Of a stretch of DNA of 64,000 nt, positions 1 to 64,000 are shown one piece after another. Source of the DNA: Lamellibrachia columna. Its lineage: Eukaryota; Annelida; Polychaeta; Sabellida; Siboglinidae. How positions within the stretch are numbered: position 1 is the first letter of the stretch; each line of letters begins with the position of its first letter. Under the pieces are notes generated by a model. It did not search any database and was not told the origin of the DNA. It saw only the letters and a list, made by a program, of their open reading frames with translations. The DNA is taken from assembly GCA_963662155.1 (NCBI GenBank), contig OY759261.1, positions 71,392,669 to 71,456,668 of the forward strand, read 5' to 3'. The translations under genes were made by a program, and so were the position numbers.

Positions 1-100
1 CATCCAGGCCTCCTAGAGTCAAGGGGGCATTCTGTTTCATTGATCAGTGAGTTGAATCATTTGATGTATAATGTTGATATATAATATTGATACATTATAT

Positions 101-102
<2 letters not shown>

Positions 103-188
<86 letters not shown>
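103..188. repeat. (TA)n microsatellite
   Basis: Uninterrupted alternating A/T of about 86 bases. The long IY-repeat reading frames across it are trivial translations and not genes. Confidence 0.97.
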
Positions 189-191
<3 letters not shown>

Positions 192-960
192 CTAGTTGGG
201 CCTTCAATCGGGCCCGCAACCTTTTCAGGTTACAGGCCCAGTTGGCCTTTGATATTTTCAACATTATGTCGAACACTGCTGTGGACTAATGCCCACTCCA
301 CAGCATGGCGCCACTTGGACCAGGATGGCAACCACAAAATTGCAGAAATTGTACTGGCTTTAAAGTATGGATGGTTTGAAATTATTTCAAATTGTTTTTT
401 AATCCAATAGAAAGAAGTGATATCATTATCTTTCAGATCTACAACAAATAACATGTATTTAGAAAGTTGTAGACAATAGTATGATAATGGAAAAGATACA
501 GCAATTATTTCCCTTGCCATTTTTCACAACGCTACAAGAAGCTGCTCGCATTCCACCATCAACATTTATTAAGGATTATATTATCTTAACTTTACTTCAA
601 TATCTAACATTACTTTGTTGGATGTCAGGCTCCAGTGCCAGTTTGTTGTTGAAGATGGCATCTCCACCCAATGAGTGAACGAGCCGCAATGCCATACTGC
701 AAATCATGCGAGGGGTGCCAAAAGACCACCTTTTAAACATCACTACTCAGTTTGCAAACGATATGGAATTTTGTATGATTGGAAAGGTATTTTAATTCTC
801 TACATATACCGGTACATCATCAAACTTTTCAACGCATCACATAATACTTGACATTGCGATTCTGTCATAATTAACAAGATTTAACAAGATTTGCCATCCA
901 AGCCAAAGGCCCAGATGGCAAGTGGACAAGGAAGCCATTGGCTTATCGAGAGTCCAACAA
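189..960. other. no recognised gene
   Basis: A minus-strand frame of 96 codons spans about 230-520, but it matches no family I recognise and has no clear splice context. The rest is AT-rich sequence with stops in all frames. It may be old repeat, since 885-960 is less AT-rich and repeat-like, but nothing can be named. Confidence 0.4.
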
Positions 961-967
961 TGTTCAT

Positions 968-1360
968 CTACTTATAACCCGCCCTCCTGAGATATGTGTC
1001 AACCTTGTTTTTAAACATATTCACGCTGCTAGCAGTTACACAATCTGTAGACAATTTGTTCCATTCATTTATTGTCCTCTGTGAGAACGAGTGCTTCCTG
1101 ATGTCCAATCTACATTGATCCTTTACTAATTTTACCTAATGTCCTCTAGTTCTGCTATCCTTCTTGAGTGAGAAAAACATATTTCTATCAATATTTTCAT
1201 ACCCATTCAATATCTTAAAAACTTCAATCTGATCTCCTCTTAACCTCCTTGTCTCTAGAGTTGTTAAACCACATTCTTTCAGGCGTTCTTCATAACTAAG
1301 GTCTCTCAGTTCTGGAATCATTTTAGTTGCTCTCCTTTGTATGCGTTCAAGCGTTCAATT
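968..1360 (-). mobile_element. CR1-like LINE, 5'-truncated 3' end
   Basis: The minus strand encodes the extreme C-terminus of a CR1/Jockey-type reverse transcriptase: a block like RIQRRATKMIPELRDLSYEE, then LRGDQIEVFKILNGY, an RTRGH motif, and the closing stretch with SFSQRTINEWNKL and LRRAGYK before a stop at 968-970. The frame is broken by one nonsense or frameshift change around 1136. Everything upstream (endonuclease and RT palm) is missing, the usual 5' truncation of a LINE insertion. It is the same broad family as the LINEs at 3.7-9.0 and 47.4-51 kb. Confidence 0.88.
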
Positions 1361-1444
1361 AAGTTACATAATTGGAAGCAAGGAACCATACTAAGTTGGG
1401 TATCAGTGAAAAAATATGTTAATTTTATAATAATAAATAATAAT

Positions 1445-1450
1445 TTTATT
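1445..1450 (-). promoter_or_regulatory. possible AATAAA polyadenylation signal
   Basis: Reverse complement AATAAA about 180 bases downstream of a candidate terminal exon (1624-1638). AT-rich sequence yields this hexamer by chance, so it matters only if the microexon gene model holds. Confidence 0.2.
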
Positions 1451-1623
1451 CTTATGTCACACTAAAATAGTGCTTATAGCACTTCAGTGTGTGTTACAAT
1501 GTAAAAGACATTTAATATAATAGAATTGCAGATAAAGTAAAACAGTAAAGCAATTTACAGTGCAACAAAAATATACATATTATTTTTAAAACAGAGGCTG
1601 TATGGAAGAGTCCACCACAACAT

Positions 1624-1638
1624 TTACTGGTAAGCTAT
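1624..1638 (-). CDS. candidate terminal microexon of tyrosine-tail gene (IAYQ-stop)
   Basis: On the minus strand an acceptor-like run ending TTTGTGACAG precedes ATA GCT TAC CAG TAA. Read in phase 0, as for the other microexons of this strand, it adds I-A-Y-Q and a stop. An AATAAA lies downstream. The polypyrimidine tract is mediocre and the exon could easily be chance. Confidence 0.18.
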   Translation of the reverse strand: MAYQ

Positions 1639-1744
1639 CTGTCACAAATGCACACCATACGCACATACTCACGTAGGGAGAGGGTCCCACATCTGGCCCA
1701 TGAACTACTTTGCATTGTCCAAAATGATTGCCCCACATTCACAC

Positions 1745-1764
1745 ATGCATGCATGCATGCATGC
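1745..1764. repeat. (ATGC)n microsatellite
   Basis: Five perfect ATGC units, self-complementary, followed directly by a CA-rich stretch. Confidence 0.9.
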
Positions 1765-1779
1765 ACACAAATACATTTG

Positions 1780-2250
1780 AAGGGACATTAATTTTCTGTT
1801 TAAAACAGCAAATTCCGTTTCAATTCCATTTAAATAAAGGTCGATTCTGTTTCAATTCTGTTAAAAAAAAACCGTAAATTCTAAAAGGCAAGTTTCTTTT
1901 CACAAAAAGCTCACTTGCTTCAAAAATAATAATTAATTATTACTTTGCTAGCGAACTGCGCATGAGGTCCGCTTAGCGGACGATCAGACAACAAATATGT
2001 TGCGCAAGCGTCAGTTGTTTACCGATGCTCTGTGACGAATGACACATGATCGCACAAAATGTACTTTCCGCATTTCTAAATACTATTTAAATGTCACATA
2101 GCGTAATCCGTTATTTTTGATGTTGGTTGTCTACGCAAATTGAAATTTCCATTTGAAAAGTTAAACTCTGTTTCAAAACATTGATTCCGTGGAGTCTGCC
2201 CGTTTGAAAAAGGTGAATTCCGTTTCAAACCATCAATTCCAGGACTTCCA
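1780..2250. mobile_element. MITE-like element with degenerate subterminal repeats
   Basis: Short degenerate copies of a motif like TTCCGTTTCAA recur at both ends. The left end and the reverse complement of the right end share the pattern AATTnnTnGTTTnAAACnGnAATTC, which suggests imperfect terminal inverted repeats. There is no coding capacity and no clear target duplication. Confidence 0.4.
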
Positions 2251-2417
2251 TCCATTTTACGCAATCATGGAAAATCAGTGTCTCTACATTTGTGTGCAAG
2301 TCAGTGCGCATGCAGTGTATTTTATCACATACATGTCATTGTGAATGCTGAGCAAATAAACCAATAGGGATATATGAATTAGTTAACCACCACACTTCAG
2401 TGTATAAAGGAACTTAC

Positions 2418-2456
2418 ATGAGGTGTAACGTCCAAATGGGTGTATACGGCAGGTTC
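2418..2456 (-). CDS. phase-0 microexon, 39 bp, EPAVYTHLDVTPH
   Basis: The minus strand shows an acceptor ending TTATTTGTTCGTTGTAG, then 39 bases, then a near-consensus donor (CAT|GTAAGT). Read in phase 0 it gives 13 residues with one tyrosine in a YTHL context (YxxL), as in SH2-docking or ITIM/ITAM-like tail motifs. Its length equals that of the microexons at 11367-11405 and 12431-12469. It would be the last clear internal exon of the proposed tail. The splice signals are visible; the exon status and function are inferred. Confidence 0.45.
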
Positions 2457-2599
2457 CTACAACGAACAAATAAGAAAATATTATGTGACAAAGCATCTTT
2501 TACAATATTATATTTTGTTTAATTTATAAGAAAACAGCTTCTCCATTAGTTCATTCATCTTGATGCTTGTAAACAACTATTTGTGTTAAATTCATATAA

Positions 2600-2708
2600 A
2601 TCAGCGATAAAAAAATCGGAAATAAAAAAATCATAAATCAATGATTTTTTTGGAGTGATTTAAATCATGATTTAAATCAATGATTTAAATTAAATGATTT
2701 AAATCAAA
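2600..2708. repeat. ATTTAAAT palindrome cluster
   Basis: Tandem and overlapping copies of GATTTAAATCA-like self-complementary words. It could form cruciforms or be the end of an uncharacterised element. No coding potential. Confidence 0.6.
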
Positions 2709-3307
2709 CAACCCTGTGCACGTTACAGACGAGAGTTGAAACACGTGTGTTTCACTTCTGCCATTTTGGCATGAATCACATCACATGTATAATAAGCTCA
2801 GCTAAAGCGAAACAAAAGGCATGATTTGGGGTTATGCACCGAAGAGATAAAACTAACCACATGCAACTAAAATCAAGAATATCATGCCAGTGGATTACTC
2901 AGAATGTGTTCTAAAAGTTGGAAATTCCGGTCATTTCTCCAAATGACCAAGGGCACATGCGCAGTTCTATGAAATCTGGGTGACCTAGACTAAAGTGACG
3001 TAATAAGGGAGGCCGGCATACACAGAACCAATGCAGTCTCAAACCAACGTGTTATTTTGACAGAAAGAAGACTACTGGGTAGTTAAGTAAACAAAGATCC
3101 TAAAAGTGAGTGATTCTGGTCATATTTCAAATTTCACGGCAGCAGACATTTTATCATGACATGGGGGCATGGCCCATAAATGACCAATAAATGATCGCAG
3201 CATTTTCTGCCTGTCGAACTTCTGTCATGTCATAGGTTCCAATGTCGTATAAGAAACAATGCACCTGGTGTAGGTTTCCATTGAATTTTAAAATAGTAAC
3301 TTGCAAT

Positions 3308-3577
3308 ATGCCATACTGCGCGGCATACGGATGCACCAATTATACAGCGAGAGATAAAGATGAGCTGTCATTTTTCTCATTCCCTCTTGACAAACAAGAA
3401 TTGAAGTAATAGATCCACAAAAGGCATAATTGCGGGCGGGCGAACCCTCGCGATTTGTTTCGATTCACTTCGAAGAAACATGCTCGAATTGGAGTTCTCT
3501 GTGAGTTAATGGCAGAAGACCCATCAAAACTTCGGTGACAGTGAACTTTAAAGCCTGAAGCAGTGCCAACAATATGC
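3308..3577 (+). pseudogene. THAP zinc-finger domain relic
   Basis: The frame starting at 3308 reads MPYCAAYGCTN, then SFFSFPLDKQELK, then KKHARIG and finally LKPEAVPTI at 3551-3574. These are in order the N-terminal C-x4-C of a THAP domain, the FPxD element, the SKHARIC-like block and the closing AVPTIF box, at normal THAP spacing of about 90 residues. All pieces are in one frame, but four stop codons interrupt it (two adjacent near residue 33, where the THAP tryptophan should be, and two before the AVPTI box). THAP domains bind DNA in host regulators and P-element transposases; either could be the source. The LINE begins about 100 bases downstream. Confidence 0.8.
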
Positions 3578-3868
3578 AAAGAAATCGTGAGGCAGGGATT
3601 GGATACAAAGCACTCATGCAGACCAAATGATAATGAAAGTAGGAGCCTACAAACCTCCTGAGATAGTGACAATGTTGTGCAACAGTTTTACTAAACATAG
3701 CTGAACTGAGTTTAGGTAACTATGATTTATTCCATAACATTGATAAAAAAGGAACACGAGTTTGTATATATACTCACAAAACACTGAACACAACACCCTA
3801 TCCTTGGAGTCCAACTTTCAAGAATCAGTATGGGTTGAGACCAAATTAAACAGAAAAGATACTCTTCT

Positions 3869-6800
3869 GATAAGATGTGTGCATAGAAGCCCAGGGAGCT
3901 CTGGCAGGATGTGTATATAGAAGCTCAGGGAGCTCTGATAGGATGTGTGTGTATAGAAGCCCAGGGAGCTCTGATAGGATGTGTATATAGAAGCCCAGGG
4001 AGCTCTGATAGGATGTGTGTATAGAAGCCCAGGGAGCTCTGGCAGGATGTGTATATAGAAGCTCAGGGAGCTCTGATAGGATGTGTGTATAGAAGCCCAG
4101 GGAGCTCTGATAGGATGTATATATAGAAGCCCAGGGAGCTCTGATAGGATGTGTGTATAGAATCCCAGGGAGCTCTGATAGGATGTGTATATAGAAGCTC
4201 AGGGAGCTCTGGCAGGATGTGTATATAGAAGCCCGGGAAGCTCTGGCAGGATGTGTATATAGAAGCCCAGGGAGCTCTGATAGCATGTGTGTATAGAAGC
4301 CCAGGGAGCTCTGATAGGATGTGTATATAGAAGCCCAGGGAGCTCTGATAGGATGTGTATATAGAAGCCCAGGGAGCACTGGCAGGATGTGTATATAGAA
4401 GCCCAGGGAGCTCTGATAGGATGTGTGTATAGAAGCCCAGGGAGCTCTGATAGGATGTGTATATAGAAGCCCAGGGAGCTCTGATAGGATGTGTATATAG
4501 AAGCCCAGGGAGCTCTGGCAGGATATGTATATAGAAGCCCAGGGAGCTCTGGCAGGATGTGTGTATAGAAGCCCAGGGAGCTCTGGCAGGATGTGTATAT
4601 AGAAGCCCAGGGAGCTCTGATAGGATGTGTGTATAGAAGCCCAGGGAGCTCTGATAGGATGTGTATATAGAAGCCCAGGGAGCTCTGGCAGGATGTGTAT
4701 ATAGAAGCCCAGGGAGCTCTGATAGGATGTGTGTATAGAAGCCCAGGGAGCTCTGATAGGATGTGTATATAGAAGCCCAGGGAGCTCTGGCAGGATGTGT
4801 ATATAGAAGCCCAGGGAGCTCTGGCAGGATGTGTGTATAGAAGCCCAGGGAGCTCTGATAGGATGTGTATATAGAAGCCCAGGGAGCTCTGATAGGATGT
4901 GTGTATAGAAGCCCAGGGAGCTCTGGCAGGATGTGTGTATAGAAGCCCAGGGAGCTCTGGCAGGATGTGTATATAGAAGCCCAGGGAGCTCTGATAGGAT
5001 GTGTGTATAGAAGCCCAGGGAGCTCTGATAGGATGTGTATATAGAAGCCCAGGGAGCTCTGGCAGGATGTGTATATAGAAGCCCAGGGAGCTCTGATAGA
5101 ATGTGTATATAGAAGCCCAGGGAGCTCTGGCAGGATATGTATATAGAAGCCCAGGGAGCTCTGGCAGGATGTGTGTATAGAAGCCCAGGGAGCTCTGGCA
5201 GGATGTGTATATAGAAGCCCAGGGAGCTCTGATAGGATGTGTGTATAGAAGCCCAGGGAGCTCTGATAGGATGTGAATATAGAAGCCCAGGGAGCTCTGG
5301 CAGGATGTGTATATAGAAGCCCAGGGAGCTCTGATAGGATGTGTGTATAGAAGCCCAGGGAGCTCTGATAGGATGTGTATATAGAAGCCCAGGGAGCTCT
5401 GATAGGATGTGTGTATAGAAGCCCAGGGAGCTCTGGCAGGATGTGTATATAGAAGCCCAGGGAGCTCTGGCAGGATGTATATATAGAAGCCCAGGGAGCT
5501 CTGATAGGATGTGTGTATAGAAGCCCAGGGAGCTCTGGCAGGATGTGTATATAGAAGCCCAGGGAGCTCTGGCAGGATGTGTGCATAGAAGCCCAGGGAG
5601 CTCTGGCAGGATGTGTGTATAGAAGCCCAGGGAGCTCTGATAGGATGTGTGTATAGAAGCCCAGGGAGCTCTGATAGGATGTGTATATAGAAGCCCAGGG
5701 AGCTCTGATAGGATGTGTGTGTATAGAAGCCCAGGGAGCTCTGGCAGGATGTGTATATAGAAGCCCAGGGAGCTCTGGCAGGATGTGTATATAAAAGCCC
5801 AGGGAGCTCTGATAGGATGTGTGTATAGAAGCCCAGGGAGCTCTGGCAGGATGTGTATATAGAAGCCCAGGGAGCTCTGGCAGGATGTGTGTATAGAAGC
5901 CCAGGGAGCTCTGGCAGGATGTGTGTATAGAAGCCCAGGGAGCTCTGATAGGATGTGTGTATAGAAGCCCAGGGAGCTCTGGCAGGATGTGTGTATAGAA
6001 GCCCAGGGAGCTCTGATAGGATGTGTGTATAGAAGCCCAGGGAGCTCTGGCAGGATGTGTGTATAGAAGCACAGGGAGCTCTGGCAGGATGTGTATATAG
6101 AAGCCCAGGGAGCTCTGATAGGATGTGTGTATAGAAGCCCAGGGAGCTCTGGCAGGATGTGTATATAGAAGCCCAGGGAGCTCTGATAGGATGTGTGTAT
6201 AGAAGCCCAGGGAGCTCTGGCAGAATGTGTATATAGAAGCCCAGGGAGCTCGGGCAGGATGTGTATATAGAAGCCCAGGGAGCTCTGATAGGATGTGTAT
6301 ATAGAAGCCCAGGGAGCTCTGATAGGATGTGTGTATAGAAGCCCAGGGAGCACTGGCAGGATGTGTGTATAGAAGCCCAGGGAGCTCTGATAGGATGTGT
6401 GTATAGAAGCCCAGGGAGCTCTGGCAGGATGTGTGTATAGAAGCCCAGGGAGCTCTGGCAGGATGTGTATATAGAAGCCCAGGGAGCTCTGATAGGATGT
6501 GTGTATAGAAGCCCAGGGAGCTCTGGCAGGAGGTGTGTGTAGAAGCCCAGGGAGCTCTGGCAGGATGTGTATATAGAAGCCCAGGGAGCTCTGATAGGAT
6601 GTGTGTATAGAAGCCCAGGGAGCTCTGGCAGGATGTGTATATAGAAGCCCTGGGAGCTCTGGCAGGATGTGTATACAGAAGCCCAGGGAGCTCTGATAGG
6701 ATGTGTATATAGAAGCCCAGGGAGCTCTGATAGGATGTGTATATAGAAGCCCAGGGAGCTCTGATAGGATGTGTATATAGAAGCCCAGGGAGCTCTGATA

Positions 6801-7071
6801 GGATGTGTGTATAGAAGCCCAGTGAGCTCTGATAGGATGTGTGTATAGAAGCCCAGGGAGCTCTGGCAGGATGTGTATATAGAAGCCCAGGGAGCTCTGA
6901 TAGGATGTGTATATAGAAGCCCAGGGAGCTCTGGCAGGATGTGTATATAGAAGCCCAGGGAGCTCTGATAGGATGTGTGTATAGTAGCCCAGGGAGCTCT
7001 GGCAGGATGTGTATATAGAAGCCCAGGGAGCTCTGATAGGATGTGTGTATAGAAGCCCAGGGAGCTCTGGC
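3869..7071. repeat. 34-bp minisatellite, about 94 copies
   Basis: The unit is a 34-base block with the core GAAGCCCAGGGAGCTCTG followed by either ATAGGATGTGTGTAT or GCAGGATGTGTATAT; these two variants intermix along the whole array. Read on the plus strand the unit spells I-G-C-V-Y-R-S-P-G-S-S, the endonuclease motif of the surrounding LINE. Because 34 is not a multiple of three, the plus frame is destroyed. On the minus strand each frame cycles through all three phases and meets no stop, which creates open frames of over 1000 codons that are not genes. Confidence 0.97.
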
Positions 7072-7407
7072 ACCAACAATGATCATGTAAATAAATTGAT
7101 TAGCGAGCCAATATACTATAAACACTCAAATTTTCTCTTGCTTGGAAATTTTAATTATCCCAATATAGACTGGCAAAACTGTTGTACACTCTCAGATAGT
7201 GCTAATAGCCCAGACTCTAAATTTAAAGAAGGTATAAGAGATGATTTTCTTTTCCAACACATTATACTCCCCACAAGGGGGCAATTAGGAAATAAATCAA
7301 ACACTCTTGATTTAGTATTAGCCAATGAAAAAGGTATGGTGGATGACATAATGTATGAAAACCCACTTGGTAAGAGTGATCACTATTGTTATGATAGCAC
7401 AACATAA
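7072..7407 (+). pseudogene. LINE endonuclease, C-terminal half
   Basis: Continues directly out of the minisatellite in frame. It has the LLLGNFNYPNIDW block (the G-D-F-N catalytic motif with D changed to N), FLFQHIILPTRG, NTLDLVLANE and GKSDHYCYD, the usual order for the apurinic-like endonuclease (EEP fold) of CR1/Jockey LINEs. The GDFN aspartate is missing here, so this copy would be inactive even without the array. Frame is lost after 7407. Confidence 0.85.
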
Positions 7408-7604
7408 GTTGAATTTTCTAGTGGTGTCCCATACACTGTGCATTTTAGTGGACGTTATCACTGTCTGTGCAGACGCCAGAGTGGTGTTTCAATGTATGTG
7501 CCATTAAGTTCTTTTCAAATCTGTCGTTATTGTTACATTTAGGTGTTATGCAGAAATAGCAAATCATACACTGCTTAAATATTATGACCAAGGGGATTAC
7601 AACC

Positions 7605-8990
7605 GTATGAAGGCTAAATTGGACCACGCAGACTGGGATGAGGTACTTGGCACTAGCACTATAAACAACCAATGGTTAGGTTTTAAAGAATATATTAAAG
7701 AGTATGAATTCATCCCTCATCAATTAGTGAGTAATAGTAACATACATAAAGGGAAAGTACCCCTAAACAAGGAATCAGTAAAGAAAATTAAGAAGAAATA
7801 AAGTTTGTAAACTAACAAGGATACAGAAAGAATTTGAGATGAAGCTAGCAACATAGGCTAAGTCGAACACTAAAGCATTATGGAAGTATATGAATTTTAA
7901 AACCAAGAATCGGGAAGGTGTTTCAGACCTGAACATAGATCCTAATGATTCTAAATCTAGACTTACAGATTCTGATAGGGAAAAGGCAGATGTCTTAGGA
8001 CACGTTTTTCAAGTGTTTTTACTATAGAGCTATATGGTACCATCCTTCATATTCCACGAGTGGAGTTAATACACAACATGGAAGCATTGGCTATTGATGA
8101 GGAAATGATTAAGAAAAACTTGATAATCTCAACATATGTAAATCAGTAGGACCAGATGGTGTTCACCCTAGGTTGTTAAAGAATTATCTAATCATTTATG
8201 TCTACCACTAGCTAGGCTATTTAATAATTCACTTGCTGCAAATGGATGGAAACAGGGAAGGATCTTGGCTATATTTAAGAAGGGTAGTCGAAAAAGCAGG
8301 AAATCATAGACCAGTCGCTCTGACAGGTATATTACGCAAATGCTTGGAGCTATTCAGTATGCAACAGTTTGGGTTTATTAAGGGTCGTTCTACGGTACTC
8401 CCAGTCCAACTGTTAAATGTTATGGACTCATGGATCAGAGCTTTAGAAATAATTTGGTGCGATTATACAAAGTTTTAGTTAGGAGTCATTTAGATTATGC
8501 AACATCTATAATGGTCCCCTTATAAACAGAAATATAAAGATGCCATAGAAAATGTGCAGAGACGTGCAACAAAGCAGCTTCCTGGGATGAATGATGTTAC
8601 TTACCAGGAGAGGCTTGAGAGATTGTAACTTCCCACACTTGCATATTAGGTGAACACGTGGTGATATGATTGAGGTTTATAAATTGTTTCAAGAGAAGTA
8701 TGACAGTGATGTTTCTAACATTGTCAAGCTGCACAAAGACAATGATACAAAGGAAGGAACAAAGGGTCATAGTTTGAAACTAGAAAAGAAAGCTTCTCAC
8801 CTAGACTCAGTCAGAGTTACACCGTACAAAATGACGGAATGATTTACTGGAAGTAGTTGTAACTGCCGCACCTGTCAACTCGTTTAAAAATGTCTAGATA
8901 AACACTGGAGTACTGAACAATTTCTCTACAACTACAAAGCCACCTTGCCAGGAAGTCGTAGAGCATTTCAAGGGAAAGTTGAATTTCTGA
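7605..8990 (+). pseudogene. LINE linker and reverse transcriptase remnants
   Basis: Fragments in shifting frames: a linker (DYNRMKAKLDHADWDEVL to about 7800), the N-terminal RT with a degraded SVGPDGVHPR-like block near 8150, NHRPVALTGILRKCLE and QQFGFIKGRST (8300-8400), then a jump to the C-terminal IENVQRRATKQLPGMND and RGDMIEVYKLFQ (8540-8700) and the 3' stretch with YNYKAT. The catalytic palm (FADD) is absent, so the RT suffered an internal deletion as well as several frameshifts. Confidence 0.8.
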
Positions 8991-9029
8991 CCACCGAGGC
9001 CACCGCCTACAGTCAAGTAAACCTAAGTA

Positions 9030-11150
9030 AGTAAGTAGTATTTCAGCAACATCAGTCGAACTGTCAGTGTGACAGTGTCAGTGTCAACTGAGTGCAGCGA
9101 AGTCGGAATTAGGTTAGTACTCACGCAGCAGGCATCACGAGGATCTACTCCCTTTTAAATTTGAGAGATGAAAACAGCACAGCCAAATTTATTGACAAGT
9201 ATATGACTAGAATGTTTACAAAAAGTGAAATAGGTTTTCATTTTGTATCTTCTGGGATTGGAAGCAAAGGCAGGTGAGGAAAATTCCAGGTTCGCCATAA
9301 TAGATACTATTATTTAGAATAAACCAATTATTATAAGTAAAACAAAAAGGGGTCAGTGACTCCTGTTAAGACAAATTTGTTGCTGTCAGTTAACTTTTTT
9401 CTATGTGCTACTTACTGCATGTGCTGATAAATGTGGGAATGGCACAAACAGTCTATTGGAAATAAACATTTGATTTGACATCAAATATTTTAAACTATAA
9501 AGTTACTTCTGAAATAATATTAAGAAAATGTTCTTGAAAAAGTGCTTTTATTTCCCCCCTTCTTCTTGAATGTTCTTGAATTTTACTTCATGCTTTCTGT
9601 ATCAACCTTGATTCAGTTAATCTCAGAGATAAATGAGAAGGGAAACGTGAGAAGGATTAAGCCAGGTGATAGAACTTAATATCTGCATTTATTGACTTGC
9701 AGATCTAATTACGCTTGTTTGCCAAGCACAATTTCCATTAAAAGCGCAGTCAACGCTTAAAAAAATTGACTTATTACTTAGATTACAGTTATGTATGCCT
9801 GACTTGAAATGCAAGTTCCATCATGATCACGATCTTACTTTTGTTATTTTATCTTGATTGAATTTTGAAGTTCAGTATTTGTTCAGTATTTGTTATTTTT
9901 ATAGTATACTTGCATTCGTAACTTTCTTATATAATGTTCAAATTTATAGCACTAATCTTTGGTGACAGTATAAGTATTGTAATTAGTAATCGACTTTTAG
10001 TAAACATAAGTTTTTAATTCAACTCCTTCCATTTCTAACACATGACTAGTTAGGACTACTTTATTTTGGCTAACTATTGTACATAATATATTCATGACTA
10101 TTAAATAATTACATAATGCCAAAGTATACTGCTTGTATAGTGATGTGAAATGATGTTGGAAATAAATATTTTTGATTGATTGATTGACTTTGGAAGTGGA
10201 TCGCGAATGAGTGAGCATGGTGATGAAGGTGTGCCATGTAAACGGTTTGGGATCGTGATCCAGCACAAATGCTAATGATGCTGACGTCCAGGGGTGGTCA
10301 ATATTTTATATTGTAATTTCGCAAATAAAAATATAATATACTGTTCTATCTAAAATACCTTTTGAAACTATTTTTGACTTTAAAAAAAAATTACTTTTAA
10401 ACAAATACTTTTCCTGACCTTTCAAAAACAATTCTTGCCAAATTTGACCTGTTCTATTTTAAAGTTACCTATATGATAATTATATATAATGGATGTGCGG
10501 ACATTTTAGGATATAATTTAAAATCTGGGAATCTGTAGAAGTCTCATTTCTTTCATGCGTCCTAATCTGGGATAGTTAACATTAATTTTTGTTTTATTTT
10601 GTACTTTTGCAAATAAGAAATAAAAAAATATATTTATGCAATAACCAACACAAGTCCGATGTAGTAGAGAATTGAAATGGGCCAAATGAATGACGTTTTT
10701 ATTGCAAAGTGGACTGCTTATCACGCAGCCACTTTGGGAAGAACATTAACAGGAATGTGAGCTCCTCAAAGCAAACCAGACAGGAACTGAACACATGTAC
10801 AGCCCCGTCCGGCAAGTTTCTCAGAGCCCATATTTAATTTTTTTATTTTATTAGTGAGTTAACTGGTACAGCAATGTGATGTATATGTAAAATAGACAAT
10901 AGAGAATTTACATCAGTATTATCTGCATGGACCATTCTCTGAAACCTAAATTTATTCCCTGAAAAAAGTACTTTCAAAATGCATTTTTATTTTAAATACA
11001 TTTTCAAAAGTATTTTAATTTAAAATACTTTTTTTGATGTACTTTTTATTTTAAATATTTTTCCAGTATTTTAACCATCCTTGCCAATGCCATTGTACAA
11101 CTATTTTTCAGATTGAACTATTAGCCAGTCCAATATCGAGTTGCTACAGA
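9030..11150. other. AT-rich intergenic or intronic sequence
   Basis: No family recognisable. A TTGATTGATTGATTGA run around 10170-10187 resembles a LINE/SINE 3' tail, but no body could be identified. Poly-A/T tracts near 10380 and 10850. Confidence 0.5.
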
Positions 11151-11159
11151 TTTGTGCAA

Positions 11160-11960
11160 TGCAAAAATTGCGTGAAATGCAACGATGTATACTCACTGGT
11201 CTGCTAAGTTTTGCATTTGTACAGGATGAGAAATCAATCAAGATCAAATTGAGTGGGATTGCGATCGCTATCCTGATAGCATCATGTAAACACAACTTCC
11301 AATGTTGCGACCACTACCTCTGTTAACGCAGTGCAAATGGGGTACTAGATAGAAAATATAACATACCCTTCTGACTGGCGCAGGACATTTTTTATAGACC
11401 TCAACCTGCAAAAACAGTCAAACTTTAGGATTTGCACAATCTCATTATCTTCTTTCAAAATTATATTGTACTTAACACAATAACAGATTGCACACATCAT
11501 TAGATATACCATCATCTGTTTAGAGGTGATTTAATGTTAAAGAAAATGTACGATTTTCATTGGTTACCAGTTAATTATTTTTTATGACAATTTTGCTTTT
11601 TTTAATGAATACTAACATCTTATAGCTTTTATCTGTTCATGGTGCCAATTTTGTAAATAAACAGCTTTTATTGTCACTGATTGGTAATGAAAACAACAAA
11701 GTTAATATAAAATTACGCTTTGGATAAATTTAAGGTAAGTTTTGTATTATATTCCATATTTCCTTTGGTCAATGTGCTGTACCTGAATGGCACTTTACAA
11801 TTACTCTGAAAAATAATATTGATTACAAATGGACTGATCAGTCTGATAAATAAAACATTGATTTTTGAAGAGTTCATTTTCAGATTTTATTCACCCAAAA
11901 TGTTGCCATTTAAAAAAACACTTGTATAACACATACTCGAAAGGGTGACATGAAATTGAC
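11160..11960. repeat. duplicated microexon block, copy 1
   Basis: Aligns in order with 12248-13075: a shared block around the GGATGAGAAATCAATCAAG motif, the exon with both flanking introns, an AATCTCATTAT stretch, the CATCATCTGTTTAGAGG stretch, and a distal block with TTTCCTTTGGTCAATGTGC. The copies are clearly diverged with small indels, so the duplication is old. Intron sequence beside the donor is at least as well conserved as the exon. Confidence 0.85.
11367..11405 (-). CDS. phase-0 microexon, 39 bp, VEVYKKCPAPVRR
   Basis: The minus strand has an acceptor ending GACTGTTTTTGCAG, 39 bases, and donor AGG|GTATGT. Phase 0 gives 13 residues with one tyrosine (VEVYKKC). It occupies the same place in duplicated block 1 as exon 12431-12469 in block 2, and has the same length. 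Lengths divisible by three let such cassettes be duplicated or skipped without breaking frame. Splice signals are visible; expression is inferred. Confidence 0.5.
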
Positions 11961-12430
11961 AGTAATAAATGCTACATTAATGTTAGAATAAAATGTGATA
12001 CTCATGCAATGTTTACATAAGTTTGTAACAATAAAATATGTGTGACATACTTGCAAATATGACAACACATATTACAGAGAATGGCAAATAGGGCCAACAT
12101 ATCTGTGCCCCCTATGCAAAGCTGGACTGAACTTATGTTGATGCTCAACATGTTCTTTGGAATGCAAAAATAGTTATGATCACTTTCATTTTCATTAAAT
12201 TCAGCAAACATATTCCCAAAACAGCAACATTTACGCTATTGCAAGCTAGAAAAGCAACGATGTCTTCTAAGTTTTGCATTTGTACAGGATGAGAAATCAA
12301 TCAAGATCAAATTGAGAGGGATCGTGATAGCAGTCCTAATCACGAACAGCATCGTGTAAATGCAACTTCCAATGTTGCTATCACTGTTAACGCAGTGTAA
12401 ATGGGGTACGAGATACAAAATATAGCATAC

Positions 12431-12469
12431 CCCTCCGACTTCCTCATGTATATCTTCATAGGAGCCACC
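12431..12469 (-). CDS. phase-0 microexon, 39 bp, GGSYEDIHEEVGG
   Basis: The minus strand has acceptor GACTGTTTTAGCAG, 39 bases and donor GGG|GTATGC. Phase 0 gives 13 residues centred on YEDI in an acidic setting, a good SH2-docking/YxxI-type motif. Its flanks align with those of exon 11367-11405, so the two are duplicates, yet their protein sequences have diverged strongly while length and phase stayed the same. Confidence 0.52.
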
Positions 12470-12637
12470 CTGCTAAAACAGTCAAACTTTTAGGATTGGT
12501 ACAATCTCATTATTTTCTTTCCAAATTTTATTGTGCCTTACACAATAACATTACATATACCATCATCTGTTTAGAGGTGATTTAATGTTAAAGATAATGT
12601 ACAATGATTTTAATTGTTACCAGTTTTTTTAAGAATG

Positions 12638-12664
12638 CTAAGATGTATCTTCATAGATGTTATC
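12638..12664 (-). pseudogene. dead microexon relic (DNIYEDTS-stop)
   Basis: Same acceptor context (GACTGTTTTGGCAG) as the neighbouring microexons, followed in phase 0 by D-N-I-Y-E-D-T-S and a TAG. Either an abandoned duplicate of the YEDI exon or an alternative terminal exon. Confidence 0.35.
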
Positions 12665-14123
12665 CTGCCAAAACAGTCAAACTCTAGGATCAGCACAATC
12701 TCATTATATAATGAAAACAATGAAGTTACTACAAAATTATATTGGATAAATTTTAAGGTGTGTTTTGTATTATATTCCATATTTCCTTTGGTCAATGTGC
12801 CGTACCTGAATGGCACTTTAAAATTACTTGGAAAAATAATATTGATTACAACTTGCATCTTTGTGAAAATTTATTACTTTATGGTAATAGGAGTGACATT
12901 ATGATTATTGTTAGTTAAGCTCATTATTGTTAATTAATCTCTGTTAATCTCTTGGTATATTGAAGATTTAAAAACTTGAATGTACCACTAATGAGAGTTA
13001 ATTTTCAGATTTTACCCACCCATAATATAGTCATTTAAAAAACGTTCCCATAACACGTAATCAAAAGGATTCATACTATATAATTATATATAGGGGAAGG
13101 TCAGGTATATTGGACCATCTGCTATTGCCATATATTCCTAACTACGGTAGCAAAGGTAAAGTGGCTCCATCTCCTGACTGACCTGGAAATAAAATGTGCA
13201 TCGAGAGTAGAAAAACTTCGAAAAGGTGAGCATATATTAGTTTTTTCACCTTCTGATGTAACGTTTGGGTGTAAACAAAGTGATGTGGGACAGTAATTTG
13301 TAACGCTTCAGCTAACCGAGGCACATGGGCGGTGAAATAAGTATTTTAACAATGAATGAAGAAGGTTTGAAGAGCAAAGTTTCACTAACTTTCCAGATAT
13401 CTATGTATGGGTTCATCATTCTGTGATCTGCTACATTGGACCACGTTCCGGTATATTGGACCACTGGTGTTGCGAGCTACAACACCCCATCTATGGGCAA
13501 ACGATGGAGGATGACAAGAAGGTACTTGATGGCTAATATTGATACCTTCGTTGAATAAAGTTCTTTACACTTTTTGTAGCCAAAACTTGTTTTTTTCTAT
13601 TAGCAATTTTATTAATGAATCCATTGATTATGCATTTGTGGGAATTTCAGATCAGCATACAATGTATAAATGCTTGCAGGCACAGAGACTCGTGACATTT
13701 TGATCGTTATTCCCTACACCCCATTTCCTAAACCAACCAACAAAGAAAACAATATACCCAATGAAGAGATCCATTGAATTGACCTGGTCCAATATAACGT
13801 AAAAGGTGGTCAAAATTTTCTCCCAAATGCCTGGTTGGATAGTTGCCATATTGTACTGAAGTTAACGTGGCTCCATCTGCCAACTGACTTTGAAATGAAA
13901 TGTGCATCGAGGGTAAACAATGGCGGACTCCGCAAAAACTTCGAAAATGTGAGCTTATATTAGTTTTTCACTTTCTAATGTAACGTTTGTGCGTATAAAC
14001 AAAGTGATGTGGGAAAGTAGTTTGTTACGCTTCAGTGAAATAAGTATTTAAACAATGAATGAAGGTTTGAAGAGCAAAGTTTCACTAGCTTTGTTGATAT
14101 CTACGTTCGGGTTCACCACTATG

Positions 14124-15054
14124 GAGTGTAGGACAGAACCCCTGCCGGACATAAACCCATGGACAAAACCCACCTGGACAAAAGCCCTGCTCGACAAAAA
14201 CCCTGCTGGACATAACCCCCTAATGAGAAAATGGTAAAAAAAACCTGCTTTTTTATTTTTCAATATTCAATTACGGAGATGTGTCTTGTAAGTGTGATCT
14301 GACAAGAGACAAAAAATTAAATATTTCAATGTTTTGTATGCGTAAATAGGCAAAAAAGAAAAAAAAATTAATATTTAAATATTCAATTATGGATATGTGT
14401 TTTGTGTGTGTAAGTAGACAAAAAAATTAAGAGTGGTGATTGAAATACTTGAATTTCTAAAGGAAGCCCAATTGAATCTACTTCATTTAATTGTAATAAA
14501 TTTTTTTCTTTGAACAGTTGGAGTAGTTCATGATGAGCAGATATCTTTAGAGACTTGTGCAGTAGCTTCTAGAAGCTACTCCCAATATAAAGAGTGATGG
14601 TTGAATTTCTAAAGGAAGCCCAATTGAATTTACTTCATTTAATTGTAATAAATTTTTTTTTAAAGTGAACAAAGCAGGAGTAGATATTTGGACTTGTCAC
14701 TTCCTATCGCTCCAGTGAAGAAATGAAACTGTTCTGCGGAATGTTGGACGGACTTGCATTTTTGCCTCTCTCTGATGTGCCAGCTGGAATGGACTATCTC
14801 AAGGAACACACACCTGATGGTCTAGAACCACTCGACTACTTCGATTCCACCTATGAATGTGTGAAATATTTTCAGAATATATTGTATAAAAAATAAAAGA
14901 AATGGAAAAAAAATATTGTTACATGGTTGTTACATGGTATTGCAGCTAAATGGAAAGCAGGGGTTATGTCCGGCAGGGTTTTTGTCCAGCAGGGCTTTTG
15001 TGCAGGTGGGTTTTGTCCATGGGGGTTATGTCCGGCAGGGGTTCTGTCTGCCAC
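14124..15054. mobile_element. MULE-type MITE nested in TA transposon
   Basis: Inverted ends of roughly 90 bases built from tandem GGACAAAACCC-like words (left: GGACAGAACCCCTGCCGGAC; right: the inverted equivalent at about 14964-15047). The duplicated, uninserted copy of the host element near 13405 shows the empty site, and 9-10 base flanks (CACCACTATG / CATCACTGTG) look like a decayed target duplication. The ends resemble those of MULE-1 at 18583 and 23959, so MULE-1 relatives probably mobilised it. Confidence 0.7.
14710..14860 (+). pseudogene. MULE transposase fragment
   Basis: Plus-strand residues LFCGMLDGLAFLPLSDVPAG followed by PDGLEPLDYFDSTYE correspond to the mid-domain segment of the MULE-1 transposase encoded at about 19.2-19.35 kb. 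Only about 50 residues survive inside the nested MITE, showing the MITE came from a deleted autonomous MULE. Confidence 0.8.
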
Positions 15055-15629
15055 CCATCACTGTGTGATCCGCTATATTGGACCACTGATATTGCGAGCT
15101 GCGACACCTCATTTGTGGGCAAACGATGGAGGATGACAAGAAGATACTTGACGGCTAATACTGATACTTTCGTTGAATAAAGTTCTTCACACTTTTTGTA
15201 GCCAAAACTTGTTTTTTCTATTAGCAATTTTATTAATGAATCCATTGATTATGCATTTGTGGGAATTTCAGATCAGCATACAATGTATAAATGCTTGCAG
15301 GCACAGAGACTCGTGACATTTTGATCATTATTCCCTACGTCCTCATTTCCTAAACCAACCAGCAAAGAAAACAACACACCCAACGAAGAAATCCATTGAA
15401 TCGACCTGGTCCAATATAACGTAAAGGGTGGTCCAATATAGACAAATGGTCGTCTATATTTTTAATTTTCTCCCAAATGCCTAGTCGAATAGTTGCTATA
15501 TTGTACCTATTGGTGCCTATCACTGATGAGTTTCATGTAAAAGAGTGGAAAGTGCAGCATTGATAGTTTCCTTTGATATATCGGGCCATGTTCAAAAGTG
15601 GTCCAATATACCCGACCTTCCCCTATGTT

Positions 15630-16165
15630 TACATAACTTTGGCCCTAATGGTCAGAGTGCTGATTTTGGTCTTAAGATAAAGCCATTGCCCATCCATAAA
15701 TACGGTAATTTAAAATGCTTACCTTGAAATACCCAAAATAAGTAAACTTCAATTTTGATTAAATCTGATCTTTGAAAAAGTCACAAAAGTAATAAAAACA
15801 TGAATAACATGATTAGTTGCAATACACCAATAGGACAATTTGTGAAGTTGTGTTGCATGATCTATATTAACAAGTATTACAAGAATTACGCTATAGAATA
15901 TTATTTATAAATCAACAGAGGCTCATATAACCACCTTGAAAAATAGTTGGCCTGTTCTATTTACCAATTTGTTTCACATTCATTACATTCACTGGCCCGA
16001 TTCATTACTAAACTTGCATGTGTTTTCTTAGTTGGTCATCTAGTGTACATGTACTATACTTGTATAGCAAAGTCCCATGGGTAACATAACACTAATAATC
16101 ATAAGTGATGTTTTCTGCATAACCTAATACATAAATACAGAATACCAAATAAATATGGAACACAC
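15630..16165. other. no recognised gene
   Basis: AT-rich. A donor-like GTAAGC at the minus side of 15722 was considered, but no exon of sensible phase fits it. Confidence 0.4.
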
Positions 16166-16216
16166 CTGATTGCCTGGATGAGGACTTGATTCTGAACTGG
16201 CATCGTCATAGACATC
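16166..16216 (-). CDS. phase-0 microexon, 51 bp, DVYDDASSESSPHPGNQ
   Basis: The minus strand has a pyrimidine-rich acceptor ending AACTATTTTAACAG, 51 bases (17 codons, no stop) and donor CAG|GTGTGT. The product is acidic and serine-rich with one tyrosine in a VYDD context. Length divisible by three and phase 0 match the other minus-strand microexons at 27685, 12431, 11367 and 2418. A long (TA)n lies just upstream in the presumed intron. Confidence 0.5.
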
Positions 16217-16269
16217 CTGTTAAAATAGTTAAAAGTCATTTGCTTGCAAAAGGCACTTTTCATATACAG

Positions 16270-16271
<2 letters not shown>

Positions 16272-16332
<61 letters not shown>
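16272..16332. repeat. (TA)n microsatellite
   Basis: About 61 bases of pure TA. Confidence 0.97.
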
Positions 16333-16335
<3 letters not shown>

Positions 16336-16339
16336 GAAT

Positions 16340-16675
16340 CTGGATTGTAATTTACAAACCGTCGAAGCGAAGCAAGCGACAGCAATTGATGTCGGTGGCA
16401 AAGCAAACTGGTAACGCAAACAAACAACACGTTGACACTCGTTCATTGACATTGTTCACCTAGTGTTTCTTGAGAATTGTCAAAGCAATTCTAAGTAGGT
16501 TTAAGCAGGCCCATTTGGCATCAAAATAAAACTTCTTGTTCTTGTTCTTAGATTCTTACAGCGCCAGTCCTTCTTGTGTCGAGAAGGTGGTGACGTCTCT
16601 GGATTCAAGCTAGTTATGTCACTGGTTTAGATCCAGCTTAGAGAATGTGGTGGCACCGTTCAGATGACTGATAAC
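16340..16675. other. no recognised gene
   Basis: Ends near 16555 with an AATAAAACTTCTTGTTCTTG run that resembles the 3' tail of a retroposon, but the body is not identifiable. Confidence 0.35.
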
Positions 16676-16745
16676 TAGTGTCAGGAATCGGTTGGATTTC
16701 CATAAATGATCATAGGCTTGGCCAAACTGATCAATGGTCAATTAT
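16676..16745 (-). repeat. hAT MITE fragment related to 59.3 kb
   Basis: Reading the minus strand, a GATCAGTTTGGCCAA block and the following 40 bases match the right end of the hAT-like element at 58572-59313, including the terminal CACTA. Only one end is seen here. Confidence 0.5.
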
Positions 16746-16999
16746 GTAATTGTTTGTGGACGGCTATTTTTACAATATTTGTCAACTAATTCATTATGAG
16801 AAGACAAAACAATATTTAACACACTTTCATCTCTGGTTGGTTCTAATTAAGACAATCCTGTATTAGAAATATAAACTCTTGGTTATCACCCCTGCACTCT
16901 CTAATGATTATATATGTCCATGGTTAAAATCACCCATTATAACACATTCCACATTAATCACCTCCCTTATAGTATTTCGTAGTTTTACATCTTCCTCTT

Positions 17000-17461
17000 A
17001 TCTTATAATAATAATATTTTTATTTCAGACATAACGTACATTAAGGTATACATCGGGTCCATAGTAAAAAAGCAAAAAGAAAAGTATGAATAATTATATA
17101 ATAGTATATAATGCACATATCCATGATCTGAGCAAACCTGACATAGTATGTACATCACTATTAAGAGTACATTGTACAATTAAGTTAGTGGAAGTAGACA
17201 ACCTAGTCATTAAACTATAAATACATTTTCTAATTTGAATTTTACAACTGTCAACAACCGCAGTGGCAAACATAAAACTTGCACTACATCTCATAGACAG
17301 GTTAAGCAGAATTCTTAATGTATTATTGTATGATACAATAAAATGCTGCATAGACGACTTTCTATATTTAGCCCATAGAGAACACAAATACAAATTACTA
17401 CAATAACAAGTGAACAACTTATTCTTCAGATTGTAGGACACTGAGTCAGTTAGCCACGCGG
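17000..17461 (-). mobile_element. LINE-B 3' portion (RT C-terminus), separated from its body
   Basis: A minus-strand frame encodes the C-terminal region of a LINE RT: LFTCYCSNLYLCSLWAKYRK, VSYNNTLRILLNLSMRCSAS and RKCIYSLMTRLSTSTN. These are the blocks that normally follow the YLGH...SLYGRCN segment, which ends at about 24,245. The 3' tail (AAATAAAAATATTATTATTA on the minus strand) is near 17000-17030. Together with 24244-26900 this is best read as one LINE split by a later 6.8-kb insertion complex. Confidence 0.75.
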
Positions 17462-17469
17462 ATTGACAA

Positions 17470-17915
17470 ATAAGGAAAATCGGGCGGGGACTAGTCCAGC
17501 AGGCTAGACTAACGCTAGCGAATAGAGAGACAGGTTGGCTGGCCTAATATGGGAGACCGTTCAGGTAGAGAGGGGGATATACAGGAAGGAGGAGAGAGAG
17601 AAGAGGGGGAATGGCAGACAATAAAGAACGTGTTTCTAGGACTGGCCGAACCTGTATCTTCTGTTTTGAGTATTCTTGTTTCTGCTAAATGAAGACAGAC
17701 ACAAGTCTGTGTAGGATTATCCATGTCTCAGTGTTGCTGAGACCCTAGCCAGTATTACTGAATCGAGTAGGTGATATCTGGTTAGTGGTTGAGGTGACTA
17801 TTCGGGATGGCGATATTAGCTGACAGAAGTAAGTAATATTCAATTATGTTAGATTAATAGCAAACTGGAAGACGCTATAGTCTACAACATATTCAGAACA
17901 GAAGTAAAACTGTCT
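17470..17915. other. unidentified insert beside the LINE break
   Basis: Higher-GC sequence with AATAAAGAACG near 17618, unlike its AT-rich surroundings. It could be a solo LTR or part of the outer transposon; I could not fix its ends. Confidence 0.3.
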
Positions 17916-18849
17916 ACTCTCGAGTGCCAAATAAACATATAGCCAAATAACAGTATATGGTGGCAAATCGGTCAAATTTAATAATAGTATAGTGCCGAAT
18001 AACAGTATAGGGTGGCAAATTGTTCAAAACAAATAATAGTATAGTGCAAAAAAAGGCACTAGTATATTTGTTTATTTAGCGCGGTAGATATCTTTCACAA
18101 TTTTACTCGATGTAAAGTCAAGGCGTCCCGAGAGTACTACGCAGATTGTAGTGTATTTCGGGTTTTTTCTGCCAAATATGCATAAACTTCATGTGTATTC
18201 GCGTCGCCGCAGATATAGTAGCCACGTTTTATATCTGAGAAAAACCAGGGAATTGTCCGTTTTTAAATGGACATTAAAGTTTTATAGAATTGAATACCCA
18301 AGGCCAAGCCCGTTTCAGGGAAACCGCCACCAGCTGGTTACGACCGGTTTGAGGCGCTGTGCACCGCAGCCATTTATGGTCGGCTTACGCGGTGATAATG
18401 GAGTTTGAACTAATAATATATCATACTGCGCTCCCGAGAACTAAGGATTCTGACCGATTCATCTAATCATGAAAATCTAACGGTCTAATGCTTCGGGATA
18501 AAAATCTAGATCTGGAAGCATGGAATCCCGCTAAATTCACGACTGTTGTTCAAAAGGATGAAAACTTAGATGTCAGAGGGAGGGTAAATGGACAAAAACC
18601 TACTCAGACAAAACCCCACTGGACAAAACTCCACTCAGTAGATAGCCCACTTGGACAAAAGCCCACTTCACTCATATTCAAAGACAACTAAGTTTTTTTT
18701 TCGTTTTTGCTTTTTAATCATGTATTCGGTATCCATATTCAGTGTACACAGTATAGAAAACATAACAACAGAACAGTCTCTACTTCCATCTCACAGAATG
18801 TCCAATGCCCCTTAGTGTATCTGGAACTGACTTGGTACCATCACGACGG

Positions 18850-19898
18850 TCAGTACAGAGTGTGTAACTTTGTCTGGAGCTTAAATGTGTGGCGGTGTAC
18901 ACGCTTGGCTGGTGGTTCACCATGCTCATCACGTAGCATTGCAGTGGCAACCTGGGCCTGATCCTTCCGGATGCTGTCAATGGCTCTCCAGATGGTGGGG
19001 TAAGCATGTCCTATCAGCTTGGAAAAGGCATTGTTCCAACCCTCACATATGTTGTTGGTTCTGGAGCCACCTCCAAGGGTGATAGTGTGAACATTCCCTA
19101 TGGATGGTGGATACATAGGTGGCTTGCGACGAATGCGACGGGGAGGTAGAGTGCCATCTGGACGTTGGGGTGACTGTATCTGACGGTAGGTACTGGACAC
19201 ATAGGTACTATAAAAGTACTGCTGAAGGGATTCTAGTCCATCAGGAATGTTCTCACAGAGGTAGGCCATGCCCTCAGGTACATCATCTTCTGGCAGGAAA
19301 GCAAGACCATCCAGCATCCCACAGAAGAGCTTGATGTCCTCCTCACGATAGTGTTGTACCAAACCAAGACTCTGGATTTTCCTCCATGTGGACTGGTTAA
19401 TATGACAGAAACATCCATGGACGTTGACATGAGGTCTGAAGGTTGATTGCACGGCACTGATCACTGCCTGCTCGAAGTCAATGGTCACAGTGGTGGGGTC
19501 GACATTGAAGCCAAGCTCACTGCACCTATCCTGAATAGCTGTGAAAAGTTCCTCATATGTTTCCTGGTGCTTGTTGGGTAGGAAGGCGTAGACACTGGTC
19601 ACAGCTGATTCTCCAAGTGGTACACGGATCATGTACAACTGAGTGAATAGGAGTGGTGCAACATCAAAAGTTCCATCCATATACCAGGAGTCAGAACTAG
19701 CGAGGTGTCTAATTCCAAGGTCAGTTCCAAACACTAAGATCCTATCAGAAAAATCGACACCGTTGTCATAGATGAGGAAGGGGTCTCGGTCGACAATGGT
19801 GGTTCGCTGAGTGATGTTGGGTTCTTGGGCATGTGCTTGGCACGTTCCCGTCTGAGCGAGCGCTTGACAGTCTCAGGATTGTCGAGCCCAGCACATAT
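18850..19898 (-). pseudogene. MULE-1 transposase, central and C-terminal part
   Basis: From 19734 an open frame of 294 codons encodes the MULE DDE domain: the first aspartate in MDGTF (residue 20), the second in TIDFEQA, the GCFCHI block with the zinc-type C/H residues, and the acidic residue in NNICEGWNN. Upstream, in another frame, VKRSLRRERAKHMPKNP (about 19820-19880) is the conserved region before the catalytic domain, so a frameshift lies near 19800. The 5' end abuts the MULE-2 target duplication at 19899, and the N-terminus continues at 23066. Transposases of this family cut and paste through DDE chemistry. Confidence 0.9.
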
Positions 19899-19907
19899 GT
19901 CTACAGG

Positions 19908-22900
19908 GGTGTCCGACTTTTCGTCTAACGACATTTGGTCTAATGCGACAATTCGTCTACTACGACATTTGGTCTAACGGGACAATTCGTCTACTACGAC
20001 ATTTGGTCTAACGGGACAATTCGTCTACTACGACATTTGTGTTGGCGTTGGCGTTGCAATTCATGCCCAACATTATTTTACCTTGTAACATATGACAAAC
20101 TTATAATCCGATGTATGTATACTTTAACGGACTGATGAATAATTCGACCTGATTCAACATATTGAACTTTATAACCATGGTCTCGCGGATATATTGTTAA
20201 TGACCAAGGACGCTGTTCCGTATTACTCCCTCTGTCAACTTCCAACAAGGCATTGATCTAGGCTTCAATAAATAAATAATAATATTTTTTTAAATCGTTT
20301 ATTGCACAACAGACGGAAGTAAATACACGAATCATCTTGACGACCCATTAAACACAAATTGTGTAACTCATGTAAGTTCAAACCTTGTATTGTTGTTTAA
20401 AATGTTCACATTACGTATGTGATGTTGTGCGCAATGCCAAGCACGTAATCCATGGTGTTTCGTTCATGATACTGCACCACCACTCGCGATATCCGGTCAT
20501 TGACGATGTACATTCGCTTGCGGGGAGGTTCCACGGCATCGCCAGCAACCAGCTTCTGAATGGTCAACTCTGTGTGACACTGCTCATCACACAGGCGCAG
20601 CAGAAATTCGAATATGTTGGGATGCGTCTTTCCTATGATATGGCCCATTCGACGGTGCCATCCCTCCAGACTGTTGGTGGTACGTGGCTGGTCAGATACA
20701 GCACGGTCGTACACACTCCACATTCTCGGCGCGAACTTGGGCGTTTTCCTTACAATGGCGAGCCTCGGGCCACGCATGACAGTTCTCTGTCTGCCGATGT
20801 AAGTCCGCTCGAAGTACTTGGCGACTGGCTTTGCGTCGTTGCAAATTGTGGCACGAAGCTCATCAAATGTGGCACAGATGTCGTTGGCAGGCTAGTGCAG
20901 TTATCTTTTTGCAGTCGAGGGCAAACTCCTCACTAGACATGTACTTGTTACGGAGTCCCAGGGAGACGACTTGGCGATAGTTTGCCTGACACAGATGAAA
21001 GAAGCAGCCTTGTACAATGAGGCCATCACCGAAGACGGCGCGAGCAGCACGGATGCAGGCACCTTCGAAGTCGCAGCAGTGTCGTCAAGCGAAGTTGCAG
21101 TTGCCGATTGACGATGGCATCGCGGATGGTCTGCATCATCTCGTGATAGCAAGTGTACGTCTTGCGAGGAAGGAGAGCATACACAAGCGGAACAATCTTG
21201 CCGAACACAGGAGCATGTATTGTGTAGAGTTGGTAGAAGAGTGATGGGACTATCGAAAAGGTTCCGTCCCCGTACCAAACCGTCGCAGCTGCCAGGTACT
21301 TCAGGTTCTGGGTCGTAGCCAAGATGACCATCTGATGTACTTGGTTGTTGTCGTCTTCATCTGGCACCTCGACCTCCCGGATGATCCAAGGTTCACCGGT
21401 CGACGTGTTTCTCCAACGACCCTCCAGTTTCAAGTCAACGGTAGTCAATGGAAGCGGCGGCATGTGCTGACATCTAGCACGCTGGATCGTACGTTTGAGG
21501 CTGTTGAGTTTTGGGAGTGATGAGTCGGGGTTAGCGTGCAAAGGTCGTGCAATAAATCTGCTGATGATTGAAGCTGTGGATTCTGTGCTATCAGTGGCGC
21601 TCTTCATCTTCGACTTTTGGATTTTAATTTTCACTTCTGCGGTATTCGGTGCATGATGATGGTCCTGTGTCGCTGTGCCATTTTGCCCAATGCTTATCGC
21701 TCTGCCTCTGCACAGTCTATCATCACATCGCCAGTATACACGTTGAATCTCTGTTCGATTTTGTGTATAGCAATACCCATCTAACGCTAATTTCGGTTTG
21801 CCACGACTACTCGTAAAAAATTCAGCCATAGCACATACGCAGAGACGTGGTGTTCGTTCGATAAAATACAGACACTATGAACGTGTTGCCCATGCAACTG
21901 GTTTAAAAGGTGTTGAGATTGAAATAAAGTGCACTTAGCTAATTTTGTGTTCACTGTTTGTTTCATCGTGAGTGTAACACAAAGAAACACAACTTCAATA
22001 TTACTTCGTGGAGTAATTGCATTTTGATATCGCACGTAGAAGTAACGCAACTCTTGTACAATCAATCGCGTATTGCTATCGATTGACGTAGCACTTCTTC
22101 AGACAAATGTTACTTCAAAACGACACCTTAAACACCGCAATTGGGAGAGGATACAAAGAGCCTTTCATAATTACTCAGGCAGTTGAAAGTGAAACCTCAA
22201 CTGCTACAATTGCCTCTTTGTGAGCTCCGCTTGGAGCAGAATAGGACTGTGTCTATTGTGTGTTTCATGAGCTCGCAACCTGGCAGCAGAATAAGTATGA
22301 TGCAGTTGGAAAAACATCTTTATTCTCAAAACATCAATCGCATACATAATAATACGTGTAACAAATTTAAAGTAAACATTTTAATAATGTTATCATCAGA
22401 TGCAAATAAATACTTAATGCGGAACTAATATGGAAGGCATACAACGAACAACTAACCGTAACAATACCTTCCTAATTTATTATTTTTCATTAAACAATTA
22501 TAAATAATGCTGTATTGCTTATTATTGTGAAGGATGCGTGCAGGAGGAGTGGCTTATTTAGGTACAGTTGTGTTTACCAATATTGTGCATATCAATCGAC
22601 TGTCCGCGCATCCGGAGATTACATGACGCACAATGAAACCCCTAATAAACACTTACCCAGTGATAAAACAATGAAAACTAAACGAAAATCACCGACATTT
22701 ACTGCACCAAACTTTGCGATGATCCCTGGTCCTACTGTGACATACTCATATCGGGGAGCACCGCGGTGTTTTCGTTTTCCATATAGCCGATGTACTACGT
22801 ATTTCCGTTTAGTTTATCAATTTTTTTATCGTTATATGACAGTCACTGAATATGTGTTTATAGTACATCTACTATAAAACTTTGTGCATCGTGTGATCTC

Positions 22901-23056
22901 CATACGTTATTGATATGCGCTAATGTGGTTCGTAGTAGACGAATTGTCCCGTTAGACCAAATGTCGTAGTAGACGAATTGTCCCGTTAGACCAAATGTCG
23001 TAGTAGACGAATTGTCGCATTAGACCAAATGTCGTTAGACGATAAGTCGTAGACCC
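19908..23056. mobile_element. MULE-2, inserted in the MULE-1 transposase gene
   Basis: Perfect 9-bp target duplication GTCTACAGG at 19899-19907 and 23057-23065. The ends are long inverted repeats of about 120 bases, each made of tandem 33-34-bp units containing CGTCTACTACGACATTTGG. The interior encodes a FLYWCH-MULE transposase on the minus strand. Size 3149 bp. The target duplication falls exactly within MULE-1 codons for P-V-D, so the insertion order is certain. Confidence 0.94.
20406..21829 (-). pseudogene. MULE-2 transposase with FLYWCH domain, two frameshifts
   Basis: Residues 9-60 form a FLYWCH-type zinc finger (LALDGYCY, VYWRCDDRLCRGRA, DHHHAP giving C-x4-C and H-x-H). Next come the RARCQHMPPLP block and the MULE catalytic domain with the first aspartate in YGDGTF. 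A frameshift near 21060 leads to the frame with DFEGACIRAARAVFGDG (second aspartate) and GCFFHLCQANYRQ. A second shift near 20885 leads to TYIGRQRTVMRGPRL and TNSLEGWHRRMGH, carrying the final acidic residue. Gene order and domains are those of a complete MULE transposase of about 470 residues, recently inactivated: only two frameshifts and no lost motifs. Confidence 0.9.
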
Positions 23057-23065
23057 GTCTACAGG

Positions 23066-23287
23066 TGTATCCGTGGTCTGGTCTGATATGAGTTGAGTGA
23101 GTGTACCACGTGATCCAGCAGCACGCTCCTTGAGTGAGGCATTTATATATTTACCTCAGCATCGGTAGTCACAGCTGAATGCCGTGTGGTTGGAGCACTC
23201 CCATCTGACAGTCTTCTTGGCATACTTCCTGGTGTAGGCCTCGTGTACAAGCTTCAAACCACCCTTGTGGTTAGTGGTGATCTCCAT
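23066..23287 (-). pseudogene. MULE-1 transposase N-terminus (FLYWCH relic)
   Basis: A minus-strand ATG at 23287 opens MEITTNHKGGLKLVHEAY, then KKTVRWECSNH, the first half of a FLYWCH finger. The second half is damaged by a deletion and stops near 23160. The end reads RGTLTQLISDQTTDTPVD and runs directly into the MULE-2 target duplication. Across the insertion the reading continues at 19898 with ICAGLDNPETVKRS. Confidence 0.85.
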
Positions 23288-23322
23288 GTTGTAGGTATAT
23301 TATCAACTTTGTATTATAATAT

Positions 23323-23347
23323 CAGAGAGAGAGAGAGAGAGAGAGAG
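23323..23347. repeat. (GA)n microsatellite
   Basis: Twelve to thirteen GA units just upstream of the MULE-1 start codon on the minus strand. Confidence 0.95.
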
Positions 23348-23408
23348 TTATCAGAGAATAATTAATGTTCCAGTTTTCTGGTGCCCTTATATGCAGGTCA
23401 GCTGTGAT

Positions 23409-23678
23409 GTAACTATCAATTAAGGGAAGCCATCTACTACTGTATGGCTTCCCTGTCACATGCAGTCAGGGATGTTCCCCCTTGATCCCCATATAATTAG
23501 TTTGGCTTGTAACTATCAATTAAGGGAAGCCATATATTACTGTATGGCTTCCCTGTCACATACTGTCGGGGATGATCCCCCTTGATCCCTATATAATTAG
23601 TTTGGCTTGTAACTATCAATTAAGGGAAGCCATCTACTACTGTATGGCTTCCCTGTCACATGCTGTGATCCCCCTAAA
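23409..23678. repeat. 100-bp tandem repeat with hairpin core
   Basis: Units start at 23409, 23509 and 23609, an exact 100-base period, 2.7 copies. Each holds AAGGGAAGCCAT, a spacer of about 11 bases and ATGGCTTCCCT, a perfect stem-loop. It lies inside MULE-1 between the coding start and the right end. Confidence 0.95.
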
Positions 23679-24246
23679 GTGTGTTATTGATGGCTTCATT
23701 AAGCAATCAACAGCACTAAAAAGTGTTACTCAAAACCATTCCTTTGAAGTGCAATCAGAAATATATTTACTTTAATTCATAAAATTAATTATTATTTTTA
23801 TAAAAATTCTTATTATTTTTACTATTTCTTAAGAATTTTTTTTAGAGTGGGGTATTGTCCAGAATTCTGATTAGTGAGTGGAGTTTTGTCCGAATGGGGT
23901 TTGTCTTGTGGGGTTTTGTCCAGTGGGGTTTTGTCCGAGTGGGGTTTTGTCCTGGATCCCAGAGGGAGCCACATGCAGCTCCAGTTGGGAGCAAGTGATT
24001 TTAGCACAAGCGGTAAATCACTCCGTGGATGATTGATTAGCCCTAGCAATAGGGAGTGAGAGCGATTGCTCTCCTAAAAAATTATGCCCTGCATAATTTG
24101 TCACGATCATCGGAAAATGTAGGCCGGCACAAATGTTTAAATCTAATAATACTTTAGTGCCAAATAACGTGCGTATAGGGTGGCATTTTTCATCAAATAA
24201 ATATGCATATAGGGACGTTTATTCAGCACTCAAGAGTAAGTCAAAC

Positions 24247-25521
24247 ATTGCACCTGCCATAGAGGCTCCGTTCTTTAGCTTTGACATCAGCTTGACCACA
24301 CAGATTATCATTTATTATATGTCCAAGGTACTTGTAGGACTTGGGTACATTCAGTGTCATTTCACCCAGCATAATATTTGCCACGTGGCCTGATTTCATT
24401 CTGTCAAAAAAACATTACTTGCGATTTTTTACTAGTACTAAACAAAATATCTTTATCACATCCATATGTGTAACTAGTATCTAGAAGCCTTTGCAACCCT
24501 TTGACTGAGGGAGCAAGCAAGATGATGTCATCAGCATACATGAGGTGATTAACAACAGTTTTACCACAACAACAACCAACAGGTAGTTTTGACAGAGACA
24601 CACTGAGGTCATCAACATACACATTAAACAATAGTAGGGATAGCATGCTTACCTGTCTTACACCATTATTAACAGAAAATAAGTTAGAGAGCACTGATTG
24701 CCATCTAACACACAATGACTGGTTGCAATACCACTTATATAATACTTTTATTATTTACTTATGAACACCAAGTTCAAGTAGTTTTGAAAATAGCTTGGTG
24801 TGGTTCATCTAATCAAAAGCTTTGGAAGCATCCAGAAAAGCCACATACATACACGAGCCATAAGTTTTATATAATACCTTATGACCTCTTTCAGGACAAA
24901 ACCACACATTTCTGTACCATGCTTAGGTTTAAAGCCAAATTGGTTAAATGTAGTTTGCAGAAAATTCTCTATACGACTACACAGAATTTGTACAACTTTG
25001 GTGAATTCATTTGATAAGCATATAGGTTGATAGTTATCCTTCTCACTTATAGTTATACTTTTATTTTTATCCTTGATAGTAGGAACAATGACCGATGTAA
25101 CCATGGATCTTGGAACACATCCATGGATTAGGATAGCAGATATTAATATAGACAATAATACTGGCAGCTGCTGACTAGCACATTTCATGTGTTCACTAGT
25201 TATACCATCCAGTCCCAAGAATTTATTATACGATAAGCCATTGATAATTTCTTCAATTTCACTGGAAGTAACAATCATGTTTGGATCAAGAACAGAATGG
25301 TGCCTGCACAAATCAGCATGCAATTCTTTGCAATTGTTTCCATTCACCATATTAAATATGTGGCTGTAGTGCTCTTGCCACACCACACTTATGTTGTCAT
25401 TACACAGAGCATTACCCACAACGTTAGGTAACTTGATTTTACTGTTTAAAGAGTTTTTTAATTTCTCTCCAGAAAGCTCTGTCATTCTTTTCACACATCG
25501 TTTCAGCGATTTTATCAGCAA
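24247..25521 (-). pseudogene. LINE-B reverse transcriptase, fragments
   Basis: The first segment (25521-24805) has LSYNKFLGLDGITSEHMK (the K-x-x-G-x-DGI block), a degraded NYQPICLSNEFTKVV and FNQFGFKPKHGTEMC. After a frameshift, 24715-24404 has VNNGVRQVSMLSLLLFNVYV (degenerate GVRQG-x2-SP-x-LF) and HLMYADDIILLAPS with the catalytic YADD. It continues to about 24247 with NVPKSYKYLGHIINDN. The catalytic aspartates remain, but the frame is broken at least twice. Confidence 0.87.
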
Positions 25522-26023
25522 TGATAGATTTTTTGTTAGTTTTACACACCCTTAGGCCATGTTTAAACCTAGATCTTGACAGCTTCATGATATCGTACAC
25601 CACACTGTGTCTGTGTTTAACCGAGTGCTTCCATAGAAGATAAGCCTCTCTAGCTGCCTTATGCAGTTCTTTCATTTGGTCATTCCAGCCAGGTGTGAAT
25701 GTTCTACCAACGTGTTTATCTTTTACCAGTTTCTCACTGGATTCAGAAAGCACCTTAATGATAGCATCATACAAATTATCAATGTTAGTAATAAGGTTGG
25801 CCTGCAGACAATTTGGGTTTGTACATTTCACACCACTTGGTATAGTAATGCTATTGAACCCATCATTAGTACATCTTTCATAAAGTCTAATTATATTAGT
25901 TGAGAGTTTATCCCAATGTATGCACTTTTTAAAGTCATTTGAGTGGTTCTGGTTTGAGTGGTGCATCAAATGAACATACAACATGATCTCGCCATGAGGT
26001 GGTGTGCCATGCTGAGCTAACAT
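25439..26023 (-). pseudogene. LINE-B endonuclease-RT linker region
   Basis: 194 codons with TPGWNDQMKELHKAAREAY and LLWKHSVKHRH, matching the basic W-N-x-x-x-K-x-x-x-x-A-R-x-A-Y-x-x-W region between the endonuclease and RT of CR1/L2-type LINEs. It overlaps the end of the endonuclease frame at 26017 through a frameshift. Confidence 0.75.
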
Positions 26024-26589
26024 GTATATGTGTCTACAGGAAGAATATCCTTATCCACAATATCGAAGTTGTTATCCTTGCAGAAACTCAGCAAAATTTC
26101 ACCAAACATAGATTGCTTAGAGAGATTAGCATTCAAGTCACCTACAATGGTGATGCATGTACCGTTTATATTTTCGACAACAACATTAAGCTTTGTAAGA
26201 CAGTCACTGTAATCATCCCTGTTGTCAGCGCATTCTTTTGGTAGATATACATTTAACAGAAAATATTCTTTCTTACTGTTGCTTATTTTAATAACACATA
26301 ACCAGTCATATTCACATTCAATAATTGACACATTGGCATCTAAATGTTTCTTCCATATAAAACCAACCCCACCATAAGGGCGACCTGTTATGACACCCAA
26401 TGAAGCACCAAGAAGAGAGACACCATAGCTATAACAGTCAGCATGGGAACTATTCAATAAAACACATTCCTGCTTAGTTATCATAAATTCTTGTAAACAT
26501 GTTATGTCACACTTCAATAATAGTTCATCCATGTATGGTTCAAAAGTCTTGAAACTGTTACAGTTAAAGCTAACAAAGTTGACGGCCAT
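26017..26589 (-). pseudogene. LINE-B endonuclease domain, N-terminal two thirds
   Basis: Begins MAVNFVSFNCNSFK (S-x-N-x-N strand), then LLLKCDITCLQEFM with the catalytic glutamate, GRPYGGVGFIWKK (GGV block), FLLNVYLPKE and TCITIVGDLNANL with the GDLN catalytic motif. This is the EEP-fold endonuclease that nicks the genomic target. The frame fails after VDTYTC before the SDH block. Confidence 0.88.
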
Positions 26590-26599
26590 AATTAGGCTT

Positions 26600-26850
26600 T
26601 CGTGTTAAAGAATTTCCTGAGGTATACACCTGCAGGCTACTTCTCAGGACTGTAAAAATTTGAAACACTGTCACACATGACTTCCACCTTGAAGGAAGCG
26701 TAGCTGTTATACTTTGTCTTCAGTTGTGTGCATTTGGCAGCCTGATTGTGGGTGTCCATGATAAATTGTTCAAGCTCAGACGGTGAGGTGTTAGGATCCA
26801 GTCTGGACACAAACACCGAAACAAATCGTCCAGATTTCACTTTTAAGGAA
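26600..26850 (-). pseudogene. LINE-B ORF1 C-terminal domain
   Basis: VFVSRLDPNTSPSELEQFI, then TQLKTKYNSYASFKVEV and YSPEK, a stop in place of the expected tryptophan, then PAGVYLRKFF. This is the RRM-like C-terminal domain found in the ORF1 of many invertebrate LINEs and just precedes the ORF2 start. The N-terminal part is missing or unrecognised beyond about 26900. Confidence 0.65.
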
Positions 26851-26904
26851 TTTCCTCTTATGTCTGGACATAGATATGTAGAACTAATAAGGGCATTACA
26901 TATA

Positions 26905-27684
26905 TGGTTTGGACTGCAATTAATGAATCCTGTGGTGTTAGTGTTTGTTTTCTGATAACTGCACCAAATTGCTTTGCTTTTCAGTTTTACTTCATACTAG
27001 CAAAAATGCCCGTCCCCAGGACAGGATAACGTAGTTCATACGTAACAGTCATGATAACAATGTTTACCAAACAGGTGATCGCTTTTATGAATATGGCTAG
27101 AAAACAATATCTACATCTTCCTACCTTGTGTCTGCGTCTAATTCATGTTGCCGTTGGAAGTTAACGTTTTACGTAATATAAACCGTCCAGATGGCGCTAC
27201 GTACTCTCAAACGGTTTACGTACCGAAGTGTTCGCCGCGCGCGCGCGTGGTTTCTACGATTGTTGGAAGTTAACGTTTTACTTAGCGCACACTTGATTTA
27301 CCATAAAAACCACTGAGAACCCTTGATATACGGGGTATTAAACAAATAAAGGCATTACATTTCATTCGTGGGGTTGAAGATTAATCCCTGAATGTTTGGC
27401 GCCCGATGTGCAAGCCGTCTAGGAGGAAAACATGAACAAACATACGCTAGCTCGATTATTGTTAGATACTTGGATAGATTCTTTAATAAATAAAAGAAAA
27501 CAGTTTTACTTTATTTCAGTTGAAGTGTACTCAAACTAGTATTTTATTCTAAGCCTGTCTCCGGATTATAATTAACTGACGAATAAGAATATATCCCAAG
27601 AGAAGAGAAATAAATATGATACTGGTAATACTGCAATAAGTAAAAAAAATTATAAATAAAGACATAAGCAAATTATCAACTTAC
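26905..27684. other. no recognised gene
   Basis: Contains a (CG)n run at about 27236-27247 and two copies of TTGGAAGTTAACGTTTTAC (near 27154 and 27264). Nothing codes recognisably. Confidence 0.4.
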
Positions 27685-27741
27685 ATAATCTTGTTTCGTC
27701 TTCTTCTTCTTAGTGAACAATTTCCGGATGAACGCCATTGC
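27685..27741 (-). CDS. phase-0 exon, 57 bp, basic juxtamembrane-like
   Basis: The minus strand has a strong acceptor (pyrimidine-rich, ending CATTTACTTTTAG), 57 bases and a consensus donor (TAT|GTAAGT). Phase 0 gives AMAFIRKLFTKKKKTKQDY: a hydrophobic start, a basic cluster, then a tyrosine, as just inside the membrane in many receptors. It would be the most 5' of the proposed tail exons. It also holds an ATG in fair context, so it could instead be a first coding exon with an alternative promoter. No transmembrane exon was found upstream, which limits confidence. Confidence 0.5.
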
Positions 27742-27759
27742 CTAAAAGTAAATGTAAAA

Positions 27760-28620
27760 GTGAAAGTCAATGTGGATAGAGTTACACAGTCAGAGTAACA
27801 TTGGACAGATTCTACTTGAGTAAATGTACAAGTAATTGGAAGAATATATACTCGAGTAAAATTTACAAGTTTGAAGAAAAATAAATAAAATACTTCATTC
27901 ATGTAATAAAGTAGCTGACATATAATGACATACACATATTAACATGATCAAATGCAAAACAATACAACAAGAAATGAAAACAAATTATGCTGAGAATCAT
28001 TAACAGTACTTATTTAATCACAAACAGGTTTCGATTTGAGCATTGGCTCACTGCAAAGGGTGATGCGTAAATAAGGCCATAAGTCAACCCTGAACAGCAA
28101 TACGCAAGCCGCAATGACTGGAGATGTTGTACGACGAAACGAGTGCGTCGTACATAGCGCGATTGTGTAATTTGGCGAAGACATGCAATTTCGGCAACGA
28201 AAAGGAGAACAATTTGCGCGATCAACTTGTAACGTATAAATGATGCCAGTTTAAATTGTTTTAATTACTTTTTAATAGCTAATGTTTAGTAAGTCATTAA
28301 GAGGTTTAATCGAAGTATTAAGCCTAGATTGGCAACAGAAAAAAGCAGGTTTCGAAAAGTTTATAGTTAAACCAACCAAGTGGATATGGACAAAATCCAT
28401 CTGGTGCCGAAGATTGGTGGTACTGTTTAGACGCATCAGCCCTCCCTTTACATCTGACATTTGCTAAATTGCTCTGACCCGGAGTTCAACGTCCTGGGAA
28501 CCCTGGATTTGGCCCAGCTCCAAGAGTTCAAATGTTTAACTTGCAAAACTGGGCAAGGAAGACTGGCAGACGTCATTGTCCATCGGTTGAGAGGGTGGGT
28601 GGATTTAATAAGTTGACCAA
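27760..28620. other. no recognised gene
   Basis: A plus-strand frame at 28282-28467 (SLRGLIEVLSLDWQQKKAGF) has no family I recognise. The remainder is stop-rich. Confidence 0.35.
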
Positions 28621-28692
28621 TAGTAACGCGTATTGGATATTTTAGCAATCACAGCGCCTCTATTGACGGCGTCTGATTTTGGAAACTGGGAG

Positions 28693-28700
28693 TATAAATA
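28693..28700 (+). promoter_or_regulatory. possible TATA box of an old LTR element
   Basis: TATAAATA within GAGTATAAATACCCCGG, about 0.5 kb upstream of gag-like coding sequence. It could be the promoter of the LTR retroelement that supplied the gag relics. No LTR pair was found. Confidence 0.3.
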
Positions 28701-29185
28701 CCCCGGAGGGTCGAGGGATTGCAAGGGCGGCAAGACTATTTTAAATTCACACTGAGGTGTGTAGTCATGCTGAATTTTAGGCATCCAAATTTTCAGTAAG
28801 GGTGGTTCTGTCGGGCCATACCTGCTTTAGCATTACGTACGCTTCGAAATTACCGGTCAGATTTAACCATGTTTCGTTTTAATCTTCTAGACTTTAAGTG
28901 TCTAAGTAATGTTTACATTCACTACTTTTCTTTACGGTTTACAGTGATATCTGTCTTCACTGTTATTTAATTGTTATTGTGCGTGATTATACTGCTACTA
29001 TGAACGTAGCTAGCCGTCTGATGTACAAGATTAAAATAGCTTCGAACCTGGAGAACAATGCGTTGATTACACTTCTGAGTTCTGTAGTACTCCATGTACT
29101 CATTGGTCGAGTGAGTACAAATTCAGTTATAAATCTCGACCTGGCGAGCGCAAAGAAGACGGACAATTAAAACACATCTACATCT

Positions 29186-30093
29186 GTGAGAAATGTCTCC
29201 TGGACCATTGCGTACAGCCCCGAAGAAGATAAGAGGGGGAGGCGTTTATCTTACAAACTGGTGTATGGATGTCACGATGACAGTCGGCGAGAAAAACTAT
29301 TTTGCAGACAGCGGAGGAAAATTGCCACTGCCCACGAGGCAGCGCGTCAGAACATGAGGGGTAAGACCACAGTTGACCTTCCTGTTTATTGTTTGACACG
29401 AATGTAGGGCGTATTAAATTGCGATATGTGAATTTAAACAATTCATATGATGTGACATAAGTGCAATTGAGCAGGCATATTCACAGGTTTGTTTGTAGAA
29501 GCTATTGGCTGTGAAATGGCGCATTTTTTTGAGAGTTTAACAGGCGGAGGGATTTATGGGAATTTTTCTGCTATGGGCCACGTGGGCGCATGAATACATT
29601 GCTATTTTTGTCAAAATTGATGGGCATCGCACGTCGGGGCGTTTTAAAAGAGCTGGAGGTATGTGATTTTGATAAAACTTGGTCAGCATGTCAATGAGAT
29701 GATGGCAGTTGCTGTGAAAAAGTTTCAGAATTTTTAGTGGTCACGTTTTCTTATAATCAGACAAAACGTTAACATGGCCACCAATGCAATTCTCAACTGT
29801 GGTCTGACTCCATGAACCTGTTCCGAGGACAGCAGCAGACGCACGATTCGGCGACTGTAAAACAAGGTGTGAAGGTCAAGGCCAACAAAAGGGTTTCGCC
29901 GCGGCAGGGCAGCACGGAAGTTCGACGAGTCGTCCCGGTCCATGCCAAGTGCAAGTTCTGTGGCCGAGAACACGCCTTTGATTGGAAACAATGTCCAGCC
30001 TTTTGCAAGAAATGCCACACTTGTGGACGAGATAACCACTTTGTCAAAACGTGTCGAATGCAAGGCAAACGTGAGAGACACAAAAAAAGCTGA
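29186..30093 (+). pseudogene. Gypsy-type gag relic, split by a MITE (copy 1)
   Basis: Before the MITE: LVYGCHDDSRREKLF and AHEAARQNMRG, matching the capsid C-terminal region of Ty3/Gypsy Gag (pattern I-V-Y-G-x-x-D-D...R-E-K-L-L...E-A-A-R-Q-x-M). After the MITE: KCKFCGREHAFDWKQCPAF and CHTCGRDNHFVKTC, a pair of CCHC-type zinc knuckles that bind RNA. The MITE occupies 29361-29808. No pol follows, and the relic ends in HKKS and a stop. The family differs from the intact Gypsy element at 30913-35636. Confidence 0.75.
29361..29808. mobile_element. MITE, copy 1
   Basis: Starts GTAAGACCACAGTTGA and ends with its inverted near-copy TCAACTGTGGTCTGAC. About 450 bp with no coding capacity, inserted within gag codons. 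Confidence 0.75.
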
Positions 30094-30134
30094 CTGAGCG
30101 TGAGTGACAGCGACCGGTGTATACTGTGACAGGA

Positions 30135-30868
30135 GTAAGACCACAGTTGACCTTCCTGTTTATTGTTTGACACGAATGTAGGGCGTATTAAATTGCGATA
30201 TGTGAATTTAAACAATTCATATGATGTGACATAAGTGCAATTGAGCAGGCATATTCACAGGTTTGTTTGTAGAAGCTATTGGCTGTGAAATGGCGCATTT
30301 TTTTGAGAGTTTAACAAGCGGAGGGATTTATGGGAATTTTTCTGCTATGGGCCCCGTGGGCGCATGAATACATTGCTATTTTTGTCAAAATTGATGGGCA
30401 TCGCACGTCGGGGCGTTTTAAAAGAGCTGGAGGTATGTGATTTTGATAAAACTTGGTCAGCATGTCAATGAGATGATGGCAGTTGCTGTGAAAAAGTTTC
30501 AGAATTTTTAGTGGTCACGTTTTCTTATAATCAGACAAAACGTTAACATGGCCACCAATGCAATTCTCAACTGTGGTCTGACTCCATGAACCTGTTCCGA
30601 GGACAGCAGCAGACGCACGATTCGGCGACTGTAAAACAAGGTGTTGAAGGTCAAGGCCAACAAAAGGGTTTCGCCGCGGCAGGGCAGCACGGAAGTTCGA
30701 CGAGTCGTCCCGGTCCATGCCAAGTGCAAGTTCTGTGGCCGAGAACACGCCTTTGATTGGAAACAATGTCCAGCCTTTTGCAAGAAATGCCACACTTGTG
30801 GACGAGATAACCACTTTGTCAAAACGTGTCGAATGCAAGGCAAACGTGAGAGACACAAAAAAAGCTGA
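30135..30868 (+). repeat. tandem copy 2 of MITE plus gag zinc knuckles
   Basis: A near-identical second copy of 29361-30093, offset by 774 bases. The MITE spans 30135-30582 and the zinc-knuckle frame 30583-30868. Differences are few (for example one extra T near 30644), so the tandem duplication is much younger than the loss of the gag gene. Confidence 0.9.
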
Positions 30869-30885
30869 CTGAGCGTGAGTGACAG

Positions 30886-30912
30886 TGGGGAGTGGTGGTC
30901 TAATGGTTAGAG
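30886..30912 (+). mobile_element. tRNA-Asp-like SINE, 5' part
   Basis: Contains a box A (TGGTCTAATGG, 30896-30906) and is preceded by a GACAG target duplication (30881-30885). The rest of the SINE resumes at 35641, because the Gypsy element inserted within its tRNA-like head. Confidence 0.85.
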
Positions 30913-31116
30913 TGTAATAGTACTTGTGGTATGTACTTATCATTAACATTACAACACGGTATTATTGGGATCGATATTCATGAGGTGTATTTCAATAACT
31001 CAAATACATGGTCTGCGTCTCCGTACCCCAGAGTCCGAGGTACTCCTATAGACTAGGGTAACCGACTAAGGTGTATTTGTAGTCGCCAGATGGCGTCACT
31101 ATATGCAGCCGTGACA
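30913..31116 (-). repeat. 3' LTR of Gypsy element
   Basis: 204 bases with TG/CA ends in plus-strand reading, identical by eye to the other LTR at 35433-35636. The flanking AGAG (30909-30912) repeats at 35637-35640 as the target duplication. A purine run (AAGAAGAGGGA on the minus strand, ending at 31117) is the polypurine tract. Confidence 0.96.
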
Positions 31117-31241
31117 TCCCTCTTCTTATAAAACAAGAACATCAGAACAAGAACAACTAAGTGTGGCTTACTACACTAACATAGTTATATAAGCAGCCTT
31201 GCAAACGTAACATACTATCAACGGACAAGATCAAGATAGAG

Positions 31242-34200
31242 TTACAAATTGAACTTGGCTGGAGGCTTGCTGAGCCGTCCAGAGCGGGTCTGGTAGCCTG
31301 CTTCAGGAGTGCTGAAGCGGACTCGCTTGCCGGAGTCGTGTGCCTCGTCGGGACGCTCCACTGGCTCAACGGCGGCCGTGCTAGGCATGTCGTCAGGGTG
31401 TGACACGGGGTCGGCGTCAATAGGTCGGGTCTCGTGTGACCTGCGGATCTGTACACGATTGCGGCGGAGAACTCCACCACTTGCTGTGCGGACGTCATAC
31501 GACCTTGGTTCCGGACGCACGGTCTCGATGGTTGCCGGGTTCCACTTCCCTGTGACGTGGTGCTGGATGCGAACGGGTTGTCCACGGACCAGCGGGGTGA
31601 GTTGCGCGATCGCTCCCTGGTCGTGATACACTTTTTGTTGACGCTGTCGCTCGAACAGGCGTTCGGATATCGCGCCCTTCTCCGGGTGGGCGTTCAGGAT
31701 TTTCACCGGCAGGTTGGCCCTCATCTTTCGCGCGTTCAGCATCTCGGCTGGTGAAGGGAGGTGGTGATCGATCGGTGTCGACCGCAGAATCAGCATGGCC
31801 ATGTCCGTGTCGACTCGGGCCGATGCTGCCTTCTTCAGTGTGCGCTTTATCGTCTGTATCTGCCGCTCCACGAATCCATTTGATCTCGGGTAGTGCGGGC
31901 TGGAGGTGACGTGTTCAAATCCCCAAGCCTTAGCGAAGAGTTTATACGCCTGACTGTCGAAGTGACCTCCGTTGTCGCTGACAACTCTGTCAGGGACACC
32001 TTGCTCGCTGAAGATACGCTTTGTCAACTTGACGATCATGTCACTCGTCGCTCGTCCCTCGATGAGTTCGACGAAAGGGAACTTTGAGTAATAATCACCG
32101 ATGATGAGGTAATTATTTCGGCCAATCGAAAACAAGTCGGTGCCAACGACCTGCCACGGCCGTGATGGCACTTCGTGCTGCATCAGCGGCTCCGAAGGCT
32201 GTGCGTACAACTCGCGTTGGCAGATGTCGCATCGCTGGATCATATTCTCGATGTCACAGTTGATGTTTATCCAGTATACACATGACCTGGCACGCAGGCG
32301 AGTTTTCTCCACTCCCTGGTGCGCCAGGTGGAGTTTCGCGAGGATCTCTGATCGGGCTCTGAGTGGGATAACGATGCGGTCGCTCTTCATGATGATGCCA
32401 TCGTCGACCGTCAGCTCATCGCGGAATGGCCAGTAGGGGCGGAGCTGAGTAGCGAGTTGTCGCCTTGTCTCTGGCCACCCACTCATGATGATGGACTTCA
32501 GAGAGAGCATCTCGTCGTCGTTGTCTGTCTCGTCTCGCAGCTGCTGCAGCCGGTGTGGGGAGAACTGCACGTGGTTGATCTGCATGTCAAACTTGAGACT
32601 TTCCTTGTTGCTGCTCGGCTGTCGTGAGAGTAGGTCAGCGACCGCGACGTCTTTACCAGGTCGGTATTTGATGACGATGTCGTACGGTTGAATGCGTAGG
32701 AGCATCCGCTGTAGACGTTGGGGGGCGGCTGCCAGATTCTTCATGTGGATCATCTCCAGAGGCTTGTGATCGGACTCTACAGTAAATCGCTTGCCGTATA
32801 CGAACGTGTGAAAGCGCTCACATCCAAAGACGACTGCGAGCATCTCGCGCTCGATGTTTACGTATCGTCGTTCACAGTCACTGAGTGACTTCGATGCGAA
32901 GGCGATAGGCTTGTTCTTCTGCAGTAGGACGGCGCCCAGACCGCGGCTCGACGCGTCGACTTGCACGACCGTCTCGACTGCCGGGTCGAAGTAGCACAAC
33001 GTAGCTTCTCTGCATATTGCGTCTTTGGTTCGCTGGAATGCGCTCTCGTGCGCTGGTGTCCACACAAACTCACTGTCCTTCTTCAGCAGGTCTCTGAGTA
33101 TGGCGGTGTGCTGTGAGAGATTTGGCGTGAAGGGAGACATGTAAGTTGCGATGCCCAGGAACTCCTTGAGTTGAGTGGCGTCTTGTGGCGCCTGTAGTTG
33201 CTTGATGGCCGTGATATTCCCTGGGTCGGGGTGCACTCCATCAGTGTCGAAGATAAGCCCGAAGAACTGCATTCTTGGCTGCTTGATGTGGCATTTGTCG
33301 GCATTGAAGACTAGGCCATGCTGACGCGCTGTCTTCATTAAGTTGTGCAGGTTCGCATCGTGGTCGGCCTCGTTCTTGCCGAATACTGCGACGTCATCCG
33401 CTATCCCGATTGTGCCTCCACAGTTCTCCAGAATGTGGTCCATTCGCTCTTGGAACACGTCTTGGCTCAGGTTCAAGCCAAATGGTAGACATTGGAACCT
33501 GTAGCGACCAAACGGACTGTTGAATGTCGTCAGGAAGCTGGATGGTTCGTCCAAGGACACACTCCAGTACCCGTGTCGCGCGTCGAGTTTGGAGAAGACG
33601 GTTGCTCCAGCGAGCTTGTGTGTCAGCTCGTCAAGTGTTGGAGTCTTATAATGCGGGCGCTTAATGGCAGTGTTCAAATCTTTTGGATCAAGACATATCC
33701 TCAGTTTGTTGTTGGATTTACGGCTGTAGACCAGGCTTGAAACCCAATCAGTCGGTTCGGTCACCTTGGAGATGACACCGAGCCGTTCCATGTTGTCGAG
33801 TTCGTCTTTGACCTCGTCCTTCAGATGGATTGAACAGCGTCGAGGGGCGTGAATGACTGGCGTCACCGAGTTGTCCACAGTGATGTGGAATTCGCCGCTG
33901 AAATTGCCGATTCCCTCGAATCGATCCGGGTAGGCGGCGACCAGATCACTTGTCGAGTCTACGCGTTTGTTCGGCACACTCTTGATCTCACAGTTCATCT
34001 CCATGAGGTGGAGACGTCGGCATGACGGCAGCCCCAGAATTGCCGGTCCCGCCGAGTCCGACACGTAGAACTCGGTGTCAATGCGCTCACTGTTGTAGCT
34101 GCATGGCACCGTCATCTTGCCATACTGCCGTATGCTCGTGCCGTTGTAGGCTGTCAGCTGGACTTCGCTGGGCAACAGACTACCCGGAATAGGGAACCCC

Positions 34201-35315
34201 TCCGAGTCCAGTTTCGCTGGGCACATACGGCGAAAAATGCGCAGCGGCAGAATATTCCCCTGTGCGCCGGTGTCGACCTTGACCTTCAATGTAGCAGGCA
34301 CGTTAGGCTTGTCTGCCAGGGTGATACTCAGGGAGGCGAACACTTCGTCTCTCGTGTCCGCAACATTCACGATATCGAAGGTGAGCGCATCAAATGACTC
34401 TGCGAGTGATGGCGACTGTTCAACCGCGTACACGCGAGTGTGCGAGCTGTCGCGTTGACGATATGTGGGTCGTCGCTCTGCAGTCGGTCCACGATGCCGT
34501 GACTGCGACCGTGGCCTCTGCTGTAGCAAGCGCGGTCTGCTGCTGCGGCGAAAGCGGGCAGGTTCCTGCTGACCTGTGGCTCTGCAGACCTTCTTCCAGT
34601 GGTTGGGCTTCCCACACGCGTCACACTGTGACCCATATGCGGGACAACGGTTCTTGGGCTTGGGTGGATGGCTCCCACCACAATAAGCGCACGGATGTGT
34701 CGACCGCCTGTCGTTGTTTTGGCGGGATACATAATCGACGGTCAGTTTGTCATTGTGCAACTGCTCGATGTCGGAGATCATCGCTTCGTGGGTCCTCGCT
34801 AGATCCATAGCTGCGTCCAGTGTGTAGGAGTCAGGTTTGGCTAGCAGCTGTTCTTGCACTTTTTTGTGCCGGACTCCCACGATCAATTGTTCCAGCAGTC
34901 TTTCGCCGACTTCACGCGAGTCTCGGAATTTACATTTCTTGGCTTGGAGCCGGCACCTGATCATATAATCATCTGCGGACTCACTTGACGTTTGCCGGAA
35001 CTTTTGTAAGTGGAACCGATTCAGCCTGAAGTTGCTTTTTGGCTCCACTTGCTTATCGAACCGGTCCCACAGTGGGGCGAGGAGCTTTCGTTCGGCTGTC
35101 GTCATTTCCCATGTGTTGTATATGCTTAGGCCGTCCTGCCCTATCCAGAGCAGGACGTATGTGACGTGCTCTTCCTCGGTTTTGGCACTTAGCGGCCCCT
35201 TGAATATCAGTTCGCAGTACTGTCTGAACGTACGGAACGTACTCGGCAGATCGGCCGATGACCAGTCCATTCTAGGCGGATCGATGCCTGACAGATCTGT
35301 CATTTTCAATGTCAA
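31242..35315 (-). CDS. Gag-Pol polyprotein of Gypsy element, intact
   Basis: A 1357-residue single frame with gag and pol fused and no frameshift. Capsid-like region 1-200; paired zinc knuckles about 209-246 (CAYCGG to HWKKVC); aspartic protease at about 345-355 (VDTGAQGNILPL); RT about 490-680 with LPFGL and a catalytic IADD at about 638-641 in place of the commoner YxDD; RNase H from about 783 (QVDASSRGLGAVL); integrase zinc-binding region near 995-1032 (HLAHQG to CDIC); integrase core with aspartates near 1059 (GTDLF) and 1114 (SDNGG) and the glutamate near 1150 (GFVERQ). The C-terminus has no chromodomain I can recognise. Encodes particle assembly, protein processing, reverse transcription and integration. 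Confidence 0.96.
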   Translation of the reverse strand: MTLKMTDLSGIDPPRMDWSSADLPSTFRTFRQYCELIFKGPLSAKTEEEHVTYVLLWIGQDGLSIYNTWEMTTAERKLLAPLWDRFDKQVEPKSNFRLNRFHLQKFRQTSSESADDYMIRCRLQAKKCKFRDSREVGERLLEQLIVGVRHKKVQEQLLAKPDSYTLDAAMDLARTHEAMISDIEQLHNDKLTVDYVSRQNNDRRSTHPCAYCGGSHPPKPKNRCPAYGSQCDACGKPNHWKKVCRATGQQEPARFRRSSRPRLLQQRPRSQSRHRGPTAERRPTYRQRDSSHTRVYAVEQSPSLAESFDALTFDIVNVADTRDEVFASLSITLADKPNVPATLKVKVDTGAQGNILPLRIFRRMCPAKLDSEGFPIPGSLLPSEVQLTAYNGTSIRQYGKMTVPCSYNSERIDTEFYVSDSAGPAILGLPSCRRLHLMEMNCEIKSVPNKRVDSTSDLVAAYPDRFEGIGNFSGEFHITVDNSVTPVIHAPRRCSIHLKDEVKDELDNMERLGVISKVTEPTDWVSSLVYSRKSNNKLRICLDPKDLNTAIKRPHYKTPTLDELTHKLAGATVFSKLDARHGYWSVSLDEPSSFLTTFNSPFGRYRFQCLPFGLNLSQDVFQERMDHILENCGGTIGIADDVAVFGKNEADHDANLHNLMKTARQHGLVFNADKCHIKQPRMQFFGLIFDTDGVHPDPGNITAIKQLQAPQDATQLKEFLGIATYMSPFTPNLSQHTAILRDLLKKDSEFVWTPAHESAFQRTKDAICREATLCYFDPAVETVVQVDASSRGLGAVLLQKNKPIAFASKSLSDCERRYVNIEREMLAVVFGCERFHTFVYGKRFTVESDHKPLEMIHMKNLAAAPQRLQRMLLRIQPYDIVIKYRPGKDVAVADLLSRQPSSNKESLKFDMQINHVQFSPHRLQQLRDETDNDDEMLSLKSIIMSGWPETRRQLATQLRPYWPFRDELTVDDGIIMKSDRIVIPLRARSEILAKLHLAHQGVEKTRLRARSCVYWININCDIENMIQRCDICQRELYAQPSEPLMQHEVPSRPWQVVGTDLFSIGRNNYLIIGDYYSKFPFVELIEGRATSDMIVKLTKRIFSEQGVPDRVVSDNGGHFDSQAYKLFAKAWGFEHVTSSPHYPRSNGFVERQIQTIKRTLKKAASARVDTDMAMLILRSTPIDHHLPSPAEMLNARKMRANLPVKILNAHPEKGAISERLFERQRQQKVYHDQGAIAQLTPLVRGQPVRIQHHVTGKWNPATIETVRPEPRSYDVRTASGGVLRRNRVQIRRSHETRPIDADPVSHPDDMPSTAAVEPVERPDEAHDSGKRVRFSTPEAGYQTRSGRLSKPPAKFNL

Positions 35316-35419
35316 TTCGTATGGGCGACAATACAGTACAGGTCGGCTGGCGTTGCCGTCAACTTACGATTTTCAACCTGTCTGTGACTCAAACTTGACG
35401 TGTGGCGTGTAGTTCGTAC

Positions 35420-35432
35420 GCCGCTGCCACCA
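35420..35432 (-). other. primer-binding site
   Basis: The minus strand reads TGGTGGCAGCGG immediately after the 5' LTR. It begins with TGG, the complement of a tRNA CCA end, and resembles the initiator-Met type used by many Gypsy elements, though not perfectly. Confidence 0.75.
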
Positions 35433-35636
35433 TGTAATAGTACTTGTGGTATGTACTTATCATTAACATTACAACACGGTATTATTGGGATCGATATTCA
35501 TGAGGTGTATTTCAATAACTCAAATACATGGTCTGCGTCTCCGTACCCCAGAGTCCGAGGTACTCCTATAGACTAGGGTAACCGACTAAGGTGTATTTGT
35601 AGTCGCCAGATGGCGTCACTATATGCAGCCGTGACA
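35433..35636 (-). repeat. 5' LTR of Gypsy element
   Basis: 204 bases matching 30913-31116 at every position I compared. Transcription of the element would start here and run leftward. Confidence 0.96.
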
Positions 35637-35640
35637 AGAG

Positions 35641-35813
35641 TACCCGCCTGTCGATCGAGAGGACGGTGGTTCGATTCCACCTCCGCCGTTTCGAAGCTTG
35701 GGCAATTTCGTTCACCCCACTTTGCCCGTGTCTTTCGGAAGAGACACTAAAAGCCGTTGGTCCAAACTCCTGCGTTAGCTCAAGATTGGGCTGTTTGGAG
35801 TATAACTACTTGA
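35641..35813 (+). mobile_element. tRNA-Asp-like SINE, 3' part
   Basis: Resumes the tRNA-like head: the CCCGCCTGTC segment matches the anticodon arm of tRNA-Asp (GTC), and box B GGTTCGATTCC is at 35668-35678. A conserved body follows with TCTTTCGGAAGAGACA and AAAGCCGTTGGTCC, then a unique tail to 35813. The target duplication GACAG follows at 35814-35818. The body is shared with the SINE at 37262-37640. Confidence 0.88.
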
Positions 35814-35842
35814 GACAGCGACCGGTGTATACTGTGACAGGG

Positions 35843-36539
35843 GTAAGACCACAGTTGACCTTCCTGTTTATTGTTTGACACGAATGTAGGGAGTATTAAT
35901 TTGCGATATGTGAATTTAAACAATTCATATGATGTGACATAAGTGCAATTGAGCAGGCTTATTCACAGGTTTGTTTGTAGAAGGTATTGGCTGTGAAATG
36001 GCGCATTTTTTTGAGAGTTTAACAGGCGGAGGGATTTATGGGAATTTTTCTGCTATGGGCCACGTGGGCGCATGAATACATTGCTATTTTTGTCAAAATT
36101 GATGGGCATCGCACGTCGGGGCGTTTTAAAAGAGCTGGAGGTATGTGATTTTGATAAAACTTGGTCAGCATGTCAATGTAGGGCGTATGAAATTGTAAAA
36201 TGGGAACTTAATAAATTAATATTATGTGACATGAGTGCCTTTGAGCAGGAATATTCACATGTTTGTTTGTAGAAGCTATTGGCTGTGAAACAGTGCATTT
36301 TTTAAAGAGTTTAACTGGCGGAGGGATTTATGGGAATTTTTCTGCGTGGGCGCATGAATACATGGCTATTTTTGTCAAAATCGATAGGCATCGCACGTCG
36401 GGGCAATTTAAAAGAGCTGGAGGTATGTGGTTTTGATAAAATTTGGTCAGTATATCAATGAGATGATGGCAGTTGCAGTTTGATGGTCACGTTTACTTAT
36501 AATCAGACAAAACGTTAAAATTATCAACTGTGGTCTGAC
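35843..36539. mobile_element. MITE, copy 3, internally duplicated
   Basis: Same ends as the copies at 29361 and 30135, but about 250 bp longer because a central block (TGTAGGGCGTAT to GGAGGTATGT) occurs twice with divergence, the second starting near 36177. Confidence 0.8.
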
Positions 36540-36544
36540 TCCAA

Positions 36545-37255
36545 ATAGACGGAAGTCGGGGTCACAAACACGGTTATAAAATGTTGATATGCTTATGTTT
36601 TAGTCGTTGTTATGAGCTTAATTGTGGATATTACACGTAATTTTGATGAAATTATTAGTTTGTTATAAAAAAATTCTTAGAATTTTTATAATTTGCAATT
36701 CTGATAATATAATTAGGGCTCATATTTTTGAAAATAAATAAATAAAAACGGTTGCTAACCTGTCCCATGTTGTGTGTGTTTGACTTAGACAATTGTCGGT
36801 GTCAGGCTGGATAATATTATATTATTATATATATGTTATTGATTCCATCTAGTCAACAAGATCATTACTGGTTAAACGCCGCTACTATTTAAACTGTTTA
36901 ACAGTCTCCCTTAGGAGGTGTCCTATAACCGATCTACTAAATATAAAACATGTCAAATAAATGTACACTTTAGTTTTGTACTATAACGTTTGATGTGCAC
37001 GAGCTGATATATTGCGCAAGTTGATGTTTAATATGATATTTCATTGCTAATAAATACAATTTGTTTATTTTTCATATGCTAAAATAGCATTATAGAGCTT
37101 CGAGCAAATTCGAGCGACTCCTAAATTCGACCCATTTTGAGATTTCGCATTACAAACGTCACTAGTTGTAAAACAGTTTTTTTATACTCCCAACAGTGGC
37201 GCCACCCAGCATATGCACTGCCACAACTTGATTATAAATTTATAAACTCAAAACG
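36545..37255. other. no recognised gene
   Basis: AT-rich. A possible 24-base exon around 36763-36786 was considered and dropped. Confidence 0.4.
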
Positions 37256-37261
37256 AACAGT

Positions 37262-37640
37262 TGCGGATCTTCTTCTTCCTGTCAAGGACTGGGCTCCTTA
37301 AGAGCGTTGTAAGTCCTGCTCGGCGCCTCTCACATGCCAGGAATCAGTGGGTTAGAGATAGAGACCACCACTCTTTGAGTCCACGACAGGCTACACATTT
37401 TACCCCCGGTGTGGGATCTTTTACTTCCCCTGACATAGACACCAGGTAGAAGGGACCAACGGCTTTCATTGTCTCTTCCGAAAGACGGACAAAGTGGGGT
37501 GGGGTGAACAAAATTGCCCAGGTTTTGAAACGGCAGTAGGTGGTTTTGACCCCGGTCCCCTCAACCGAAAGTCTGATGCTCTACCACTTGACCACCGCAC
37601 CCCACTCTCGACCACCGCGCCCAGCACACGACCACAGCGC
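37262..37640 (-). mobile_element. tRNA-derived SINE, related body, minus strand
   Basis: On the minus strand a tRNA-like head (GTGGTCAAGTGGTAGAGCAT as box A; degenerate box B GGGGTCAAAACC) is followed by TTCACCCCACCCCACTTTGTC, TCTTTCGGAAGAGACA and AAAGCCGTTGGTCC, the same body as in the SINE at 35641. A long 3' part with GGGGGTAAAATGTGTAGCCTG follows and ends at a GAAGAAGAAGATCC run. A different tRNA head and tail on one shared core is the hallmark of a SINE superfamily domain. Confidence 0.82.
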
Positions 37641-37909
37641 CCCACTATACAGCCAATACTGACTCTTGGGGGGTCCCCTAAAAATATTGTCACCCCACCC
37701 CGAAAAATATTCTTTTCAGGCACTGCAGTGGCTATTATTTTTCTTAGTGGAGTTGAAGTTTGGTAATTGGTAGGAGTAAAGTACTAAATATACAGATTAG
37801 CACTTCAAAATGTTACCCTTTTTGCGTAAACAGTTCACTAGTTGTGGCACGTTATATTGTAGGTGTATGGACAAGCCCCACCTCCCCTACTGGCAAGGGA
37901 ACTTTTATC

Positions 37910-38220
37910 TAGTTTTATATACGAGTAGTAAGTGAACAAATGAGCAGGTATGCGGAGTGAATTTGCTGTTGACCAAATTGTGTTGTTGTTCCAAGCAAGT
38001 TGCATTCAGCTACATGTTGACAACCTAGAGAAAATGTTACAGAAATGTAGTAATGTTGGTTTCCTATGAATCTGGACATCTAAAACAGTTTGCCTATATG
38101 TTTTATCAACATTGACTGACACTTCCATTAACAGTTAACACCTCACATATAATGTCTCTCTCTCTTGCATTACAATTTCTGATGTATAGATATTAATAAA
38201 AGTATTAATTAAGTGGACAA
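37910..38220. repeat. diverged duplicate of 51355-51620
   Basis: Shares GTGAACAA(A/G)TGAGCAGGTATG, GAATTTGCTGTTGACCA, CATCTAAAACA and AACACCTCACATATAATGTC in the same order as 51355-51570, with indels. An ancient duplicated or dispersed segment. Confidence 0.8.
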
Positions 38221-38231
38221 ATATATATATA

Positions 38232-38763
38232 GACAGCACCGTGTCTGTGGCCATGGTTTGAACAGTGGACAGCACCGTGTCTGTGGCCATGGTTTGAACA
38301 GTAGACAGCACCGTGTCTGTGGCCATGGTTTGAACAGTAGACAGCACCGTGTCTGTGGCCATGGTTTGAACAGTGGACAGCACCGTGTCTGTGGCCACGG
38401 TTTGAACAGTGGACAGCACTGTGTCTGTGGCCACGGTTTGAACAGTAGACAGCACCATGTCTGTGGCCACGGTTTGAACAGTAGACAGCACCGTGTCTGT
38501 GGCCATGGTTTGAACAGTAGACAGCACCATGTCTGTGGCCAAGGTTTGAACAGTAGACAGCACCGTGTCTGTGGCCAAGGTTTGAACAGTGGACAGCACC
38601 GTGTCTGTGGCCATGGTTTGAACAGTAGACAGCACCGTGTCTGTGGCCATGGTTTGAACAGTAGACAGCACCATGTCTGTGGCCAAGGTTTGAACAGTAG
38701 ACAGCACCGTGTCTGTGGCCATGGTTTGAACAGTAGACAGCACCGTGTCTGTGGCCATGGTTT
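38232..38763. repeat. 36-bp minisatellite, array A (about 15 copies)
   Basis: The unit has the core CAGCACCGTGTCTGTGGCCA followed by (T/C/A)GGTTTGAACAGT(G/A)GA. Because 36 is a multiple of three, several frames on both strands stay open; on the minus strand one reads TVLSTVQTMATD. The right edge abuts LINE-like minus-strand codons (see findings). Not a gene. Confidence 0.96.
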
Positions 38764-39028
38764 AGGGCATTTCTAGTTATGTCCATCTATATCCTACTTC
38801 TGCTATATCTACTTCCACTTCTTTGTGCCAGGTATTTTTTGGCCTTCCCCTTTTTCCTTTGCACTGACGGTTCCATGTGAGTTCAGGCAGTGGTTCAGTT
38901 TAGCAAACATATTGCCTGTACAAATACTACCTAAATCTTGCTCTTTCAGAGTGGCAAAGGAAAACACTTCAATTTGTTTTGTACTATATTGAACAAGTTT
39001 AATATCAAAACTTCACAATAAACAAAAA

Positions 39029-39380
39029 ACAGTAAATTACAGTTCATACAATTAGTACCGTAAATTACCGTTCCCATTAATAATAAATACAGTTCCCACA
39101 ATTAATACAATAAATTACGGTTCACACAATTAACACAGTAAATTACAGTTCCCACAATTAATACAGTAAATTACAGTTCAAACAATTAATACAGTAAATT
39201 ACAGTTCACACAATTAATACAGTAAATTACAGTTCCCATAATTAACACAGTAAATTACAGTTCCCACAATTAATACAGTAAATTACAGTTCAAACAATTA
39301 ATACAGTAAATTTCAGTTCAAACAATTAATACAGTAAATTACAGTTCCCACAATTAATACAGTAAATTACAGTTCACACA
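39029..39380. repeat. 28-bp minisatellite, copy 1
   Basis: About 12 units of CAATTAATACAGTAAATTAC plus AGTTC(C/A)CA, AT-rich. Copied with the larger duplication to 43422-43773. Confidence 0.93.
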
Positions 39381-40197
39381 AGTTGCAACAAGAGTCATGT
39401 TTTTTGAGAGTACAGCTGTACAATGGAACTTGGCATCTCAAGTTTTAATGTGACTACATTCTGTTGGCACTCTAGTACTTGACATCAAATAGGGTTTGAG
39501 ATGCACTCTGAGTCTGCCTTGTGGCAGTCACTGTTTCTTAACTCTCAATATTCATGTCTGGCCATGCAGTGCAACGGTTCTAGCTGCTTGCTTGTATAGA
39601 GAGATATAACAAACTACTTTAAAGCAATTATTTTTGTGTGCATTATTCCGTTGTGAATTTTATAAATGCTGGAAGAAAAAATCGCACAAAAAAGGAATTA
39701 GTAAAAATCACAGCAAAATTATCATTGCAATTTTTTTATTACAACTTTTATCTGTCATTTCTATTAAATAAAAAAATACTTGAAATTGAAATGAACCAAT
39801 GATTGGAGAATACAGGCGTAATACAAGTTTCTTTTAACAACCAGGAAGTAGTGAAAGAAAAGCCAGTACATGTATTAAATACTACATGGCATAATACTAA
39901 GTATACTCAATGGCAGTTACGTTGGAACTCAGTTGTTTCCAGAGGCATTTATTGTGTCCTTGTTTCAGCAATAGCACAGAAACATTGATACTGTCAGAAT
40001 AACAGTGTATAATTTTATGCTCAACTTGCATGGAAAATGTCACCTATACAGCCATTATTGTGCAAAACCAATCCACCACTTCTACTTCCTGTATGCTCAG
40101 AGCTGTGGACCAACAACGTACATGTGTTGATTTACCTTCTGATTAATTATATTGAAGGGAAATACAAAATGTCAACTTTAACATAAATATAACTAAC

Positions 40198-40301
40198 CTG
40201 TAACCGTGGACAGCAATCCAAGTAGCTGTCTTGTTTGTGTTGTTGCTATAGTTACCAGTACCTGAGGCAGATATAACATATATTGAAAATAAACAGAGCA
40301 T
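40198..40301 (-). CDS. candidate first coding exon with signal peptide, copy 1
   Basis: A minus-strand ATG at 40301 opens MLCLFSIYVISASG, a short hydrophobic signal-peptide-like start with a small-residue cleavage region. TGNYSNNTNKTATW follows with three N-glycosylation sequons (NYS, NNT, NKT), then IAVHGY and a consensus-like donor (ACAG|GTTAGT) in phase 2. It would make a secreted or membrane protein. No downstream exon of phase 2 was found, so its gene is unknown. An acceptor-like CTGCCTCAG inside (at 40262) leaves open that the exon is shorter. Confidence 0.4.
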
Positions 40302-40688
40302 GACGTATGGCCTTAGGCTGGCTGCTTTTATCTTCTTTTTTTCACTTCCGAGGTAGGTGCACAACTTACACATAGGAATGCAGGTAAGGCCATTTAATAT
40401 ACGTTCGTAATAGTTAAACGTGGAGCTGAAGCATATCACTAGGCCTATTTAAAGTTAAACTATTTGAATACCAGCAGGCCAACTAACTGTTGGGTAGATG
40501 GTGGTGCTAAAATTATTAGAGGCAACGAAACCCTGTAAATGCCAAGGTAGACAAAGACACTGAGACAGTCAAAGCCAGTTGTAAAGGCGCGTGGCTTCCA
40601 TGCATATAGCCTAAGGCTATATGCCTAAGGCTTACTTCTCATAATAAACAAAGTGACATAAGGCTGAACTTATGATCAAATTTGTACA

Positions 40689-43156
40689 ACATCATGTCTG
40701 TAGCCATGGCTTGAACAGTGGACAGCACTGTGTCTGTGGCCACGGCTTGAACAGTGGACAGCACTGTGTCTGTAGCCATGGATTGAACAGTGGACAGCAC
40801 TGTGCCTGTGGCCATGGCTTGAACAGTGGACAGCACTGTGTCTGTGGCCATGGTTTGAACAGTGGACAGCACTGCGTCTGTGGCCACGGTTTGAACAGTG
40901 GACAGCACTGCGTCTGTGGCCACGGTTTGAACAGTGGACAGCACTGTGTCTGTGGCCACGGTTTGAACAGTGGACAGCACTGTGTCTGTGGTCACGGTTT
41001 GAACAGTGGACAGCACTGTGTCTGTGGCCACAGTTTGAACAGTGGACAGCACTGCGTCTGTGGCCACGGTTTGAACAGTGGACAGCACTGTCTGTGGCCA
41101 CGGTTTGAACAGTGGACAGCACTGCGTCTGTGGCCACGGTTTGAACAGTGGACAGCACTGTGCCTGTGGACACGGTTTGAACAGTGGACAGCACTGTCTG
41201 TGGTCATGGTTTGAACAGTGGACAGCACTGTGTCTGTGGTCACAGTTTGCACAGTGGACAGCACTGTCTGTGGTCACAGTTTGGACAGTGGACAACACTG
41301 TGTCTGTGGTCACGGTTTGAACAGTGGACAACACTGTGTCTGTGGCCACGGTTTGAACAGTGGACAGCACTGTGTGTGTGGCCAAGGTTTGAACAGTGGA
41401 AAGCACTGTCTGTGGTCACGGTTTGAACAGTGGACAGCACCGTGTCTGCGGCCATGGTTTGAACAGTGGACAGCACCGTGTCTGCATGTGGCCATGGTTT
41501 GAACAGTAGACAGCACTGTGGCTGTGGCCATGGTTTGAACAGTGGACAGCACCGTGTCTGTGGCCAAGGTTTGAACAGTGGACAGCACCGTGTCTGTGGC
41601 CATGGTTTGAACAGTGGACAGCACCGTGTCTGTGGCCATGGTTTGAACAGTGGACAGCACTGTGTCTGTGGCCATGGTTTGAACAGTGGACAGCACCGTG
41701 TCTGTGGCCATGGTTTGAACAGTGGACAGCACCGTGTCTGTGGCCATGGTTTGAACAGTGGACAGCACCGTGTCTGTGGCCAAGGTTTGAACAGTGGACA
41801 GCACCGTGTCTGTGGCCATGGTTTGAACAGTGGACAGCACCGTGTCTGTGGCCAAGGTTTGAACAGTGGACAGCACCGTGTCTGTGGCCACGGTTTGAAC
41901 AGTAGACAGCACCGTGTCTGTGGCCATGGTTTGAACAGTAGACAGCACCGTGTCTGTGGCCATGGTTTGAACAGTAGACAGCACCGTGTCTGTGGCCATG
42001 GTTTGAACAGTGGACAGCACCGTGTCTGTGGCCATGGTTTGAACAGTGGACAGCACCGTGTCTGTGGCCATGGTTTGAACAGTGGACAGCACCGTGTCTG
42101 TGGCCATGGTTTGAACAGTGGACAGCACCGTGTCTGTGGCCAAGGTTTGAACAGTGGACAGCACCGTGTCTGTGGCCATGGTTTGAACAGTAGACAGCAC
42201 CGTGTCTGTGGCCATGGTTTGAACAGTGGACAGCACCGTGTCTGTGGCCATGGTTTGAACAGTGGACAGCACCGTGTCTGTGGCCATGGTTTGAACAGTG
42301 GACAGCACCGTGTCTGTGGCCAAGGTTTGAACAGTGGACAGCACCGTGTCTGTGGCCATGGTTTGAACAGTAGACAGCACCGTGTCTGTGGCCATGGTTT
42401 GAACAGTAGACAGCACCGTGTCTGTGGCCATGGTTTGAACAGTGGACAGCACCGTGTCTGTGGCCATGGTTTGAACAGTAGACAGCACCGTGTCTGTGGC
42501 CATGGTTTGAACAGTGGACAGCACCGTGTCTGTGGCCATGGTTTGAACAGTAGACAGCACCGTGTCTGTGGCCATGGTTTGAACAGTAGACAGCACCGTG
42601 TCTGTGGCCATGGTTTGAACAGTAGACAGCACCGTGTCTGTGGCCATGGTTTGAACAGTGGACAGCACCGTGTCTGTGGCCATGGTTTGAACAGTAGACA
42701 GCACCATGTCTGTGGCCATGGTTTGAACAGTGGACAGCACCGTGTCTGTGGCCAAGGTTTGAACAGTGGACAGCACCGTGTCTGTGGCCATGGTTTGAAC
42801 AGTAGACAGCACCGTGTCTGTGGCCATGGTTTGAACAGTAGACAGCACCGTGTCTGTGGCCACGGTTTGAACAGTGGACAGCACCGTGTCTGTGGCCACG
42901 GTTTGAACAGTAGACAGCACCATGTCTGTGGCCATGGTTTGAATAGTAGACAGCACCGTGTCTGTGGCCATGGTTTGAACAGTAGACAGCACCATGTCTG
43001 TGGCCAAGGTTTGAACAGTAGACAGCACCGTGTCTGTGGCCATGGTTTGAACAGTAGACAGCACCATGTCTGTGTCCAAGGTTTGAACAGTAGACAGCAC
43101 CGTGTCTGTGGCCATGGTTTGAACAGTAGACAGCACCGTGTCTGTGGCCATGGTTT
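40689..43156. repeat. 36-bp minisatellite, array B (about 68 copies)
   Basis: Same unit as array A. The left third (40689-41420) is an older subfamily with CACTGTG and several shortened units. The right two thirds (41430-43156) is a homogeneous subfamily with CACCGTG, closest to array A. The long frames in five registers are by-products of the period. Confidence 0.96.
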
Positions 43157-43421
43157 AGGGCATTTCTAGTTATGTCCATCTATATCCTACTTCTGCTATA
43201 TCTACTTCCACTTCTTTGTGCCAGGTATTTTTTGGCCTTCCCCTTTTTCCTTTGCACTGACGGTTCCATGTGAGTTCAGGCAGTGGTTCAGTTTAGCAAA
43301 CATATTGCCTGTACAAATACTACCTAAATCTTGCTCTTTCAGAGTGGCAAAGGAAAACACTTCAATTTGTTTTGTACTATATTGAACAAGTTTAATATCA
43401 AAACTTCACAATAAACAAAAA

Positions 43422-43773
43422 ACAGTAAATTACAGTTCATACAATTAGTACCGTAAATTACCGTTCCCATTAATAATAAATACAGTTCCCACAATTAATA
43501 CAATAAATTACGGTTCACACAATTAACACAGTAAATTACAGTTCCCACAATTAATACAGTAAATTACAGTTCAAACAATTAATACAGTAAATTACAGTTC
43601 ACACAATTAATACAGTAAATTACAGTTCCCATAATTAACACAGTAAATTACAGTTCCCACAATTAATACAGTAAATTACAGTTCAAACAATTAATACAGT
43701 AAATTACAGTTCAAACAATTAATACAGTAAATTACAGTTCCCACAATTAATACAGTAAATTACAGTTCACACA
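43422..43773. repeat. 28-bp minisatellite, copy 2
   Basis: Copy of 39029-39380 with the same unit order and almost no changes. Confidence 0.93.
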
Positions 43774-44590
43774 AGTTGCAACAAGAGTCATGTTTTTTGA
43801 GAGTACAGCTGTACAATGGAACTTGGCATCTCAAGTTTTAATGTGACTACATTCTGTTGGCACTCTAGTACTTGACATCAAATAGGGTTTGAGATGCACT
43901 CTGAGTCTGCCTTGTGGCAGTCACTGTTTCTTAACTCTCAATATTCATGTCTGGCCATGCAGTGCAACGGTTCTAGCTGCTTGCTTGTATAGAGAGATAT
44001 AACAAACTACTTTAAAGCAATTATTTTTGTGTGCATTATTCCGTTGTGAATTTTATAAATGCTGGAAGAAAAAATCGCACAAAAAAGGAATTAGTAAAAA
44101 TCACAGCAAAATTATCATTGCAATTTTTTTATTACAACTTTTATCTGTCATTTCTATTAAATAAAAAAATACTTGAAATTGAAATGAACCAATGATTGGA
44201 GAATTCAGGCGTAATACAAGTTTCTTTTAACAACCAGGAAGTAGTAAAAGAAAAGCCAGTACATGTATTAAATACTACACGGCATAATACTAAGTATACT
44301 CAATGGCAGTTACGTTGGAACTCAGTTGTTTCCAGAGGCATTTATTGTGTCCTTGTTTCAGCAATAGCACAGAAACATTGATACTGTCAGAATAACAGTG
44401 TATAATTTTATGCTCAACTTGCATGGAAAATGTTACCTATACAGCCATTATTGTGCAAAACCAATCCACCACTTCTACTTCCTGTATGCTCAGAGCTGTG
44501 GACCAACAACGTACATGTGTTGATTTACCTTCTGATTAATTATATTGAAGGGAAATACAAAATGTCAACTTTAACATAAATATAACTAAC

Positions 44591-44694
44591 CTGTAACCGT
44601 GGACAGCAATCCAAGTAGCTGTCTTGTTTGTGTTGTTGCTATAGTTACCAGTACCTGAGGCAGATATAACATATATTGAAAATAAACAGAGCAT
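44591..44694 (-). CDS. candidate first coding exon with signal peptide, copy 2
   Basis: Same 34 codons as 40198-40301, with identical ATG, sequons and donor. An extra T upstream and a G-to-A change before the ATG do not affect it. The two copies could be alternative first exons or paralogous gene starts. Confidence 0.38.
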
Positions 44695-45281
44695 GACATA
44701 TGGCCTTAGGCTGGCTGCTTTTATCTTCTTTTTTTTCACTTCCGAGGTAGGTGCACAACTTACACATAGGAATGCAGGTAAGGCCATTTAATATAAGTTC
44801 GTAATAGTTAAACGTGGAGCTGAAGCATATCACTAGGCCTATTTAAAGTTAAACTATTTGAATACCAGCAGGCCAACTAACTGTTGGGTAGATGGTGGTG
44901 CTAAAATTATTAGAGGCAACGAAACCCTGTAAATGCCAAGGTAGACAAAGACACTGAGACAGTCAAAGCCAGTTGTAAAGGCGCGTGGCTTGCATGCATA
45001 TAGCCTAAGGCTATATGCCTAAGGGCAAGGCCTACTTCTCATATAAACAAAGTGACATAAGGCTGAACTTATGATCGAATATGTAATGTAGTTTACCACG
45101 AGACTAAACAAACTTAATTTGGGATAGTTTGACAGAAGCACTTCTGCATGTTTATCTTTTCACTGAAAGGCTTTTGGGCAGGATGTTTCCCCAGAGTTGC
45201 CCTGGAGTACAGTTACAGTGTTGTCTGTAGACTGCTTTCCTAATGCATTGGTAGGACACACTCCTGCCTCCCTGCAGGTAC

Positions 45282-47319
45282 TAGTGCTTTGCACGGGCCT
45301 ATAATTTGAGCCCAAGCCTGGCCCACAATTAGCAATTAGAATCCAGGCCCGGCCCATGCCTGCAAAAATTCATCAAACCCAGCCCGGACCAGGCCCGCAA
45401 ACTAGAATTTAGGCCCGGCCCAAGCCCAACCCAACCGTTAATGTTTGGCCCAGGTTTGACCTGGCCCGCAAGTTTCAGTTATACTTTTATGGCATTTATG
45501 GTGTTGCACATAAATGGATTATGAGTTACTTGGAAAACAGAAGTCAATTTGTTCACTATGAAAATTGTGACTCAGAAGTACTCAAAATATGTTGTGGTGT
45601 GCCACAAGGATCTGTTTTAGGTCCGAAGTTGTTTATTCTGTACATAAATGATATTTGTAATGTTTAAAAAAAATTTTAATCTATCTTATTTGCAGATGAT
45701 ACCAACATGTTCTACAGTAATAGTGCTAAAATTATATAGCTGATCTTGTCCGGTTGACAAATATTGAATTAGAAAAGTTCTGTGTATGGTTTGCAGTAAA
45801 CAGGCTTTCTCTCAATATATCAAAGACAAATTACCGGTATATGTTTTTTAGTAATCATATTTTAAAGACACACGTCTCTATACATATAAGTTAGGAAGAA
45901 ATTAGTAAGGTTGAATTCACAAAATGTTTAGGTGTTTTGATTGATAATAAATTAACGTGGAAAAAACATTTCTATGATAAAATCTAAACTCTCTAAGAGT
46001 TGTACCATAATGTATAGAGCCAGCTTTGTCATTGACAAATGTGGAATGCTTATTTTATACCATTCTCTCTTTCTGCCATACATCATGTACTGCATCGAAG
46101 TATGGGGCAATACATATGCTACTAATCTAAATTGCTTAGTATTGTTACAAAAAAAGGTTGTGCGTTTAATTTGTAGAGCTAAGAGGTTAGACCACACTTC
46201 TTGTCTATTCTCCAAGCTACGTATCCTGAAAGTACCAGATATTGTGGAAATAAGAACTGCACTTATTATGTACAAGGCAAATAACATTTTGCTACCAGTG
46301 AATATACAAAAGCTGTTTACATTGTACAAGTCAGTCTATGTAACCAGACAAAGTCCCACTTTTAAACAAAATTATGCTCATACCAATTTAAAGAGAATGT
46401 GTATTTCAGTTAAAGGTGTAATACTATGGAACTCTCTTAACAGCTCTTTAGTATGTTGTAGAAACGTTCATCGTTTAAAAGAATACACTGCTAACATTTT
46501 GGTTAGCTATGTAGTACAGATATAACAGCTTGGGTGTATAAATATTGATTTATTGTAGCTACAAAAAAAATAATTGTTTTGTTTATGCTGGTCTTTACAT
46601 GTTATTCTTGAACTACGCTACAGTGACTATCTAGTCTAAACACTAATATTTCATTATTCATATTGAAATATAAATAGTTAAGTTGTAATTATGCATGTTG
46701 TATACTGTAATTATTTACTTCTTGTTATATTTATGGTAATTGGGCATCAAGACAGTGGTTTATATTTTATGTTTGGCTATTTTTTGTGTTGTGTTGTTGT
46801 TGTTGAAATAAAGACCTGCTGTGTATGCAATACATGTACTGTACTATGCATTGCTATTATATGAAATGTCTCTATTAAAAGAATGCACATTATTAAAATT
46901 ATACCATTGGAAGTCCCATTGTTGAAAAGAGGTTAAACTACATTCCAATATATAAATCACTGGTGTCATTCATAATTCCATGCAAGGTTTCAATTTGCAA
47001 CTATGTAATACTAATGAAATAATTTTAAACATTCATTAACTGGAAATACAATTTATAATAAGTTTTTATTAATATTAAAATAAAAAAATCTGGGTTTTGT
47101 ACTAAAAGTTTTATTAGGTCCAGGCCCAGCCCAGGCTTGGCCCGTACCGCTCACACTAGGACCAGGCCCAGCCCAAGCCTGATGTGTTTAATATTTTTTC
47201 AACCCAGGCCTGGCCCAGGGCCCGCAATATATAGGCCCGGCCAGGCCCGCAATACTTTGTAGAGGCCCGGCCCGGCCTGCGGGTTCTTGGACCCAAAGCC
47301 CGGCCTGTGCAGGGCACTA
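45282..47319. mobile_element. hAT-like transposon with GC-rich ends
   Basis: Ends TAGTGCTTTGCACGGGCC and, inverted, TAGTGCCCTGCACAGGCCGG. Flanked by 8-bp near-duplicates GCAGGTAC (45274-45281) and GCAGGTAT (47320-47327), as expected for hAT. About 190 bases at each end are degenerate GGCCCGGCCC-type repeats, strongly different in composition from the AT-rich middle, which holds a LINE fragment. No transposase seen. Confidence 0.8.
45489..46525 (+). pseudogene. Jockey-type LINE RT fragment inside the hAT element
   Basis: [20 protein letters not shown] (45590-45650) and LFADDTNMFY (45685-45712) are the RT palm motifs. After broken frames, 45974-46525 is open, with PYIMYCIEVWGNTYATN, LQKKVVRLICRAKRLDHT and ISVKGVILWNSL, the usual RT C-terminal thumb region. 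Different family from the CR1-like copies in this window. Confidence 0.88.
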
Positions 47320-47452
47320 GCAGGTATTCTCTAGTACATAGCACTTGTAATCAATGTTAAACTAGTACACACATAAAACAGATTGGCAAAGCTATAGGCA
47401 TAGTCAATAATATGATAAGTAAAATAAAGATACAGCCAGATACAAATAAAAA

Positions 47453-47866
47453 ATGGCAGCAGCAAGAAAGCAGAGGAGCACAAGCCAAAGTACACATGTA
47501 AATGAATGTAATGTCTGCTTGAAAGATGTGAAGGGAAAACATAAAGGTATGGCTTGTGAAATTTGTGAAAAGTGGTACCATATTGACTGCCAGAACATCT
47601 CCGAACAAGTATACGAGATCGTTTTCAAAGAAGGGAACAGTGTGCACTGGTTTTGTGACAAGTGTAATGGTGTAGCAGCAAAAATCTATAAAATGGTATG
47701 TGCAGTAAAGGTCAAACAAGATAAAATAGAAACGAAGGTGGACTCTACTACAGAGAAGGTTGAGTTCCTAGAGAAAATGATGGAAGCCAAGATGGATGCA
47801 AAAATAGCAAAGCTCAGGAGAGACCAAGAAGAGCTAGAAAACTGCAGAACAAACCTAATAATATAA
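47453..47866 (+). pseudogene. LINE ORF1, PHD finger and coiled coil
   Basis: 138 codons. Residues 17-67 form a PHD-type zinc finger: CNVCLKDVKGKHKGMACEIC, KWYHIDC and VHWFCDKC give the C4-H-C3 spacing. Residues 80-130 are a charged coiled coil (KQDKIETKVDSTTEKVEFLE). PHD fingers in ORF1 are known for CR1-type LINEs and may bind chromatin. The frame breaks at 47867 and continues in other frames to 48303, with RDIHIAPDMTQRQREEHRGL and KNLVIWNGRLVKKPF. Confidence 0.85.
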
Positions 47867-48350
47867 TGAGGTAGCAGAGTCAACTAGCCCAGACAGCGGA
47901 GAGCACAAAAGGGATGACGAACACAAAGTGAGGTTAATATTCAGAAAGTTGCAGGTGCAGGAACCAGTCAGTCAGCTGACTAGGCAAGAAAGAGGAAGGG
48001 AATGTTCTGCCAGTCAAGGTAGTCTTTGGCAGCGAGAGCAACAAACAGGTCATTATGAACAGGGTGAAATCACTGAAAATATCCAAACAGAACGAAGATG
48101 CAGAGGTCTTGAGGGATATACACATTGCTCCGGACATGACTCAGAGACAACGAGAGGAGCACAGAGGATTGATGAAGCAGTTGGAGAAGCGTAAGCAAGA
48201 AGGAGAGAAAAATCTGGTCATATGGAATGGCAGATTGGTTAAAAAACCTTTTCATAGACAGGGAGATTCAACTGACCAGACATGGTCAGAGAGAAAACAC
48301 TAAGCAAGTAGTGAATCATGCCCAAAAAAAGAATCACTGAAAATACAATC

Positions 48351-48706
48351 AGCACAACATGTGACTGATGAGGTTCAGGTGGCACAACAAACACAACATG
48401 TGACTGATGAGGTTCAGGTGGCACAACAAACACAACATGTGACTGATGAGGTTCAGGTGGCACAACAAACACAACATGTGACTGATGAAGTTCAGGTGGC
48501 ACAACAAACACAACATGTGACTGATGAGGTTCGGGTGGCACAACAAACACAACATATGACTGATGAGGTTCGGGTGGCACAACAAACACAACATGTGACT
48601 GATGAGGTTCGGGTGGCACAACAAACACAACATGTGACTGATGAGGTTCGGGTGGCACAACAAACACAACATGTGACTGATGAGGTTCGGGTGGCACAAC
48701 AAACAC
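48351..48706 (+). repeat. 39-bp in-frame minisatellite in LINE ORF1
   Basis: Nine units of 39 bases encoding VTDEV(Q/R)VAQQTQH in one open frame that continues into LINE sequence on the right. Units 1-4 have CAGGTGG and units 5-9 CGGGTGG, so the array grew by block duplication. Confidence 0.96.
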
Positions 48707-48754
48707 AAGTTGGACCAAGCACAGCACGACCTGCACCAATTATGAACACAATTA

Positions 48755-49306
48755 ATAGTATGTACACAAATGCTGACTCACTTATGAATAAACAGTATGA
48801 ATTAAAAGCACAAGTTACACAATCACAACCAATGGTTATAGGAATCACACGTGAAACCAAAGAAATGTAGGTTCAACATAGTACCATGTGAACTTCAACT
48901 AGAAGGATATGAATTATTCTCAAATTTGGAGAAAAACGGGAGGGGAATATGCCTGTATATTCACAGGTCACTTAAACCTACCGAGTGTACCATAAATGAT
49001 GCTGCAACATTTGAAGAGTGTGTTTGGGCAGAGGTACGACTAGCTGGAAAAGATAAGATACTCATTGGGTGCATATACCATACCCCAAACAGCAGTGATA
49101 CCAATAATGAGAAGTTATGCAAACTAATAGGCAAGGTAAATGAGGCAAATACCTCTCACATCCTAATGATGGGAGATTTTAACTATCCACACATTAACTG
49201 GGTGGATGATTCAAAGATCTGTCAGAGAGCAAGCAGAACAGAAACTCAGTTCTTAGAAAGCATTAGAGATACATTTCTTATACAACATATCATGGAACCA
49301 ACATGA
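48755..49306 (+). pseudogene. LINE ORF2 endonuclease domain
   Basis: Starts INSMYTNADSLMNKQYEL, then after a frameshift ELQLEGYELFSNLEKNGRG, ICLYIHRSLKPTE, ATFEECVWAEVRL, KDKILIGCIYHTPNSSDTNN and the catalytic LMMGDFNYPHINW. The frame ends in MEPT; the L-D-L-I-F block follows near 49330 in another frame. The GCIYHTPNSS stretch is the ancestor-type sequence of the 34-bp minisatellite unit at 3.9-7.1 kb. Confidence 0.9.
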
Positions 49307-49401
49307 TACAGAGTAAACCAAGTCCCACATTTACTAGACTTGATATTTTCAATTGAAGAAGAAATGGTTAACAATTAAAGGATCCTCTCGGAAAGATCTG
49401 T

Positions 49402-49796
49402 TTGATCACGTTTACATACCAATGTCAAACACTAGTGTCAGGTCAAAGTAACAAAACGTTTCTGTATGAAAAAGGAAACTATGAACAATTACGAGGAATG
49501 CTGCGAGATGACTGGGAAACCAAATTCATGAATCTAGATGCAGAGGAGAGCTGTGAATTGCTTATAAGTAGGCTTAAACAGACAGTGCACGAGTGTATCC
49601 CCAAGGAGAATTCAAGGCAATCAAGAAAGTATACCCCGGTAAGCCATTATGGATGAATGAGAAAACACTGGACAAAGTGAGGAAGAAACATAGGGCTTGG
49701 AAGAAGTACCTACGGAAAAAGGAATGGAAAGACTACCAAGATTACACCAAAGCTAGGAATCAAGTAAGAAGGGCTACTCAACAGGCAGTCTAGACA
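49402..49796 (+). pseudogene. LINE linker region
   Basis: Two overlapping frames: KGNYEQLRGMLRDDWETKF with LLISRLKQTVHECIPKE, then PGKPLWMNEKTLDKVRKKHR with AWKKYLRKKEWKDY. The KPLWMNEKTLDKVRKKH stretch corresponds to the KPLWWNKEIYRARRKRS unit of the 54-bp minisatellite at 62.5-64 kb. Confidence 0.82.
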
Positions 49797-49865
49797 CTAG
49801 AGCAGTCCACAGCATAAGAGATTAAAAGTAACCCAAAGCATTTCTGGAGCTATGCTCGGTCAAAG

Positions 49866-50568
49866 ATGAAAACAAGACCAAGAGTAGCTGATCTCCAAAC
49901 GGAGGAGAATGCAGAACTAACAACCACCGATAAAGAGAAGGCAGGAGTCCTGTGTAAATTCTTTAGTGATGTTTTTACTAGAGAAAACCTGATAAATGCA
50001 TCAACAGTTGAGGAGCATCAGGGAATTGATAATCTAGAGGATATCAACTTCACCGTTGAAAACCTCAAAATCGGGAAATCGCCAGGTCCTGATGGCATAC
50101 ACACCCGTGTACTAAAAGAACTCGCTAAGGAATTGGAAATGCCATTGTACATCATATTCAGGAAGTCACTGGATACAGGCATAATACCAAGTCTGGAAAA
50201 TTGCAAATGTATCGCCAATATTCAAGAAAGGCAGTAGGCATCTAGTGGCAAACTTCAGGCCAGTAAGCTTAAAATTTATGCAACAGGTGCAACAGGCAGT
50301 GTCAAATACAAACAGACTGCTGGGTGTAATACAACGTACTTATCAATACCTATATAAGACAACCTTTCTTTGTCTATATAAGGGACTTGTCCGTCCTACT
50401 TTGGAATACAGTGTGGTAGTCTGGTCACCACAGTATGATATTTATGCTGTGGAGGCTGTCCAGAGAAGAGCTACACGGATGGTCCCAGTACTTAGACATT
50501 TAGATTACGAATTTAGACTAAAGGTGTTAAATTTACCAACTGTTACCAATTGTTATCAACGTATATAA
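49866..50568 (+). pseudogene. LINE reverse transcriptase with palm deleted
   Basis: The N-terminal part has FFSDVFTRENL, VENLKIGKSPGPDGIHTRVL and FRKSLDTGIIPS. From 50245 ANFRPVSLK is followed immediately by NTNRLLGVIQRTY and LYKGLVRPTLEYSVVVWSP, then VEAVQRRATRMVPVLRHLDY. The FADD-containing palm between S-L and K-F-M has been deleted, the same kind of loss as in the 3.7-kb copy. Confidence 0.88.
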
Positions 50569-50960
50569 ATACTTGCATGACATTTTTATCTTATCACACG
50601 ATATGTTTAATCATGACTTATATGAAGACGCATGGGGTCATTCTCTAAAGCTGTTCAAGGACCGGAGTAAACGGGAAGTAAGGGGGAGTAACGGGAAGTA
50701 AGGGGAAGTAACGGGAATTAGGGGAAGTAACGGGAAGTAAGGGGAAGTAATGGGAAGTAAGGGGGAGTAACGGGAAGTAAGGGGGCACTTTTTTAGCCAG
50801 AGAATCGTTAATCTATGGAATTCACTTCCGGACACCGCCATCACAGCACCATCAATAAATACGCTTAAAAATAAACTTAACAAATACTGGCTAAACCAGA
50901 CAGTCAAATATGACTACAAAGCCAAACTAAGGCAAGCTAAGAGCGGTACATAGGCAGATT
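50569..50960 (+). pseudogene. LINE ORF2 C-terminus with 20-bp minisatellite
   Basis: HDMFNHDLYEDAWGHSLKLF leads to KDRSKREVR, then the 20-bp array, then HFFSQRIVNLWNSLPDTAIT and YKAKLRQAKSGT with a stop near 50952. Removing the array restores an uninterrupted alignment with LINE C-termini. Confidence 0.85.
50668..50787. repeat. 20-bp minisatellite in LINE ORF2
   Basis: About six units of CGGGAAGTAAGGGGAAGTAA, each two 10-base halves. The first and last units still read as the LINE codons R-E-V-R. Confidence 0.93.
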
Positions 50961-51199
50961 TGCCTGAAGTCCGAATAGGATATGTATATATTTATGCATG
51001 AACCATCCATGATCAGGAAACATGCTGAACATTACATGAATGTGTTATAGCACCATGCCACTATAACATGCAAGTTCAGAAATTAACTTGAATAAATAGT
51101 GAAATTATTCCATTTGATATAATGTAATATTAGAAATGCATTTAACTTTTAGCCATGACAATTTTATAGTTAGCATTGTTTTAGTTAATATATTTCCTT

Positions 51200-51261
51200 T
51201 CAGGAAACAGATTGACACATTCCAAATACATTGCCAACAGGTTCATAGATAACTGTGAAGT
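51200..51261 (-). CDS. weak candidate terminal exon with YEPV motif
   Basis: After a minus-strand acceptor (TAACACTGCAG), one phase reads FTVIYEPVGNVFGMCQSVS and a stop. VIYEPV fits an ITIM-like pattern, but phase 0 is also open with a different product, and the pyrimidine tract is poor. Listed only because it lies beside a segment duplicated from the 38-kb region. Confidence 0.15.
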
Positions 51262-51354
51262 CTGCAGTGTTATTAAGTAATGTGTGCCTGAATGATACGC
51301 CATTTTGATTAAGCAATTGAAACATGACATTTTGGCAAGGAAATGTTGATTTAA

Positions 51355-51620
51355 TATTATATTCGGGTAGCGAGTGAACAAGTGAGCAGGTATGTGGAGT
51401 GAATTTGCTGTTGACCAGATTGTGTTGTTGTTACACGTAACACAACCTAGAACAATGTTAGAGAAATCTGGACATCTAAAACAAACAATTTACCTATGTT
51501 TTATCAACGTTGACTGACACGACACTTCCATTAACAGTTAACACCTCACATATAATGTCTCTCTTGCGTTACAATTTCTTATGTATTTTAATAAAAGTAT
51601 TAAATGGAAAAAAATAATAT
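51355..51620. repeat. diverged duplicate of 37910-38220
   Basis: Same ordered blocks as 37910-38220. An AT run (51616-51659) stands where array A starts in the other copy. Confidence 0.8.
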
Positions 51621-51659
51621 ATATATATTATATATATATTATATATATATATATATATA
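51616..51659. repeat. AT-rich microsatellite
   Basis: Interrupted (TA)n with ATTATA breaks. Confidence 0.92.
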
Positions 51660-51664
51660 CATTT

Positions 51665-53480
51665 ATTAGAACAATGAACCTTATTTAATGCCCCAAATCT
51701 ATCTACAGAACCTATTTAGTAAGAGGTAATGCTAAAAAATATGATAAAACAAGTAAAAAACCTGCTAGATGCATGATCAGAACTCCTGTTTATTGGTCAG
51801 TTGACATCAGTGGTTGTTCATTCCATAAATAGTCTTGAACCATGTAAAATGGATTAGTTCAATACAACAATCACTCCCATTATGATTTACAATGGGGGTG
51901 CGCTTTATCCGACACATAGAGGGTGCACTTTGCCCCACGTTGAATGGGTAATTGAAATTACAAAAATAATGCGTGTCACATTATTGCTCACATGAACCAA
52001 TGTAACCTATTCTAGCAAGATATAGGAGATATCTACATAGCTATGCCAAACATATCTAAAACTACTTGCGTCTGAATCAGGAATAACAGTTCCTGAACTT
52101 GAAAAGGCTATGCAGGACAGACACCAATGTAGACGTATTGTGAACAACTACCACAGGTCCCATCCTCAGGATGACTAGATGATTTCACATTTTTGTTTTG
52201 GTAAAGTACCTATGCTGTTAGACAATTTAGAGATGTTGAATTTTTTATAATACAAGTTAATTAGATTGGTCTAATAAATGTAGCCTCAGCTGAGATGTGC
52301 TTTACCCCAGGGGGTGTTTTGTCCCCCAATATTCTATGGGCAAATGAAGTTGGAAAAAAAAATGTTTTTCAGATGAGACAATAAAACATGTAGGTCCCTT
52401 CTACAAGATCTCCATGACAAGGGGGTAAAAAAATCCTGCATGGGGTAAATCATACATGAATTTATGTGACATGGCGCATAAAGGATATGCTGGATAACAG
52501 GGCAATAAATGTGACACGGTTATTACATATTATATATAACCGGTGTCAGGATAATGTGGGGCATCAGCCTAATTATGCCCAAACGCAGAGTGATACAGAA
52601 GCACTATATAATGGCCTAGGTCTGGCCTCACTTGTTTGCAGATTCGTTTGGTACAAGTGTTCACTTTTGCAAAATCTCAAGCTACAATTGTTATTGTTAT
52701 TTGTTATTCTTGTTAACTGTTGGAGTTGCTAATTGTTGGAGTTAATTCTAAAATTGTTTTGTTGGTCAGTTAATAGTTAAGTGTGATAATCAGGATCTTT
52801 GAGTGTTTTTTATCCCACCCTCCTCCCTTGAACATAAATTGGAACAGTCGGTCAACTGGGGGTTATAGTACTTTATTGGGTAACCCTGTGGTAGTTGTGC
52901 CACAGGTTTTGTATTGTTTCATGTGGTAGACCATTGTAAATCACTATTTGTACAGATATATTGCACTTAATGCTTGACACTTTTCCCTGTTCTAGATGTT
53001 GTACACAAGGTTTTGCCTTAGTGTGTTTCCTCTTATGATATGTTCATTAGTGTACGCAGGGTTATTAATGCGGAGAAACCCCACAGATACAGTGAGAATG
53101 ATAAATGCCAGTCAGTAGTGATATAGTTAGTACTTGCATCATTATCAATGTTTGGTAATCTGGCATAATAAGTCTGTGAATTGTAGATATTACTTGTACG
53201 CAACATTTGGGGGCCAGCATGCTTGCTGTGATGATGTACGTTGTTTTGATGGTGGATGCTGGCTTATGATTACTGAATTAAATGTCATTGATTTGGTCTA
53301 TTTTACTCTACATTGGATTTGCGTTGTTATTCTACATAAATCTTATTGTGTAACCTGTCGTGGACTCACAGGGTTGGAGATCTCTATCTGTAAAACCACT
53401 AATATAAATACACTCCTTCATTAACCCTGGATGTTGGGCTGTTGGAGTATAACCACATAAGGAAAAATCATGAAACTGGC
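51665..53480. other. no recognised gene
   Basis: Stop-rich sequence. Parts near 51880-51960 and 52300-52330 are G-rich, with repeated (T)TTGCCCCA/GGGGTG words. No family recognised. Confidence 0.4.
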
Positions 53481-53489
53481 CACCATTTA

Positions 53490-53740
53490 TTGAAAACCAG
53501 GAAGTTGCATCTGGTAAATCCCTGGGTTAGTATGGAATGCTTTGGAAATACCCAGTTACTTCCAAAGGTATTTTTGGTCCATATTTCAGCAGAGGCAAAA
53601 TACATGGATACTGTTGGAATTATAATAGTATAGGTAACCTGCATGGAATATGTCAACTATACAGCTAAAAAGAGCCATTATTATGTAAACCAATCCAACC
53701 ACCCATCTCTCCTTCATGAAAAAGGTACGTTCTTATATAG
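53490..53740. repeat. diverged copy of 39830-40110
   Basis: Shares ACCAGGAAGT, CAGAGGCA(A/T), the GATACTGT(C/T)(A/G)GAAT stretch and GCATGGAA(A/T)ATGTCA with the flank S sequence. Together with 51355-51620 this shows that the whole 37.9-40.1 kb region has a diverged relative at 51.36-53.74 kb. Confidence 0.65.
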
Positions 53741-53769
53741 CGTGATATCCAGTCCTTGGGACTACTCAA

Positions 53770-54285
53770 AGTGCTTTACACTCCACCCCTGGGAGACTTT
53801 ACACTCCACCCCTGGGAGACTTTACACTCCACCCCTGGCAACCTTACACTCCACCCCTGGCAGACCTTACACTCCACCCCCTGGCAGACCTTACACTCCA
53901 CCCCTTGGCAGACCTTACACTCCACCCCTGGCAGACCTTACACTCCACCCCCTGGCAGACCTTACACCCCACCCCCTGGCATACCTTACACTTCACCCCC
54001 TAGCAGACTTTACACTCCACCCCCTGGCAGACCTTACACTCCATCCCTGGCAAACTTTACACTCCACCCCTGGCAGACATTACACTCCACCCCCTGGCAG
54101 ACCTTACACTCCACCCCCTGGCAGACCTTACACGCCACCCCCTGGCAGACCTTACACTCCATCCCTGGCAAACTTTACACTCCACCCCTGGCAGACCTTA
54201 CACTCCACCCCCTGGCAGACCTTACACTCCACCCCCTGGCAGACCTTACACGCCACCCCCTGGCAGACTGTTCATTCCAACGCCA
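53770..54285. repeat. 23-24-bp pyrimidine-rich minisatellite
   Basis: About 22 units of TTACACTCCACCCC(C)TGGCAGACC with one-base length variation in the C run. A CAAAGTGCTTTACACTCC lead-in marks the left edge. The C/T strand bias is strong. Confidence 0.95.
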
Positions 54286-54448
54286 ACTCGACTTCTCTCG
54301 GAAGCACACAGCCATTACTGCGTGAAGACTATTCATTCACATATCCACCACTGTCTAAAGCCAGTTACTCATTTACAGCTGAGTGAACTGAAGTAAAAAA
54401 AATTGCTTTTTGCAAATCTGCATAATTTCTTACTTTTTTGTGTGAAGT

Positions 54449-55722
54449 AGGGCTAAAAAGTGCAATTTTCAAGTGAAATACTAGTTTTTAGCACACTTTT
54501 GTCAATTATAGGGCTATACTCATGATTTATCTATCTAATCCTACATTTCTAGACACAAGGGATTCATTAAAAGCATATTCAAAAGCATAAGATTAGTCAC
54601 TTTCATGAAAATAGCATTTTCTATGTTTTTAAAAGTTTAATTTTAATGTCACACATGTAATAAAATTTTCATAAAATTAAATTTCCATATGGTTCATAAA
54701 TCAGCATATGACTACGTATGTAATATCAAAATATAAAAGACATACACAAATATTTAACTATATAACAAATGAAATATAAGTGCCACACAAGTAAAATACA
54801 AGTGCCACACAACGCTACCGCTACATTACGTGTATGACACCTAATACCTATATACCATGGCCAAATGTAATTTCACAGGCTTTTAATTAACACAATTTGG
54901 AAACACATGTTTGCTAAGCTGTTTTATTATCAGATACATGAATTTTTAACAAATCTGGCAGTGTTCAGTAAATTTACCTCCATATAAATGGAGGTCATTT
55001 AGTAATCAGGATTTGACAGTGACACCATTAACCTAGCTACTTTTGTTGATTTACATTGCCAGGTAATTTTATTTACAACTGAAAAACCACTGAATAATAC
55101 AAGAAAACATAGAAAGAATGTTGTGACAAACTGTCTGTAAAATAAATTATTCATTGAAAATAATTAATCATCAAAACTAAACTTCCTCGTCATATAGAAA
55201 GTTAAATATTTAGTTTTTATTGCTTGCAGGAGTAGTAACCAACTAGTTAGATGGTGGTGGATTAGTGCCATGTCCGAAGTAGTATTCATTATTGGCAATG
55301 CATTAGCGCTAATCCACCAGTCAATAATAGACATTCTTCAGTATGCACCCGGAGGTGTGTCAGGCAGAGAAACTAAAAAGCAAACAATAGCAAGTGGTCG
55401 ATGCAAATGAAGTGAATCAACTGTATGTGACACTTTGGGAGGAAAATGGAGAAAACATCTGGTACATTGGGTACTGCACCTCAAATGACTCAATTGTAAA
55501 ATATGCCATTGACCATATGCATCATATCCAGACAGTTAGCCATAATTATCAATAGCAATATTCCACACCTGAAAGTGACCAGTCTTAGGCTTTTGAATAT
55601 GATTTTAATGGATTCTTTGTGTCCAAAAACATAGGATTAGATAGTTAAATCATGATTGTAGCCCTATAATTGATATTATGCTAAGAACCAGTTTTCACAA
55701 AAAAATTGCACTTTTCAACCCT
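54449..55722. mobile_element. DNA element with 155-bp terminal inverted repeats
   Basis: 54449-54608 and 55568-55722 are inverted copies, starting AGGGCTAAAAAGTGCAATTTT and AAGGGTTGAAAAGTGCAATT respectively, with TATCTAATCCTA and TTCAAAAGC conserved in both. The interior is AT-rich except for a short coding relic. Target duplication not resolved. Confidence 0.78.
55395..55560 (+). pseudogene. WYIGYC-type transposon protein relic
   Basis: Plus-strand frame VNQLYVTLWEENGENIWYIG, then YCTSNDSIVKYAIDHMHH. It recalls a W-x-D-x-G-x-x-x-W-Y-V-G-y...V-D-H-L pattern that I remember from transposon-associated proteins of marine invertebrates. The family assignment is from memory and weak. Confidence 0.35.
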
Positions 55723-56110
55723 TGTTCATGAAAAAGAAATAAATCACATGGATTTTTCACCAATTTAAAAAGAAATTATTTTCTTTCTCCTGACATATTT
55801 AGCCATCAAATAAGATGGGAGCCCATGGGATCTGACAATGTCACCAAAACAAGTGAGTTTCCCCCACCCCTAGAATATCTTGATGGAAAACTTTCAATTA
55901 TAATGTAAATGCCACTGAACCAAAATTAATTTACTAGTTTGATGATTTCATCAAAACTAAATAACACATTTGTATAAACGAGCTAACATGTCATAGTAGA
56001 TACTAGATACATTTTTTTGTAAGAAATGAATCTCAAACAAGATATGTGAAAAATTGGAGTATGCAGGCAGCCTTAACTTGAGGAATGTAAATGCTGAGAA
56101 AAGATCTCCA
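55723..56110 (-). other. 3' flank of the BTB-ZF gene
   Basis: AT-rich sequence after the stop codon at 56115, presumably 3' UTR at least in part. No AATAAA was found close to the stop on the minus strand. Confidence 0.35.
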
Positions 56111-56114
56111 TGTT

Positions 56115-57658
56115 TTAAACGACAAACCTCAATATCTGAATCGTGTTTACACTCATTGGTTGTGATGACTGTTCGGAAGTCTGCTCTGCGTACTGGGTTA
56201 CACTATCACATCCAACGTCTATTTTAACTGTTTCCATGTCTACTAGGTCCAACATCTCAACACTGTCCAAGTTCAATGATTGAGATGACGGCTCAGTGCT
56301 CTGTTCCACATGTTCCTGTTCTACTGTACCAGGTCCTACAACTTCTGAGCTGGTTCCACAACCTGCCTGTACATGTTCCACCATATTAAAGTCCTGTTTG
56401 TAGCACGCATGTCTATTAAGATCCCGTCGACTAATGAAACCACTCCCACACACTACACACTTGTATGGTTTCTCTGCACTGTGTTTGCGATGATAGTGTT
56501 CCATCATGTCTACTTTTCGATAAAACCCTTTCCCACACGCGGAACACAAAAAGGGTTTCTCATCCGAGTGCGTCAGTTTGTGTCTTCTCAGGTTTGACCC
56601 ATCCTTGAAGGCCTTATTGCATAGCGAACACTTGTACGGTCGTTTGTCGAGATGTGTGCGACTGTGGGCAGCGAGATTAAGCTGCTTTGTGAACCGTTTG
56701 CCACACACGACACACAAGTGGCGCTTCACATCACTGTGAATTTCCTCGTGCCTTGACAAACTCGATTTCAATCTGAAATTCTTTCCGCAGATGGAACACT
56801 TGAATGGCATGCCTCCCGTGGGAGTGTGCTTGTGGTCCGTGCATTTATGTCGCCACAGGTTCGATCGGTGTCTGAATGTCTTTGCACACTCTGTACACGT
56901 GAATGGTCTGTCACCAGAGTGCGCCAGTTCATGTCTCACCAAATGTGCGAGCGTCGTGAATATTTTCTCACACTCTTTGCATTTGAACAATGACAGTTTA
57001 TCTTCTACATGTGTACGCCCATGCACGACCAATTCGCTTCTTGTTGAGAACGCCTCATCACAATCTGAACATTTGTACGGTTTCTCTACGGAGTGCACCT
57101 GACGTTCATGCGTGACCATGTGGCTAACTCGGAAAAATGCCTTGCTGCACATAGAACAACTGTACGGCTTTACACCCGTGTGTAACTGCTTGTGTCTGTT
57201 CAGACTTGAACGCTGAGAGAAACAACTGCCACATTCGTGACAAACGTGTCGCTTTTCGCCCGTGTGCTGGTACATGTGTTGGCGCAACGACGCAAGCTTA
57301 CAGAAGGTCTTATCACACAAGTTACAAGAGATCACATTGTTTTGTTGCACGTCTGCTTCCACGTTGTCCTTGTTAACACAGTCTGATGTTGTGTCATGCG
57401 ACACATCGTTGACATAATCCTTCTGATTGTTGTGTTCAGTTTCCTCATTTTCTGGTGTACAACAGTTGAATGTTTGTGCACATGTTGCCCCTGATTCTAC
57501 ATCCTGTCCATCTATAGACGTATTCCATATTTCTACTTGTAGGTTACTTTTGCTTGTGGCCGTATCCAGTTTTTCTATTTTAAGGTTTACAACCTCAAGA
57601 TTGTTGCTAGAAGGCATACAAGTAGTCTCTTCCCGAGTAATGTCACATGTCTTCTGAG
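56115..57658 (-). CDS. BTB/C2H2 zinc-finger transcription factor, zinc-finger exon
   Basis: Last coding exon. The acceptor (TTTTTCTGTTTTAG) ends at 57659 and the exon opens in the phase left by the BTB exon. An acidic linker of about 110 residues is followed by ten canonical C2H2 fingers (first C-N-L-C-D-K-T-F, tenth C-S-A-C-G-K-G-F), many joined by TGEKxY-like linkers, plus an eleventh atypical one (CVVCGSGF ending H-x-C). A Ser/Glu-rich tail with repeated SEQSSQP-type motifs runs to the stop. This is a sequence-specific nuclear DNA-binding array; the BTB exon 2.4 kb upstream supplies dimerisation. No frameshift or stop in 514 codons indicates selection. The closest orthologue cannot be named from sequence alone. 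Confidence 0.93.
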
Positions 57659-57715
57659 CTAAAACAGAAAAATAATAATAAGTACATAAAATAATAACAT
57701 TTGTTTAGTGCCATA

Positions 57716-57772
57716 TATATAAATATATATATAAATATATATAAATATATATAAATATATATATATATATAT
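57716..57772. repeat. AT-rich microsatellite in BTB-ZF intron
   Basis: ATATATAAAT-type units just upstream of the acceptor of the zinc-finger exon. Confidence 0.9.
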
Positions 57773-58025
57773 AGTCAATTATGAGGCGCATATAGATGCT
57801 AAAGTACATAGTAATATATATAAATTTATCTGTTAAATATATATTAAATTAGTTAAAACCTAACACACATGCCATATCACACCAATGAATTATTCAAAAC
57901 ACAGAATAATGTACTGGTTATGCCATACCACACCACTGTAGTGACTGAACTATTCAAGACACAGAATAATATTAGATGTCTGCTACTGAGTAATTGTGCT
58001 ATATCACGGCAGTGAACTCTTCAAA

Positions 58026-58370
58026 ACACAAAATCTGGGTTGGGTTAACTGGTTCAATTGCAAAATTTTACATAATTTGTAATTAATCACAGTTACAGTA
58101 TAATTGATTTTTGAACACTGTAACTGAGTTTTTATGAGGCTGTGTAAATGTAACTGACCACTGTAATCGAACCCAATCCCAGAACAAGAATTGTAATTGA
58201 ACATTATGTAGCACTGTAATTTACTTTTTTGAAGCACCATAATTATAACTGATTTTTTAAACGATGTAAATAATAACTGTAATTGATTTTTTAAGTGTTG
58301 GAATTGTAACTGACTTTTTTATGATTCTCTGTAATAGTACACTGTAATTTGTAATTGAACCCGACCTACA
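58026..58370. repeat. degenerate GTAATTGA-rich MITE-like segment
   Basis: Words like TGTAATTGATTTTTT recur about eight times. The left end (GGGTTGGGTTAACTGGTTCAA) and the inverted right end (GGTCGGGTTCAATTACAAATT) are similar. Lies in the BTB-ZF intron. Confidence 0.45.
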
Positions 58371-58571
58371 CAGAACAGTGTTAGGTGTTCGCAGCTCATA
58401 GTTTTTCCCTTTTGTAAGTTGTTACACCATATCACAGCACAGAACTATTAAAAACACAGACCAATGCTAGGTGTTCAAACTTCATAGCTCATAGTTTGTC
58501 CTGGCTAATGACTGCGATATACATACAACACAACACAATATAAAACAATTATATTGCACTAAAATCCTCAG

Positions 58572-59313
58572 TAGTGTTGTTCCAATTAATAAATTTTGTC
58601 AATGATTGGTTGGTTCAATTGATCGATCACAATCTTGTGTGACCGATTATTTTCTGTTGTATAAAACCATTAATTCTGAATTTCGTTCTTGAGGCAAGTT
58701 AATAGTTATAATGGCTTCGAGTGCGGTCAAAAATGCAGATGAACTACTTCATTATCCCACGTAGTATTGGAGGAAAGCTCTGTGATTGGCATATATGCCT
58801 TCAAATTATGTAAATTAAACGATTTAATTTAGTGAATGAAAATTGCAATATTAAACACATGTTATTGGGGCCAGAGCTGTTAAGGTTTGGCCTGGTCGGT
58901 GTTCAAGTTCTTTTCGCGATGTTTTAAAAAGTCTGTTCGTATTGGTTCAAGTTTCTGCGTCAATGTTTCGGCAAACTGATGACAGTATTCCTGAATCAGG
59001 TTATTCATTTTTTATTATATATACTAATTCTGACAGAATGACTTTGCAGGCTTTATTGAACGGAATATTCAGCAAGTTGCCATTGCGATTTCGCAGTCGC
59101 CACGGCATTGGTCATCATCGGGTTTGGCTCCGCCATGATAAATGACTCTGCGACAACAACCTACAGACACTCCATGATTATCTGATTGCAGGGCAAAATT
59201 CGTTTTGCTTTATTCTGACAATGGCTGCCCACAAACCGATTATATAATCGATCTTTGATCAGTTTGGCCAAACCGATGATAAATTATGAAAATCAAACCA
59301 GTTTCCAACACTA
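58572..59313. mobile_element. hAT-type MITE, 742 bp, in BTB-ZF intron
   Basis: Ends TAGTGTTG and CAACACTA, flanked by 8-base near-duplicates ATCCTCAG (58564-58571) and ATCCTTGG (59314-59321). Subterminal words around TTGATCGATCACA and GATCAGTTTGGCCAAACC. A partial relative lies at 16676. No transposase. Confidence 0.72.
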
Positions 59314-59319
59314 ATCCTT

Positions 59320-60060
59320 GGGAGACCCAACTTCAGCAGTGCACCAAAGCAAAAGTTTTTTATTATCTATTTTCAGGTGCTTCTAACATGAGAAGTTTAC
59401 AAGCTTCATACATTTGCTGAATATGTAGACATATTGATACAGTTTATCTATGCAAAAATTCAAGAATGATAGGACAAAGGACAATGGGTATACCGGGTGC
59501 ACAAAAATAGAAAAGAACATTAAAACAATTCTGATAACTTCATTGTTGTGTTACAGTACATTGAATTATTCTGAAAATGTAGCAACTAGGAACCTACTGA
59601 ATTAATAGGTTATTGCCAGTATCCCTGGCAATAGGTTATTGCCAGTATCCCTGGCAGTAGGTGGTAGCAATTTGGAGATTGTACTGTAAAACAACAATGC
59701 GTCTGGTATTGTCCCATCTGCACCAATATGTCTACATATTCAGAAAATTTCAGATATATAGCTTGAAAACTTTTCAAGTTAGACGCACCTGAAAACAGAT
59801 AAAAATAATGGGTGCATTTAATGCGTTTACCCCATTCACATTATATGACAACACAGGCACAATTAGCAAATCCTTAGTTGTTTTGCAGAAGTGTATAGCT
59901 GCTTATTCATTGGTTAAGATTTAGGCAAATTCTGAGCCATCAACATTTTGACCATTGACTGACTTGACATGGAATGACCCAAGACTGAGCAATGAATGTA
60001 AATATGTTGGTTGTTTGGATGAAGTAATGGCTTGATAGGTAATTGTGCATACCACAAAAC
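59320..60060. other. intron sequence of BTB-ZF gene
   Basis: Contains a short direct duplication of AGGTTATTGCCAGTATCCCTGGCA near 59608-59650. No coding content recognised. Confidence 0.55.
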
Positions 60061-60064
60061 TTAC

Positions 60065-60498
60065 CTTGGAACATTACTTCTTTGGCGGCACATTTGTCTT
60101 GCTGTGCGCTTCCCTTCATTCGGTCCTCACACACAGACAGAAGTTGAGTCAACTGAAGTTGTTTCCCCGCCTGCATGATCCCTGGAATCTCTGCAACATC
60201 CCACATCTCCACAGTTCCAGTGTAGATGAATTGCAGCAAAACTTCCCACATGCGCCTGGAGATGTTGGGTATGTCCAGATAGTGCTGACTTCTCAGCAAC
60301 TGAGTCTTGAGAACAGAACTTGAAGCCGCCAGAATGCACGTGTGAGCCCTGAAGATGTGTCCGTTGTCAGCACGAATGATCACATCAGAGAAAGTGCTGC
60401 TTTCTCTGAGCGTGTCCAATGTGCGGCACAGAGACGTACACCATGTCTCAGCTGTCTTGGCCATTGTCATCTCCACAGTTGTTGCATCGGAAAGTTGT
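60065..60498 (-). CDS. BTB/C2H2 zinc-finger transcription factor, BTB exon
   Basis: The minus strand has acceptor CATGTTTCAG at 60499 and donor CAAG|GTAAGT at 60064. In-frame ATGs are at 60470 and 60464, the second in good Kozak context. The BTB/POZ fold is clear: LRESSTFSDVIIRADNGHIF, RAHTCILAASSSVL, then WEVLLQFIYTGTVEM and AGKQLQLTQLLSVCEDRM. The exon ends in phase 1, and the zinc-finger exon at 57658 begins with the two bases needed. From the ATG at 60470 the joined CDS is 1950 bases, an exact 650 codons (649 residues plus stop). BTB domains dimerise and recruit corepressors; BTB plus C2H2 arrays form the ZBTB-type nuclear regulators. A 5' exon upstream is likely non-coding or adds a short N-terminus. 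Confidence 0.93.
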
Positions 60499-60724
60499 CT
60501 GAAACATGGATTTTGACAATTAATACTGGTTTATGGTTTATTGGTTTACATACAACTTAGAGGCTGTAACACGATACAACATGGTTTGTCAAACTGCGTT
60601 CAGTAAAACGAGTATAAACAACTAGGCATCTTCCATAATATCAGTTTTTTTGTGCATTGTCCTGGCTTATTTATTATAACTATTATTTTTTTAATCAGCT
60701 TGGAAATTGCCTGAAAAGAAGCTT

Positions 60725-61350
60725 GTCAACTATTCATGATTGTTGTCACAGGGATCCAAACCTGAGATCATTTCAAGGATTGCCCAGACAACAGCAGCGA
60801 TGACAAGACTGAAACCAATATGGAAAGATAAAAACATCACCCTTCGATCCAAAATCAGACTGATGCTATCACTTGTCGTGTCAATATTTCTATACTCATG
60901 CAAGACATGGACTCTTACAGCCGAACCACAAAGAAGAGTACAAGCCATGGAAATGAGGTGCTATCGAAAGATCCTTTGCATCTCATACAAGGACCATGTA
61001 ACCAACAAAGAGGTCCACAACAGAATCAAACAAGCCACCGGGCCCTATGAAGATCTAATGACGGTAAAGAGACAGAAGCTGAAATGGTATGGGCACATCT
61101 CACGGACATCCGGCATGACAAAGACCATCCTGCAAGGCACCATTAGGGAACAAGAAGACGAGGAAGACAGAGGAAGAGGTGGGAGGACAACATCAAAGAG
61201 TGGACTTCTCAGAGACACAAAGGGCAGCAGACGACAGGAAGAAGTGGAGACAGCTGGTTTCAAGGTCATCGGTGGTGCCCCAACGACACTACGGGTTACA
61301 GGATTGATGATGATGTTGAAAAACTACCTAGTGCTTTACAAATTTACATA
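60725..61350 (+). pseudogene. RTE/BovB-like LINE, RT C-terminal fragment
   Basis: An open stretch with PEIISRIAQTTAAMTRLKPI, VVSIFLYSCKTWTLTAEPQR, AMEMRCYRKILCISYKDHV and QKLKWYGHISRTSGM, the usual L-Y-x-x-E-T-W...R-C-x-R-x-I-L...W-x-G-H-x-x-R order. After a frameshift near 61150 the plus strand reads DDRKKWRQLVSRSSVVPQRH. Ends in a TGATGATGATG tail near 61310. 5'-truncated; opposite strand to the BTB-ZF gene. Confidence 0.87.
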
Positions 61351-61540
61351 AATTATGAATTGTAGATACAAACCAGCTTTTAAGGCTCCAATATAAAGTG
61401 TACAATGTAAGTTATGAAACTAATAAATGTTTTACTGAAGAGTTTGATAGTAACCAGTAAATGTAATTTATTAAAAAAGTAGTAATTACTGTTGCTTATA
61501 GTCAGTTGATGCCATATATACATGCAAAACTATTTTCATT

Positions 61541-61835
61541 TTAATGGTGTACTGATAAAAAAATTAATTTGGTTGCAGATATATCTGATGAAACAATGTT
61601 TATCAACTTCATGTCATAAACATCTACATCTAAAGTAATACTGATATGTCGTAAGGAGCCACTATTGTCTACACTAGGTGAGTGCCCATAAAATCTAACT
61701 GGTTTTGTTGGCTGGCTGCAGGACAGACAGATGAATTCATTGATTGTTTCAGCCTGGACTTGAGGCCCATTGAGATGGTGCCATTCAATGACTGTTTTCA
61801 CAAAATAGTTCCAGGCTCAGCATCAGGAAGACACT
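61541..61835 (-). pseudogene. probable LINE 3' end relic
   Basis: Minus-strand frame with NYFVKTVIEWHHLN and VQAETINEF, resembling the S-F-F-P-R-T-I-x-E-W-N-x-L...V-x-A-x-T-x-x-x-F closing segment of Jockey/L2-type LINE proteins. No other motif supports it. Confidence 0.5.
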
Positions 61836-62029
61836 CATAATAATAAAATGACTACATTATGAATGAGTTATATAATTATTTCTTTATGAAATTATGTAAC
61901 TAACAGGAATTGTGGACACTGAAATACATAACACAGTCATGGACCTCCTGTATGTACCCGGTGTGCAGCAGAATGTCAAACAAAGAGATAATGTTATCTA
62001 TAAACTGGAATGAACTTTAAGCAACAGCA

Positions 62030-62450
62030 GAAGGACAGTCATATTTAGATTTGACACAGTACCTTGGCTTGATTCAACATGTAGAAACAGCTACACACAA
62101 TGGAAATGTGCTAGATCTTGTTCTGACAACCCTAAACTTAGCGAGAAATGTGCATGTAACATAATCATTTGGCTCAAGTGACCACAACATAGTAGAGTTT
62201 ATGATGGTCTGTAGGACTGAATACACTGATTGGAAAAATGAATAGTATGGTCATAGTATTCATTTTTCCAATCAGTGTATTCAGAAACAGTGACTATGTA
62301 GGCATGAAGGAATATCTACAAAATAGATTTGTGACAAATTGACCTCCGGAATAAATTACGCGGAGAGAAAATTGTTCAACAGAAGAAGCATGGTCAATAC
62401 TGAAAACTTCTATAGAGGAGGCAGTGAGTAAGTTTGTACCACAGAAAGTG
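62030..62450 (+). pseudogene. CR1-like LINE endonuclease C-terminus
   Basis: Plus-strand frame with QYLGLIQHVETATHNGNVLD, LVLTTLNLA and, after one stop, FGSSDHNIVEFMM (the S-D-H catalytic block). After a foldback segment it continues with YVGMKEYLQNRF and SKFVPQKVRRKRSNKPLWW, which flows into the 54-bp array in the same frame. Confidence 0.85.
62218..62283. repeat. perfect 27-bp inverted repeat with 12-base loop
   Basis: 62218-62244 (TGAATACACTGATTGGAAAA plus seven bases) is the exact reverse complement of 62257-62283. It interrupts the LINE endonuclease-linker codons just after EYTDWKN. Confidence 0.97.
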
Positions 62451-64000
62451 AGGAGGAAGAGAAGCAACAAGCCACTATGGTGGACCAAGGAGATCTACAG
62501 AGCCAGGAGGAAGAGAAGCAACAAGCCACTATGGTGGAACAAGGAGATCTACAGAGCCAGGAGGAAGAGAAGCAACAAGCCACTATGGTGGAACAAGGAG
62601 ATCTACAGAGCCAGGACGAAGAGAAGCAACAAGCCACTATGGTGGAACAAGGAGATCTACAGAGCCAGGAGGAAGAGAAGCAACAAGCCACTATGGTGGA
62701 ACAAGGAGATCTACAGAGTCAGGAGGAAGAGAAGCAACAAGCCACTATGGTGGAACAAGGAGATCTACAGAGCCAGGAGGAAGAGAAGCACCAAGCCACT
62801 ATGGTGGAACAAGGAGATCTACAGAGCCAGGAGGAAGAGAAGCAACAAGCCACTATGGTGGAACAAGGAGATCTACAGAGCCAGGAGGAAGAGAAGCAAC
62901 AAGCCACTATGGTGGAACAAGGAGATCTACAGAGCCAGGAGGAAGAGAAGCAACAAGCCACTATGGTGGAACAAGGAGATCTACAGAGCCAGGAGGAAGA
63001 GAAGCACCAAGCCACTATGGTGGAACAAGGAGATCTACAGAGACAGGAGGAAGAGAAGCACCAAGCCACTATGGTGGAACAAGGAGATCTAGAGCCAGGA
63101 GGAAGAGAAGCAACAAGCCACTATGGTGGAACAAGGAGATCTACAGAGTCAGGAAGAATAGAAGAACAAGCCACTATGGTGGAACAAGGAGATATACAGA
63201 GCCAGGAGGAAGAGAAGCAACAAGCCACTATGGTGGAACAAGGAGATCTACAGAGCCAGGAGGAAGAGAAGCAACAAGCCACTATGGTGGAACAAGGAGA
63301 TCTACAGAGTCAGGAAGAAGAGAAGAACAAGCCACTATGGTGGAACAAGGAGATATACAGAGCCAGGAGGAAGAGAAGAACAAGCCACTATGGTGGAACA
63401 AGGAGATCTACAGAGCCAGGAGGAAGAGAAGCAACAAGCCACTATGGTGGAACAAGGAGATCTACAGAGCCAGGAGGAAGAGAAGCAACAAGCCACTATG
63501 GTGGAACAAGGAGATCTACAGAGCCAGGAGGAAGAGAAGCAACAAGCCACTATGGTGGAACAAGGAGATCTACAGAGCCAGGAAGAAGAGAAGCAACAAG
63601 CCACTATGGTGGAACAAGGAGATCTACAGAGCCAGGAGGAAGAGAAGCAACAAGCCACTATGGTGGAACAAGGAGATCTACAGAGCCAGGAAGAAGAGAA
63701 GCAACAAGCCACTATGGTGGAACAAGGAGATCTACAGAGCCAGGAGGAAGAGAAGCAACAAGCCACTATGGTGGAACAAGGAGATCTACAGAGCCAGGAA
63801 GAAGAGAAGCAACAAGCCACTATGGTGGAACAAGGAGATCTACAGAGCCAGGAGGAAGAGAAGCGACAAGCCACTATGGTGGAACAAGGAGATATACAGA
63901 GCCAGGAGGAAGAGAAGCAACAAGCCACTATGGTGGAACAAGGAGATCTACAGAGCCAGGAAGAAGAGAAGCAACAAGCCACTATGGTGGAACAAGGAGA
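62451..64000 (+). repeat. 54-bp minisatellite in LINE linker, at least 28 copies
   Basis: The unit encodes 18 residues, RRKRSNKPLWWNKEIYRA, in the LINE frame. That frame stays open to about 63092, where a 2-base loss shifts it; a few later units have small deletions. Variants include CACCAAGCC for CAACAAGCC and GACGAAG or GAAGAAG for GAGGAAG. The array runs past the end of the window. Confidence 0.97.

Follow-up and report, generated by a model that had tools for sequence, protein, structure and literature searches.

The 34-bp minisatellite considered here lies in a window (the whole analysed stretch of 64,000 nucleotides) that corresponds to C1:71392669-71456668 of the 880-Mb Lamellibrachia columna genome (30 contigs). 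The minisatellite is not alone: two other LINEs of the window also bear arrays derived from coding sequence, and the three array-bearing LINEs probably belong, judging by their sequences, to different families. The features of the window are as follows (EN, endonuclease; RT, reverse transcriptase).

3689..3865, plus strand: left LINE flank, N-terminal half of EN, decayed with frame changes, clean codons at 3813-3865 (~80-84% DNA identity to other LINE copies; protein match to the 49-kb EN)
3866..3869, plus strand: left TCTG word, start of the first unit; the unit is the TCTG-to-TCTG interval of the single-copy LINE (from the sequence)
3866..7069, plus strand: 34-bp minisatellite, 94.1 units, consensus TCTGATAGGATGTGTATATAGAAGCCCAGGGAGC, unit variants GAT/GGC and A/G (TRF, unit cutting and alignment)
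7066..7072, plus strand: right boundary TCTGGCA with the second TCTG word, partial last unit (from the sequence)
7073..7404, plus strand: right LINE flank, remaining EN domain, PF14529 (protein and Pfam match; DNA similarity to other fetched copies ends at 7384)
7520..9030, plus strand: decayed continuation of the LINE in pieces, the part between EN and RT and the RT part (matches to L039, L050, L053 and others)
48353..48708, plus strand: 39-bp in-frame minisatellite (TQHVTDEVRVAQQ x 9.1), just upstream of the 49-kb EN
48869..49303, plus strand: EN of another LINE, used as the uninterrupted reference (Pfam, BLASTP)
62355..62450, plus strand: left LINE flank of the 54-bp array, codons between EN and RT
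62451..64000, continuing to 64861, plus strand: 54-bp in-frame minisatellite RRKRSNKPLWWNKEIYRA, ~45 units, with LINE codons on both sides

TRF describes the array at 3866-7069 as a repeat of period 34 with 94.1 copies and 92% matches. Cutting at a fixed anchor gave 94 anchors, the interval between them being 34 bp in 91 and 36 bp in 2 of 93 cases. The observation of the initial annotation, a 3.2-kb minisatellite within the EN codons of a LINE, is confirmed by this result together with the alignment of both flanks to EN. A head-to-tail repeat of 34 bp x 94.1 falls within the 10-100 bp unit size of minisatellites; the high genome share and long arrays of a classical satellite were not observed (365 unit matches in 880 Mb, in short dispersed arrays). 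The peptide I-G-C-V-Y-R-S-P-G-S-S, proposed as the reading of the unit, is found in only one of its three frames. Since 34 is not a multiple of 3 and stops are met in all three frames of the repeated unit, the array likely has no coding function. The triplet GGC, which belongs to the right boundary, is present in 44 of the 94 units, and most others have GAT, the triplet of the left boundary; this mixture suggests that exchange within the array involved both ends of the interval.

The flanking codons were identified as NFQESVWVETKLNRKDTLLIRCVHRSPGSSG (3813-3905) on the left and LIGCVYRSPGSSGTNNDHVNKL... (7033-7404) on the right. In one-to-one BLASTP with the 49-kb EN (48869-49303) the left flank is identical at 14/29 positions (E 8e-10) and the right flank at 36/81 (E 2e-24). 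When the flanks are joined without the array, they align to the same domain with 42/98 identical residues and no gap (E 4e-29). EN codons therefore run up to the first unit, the left ones aligning to the N-terminal half of the domain, and resume after the last unit, as had been proposed, and the 49-kb LINE indeed presents their uninterrupted order. The gap-free alignment of the joined flanks also rules out an independent satellite merely resembling EN. Pfam assigns PF14529 (Exo_endo_phos_2) to the right flank (5.9e-8) and to the 49-kb EN (5.7e-7); the 31-aa left piece alone matched no Pfam family significantly (best E 0.1, to an unrelated one). To the left of 3813 the similarity to EN runs on in another frame from ~3703, which marks the window LINE copy as a decayed one, and the LINE is interrupted at 7385-7519. 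Both LINE domains are carried by the sister copy L039 (EN, PF14529, 6.6e-12; RT, PF00078, 2.1e-37), and the CR1 label suggested initially is a candidate placement. A protein search with the RT returned 5751 relatives, and among the matches listed one bears a species name, Pinctada imbricata. A PDB search gave nothing useful, with two weak immunoglobulin matches judged spurious.

A genome search with the right flank yielded 292 candidates at first look. Scores were computed for 40 of these, and 30 were fetched, one of them being the window itself. The 29 other loci (L038-L066) comprise 23 members of a young sister subfamily and 6 members of an older group. All 23 young loci hold exactly one unit between the same flanks; the six of them used in the tree are 90.8-98.4% identical to each other. 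Four further small pieces of the young type (L078, L079, L080 and L085) are also without an array, the unit of L079 being cut short. The older group is star-like, its members being 82-89% alike in the tree data, and is represented in the right-flank search by L048, L049, L050, L051, L053 and L065. More older copies came from searches with the unit and its junctions, one of which gave 55 places with under half fetched; L077 and L081-L084 were placed in the older group by eye, from shared letters and without a tree. One unit is present in eight older loci: L049 (C6), L050 (C12), L068 (C10:2.22M), L071 (C4:50.8M), L072 (C5), L081, L083 and L084 (C10:16.98M), with L081 and L083 (C8) forming a near-identical pair. 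The unit is thus homologous to the LINE and single-copy in 23/23 young and 8 older copies, as expected for a repeat derived from a transposable element (TE), and the earlier estimate of about 94 copies where one belongs agrees with the 94 anchors counted in the window.

At eight loci, all in the older group, an array occupies the same spot in the LINE codons. Their unit numbers form the following ladder; the unit variants were read from a cyclic alignment of the units.

C4:11.69M (L077): 2 units
C10:29.36M (L053): 5 units
C10:24.44M (L034): 13 units
C8 (L048): 18 units
C13 (L036): 31 units
C10:25.47M (L035): 62 units
C11 (L082+L086): 77 units
C1 (window): 94 units (+45+45 from local triplication)

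The check suggested initially, a search for copies of this LINE with one, two or many units, thus found all three kinds. The older-group sample of 8 array and 8 single-copy loci is query-biased, so that its ratio is not a frequency. Immediately upstream of the window on C1 the left half of the LINE with 45 units occurs twice more, the periods of this triplication being 6787 and 6813 bp. These two copies do not differ from each other in either the order or the sequence of their units. Over the first 44 units they match units 1-45 of the window, except that one is missing and one is changed, and beyond that point the array is exited. Both junctions are intact in the window, at C10:25.47M, at C10:29.36M and at C4:11.69M, and the flanking LINE is partly deleted at C10:24.44M (left side), C13 and C11. 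LINE sequence is recognisable on both sides of the array at seven of the eight loci, on the left of C13 via short matches only; no recognisable LINE was found left of the array at C8. At C11 there is no EN right of the array, which exits into the RT part. The proposal that the window catches the birth of a satellite with both breakpoints preserved holds as regards the junctions. The arrays at eight loci and a first duplication dating to about the time of insertion (see below) do not fit a single event caught in the window.

When up to 3 mismatches are allowed, the unit pattern is matched 344 times forward and 21 times in reverse in 880 Mb, and the same pattern read backwards, used as a control, has no match, which excludes chance. 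All 344 forward matches were placed in arrays attached to this LINE (272 in fetched loci and 72 at C11), as were 19 of the 21 reverse ones. None of these traced matches (344/344 forward, 19/21 reverse; at this threshold more diverged arrays would escape) belongs to an array that lacks an attached LINE. The direction proposed initially, from LINE codons to satellite, is therefore supported by the single-copy relatives, by the ladder from 1 to 94 units and by the lack of a LINE-free array among the traced matches. The reverse direction, in which the LINE captured a pre-existing 34-bp satellite, has in its favour only that mixtures of satellites and LINEs occur in general, and finds no support in the data. 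The unit encodes the EN segment expected at that very place, the relatives hold exactly one unit, and no free array was met among the traced matches; the last two observations led us to reject capture as extremely improbable. In favour of an assembly artefact, long arrays are hard to assemble, and no difference in unit order or sequence separates the two 45-unit copies. Nevertheless, the eight loci bear arrays that range from 2 to 94 units and differ in flanks and unit variants, and the units within an array are not identical, which makes an artefact very improbable too.

The two other arrays of the window point to similar events elsewhere in LINE coding sequence. A search with the left flank of the 54-bp array gave 88 candidates, and among the best 40, which were scored, further 54-bp units lie downstream in at least 19, the window included. 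The eight relatives that were fetched comprise five with a single unit, one with 5 units, one with 7 or more, and one (C9) in which another interval of these codons, of 36 bp, is repeated, a register which points to an independent start. Relatives of the 39-bp array have at most 2 units in 8/8 fetched upstream parts (from 40 scored places). Within the first LINE, L068 and L071 contain other internal repeats near the EN start, 29 bp x 7.9 and 18 bp x 2.2, respectively.

In the single-copy LINE the word TCTG occurs twice, 34 bp apart, and the unit is exactly the interval between the two occurrences; one single-copy element, L081, has TTCT instead of TCTG at that offset. In the published model of minisatellite birth the ancestral unit is bounded by direct repeats of 5-10 bp. 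The TCTG word has 4 bp, and in trials with random junctions in the LINE, 2.6% shared 4 bp or more. Slippage between the TCTG words is therefore suggested, and not more than that. The 54-bp unit has AGGA at both ends in its single-copy relative, and the 36-bp register has AG alone. The young subfamily possesses the same TCTG pair, yet none of its 23 fetched copies carries an array, a result that slippage alone does not predict.

The time of the first duplication can be approached via changes common to the units of an array. If arrays were born recently from decayed LINE copies, the private changes of each copy would be present in nearly all of its units. Among the single-copy older elements the majority unit equals the array consensus, and in six loci no change is common to at least 80% of units. 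With flank branch lengths taken from a star-like, weakly supported tree, 16.9 such changes would be expected had the arrays just formed and 8.4 had they formed halfway on average (P 2e-4). Inclusion of C11, which has two near-fixed changes and was assigned an assumed mean branch, gives 2 observed vs 9.8 expected (P 3e-3). Below the 80% cut there is one change in 67% of units at C8 and one in 52% at C13. Exchange within arrays is expected to add shared changes. Mean unit divergence amounts to 0.63 to 1.07 of flank divergence in the same six loci; C1 and C11 look homogenised, and there the age of the units need not equal the age of the birth. Since almost no private changes are common to the units, the first duplication appears to be about as old as the LINE insertions themselves.

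The array is very probably a 34-bp stretch of LINE EN codons that is single in relatives and occurs 94 times here, with a likely origin by slippage or template switching between the TCTG words and later slippage and unequal exchange. Slipped pairing or template switching between the two words would have duplicated the interval at or near the insertion of the LINE copy, and further slippage, unequal exchange or gene conversion may have enlarged the array afterwards.

This scheme can be refined in two ways. It is possible, with a probability that comes close to even, that one LINE group has a fragile spot where arrays were born repeatedly and independently when its copies inserted or soon afterwards, perhaps because the LINE reverse transcriptase itself slipped. 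Alternatively, one founder array, born in a single source copy or in its RNA, may have been copied in trans by retrotransposition to ~8 loci as a mobile minisatellite, a possibility to which we give somewhat less credence. The tree, built from six young-subfamily loci and older loci including six array loci, with the outgroup row L054 placed by BLAST, bears on both. Its best topology is star-like, with array and single-copy loci mixed and no array clade, as repeated births would have it and a single founder would not. An array clade is not rejected by the AU test all the same (p 0.19 with six tested array loci, 0.48 with five, without C8), which speaks for the founder reading, and the mixed topology is likewise unrejected.

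The unit variants are divided in the same manner. Of the 7 larger arrays, 6 contain variant G15 and 5 the double variant G15C16, whereas among the 8 single-copy older elements G15 is found in 1 and G15C16 in 0 (L072 is deleted there). This common pattern argues for one founder and against repeated births, and the founder would also agree with a first duplication dated to about insertion. However, other changes are met at positions 15-18, including G15G17 in 4/7 larger arrays, so recurrent mutation is possible, and C8 lacks G15 and has its own variant A20. The GGC class of units is confined to C1 among the 7 arrays, which again suggests separate births. So do the other LINE stretches amplified separately in L068 and L071 and the 36-bp and 54-bp registers over the same codons in another LINE. 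A further difficulty for the founder lies in the stops in every frame of the unit: an array-bearing LINE is unlikely to make a whole ORF2, and its RNA would need help in trans to move. Repeated births in turn leave it unexplained why arrays are missing from all 23 young copies despite the same TCTG pair. On balance we lean slightly towards repeated births at or soon after insertion.

A human survey reports that tandem repeats are more likely to derive from younger TEs (PMC3389668); set beside the lack of arrays in the young copies (0/23), this speaks against repeated births and a single founder alike.

A more general conclusion, which we advance tentatively and regard as rather doubtful, is that retrotransposition itself seeds minisatellites. 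The 34-bp duplication would be made in reverse transcription or carried in the LINE RNA, the subfamily would lay ready-made arrays at its insertion sites, and the same process would be repeated by several LINEs with several unit sizes.

The first steps of a minisatellite are difficult to follow, since the state from which it began has usually disappeared. In this genome sister copies of the LINE still show that state, a two-unit form and arrays of up to 94 units at the same codons, and comparison of unit and flank divergence allows dating of the first duplication. The two further LINEs of the window with coding-derived arrays and one- or two-unit relatives would make the rules of initiation (word length, spacing, timing and frame) measurable across one genome. 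Among the literature matches listed, the available portions of the texts contain no report of this array, and no case in which LINE copies with one unit, with two and with many larger arrays at the same codons are compared and dated.

The known systems compared below are taken as the available parts of the cited sources describe them. TE-derived minisatellites are common; according to one survey (Ahmed and Liang 2012, PMC3389668), TEs are the source of 23% of the minisatellites and satellites in human. The model of minisatellite birth by slippage between 5-10 bp direct repeats (PMC6947457) is credited to Haber and Louis 1998 and to Taylor and Breden 2000 (cited in PMC6947457 and PMC3389668). 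The LINE array resembles such minisatellites in the terminal partial unit, the probable later expansion and, as a candidate likeness, the short direct repeat bounding the unit; it differs in that its repeat has just 4 bp and in that the starting state and many steps are readable at sister loci. Minisatellites derived from Alu (Jurka and Gentles, as cited; slippage and Alu cases in PMC6947457 and PMC3389668) and from other TEs also consist of a TE segment that was amplified in place, in their case between short direct repeats, to which the TCTG pair is a candidate counterpart. The present case is distinguished from them by its LINE EN codons, the ladder from 1 to 94 units at one site and a young subfamily with arrays in 0/23 copies. 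LINE ORF2 sequence also gave rise to the tandem repeats PROsat (Phodopus), Pvc 20 (seal) and chicken HinfI from CR1 (PMC9659126), but those are listed as satellite DNAs, whereas the 34-bp unit is still in place within its LINE. Helentrons of oyster carry satellite-like arrays (PMC7492417), and the dispersal of tandem arrays with a mobile element is a candidate likeness to the LINE array, although the carrier there is a DNA element and here a LINE. TE-derived minisatellites are thus already known, and the array of the window is an unusually complete example of them.

The second LINE carries its own in-frame array, flanked on the left and on the right by LINE codons, and the third LINE another, represented by at most two units in all eight fetched relatives. 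These and the further features are as follows.

62451-64000, continuing to 64861 past the window end: 54-bp in-frame array, second LINE, ~45 units
48353-48708: 39-bp in-frame array, third LINE, nine units, immediately upstream of the endonuclease
50664-50785: 10/20-bp repeat (GGGAAGTAAG)
7385-7519: interruption (~135 bp) of the window copy of the 34-bp-array LINE, 3' of the endonuclease
38230-38763 and 40695-43156: 36-bp array
39029-39381 and 43422-43774: 28-bp array
L031 (DNA just upstream of the window), at 1-1773 and again following every 45-unit array of L031 and L032: 73-bp satellite (TTATATTCCCTCACTGCAGGGG...)
L068 (sister copy of the 34-bp-array LINE) 1757-1984: 29-bp unit, 7.9 copies

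Among the fetched relatives of the 54-bp-array LINE some have a single unit, and one has a different, 36-bp register. Many of its scored copies cluster near a contig end (C8, ~52-59 Mb), several of them with equal scores, which suggests local duplication in addition to retrotransposition.

The 10/20-bp repeat lies within codons that read as the C-terminal tail of a LINE reverse transcriptase. The 29-bp units of L068, derived from LINE codons near MVIGIT, are identical to one another and palindromic for the most part; the array might have started from a foldback rather than by simple slippage.

The local 6.8-kb triplication includes the 73-bp satellite, which is joined to the 34-bp array at the triplication junction. 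Within the window the 36-bp array precedes the 28-bp array in both occurrences (38230-39381 and 40695-43774), as if the block holding them had been duplicated.
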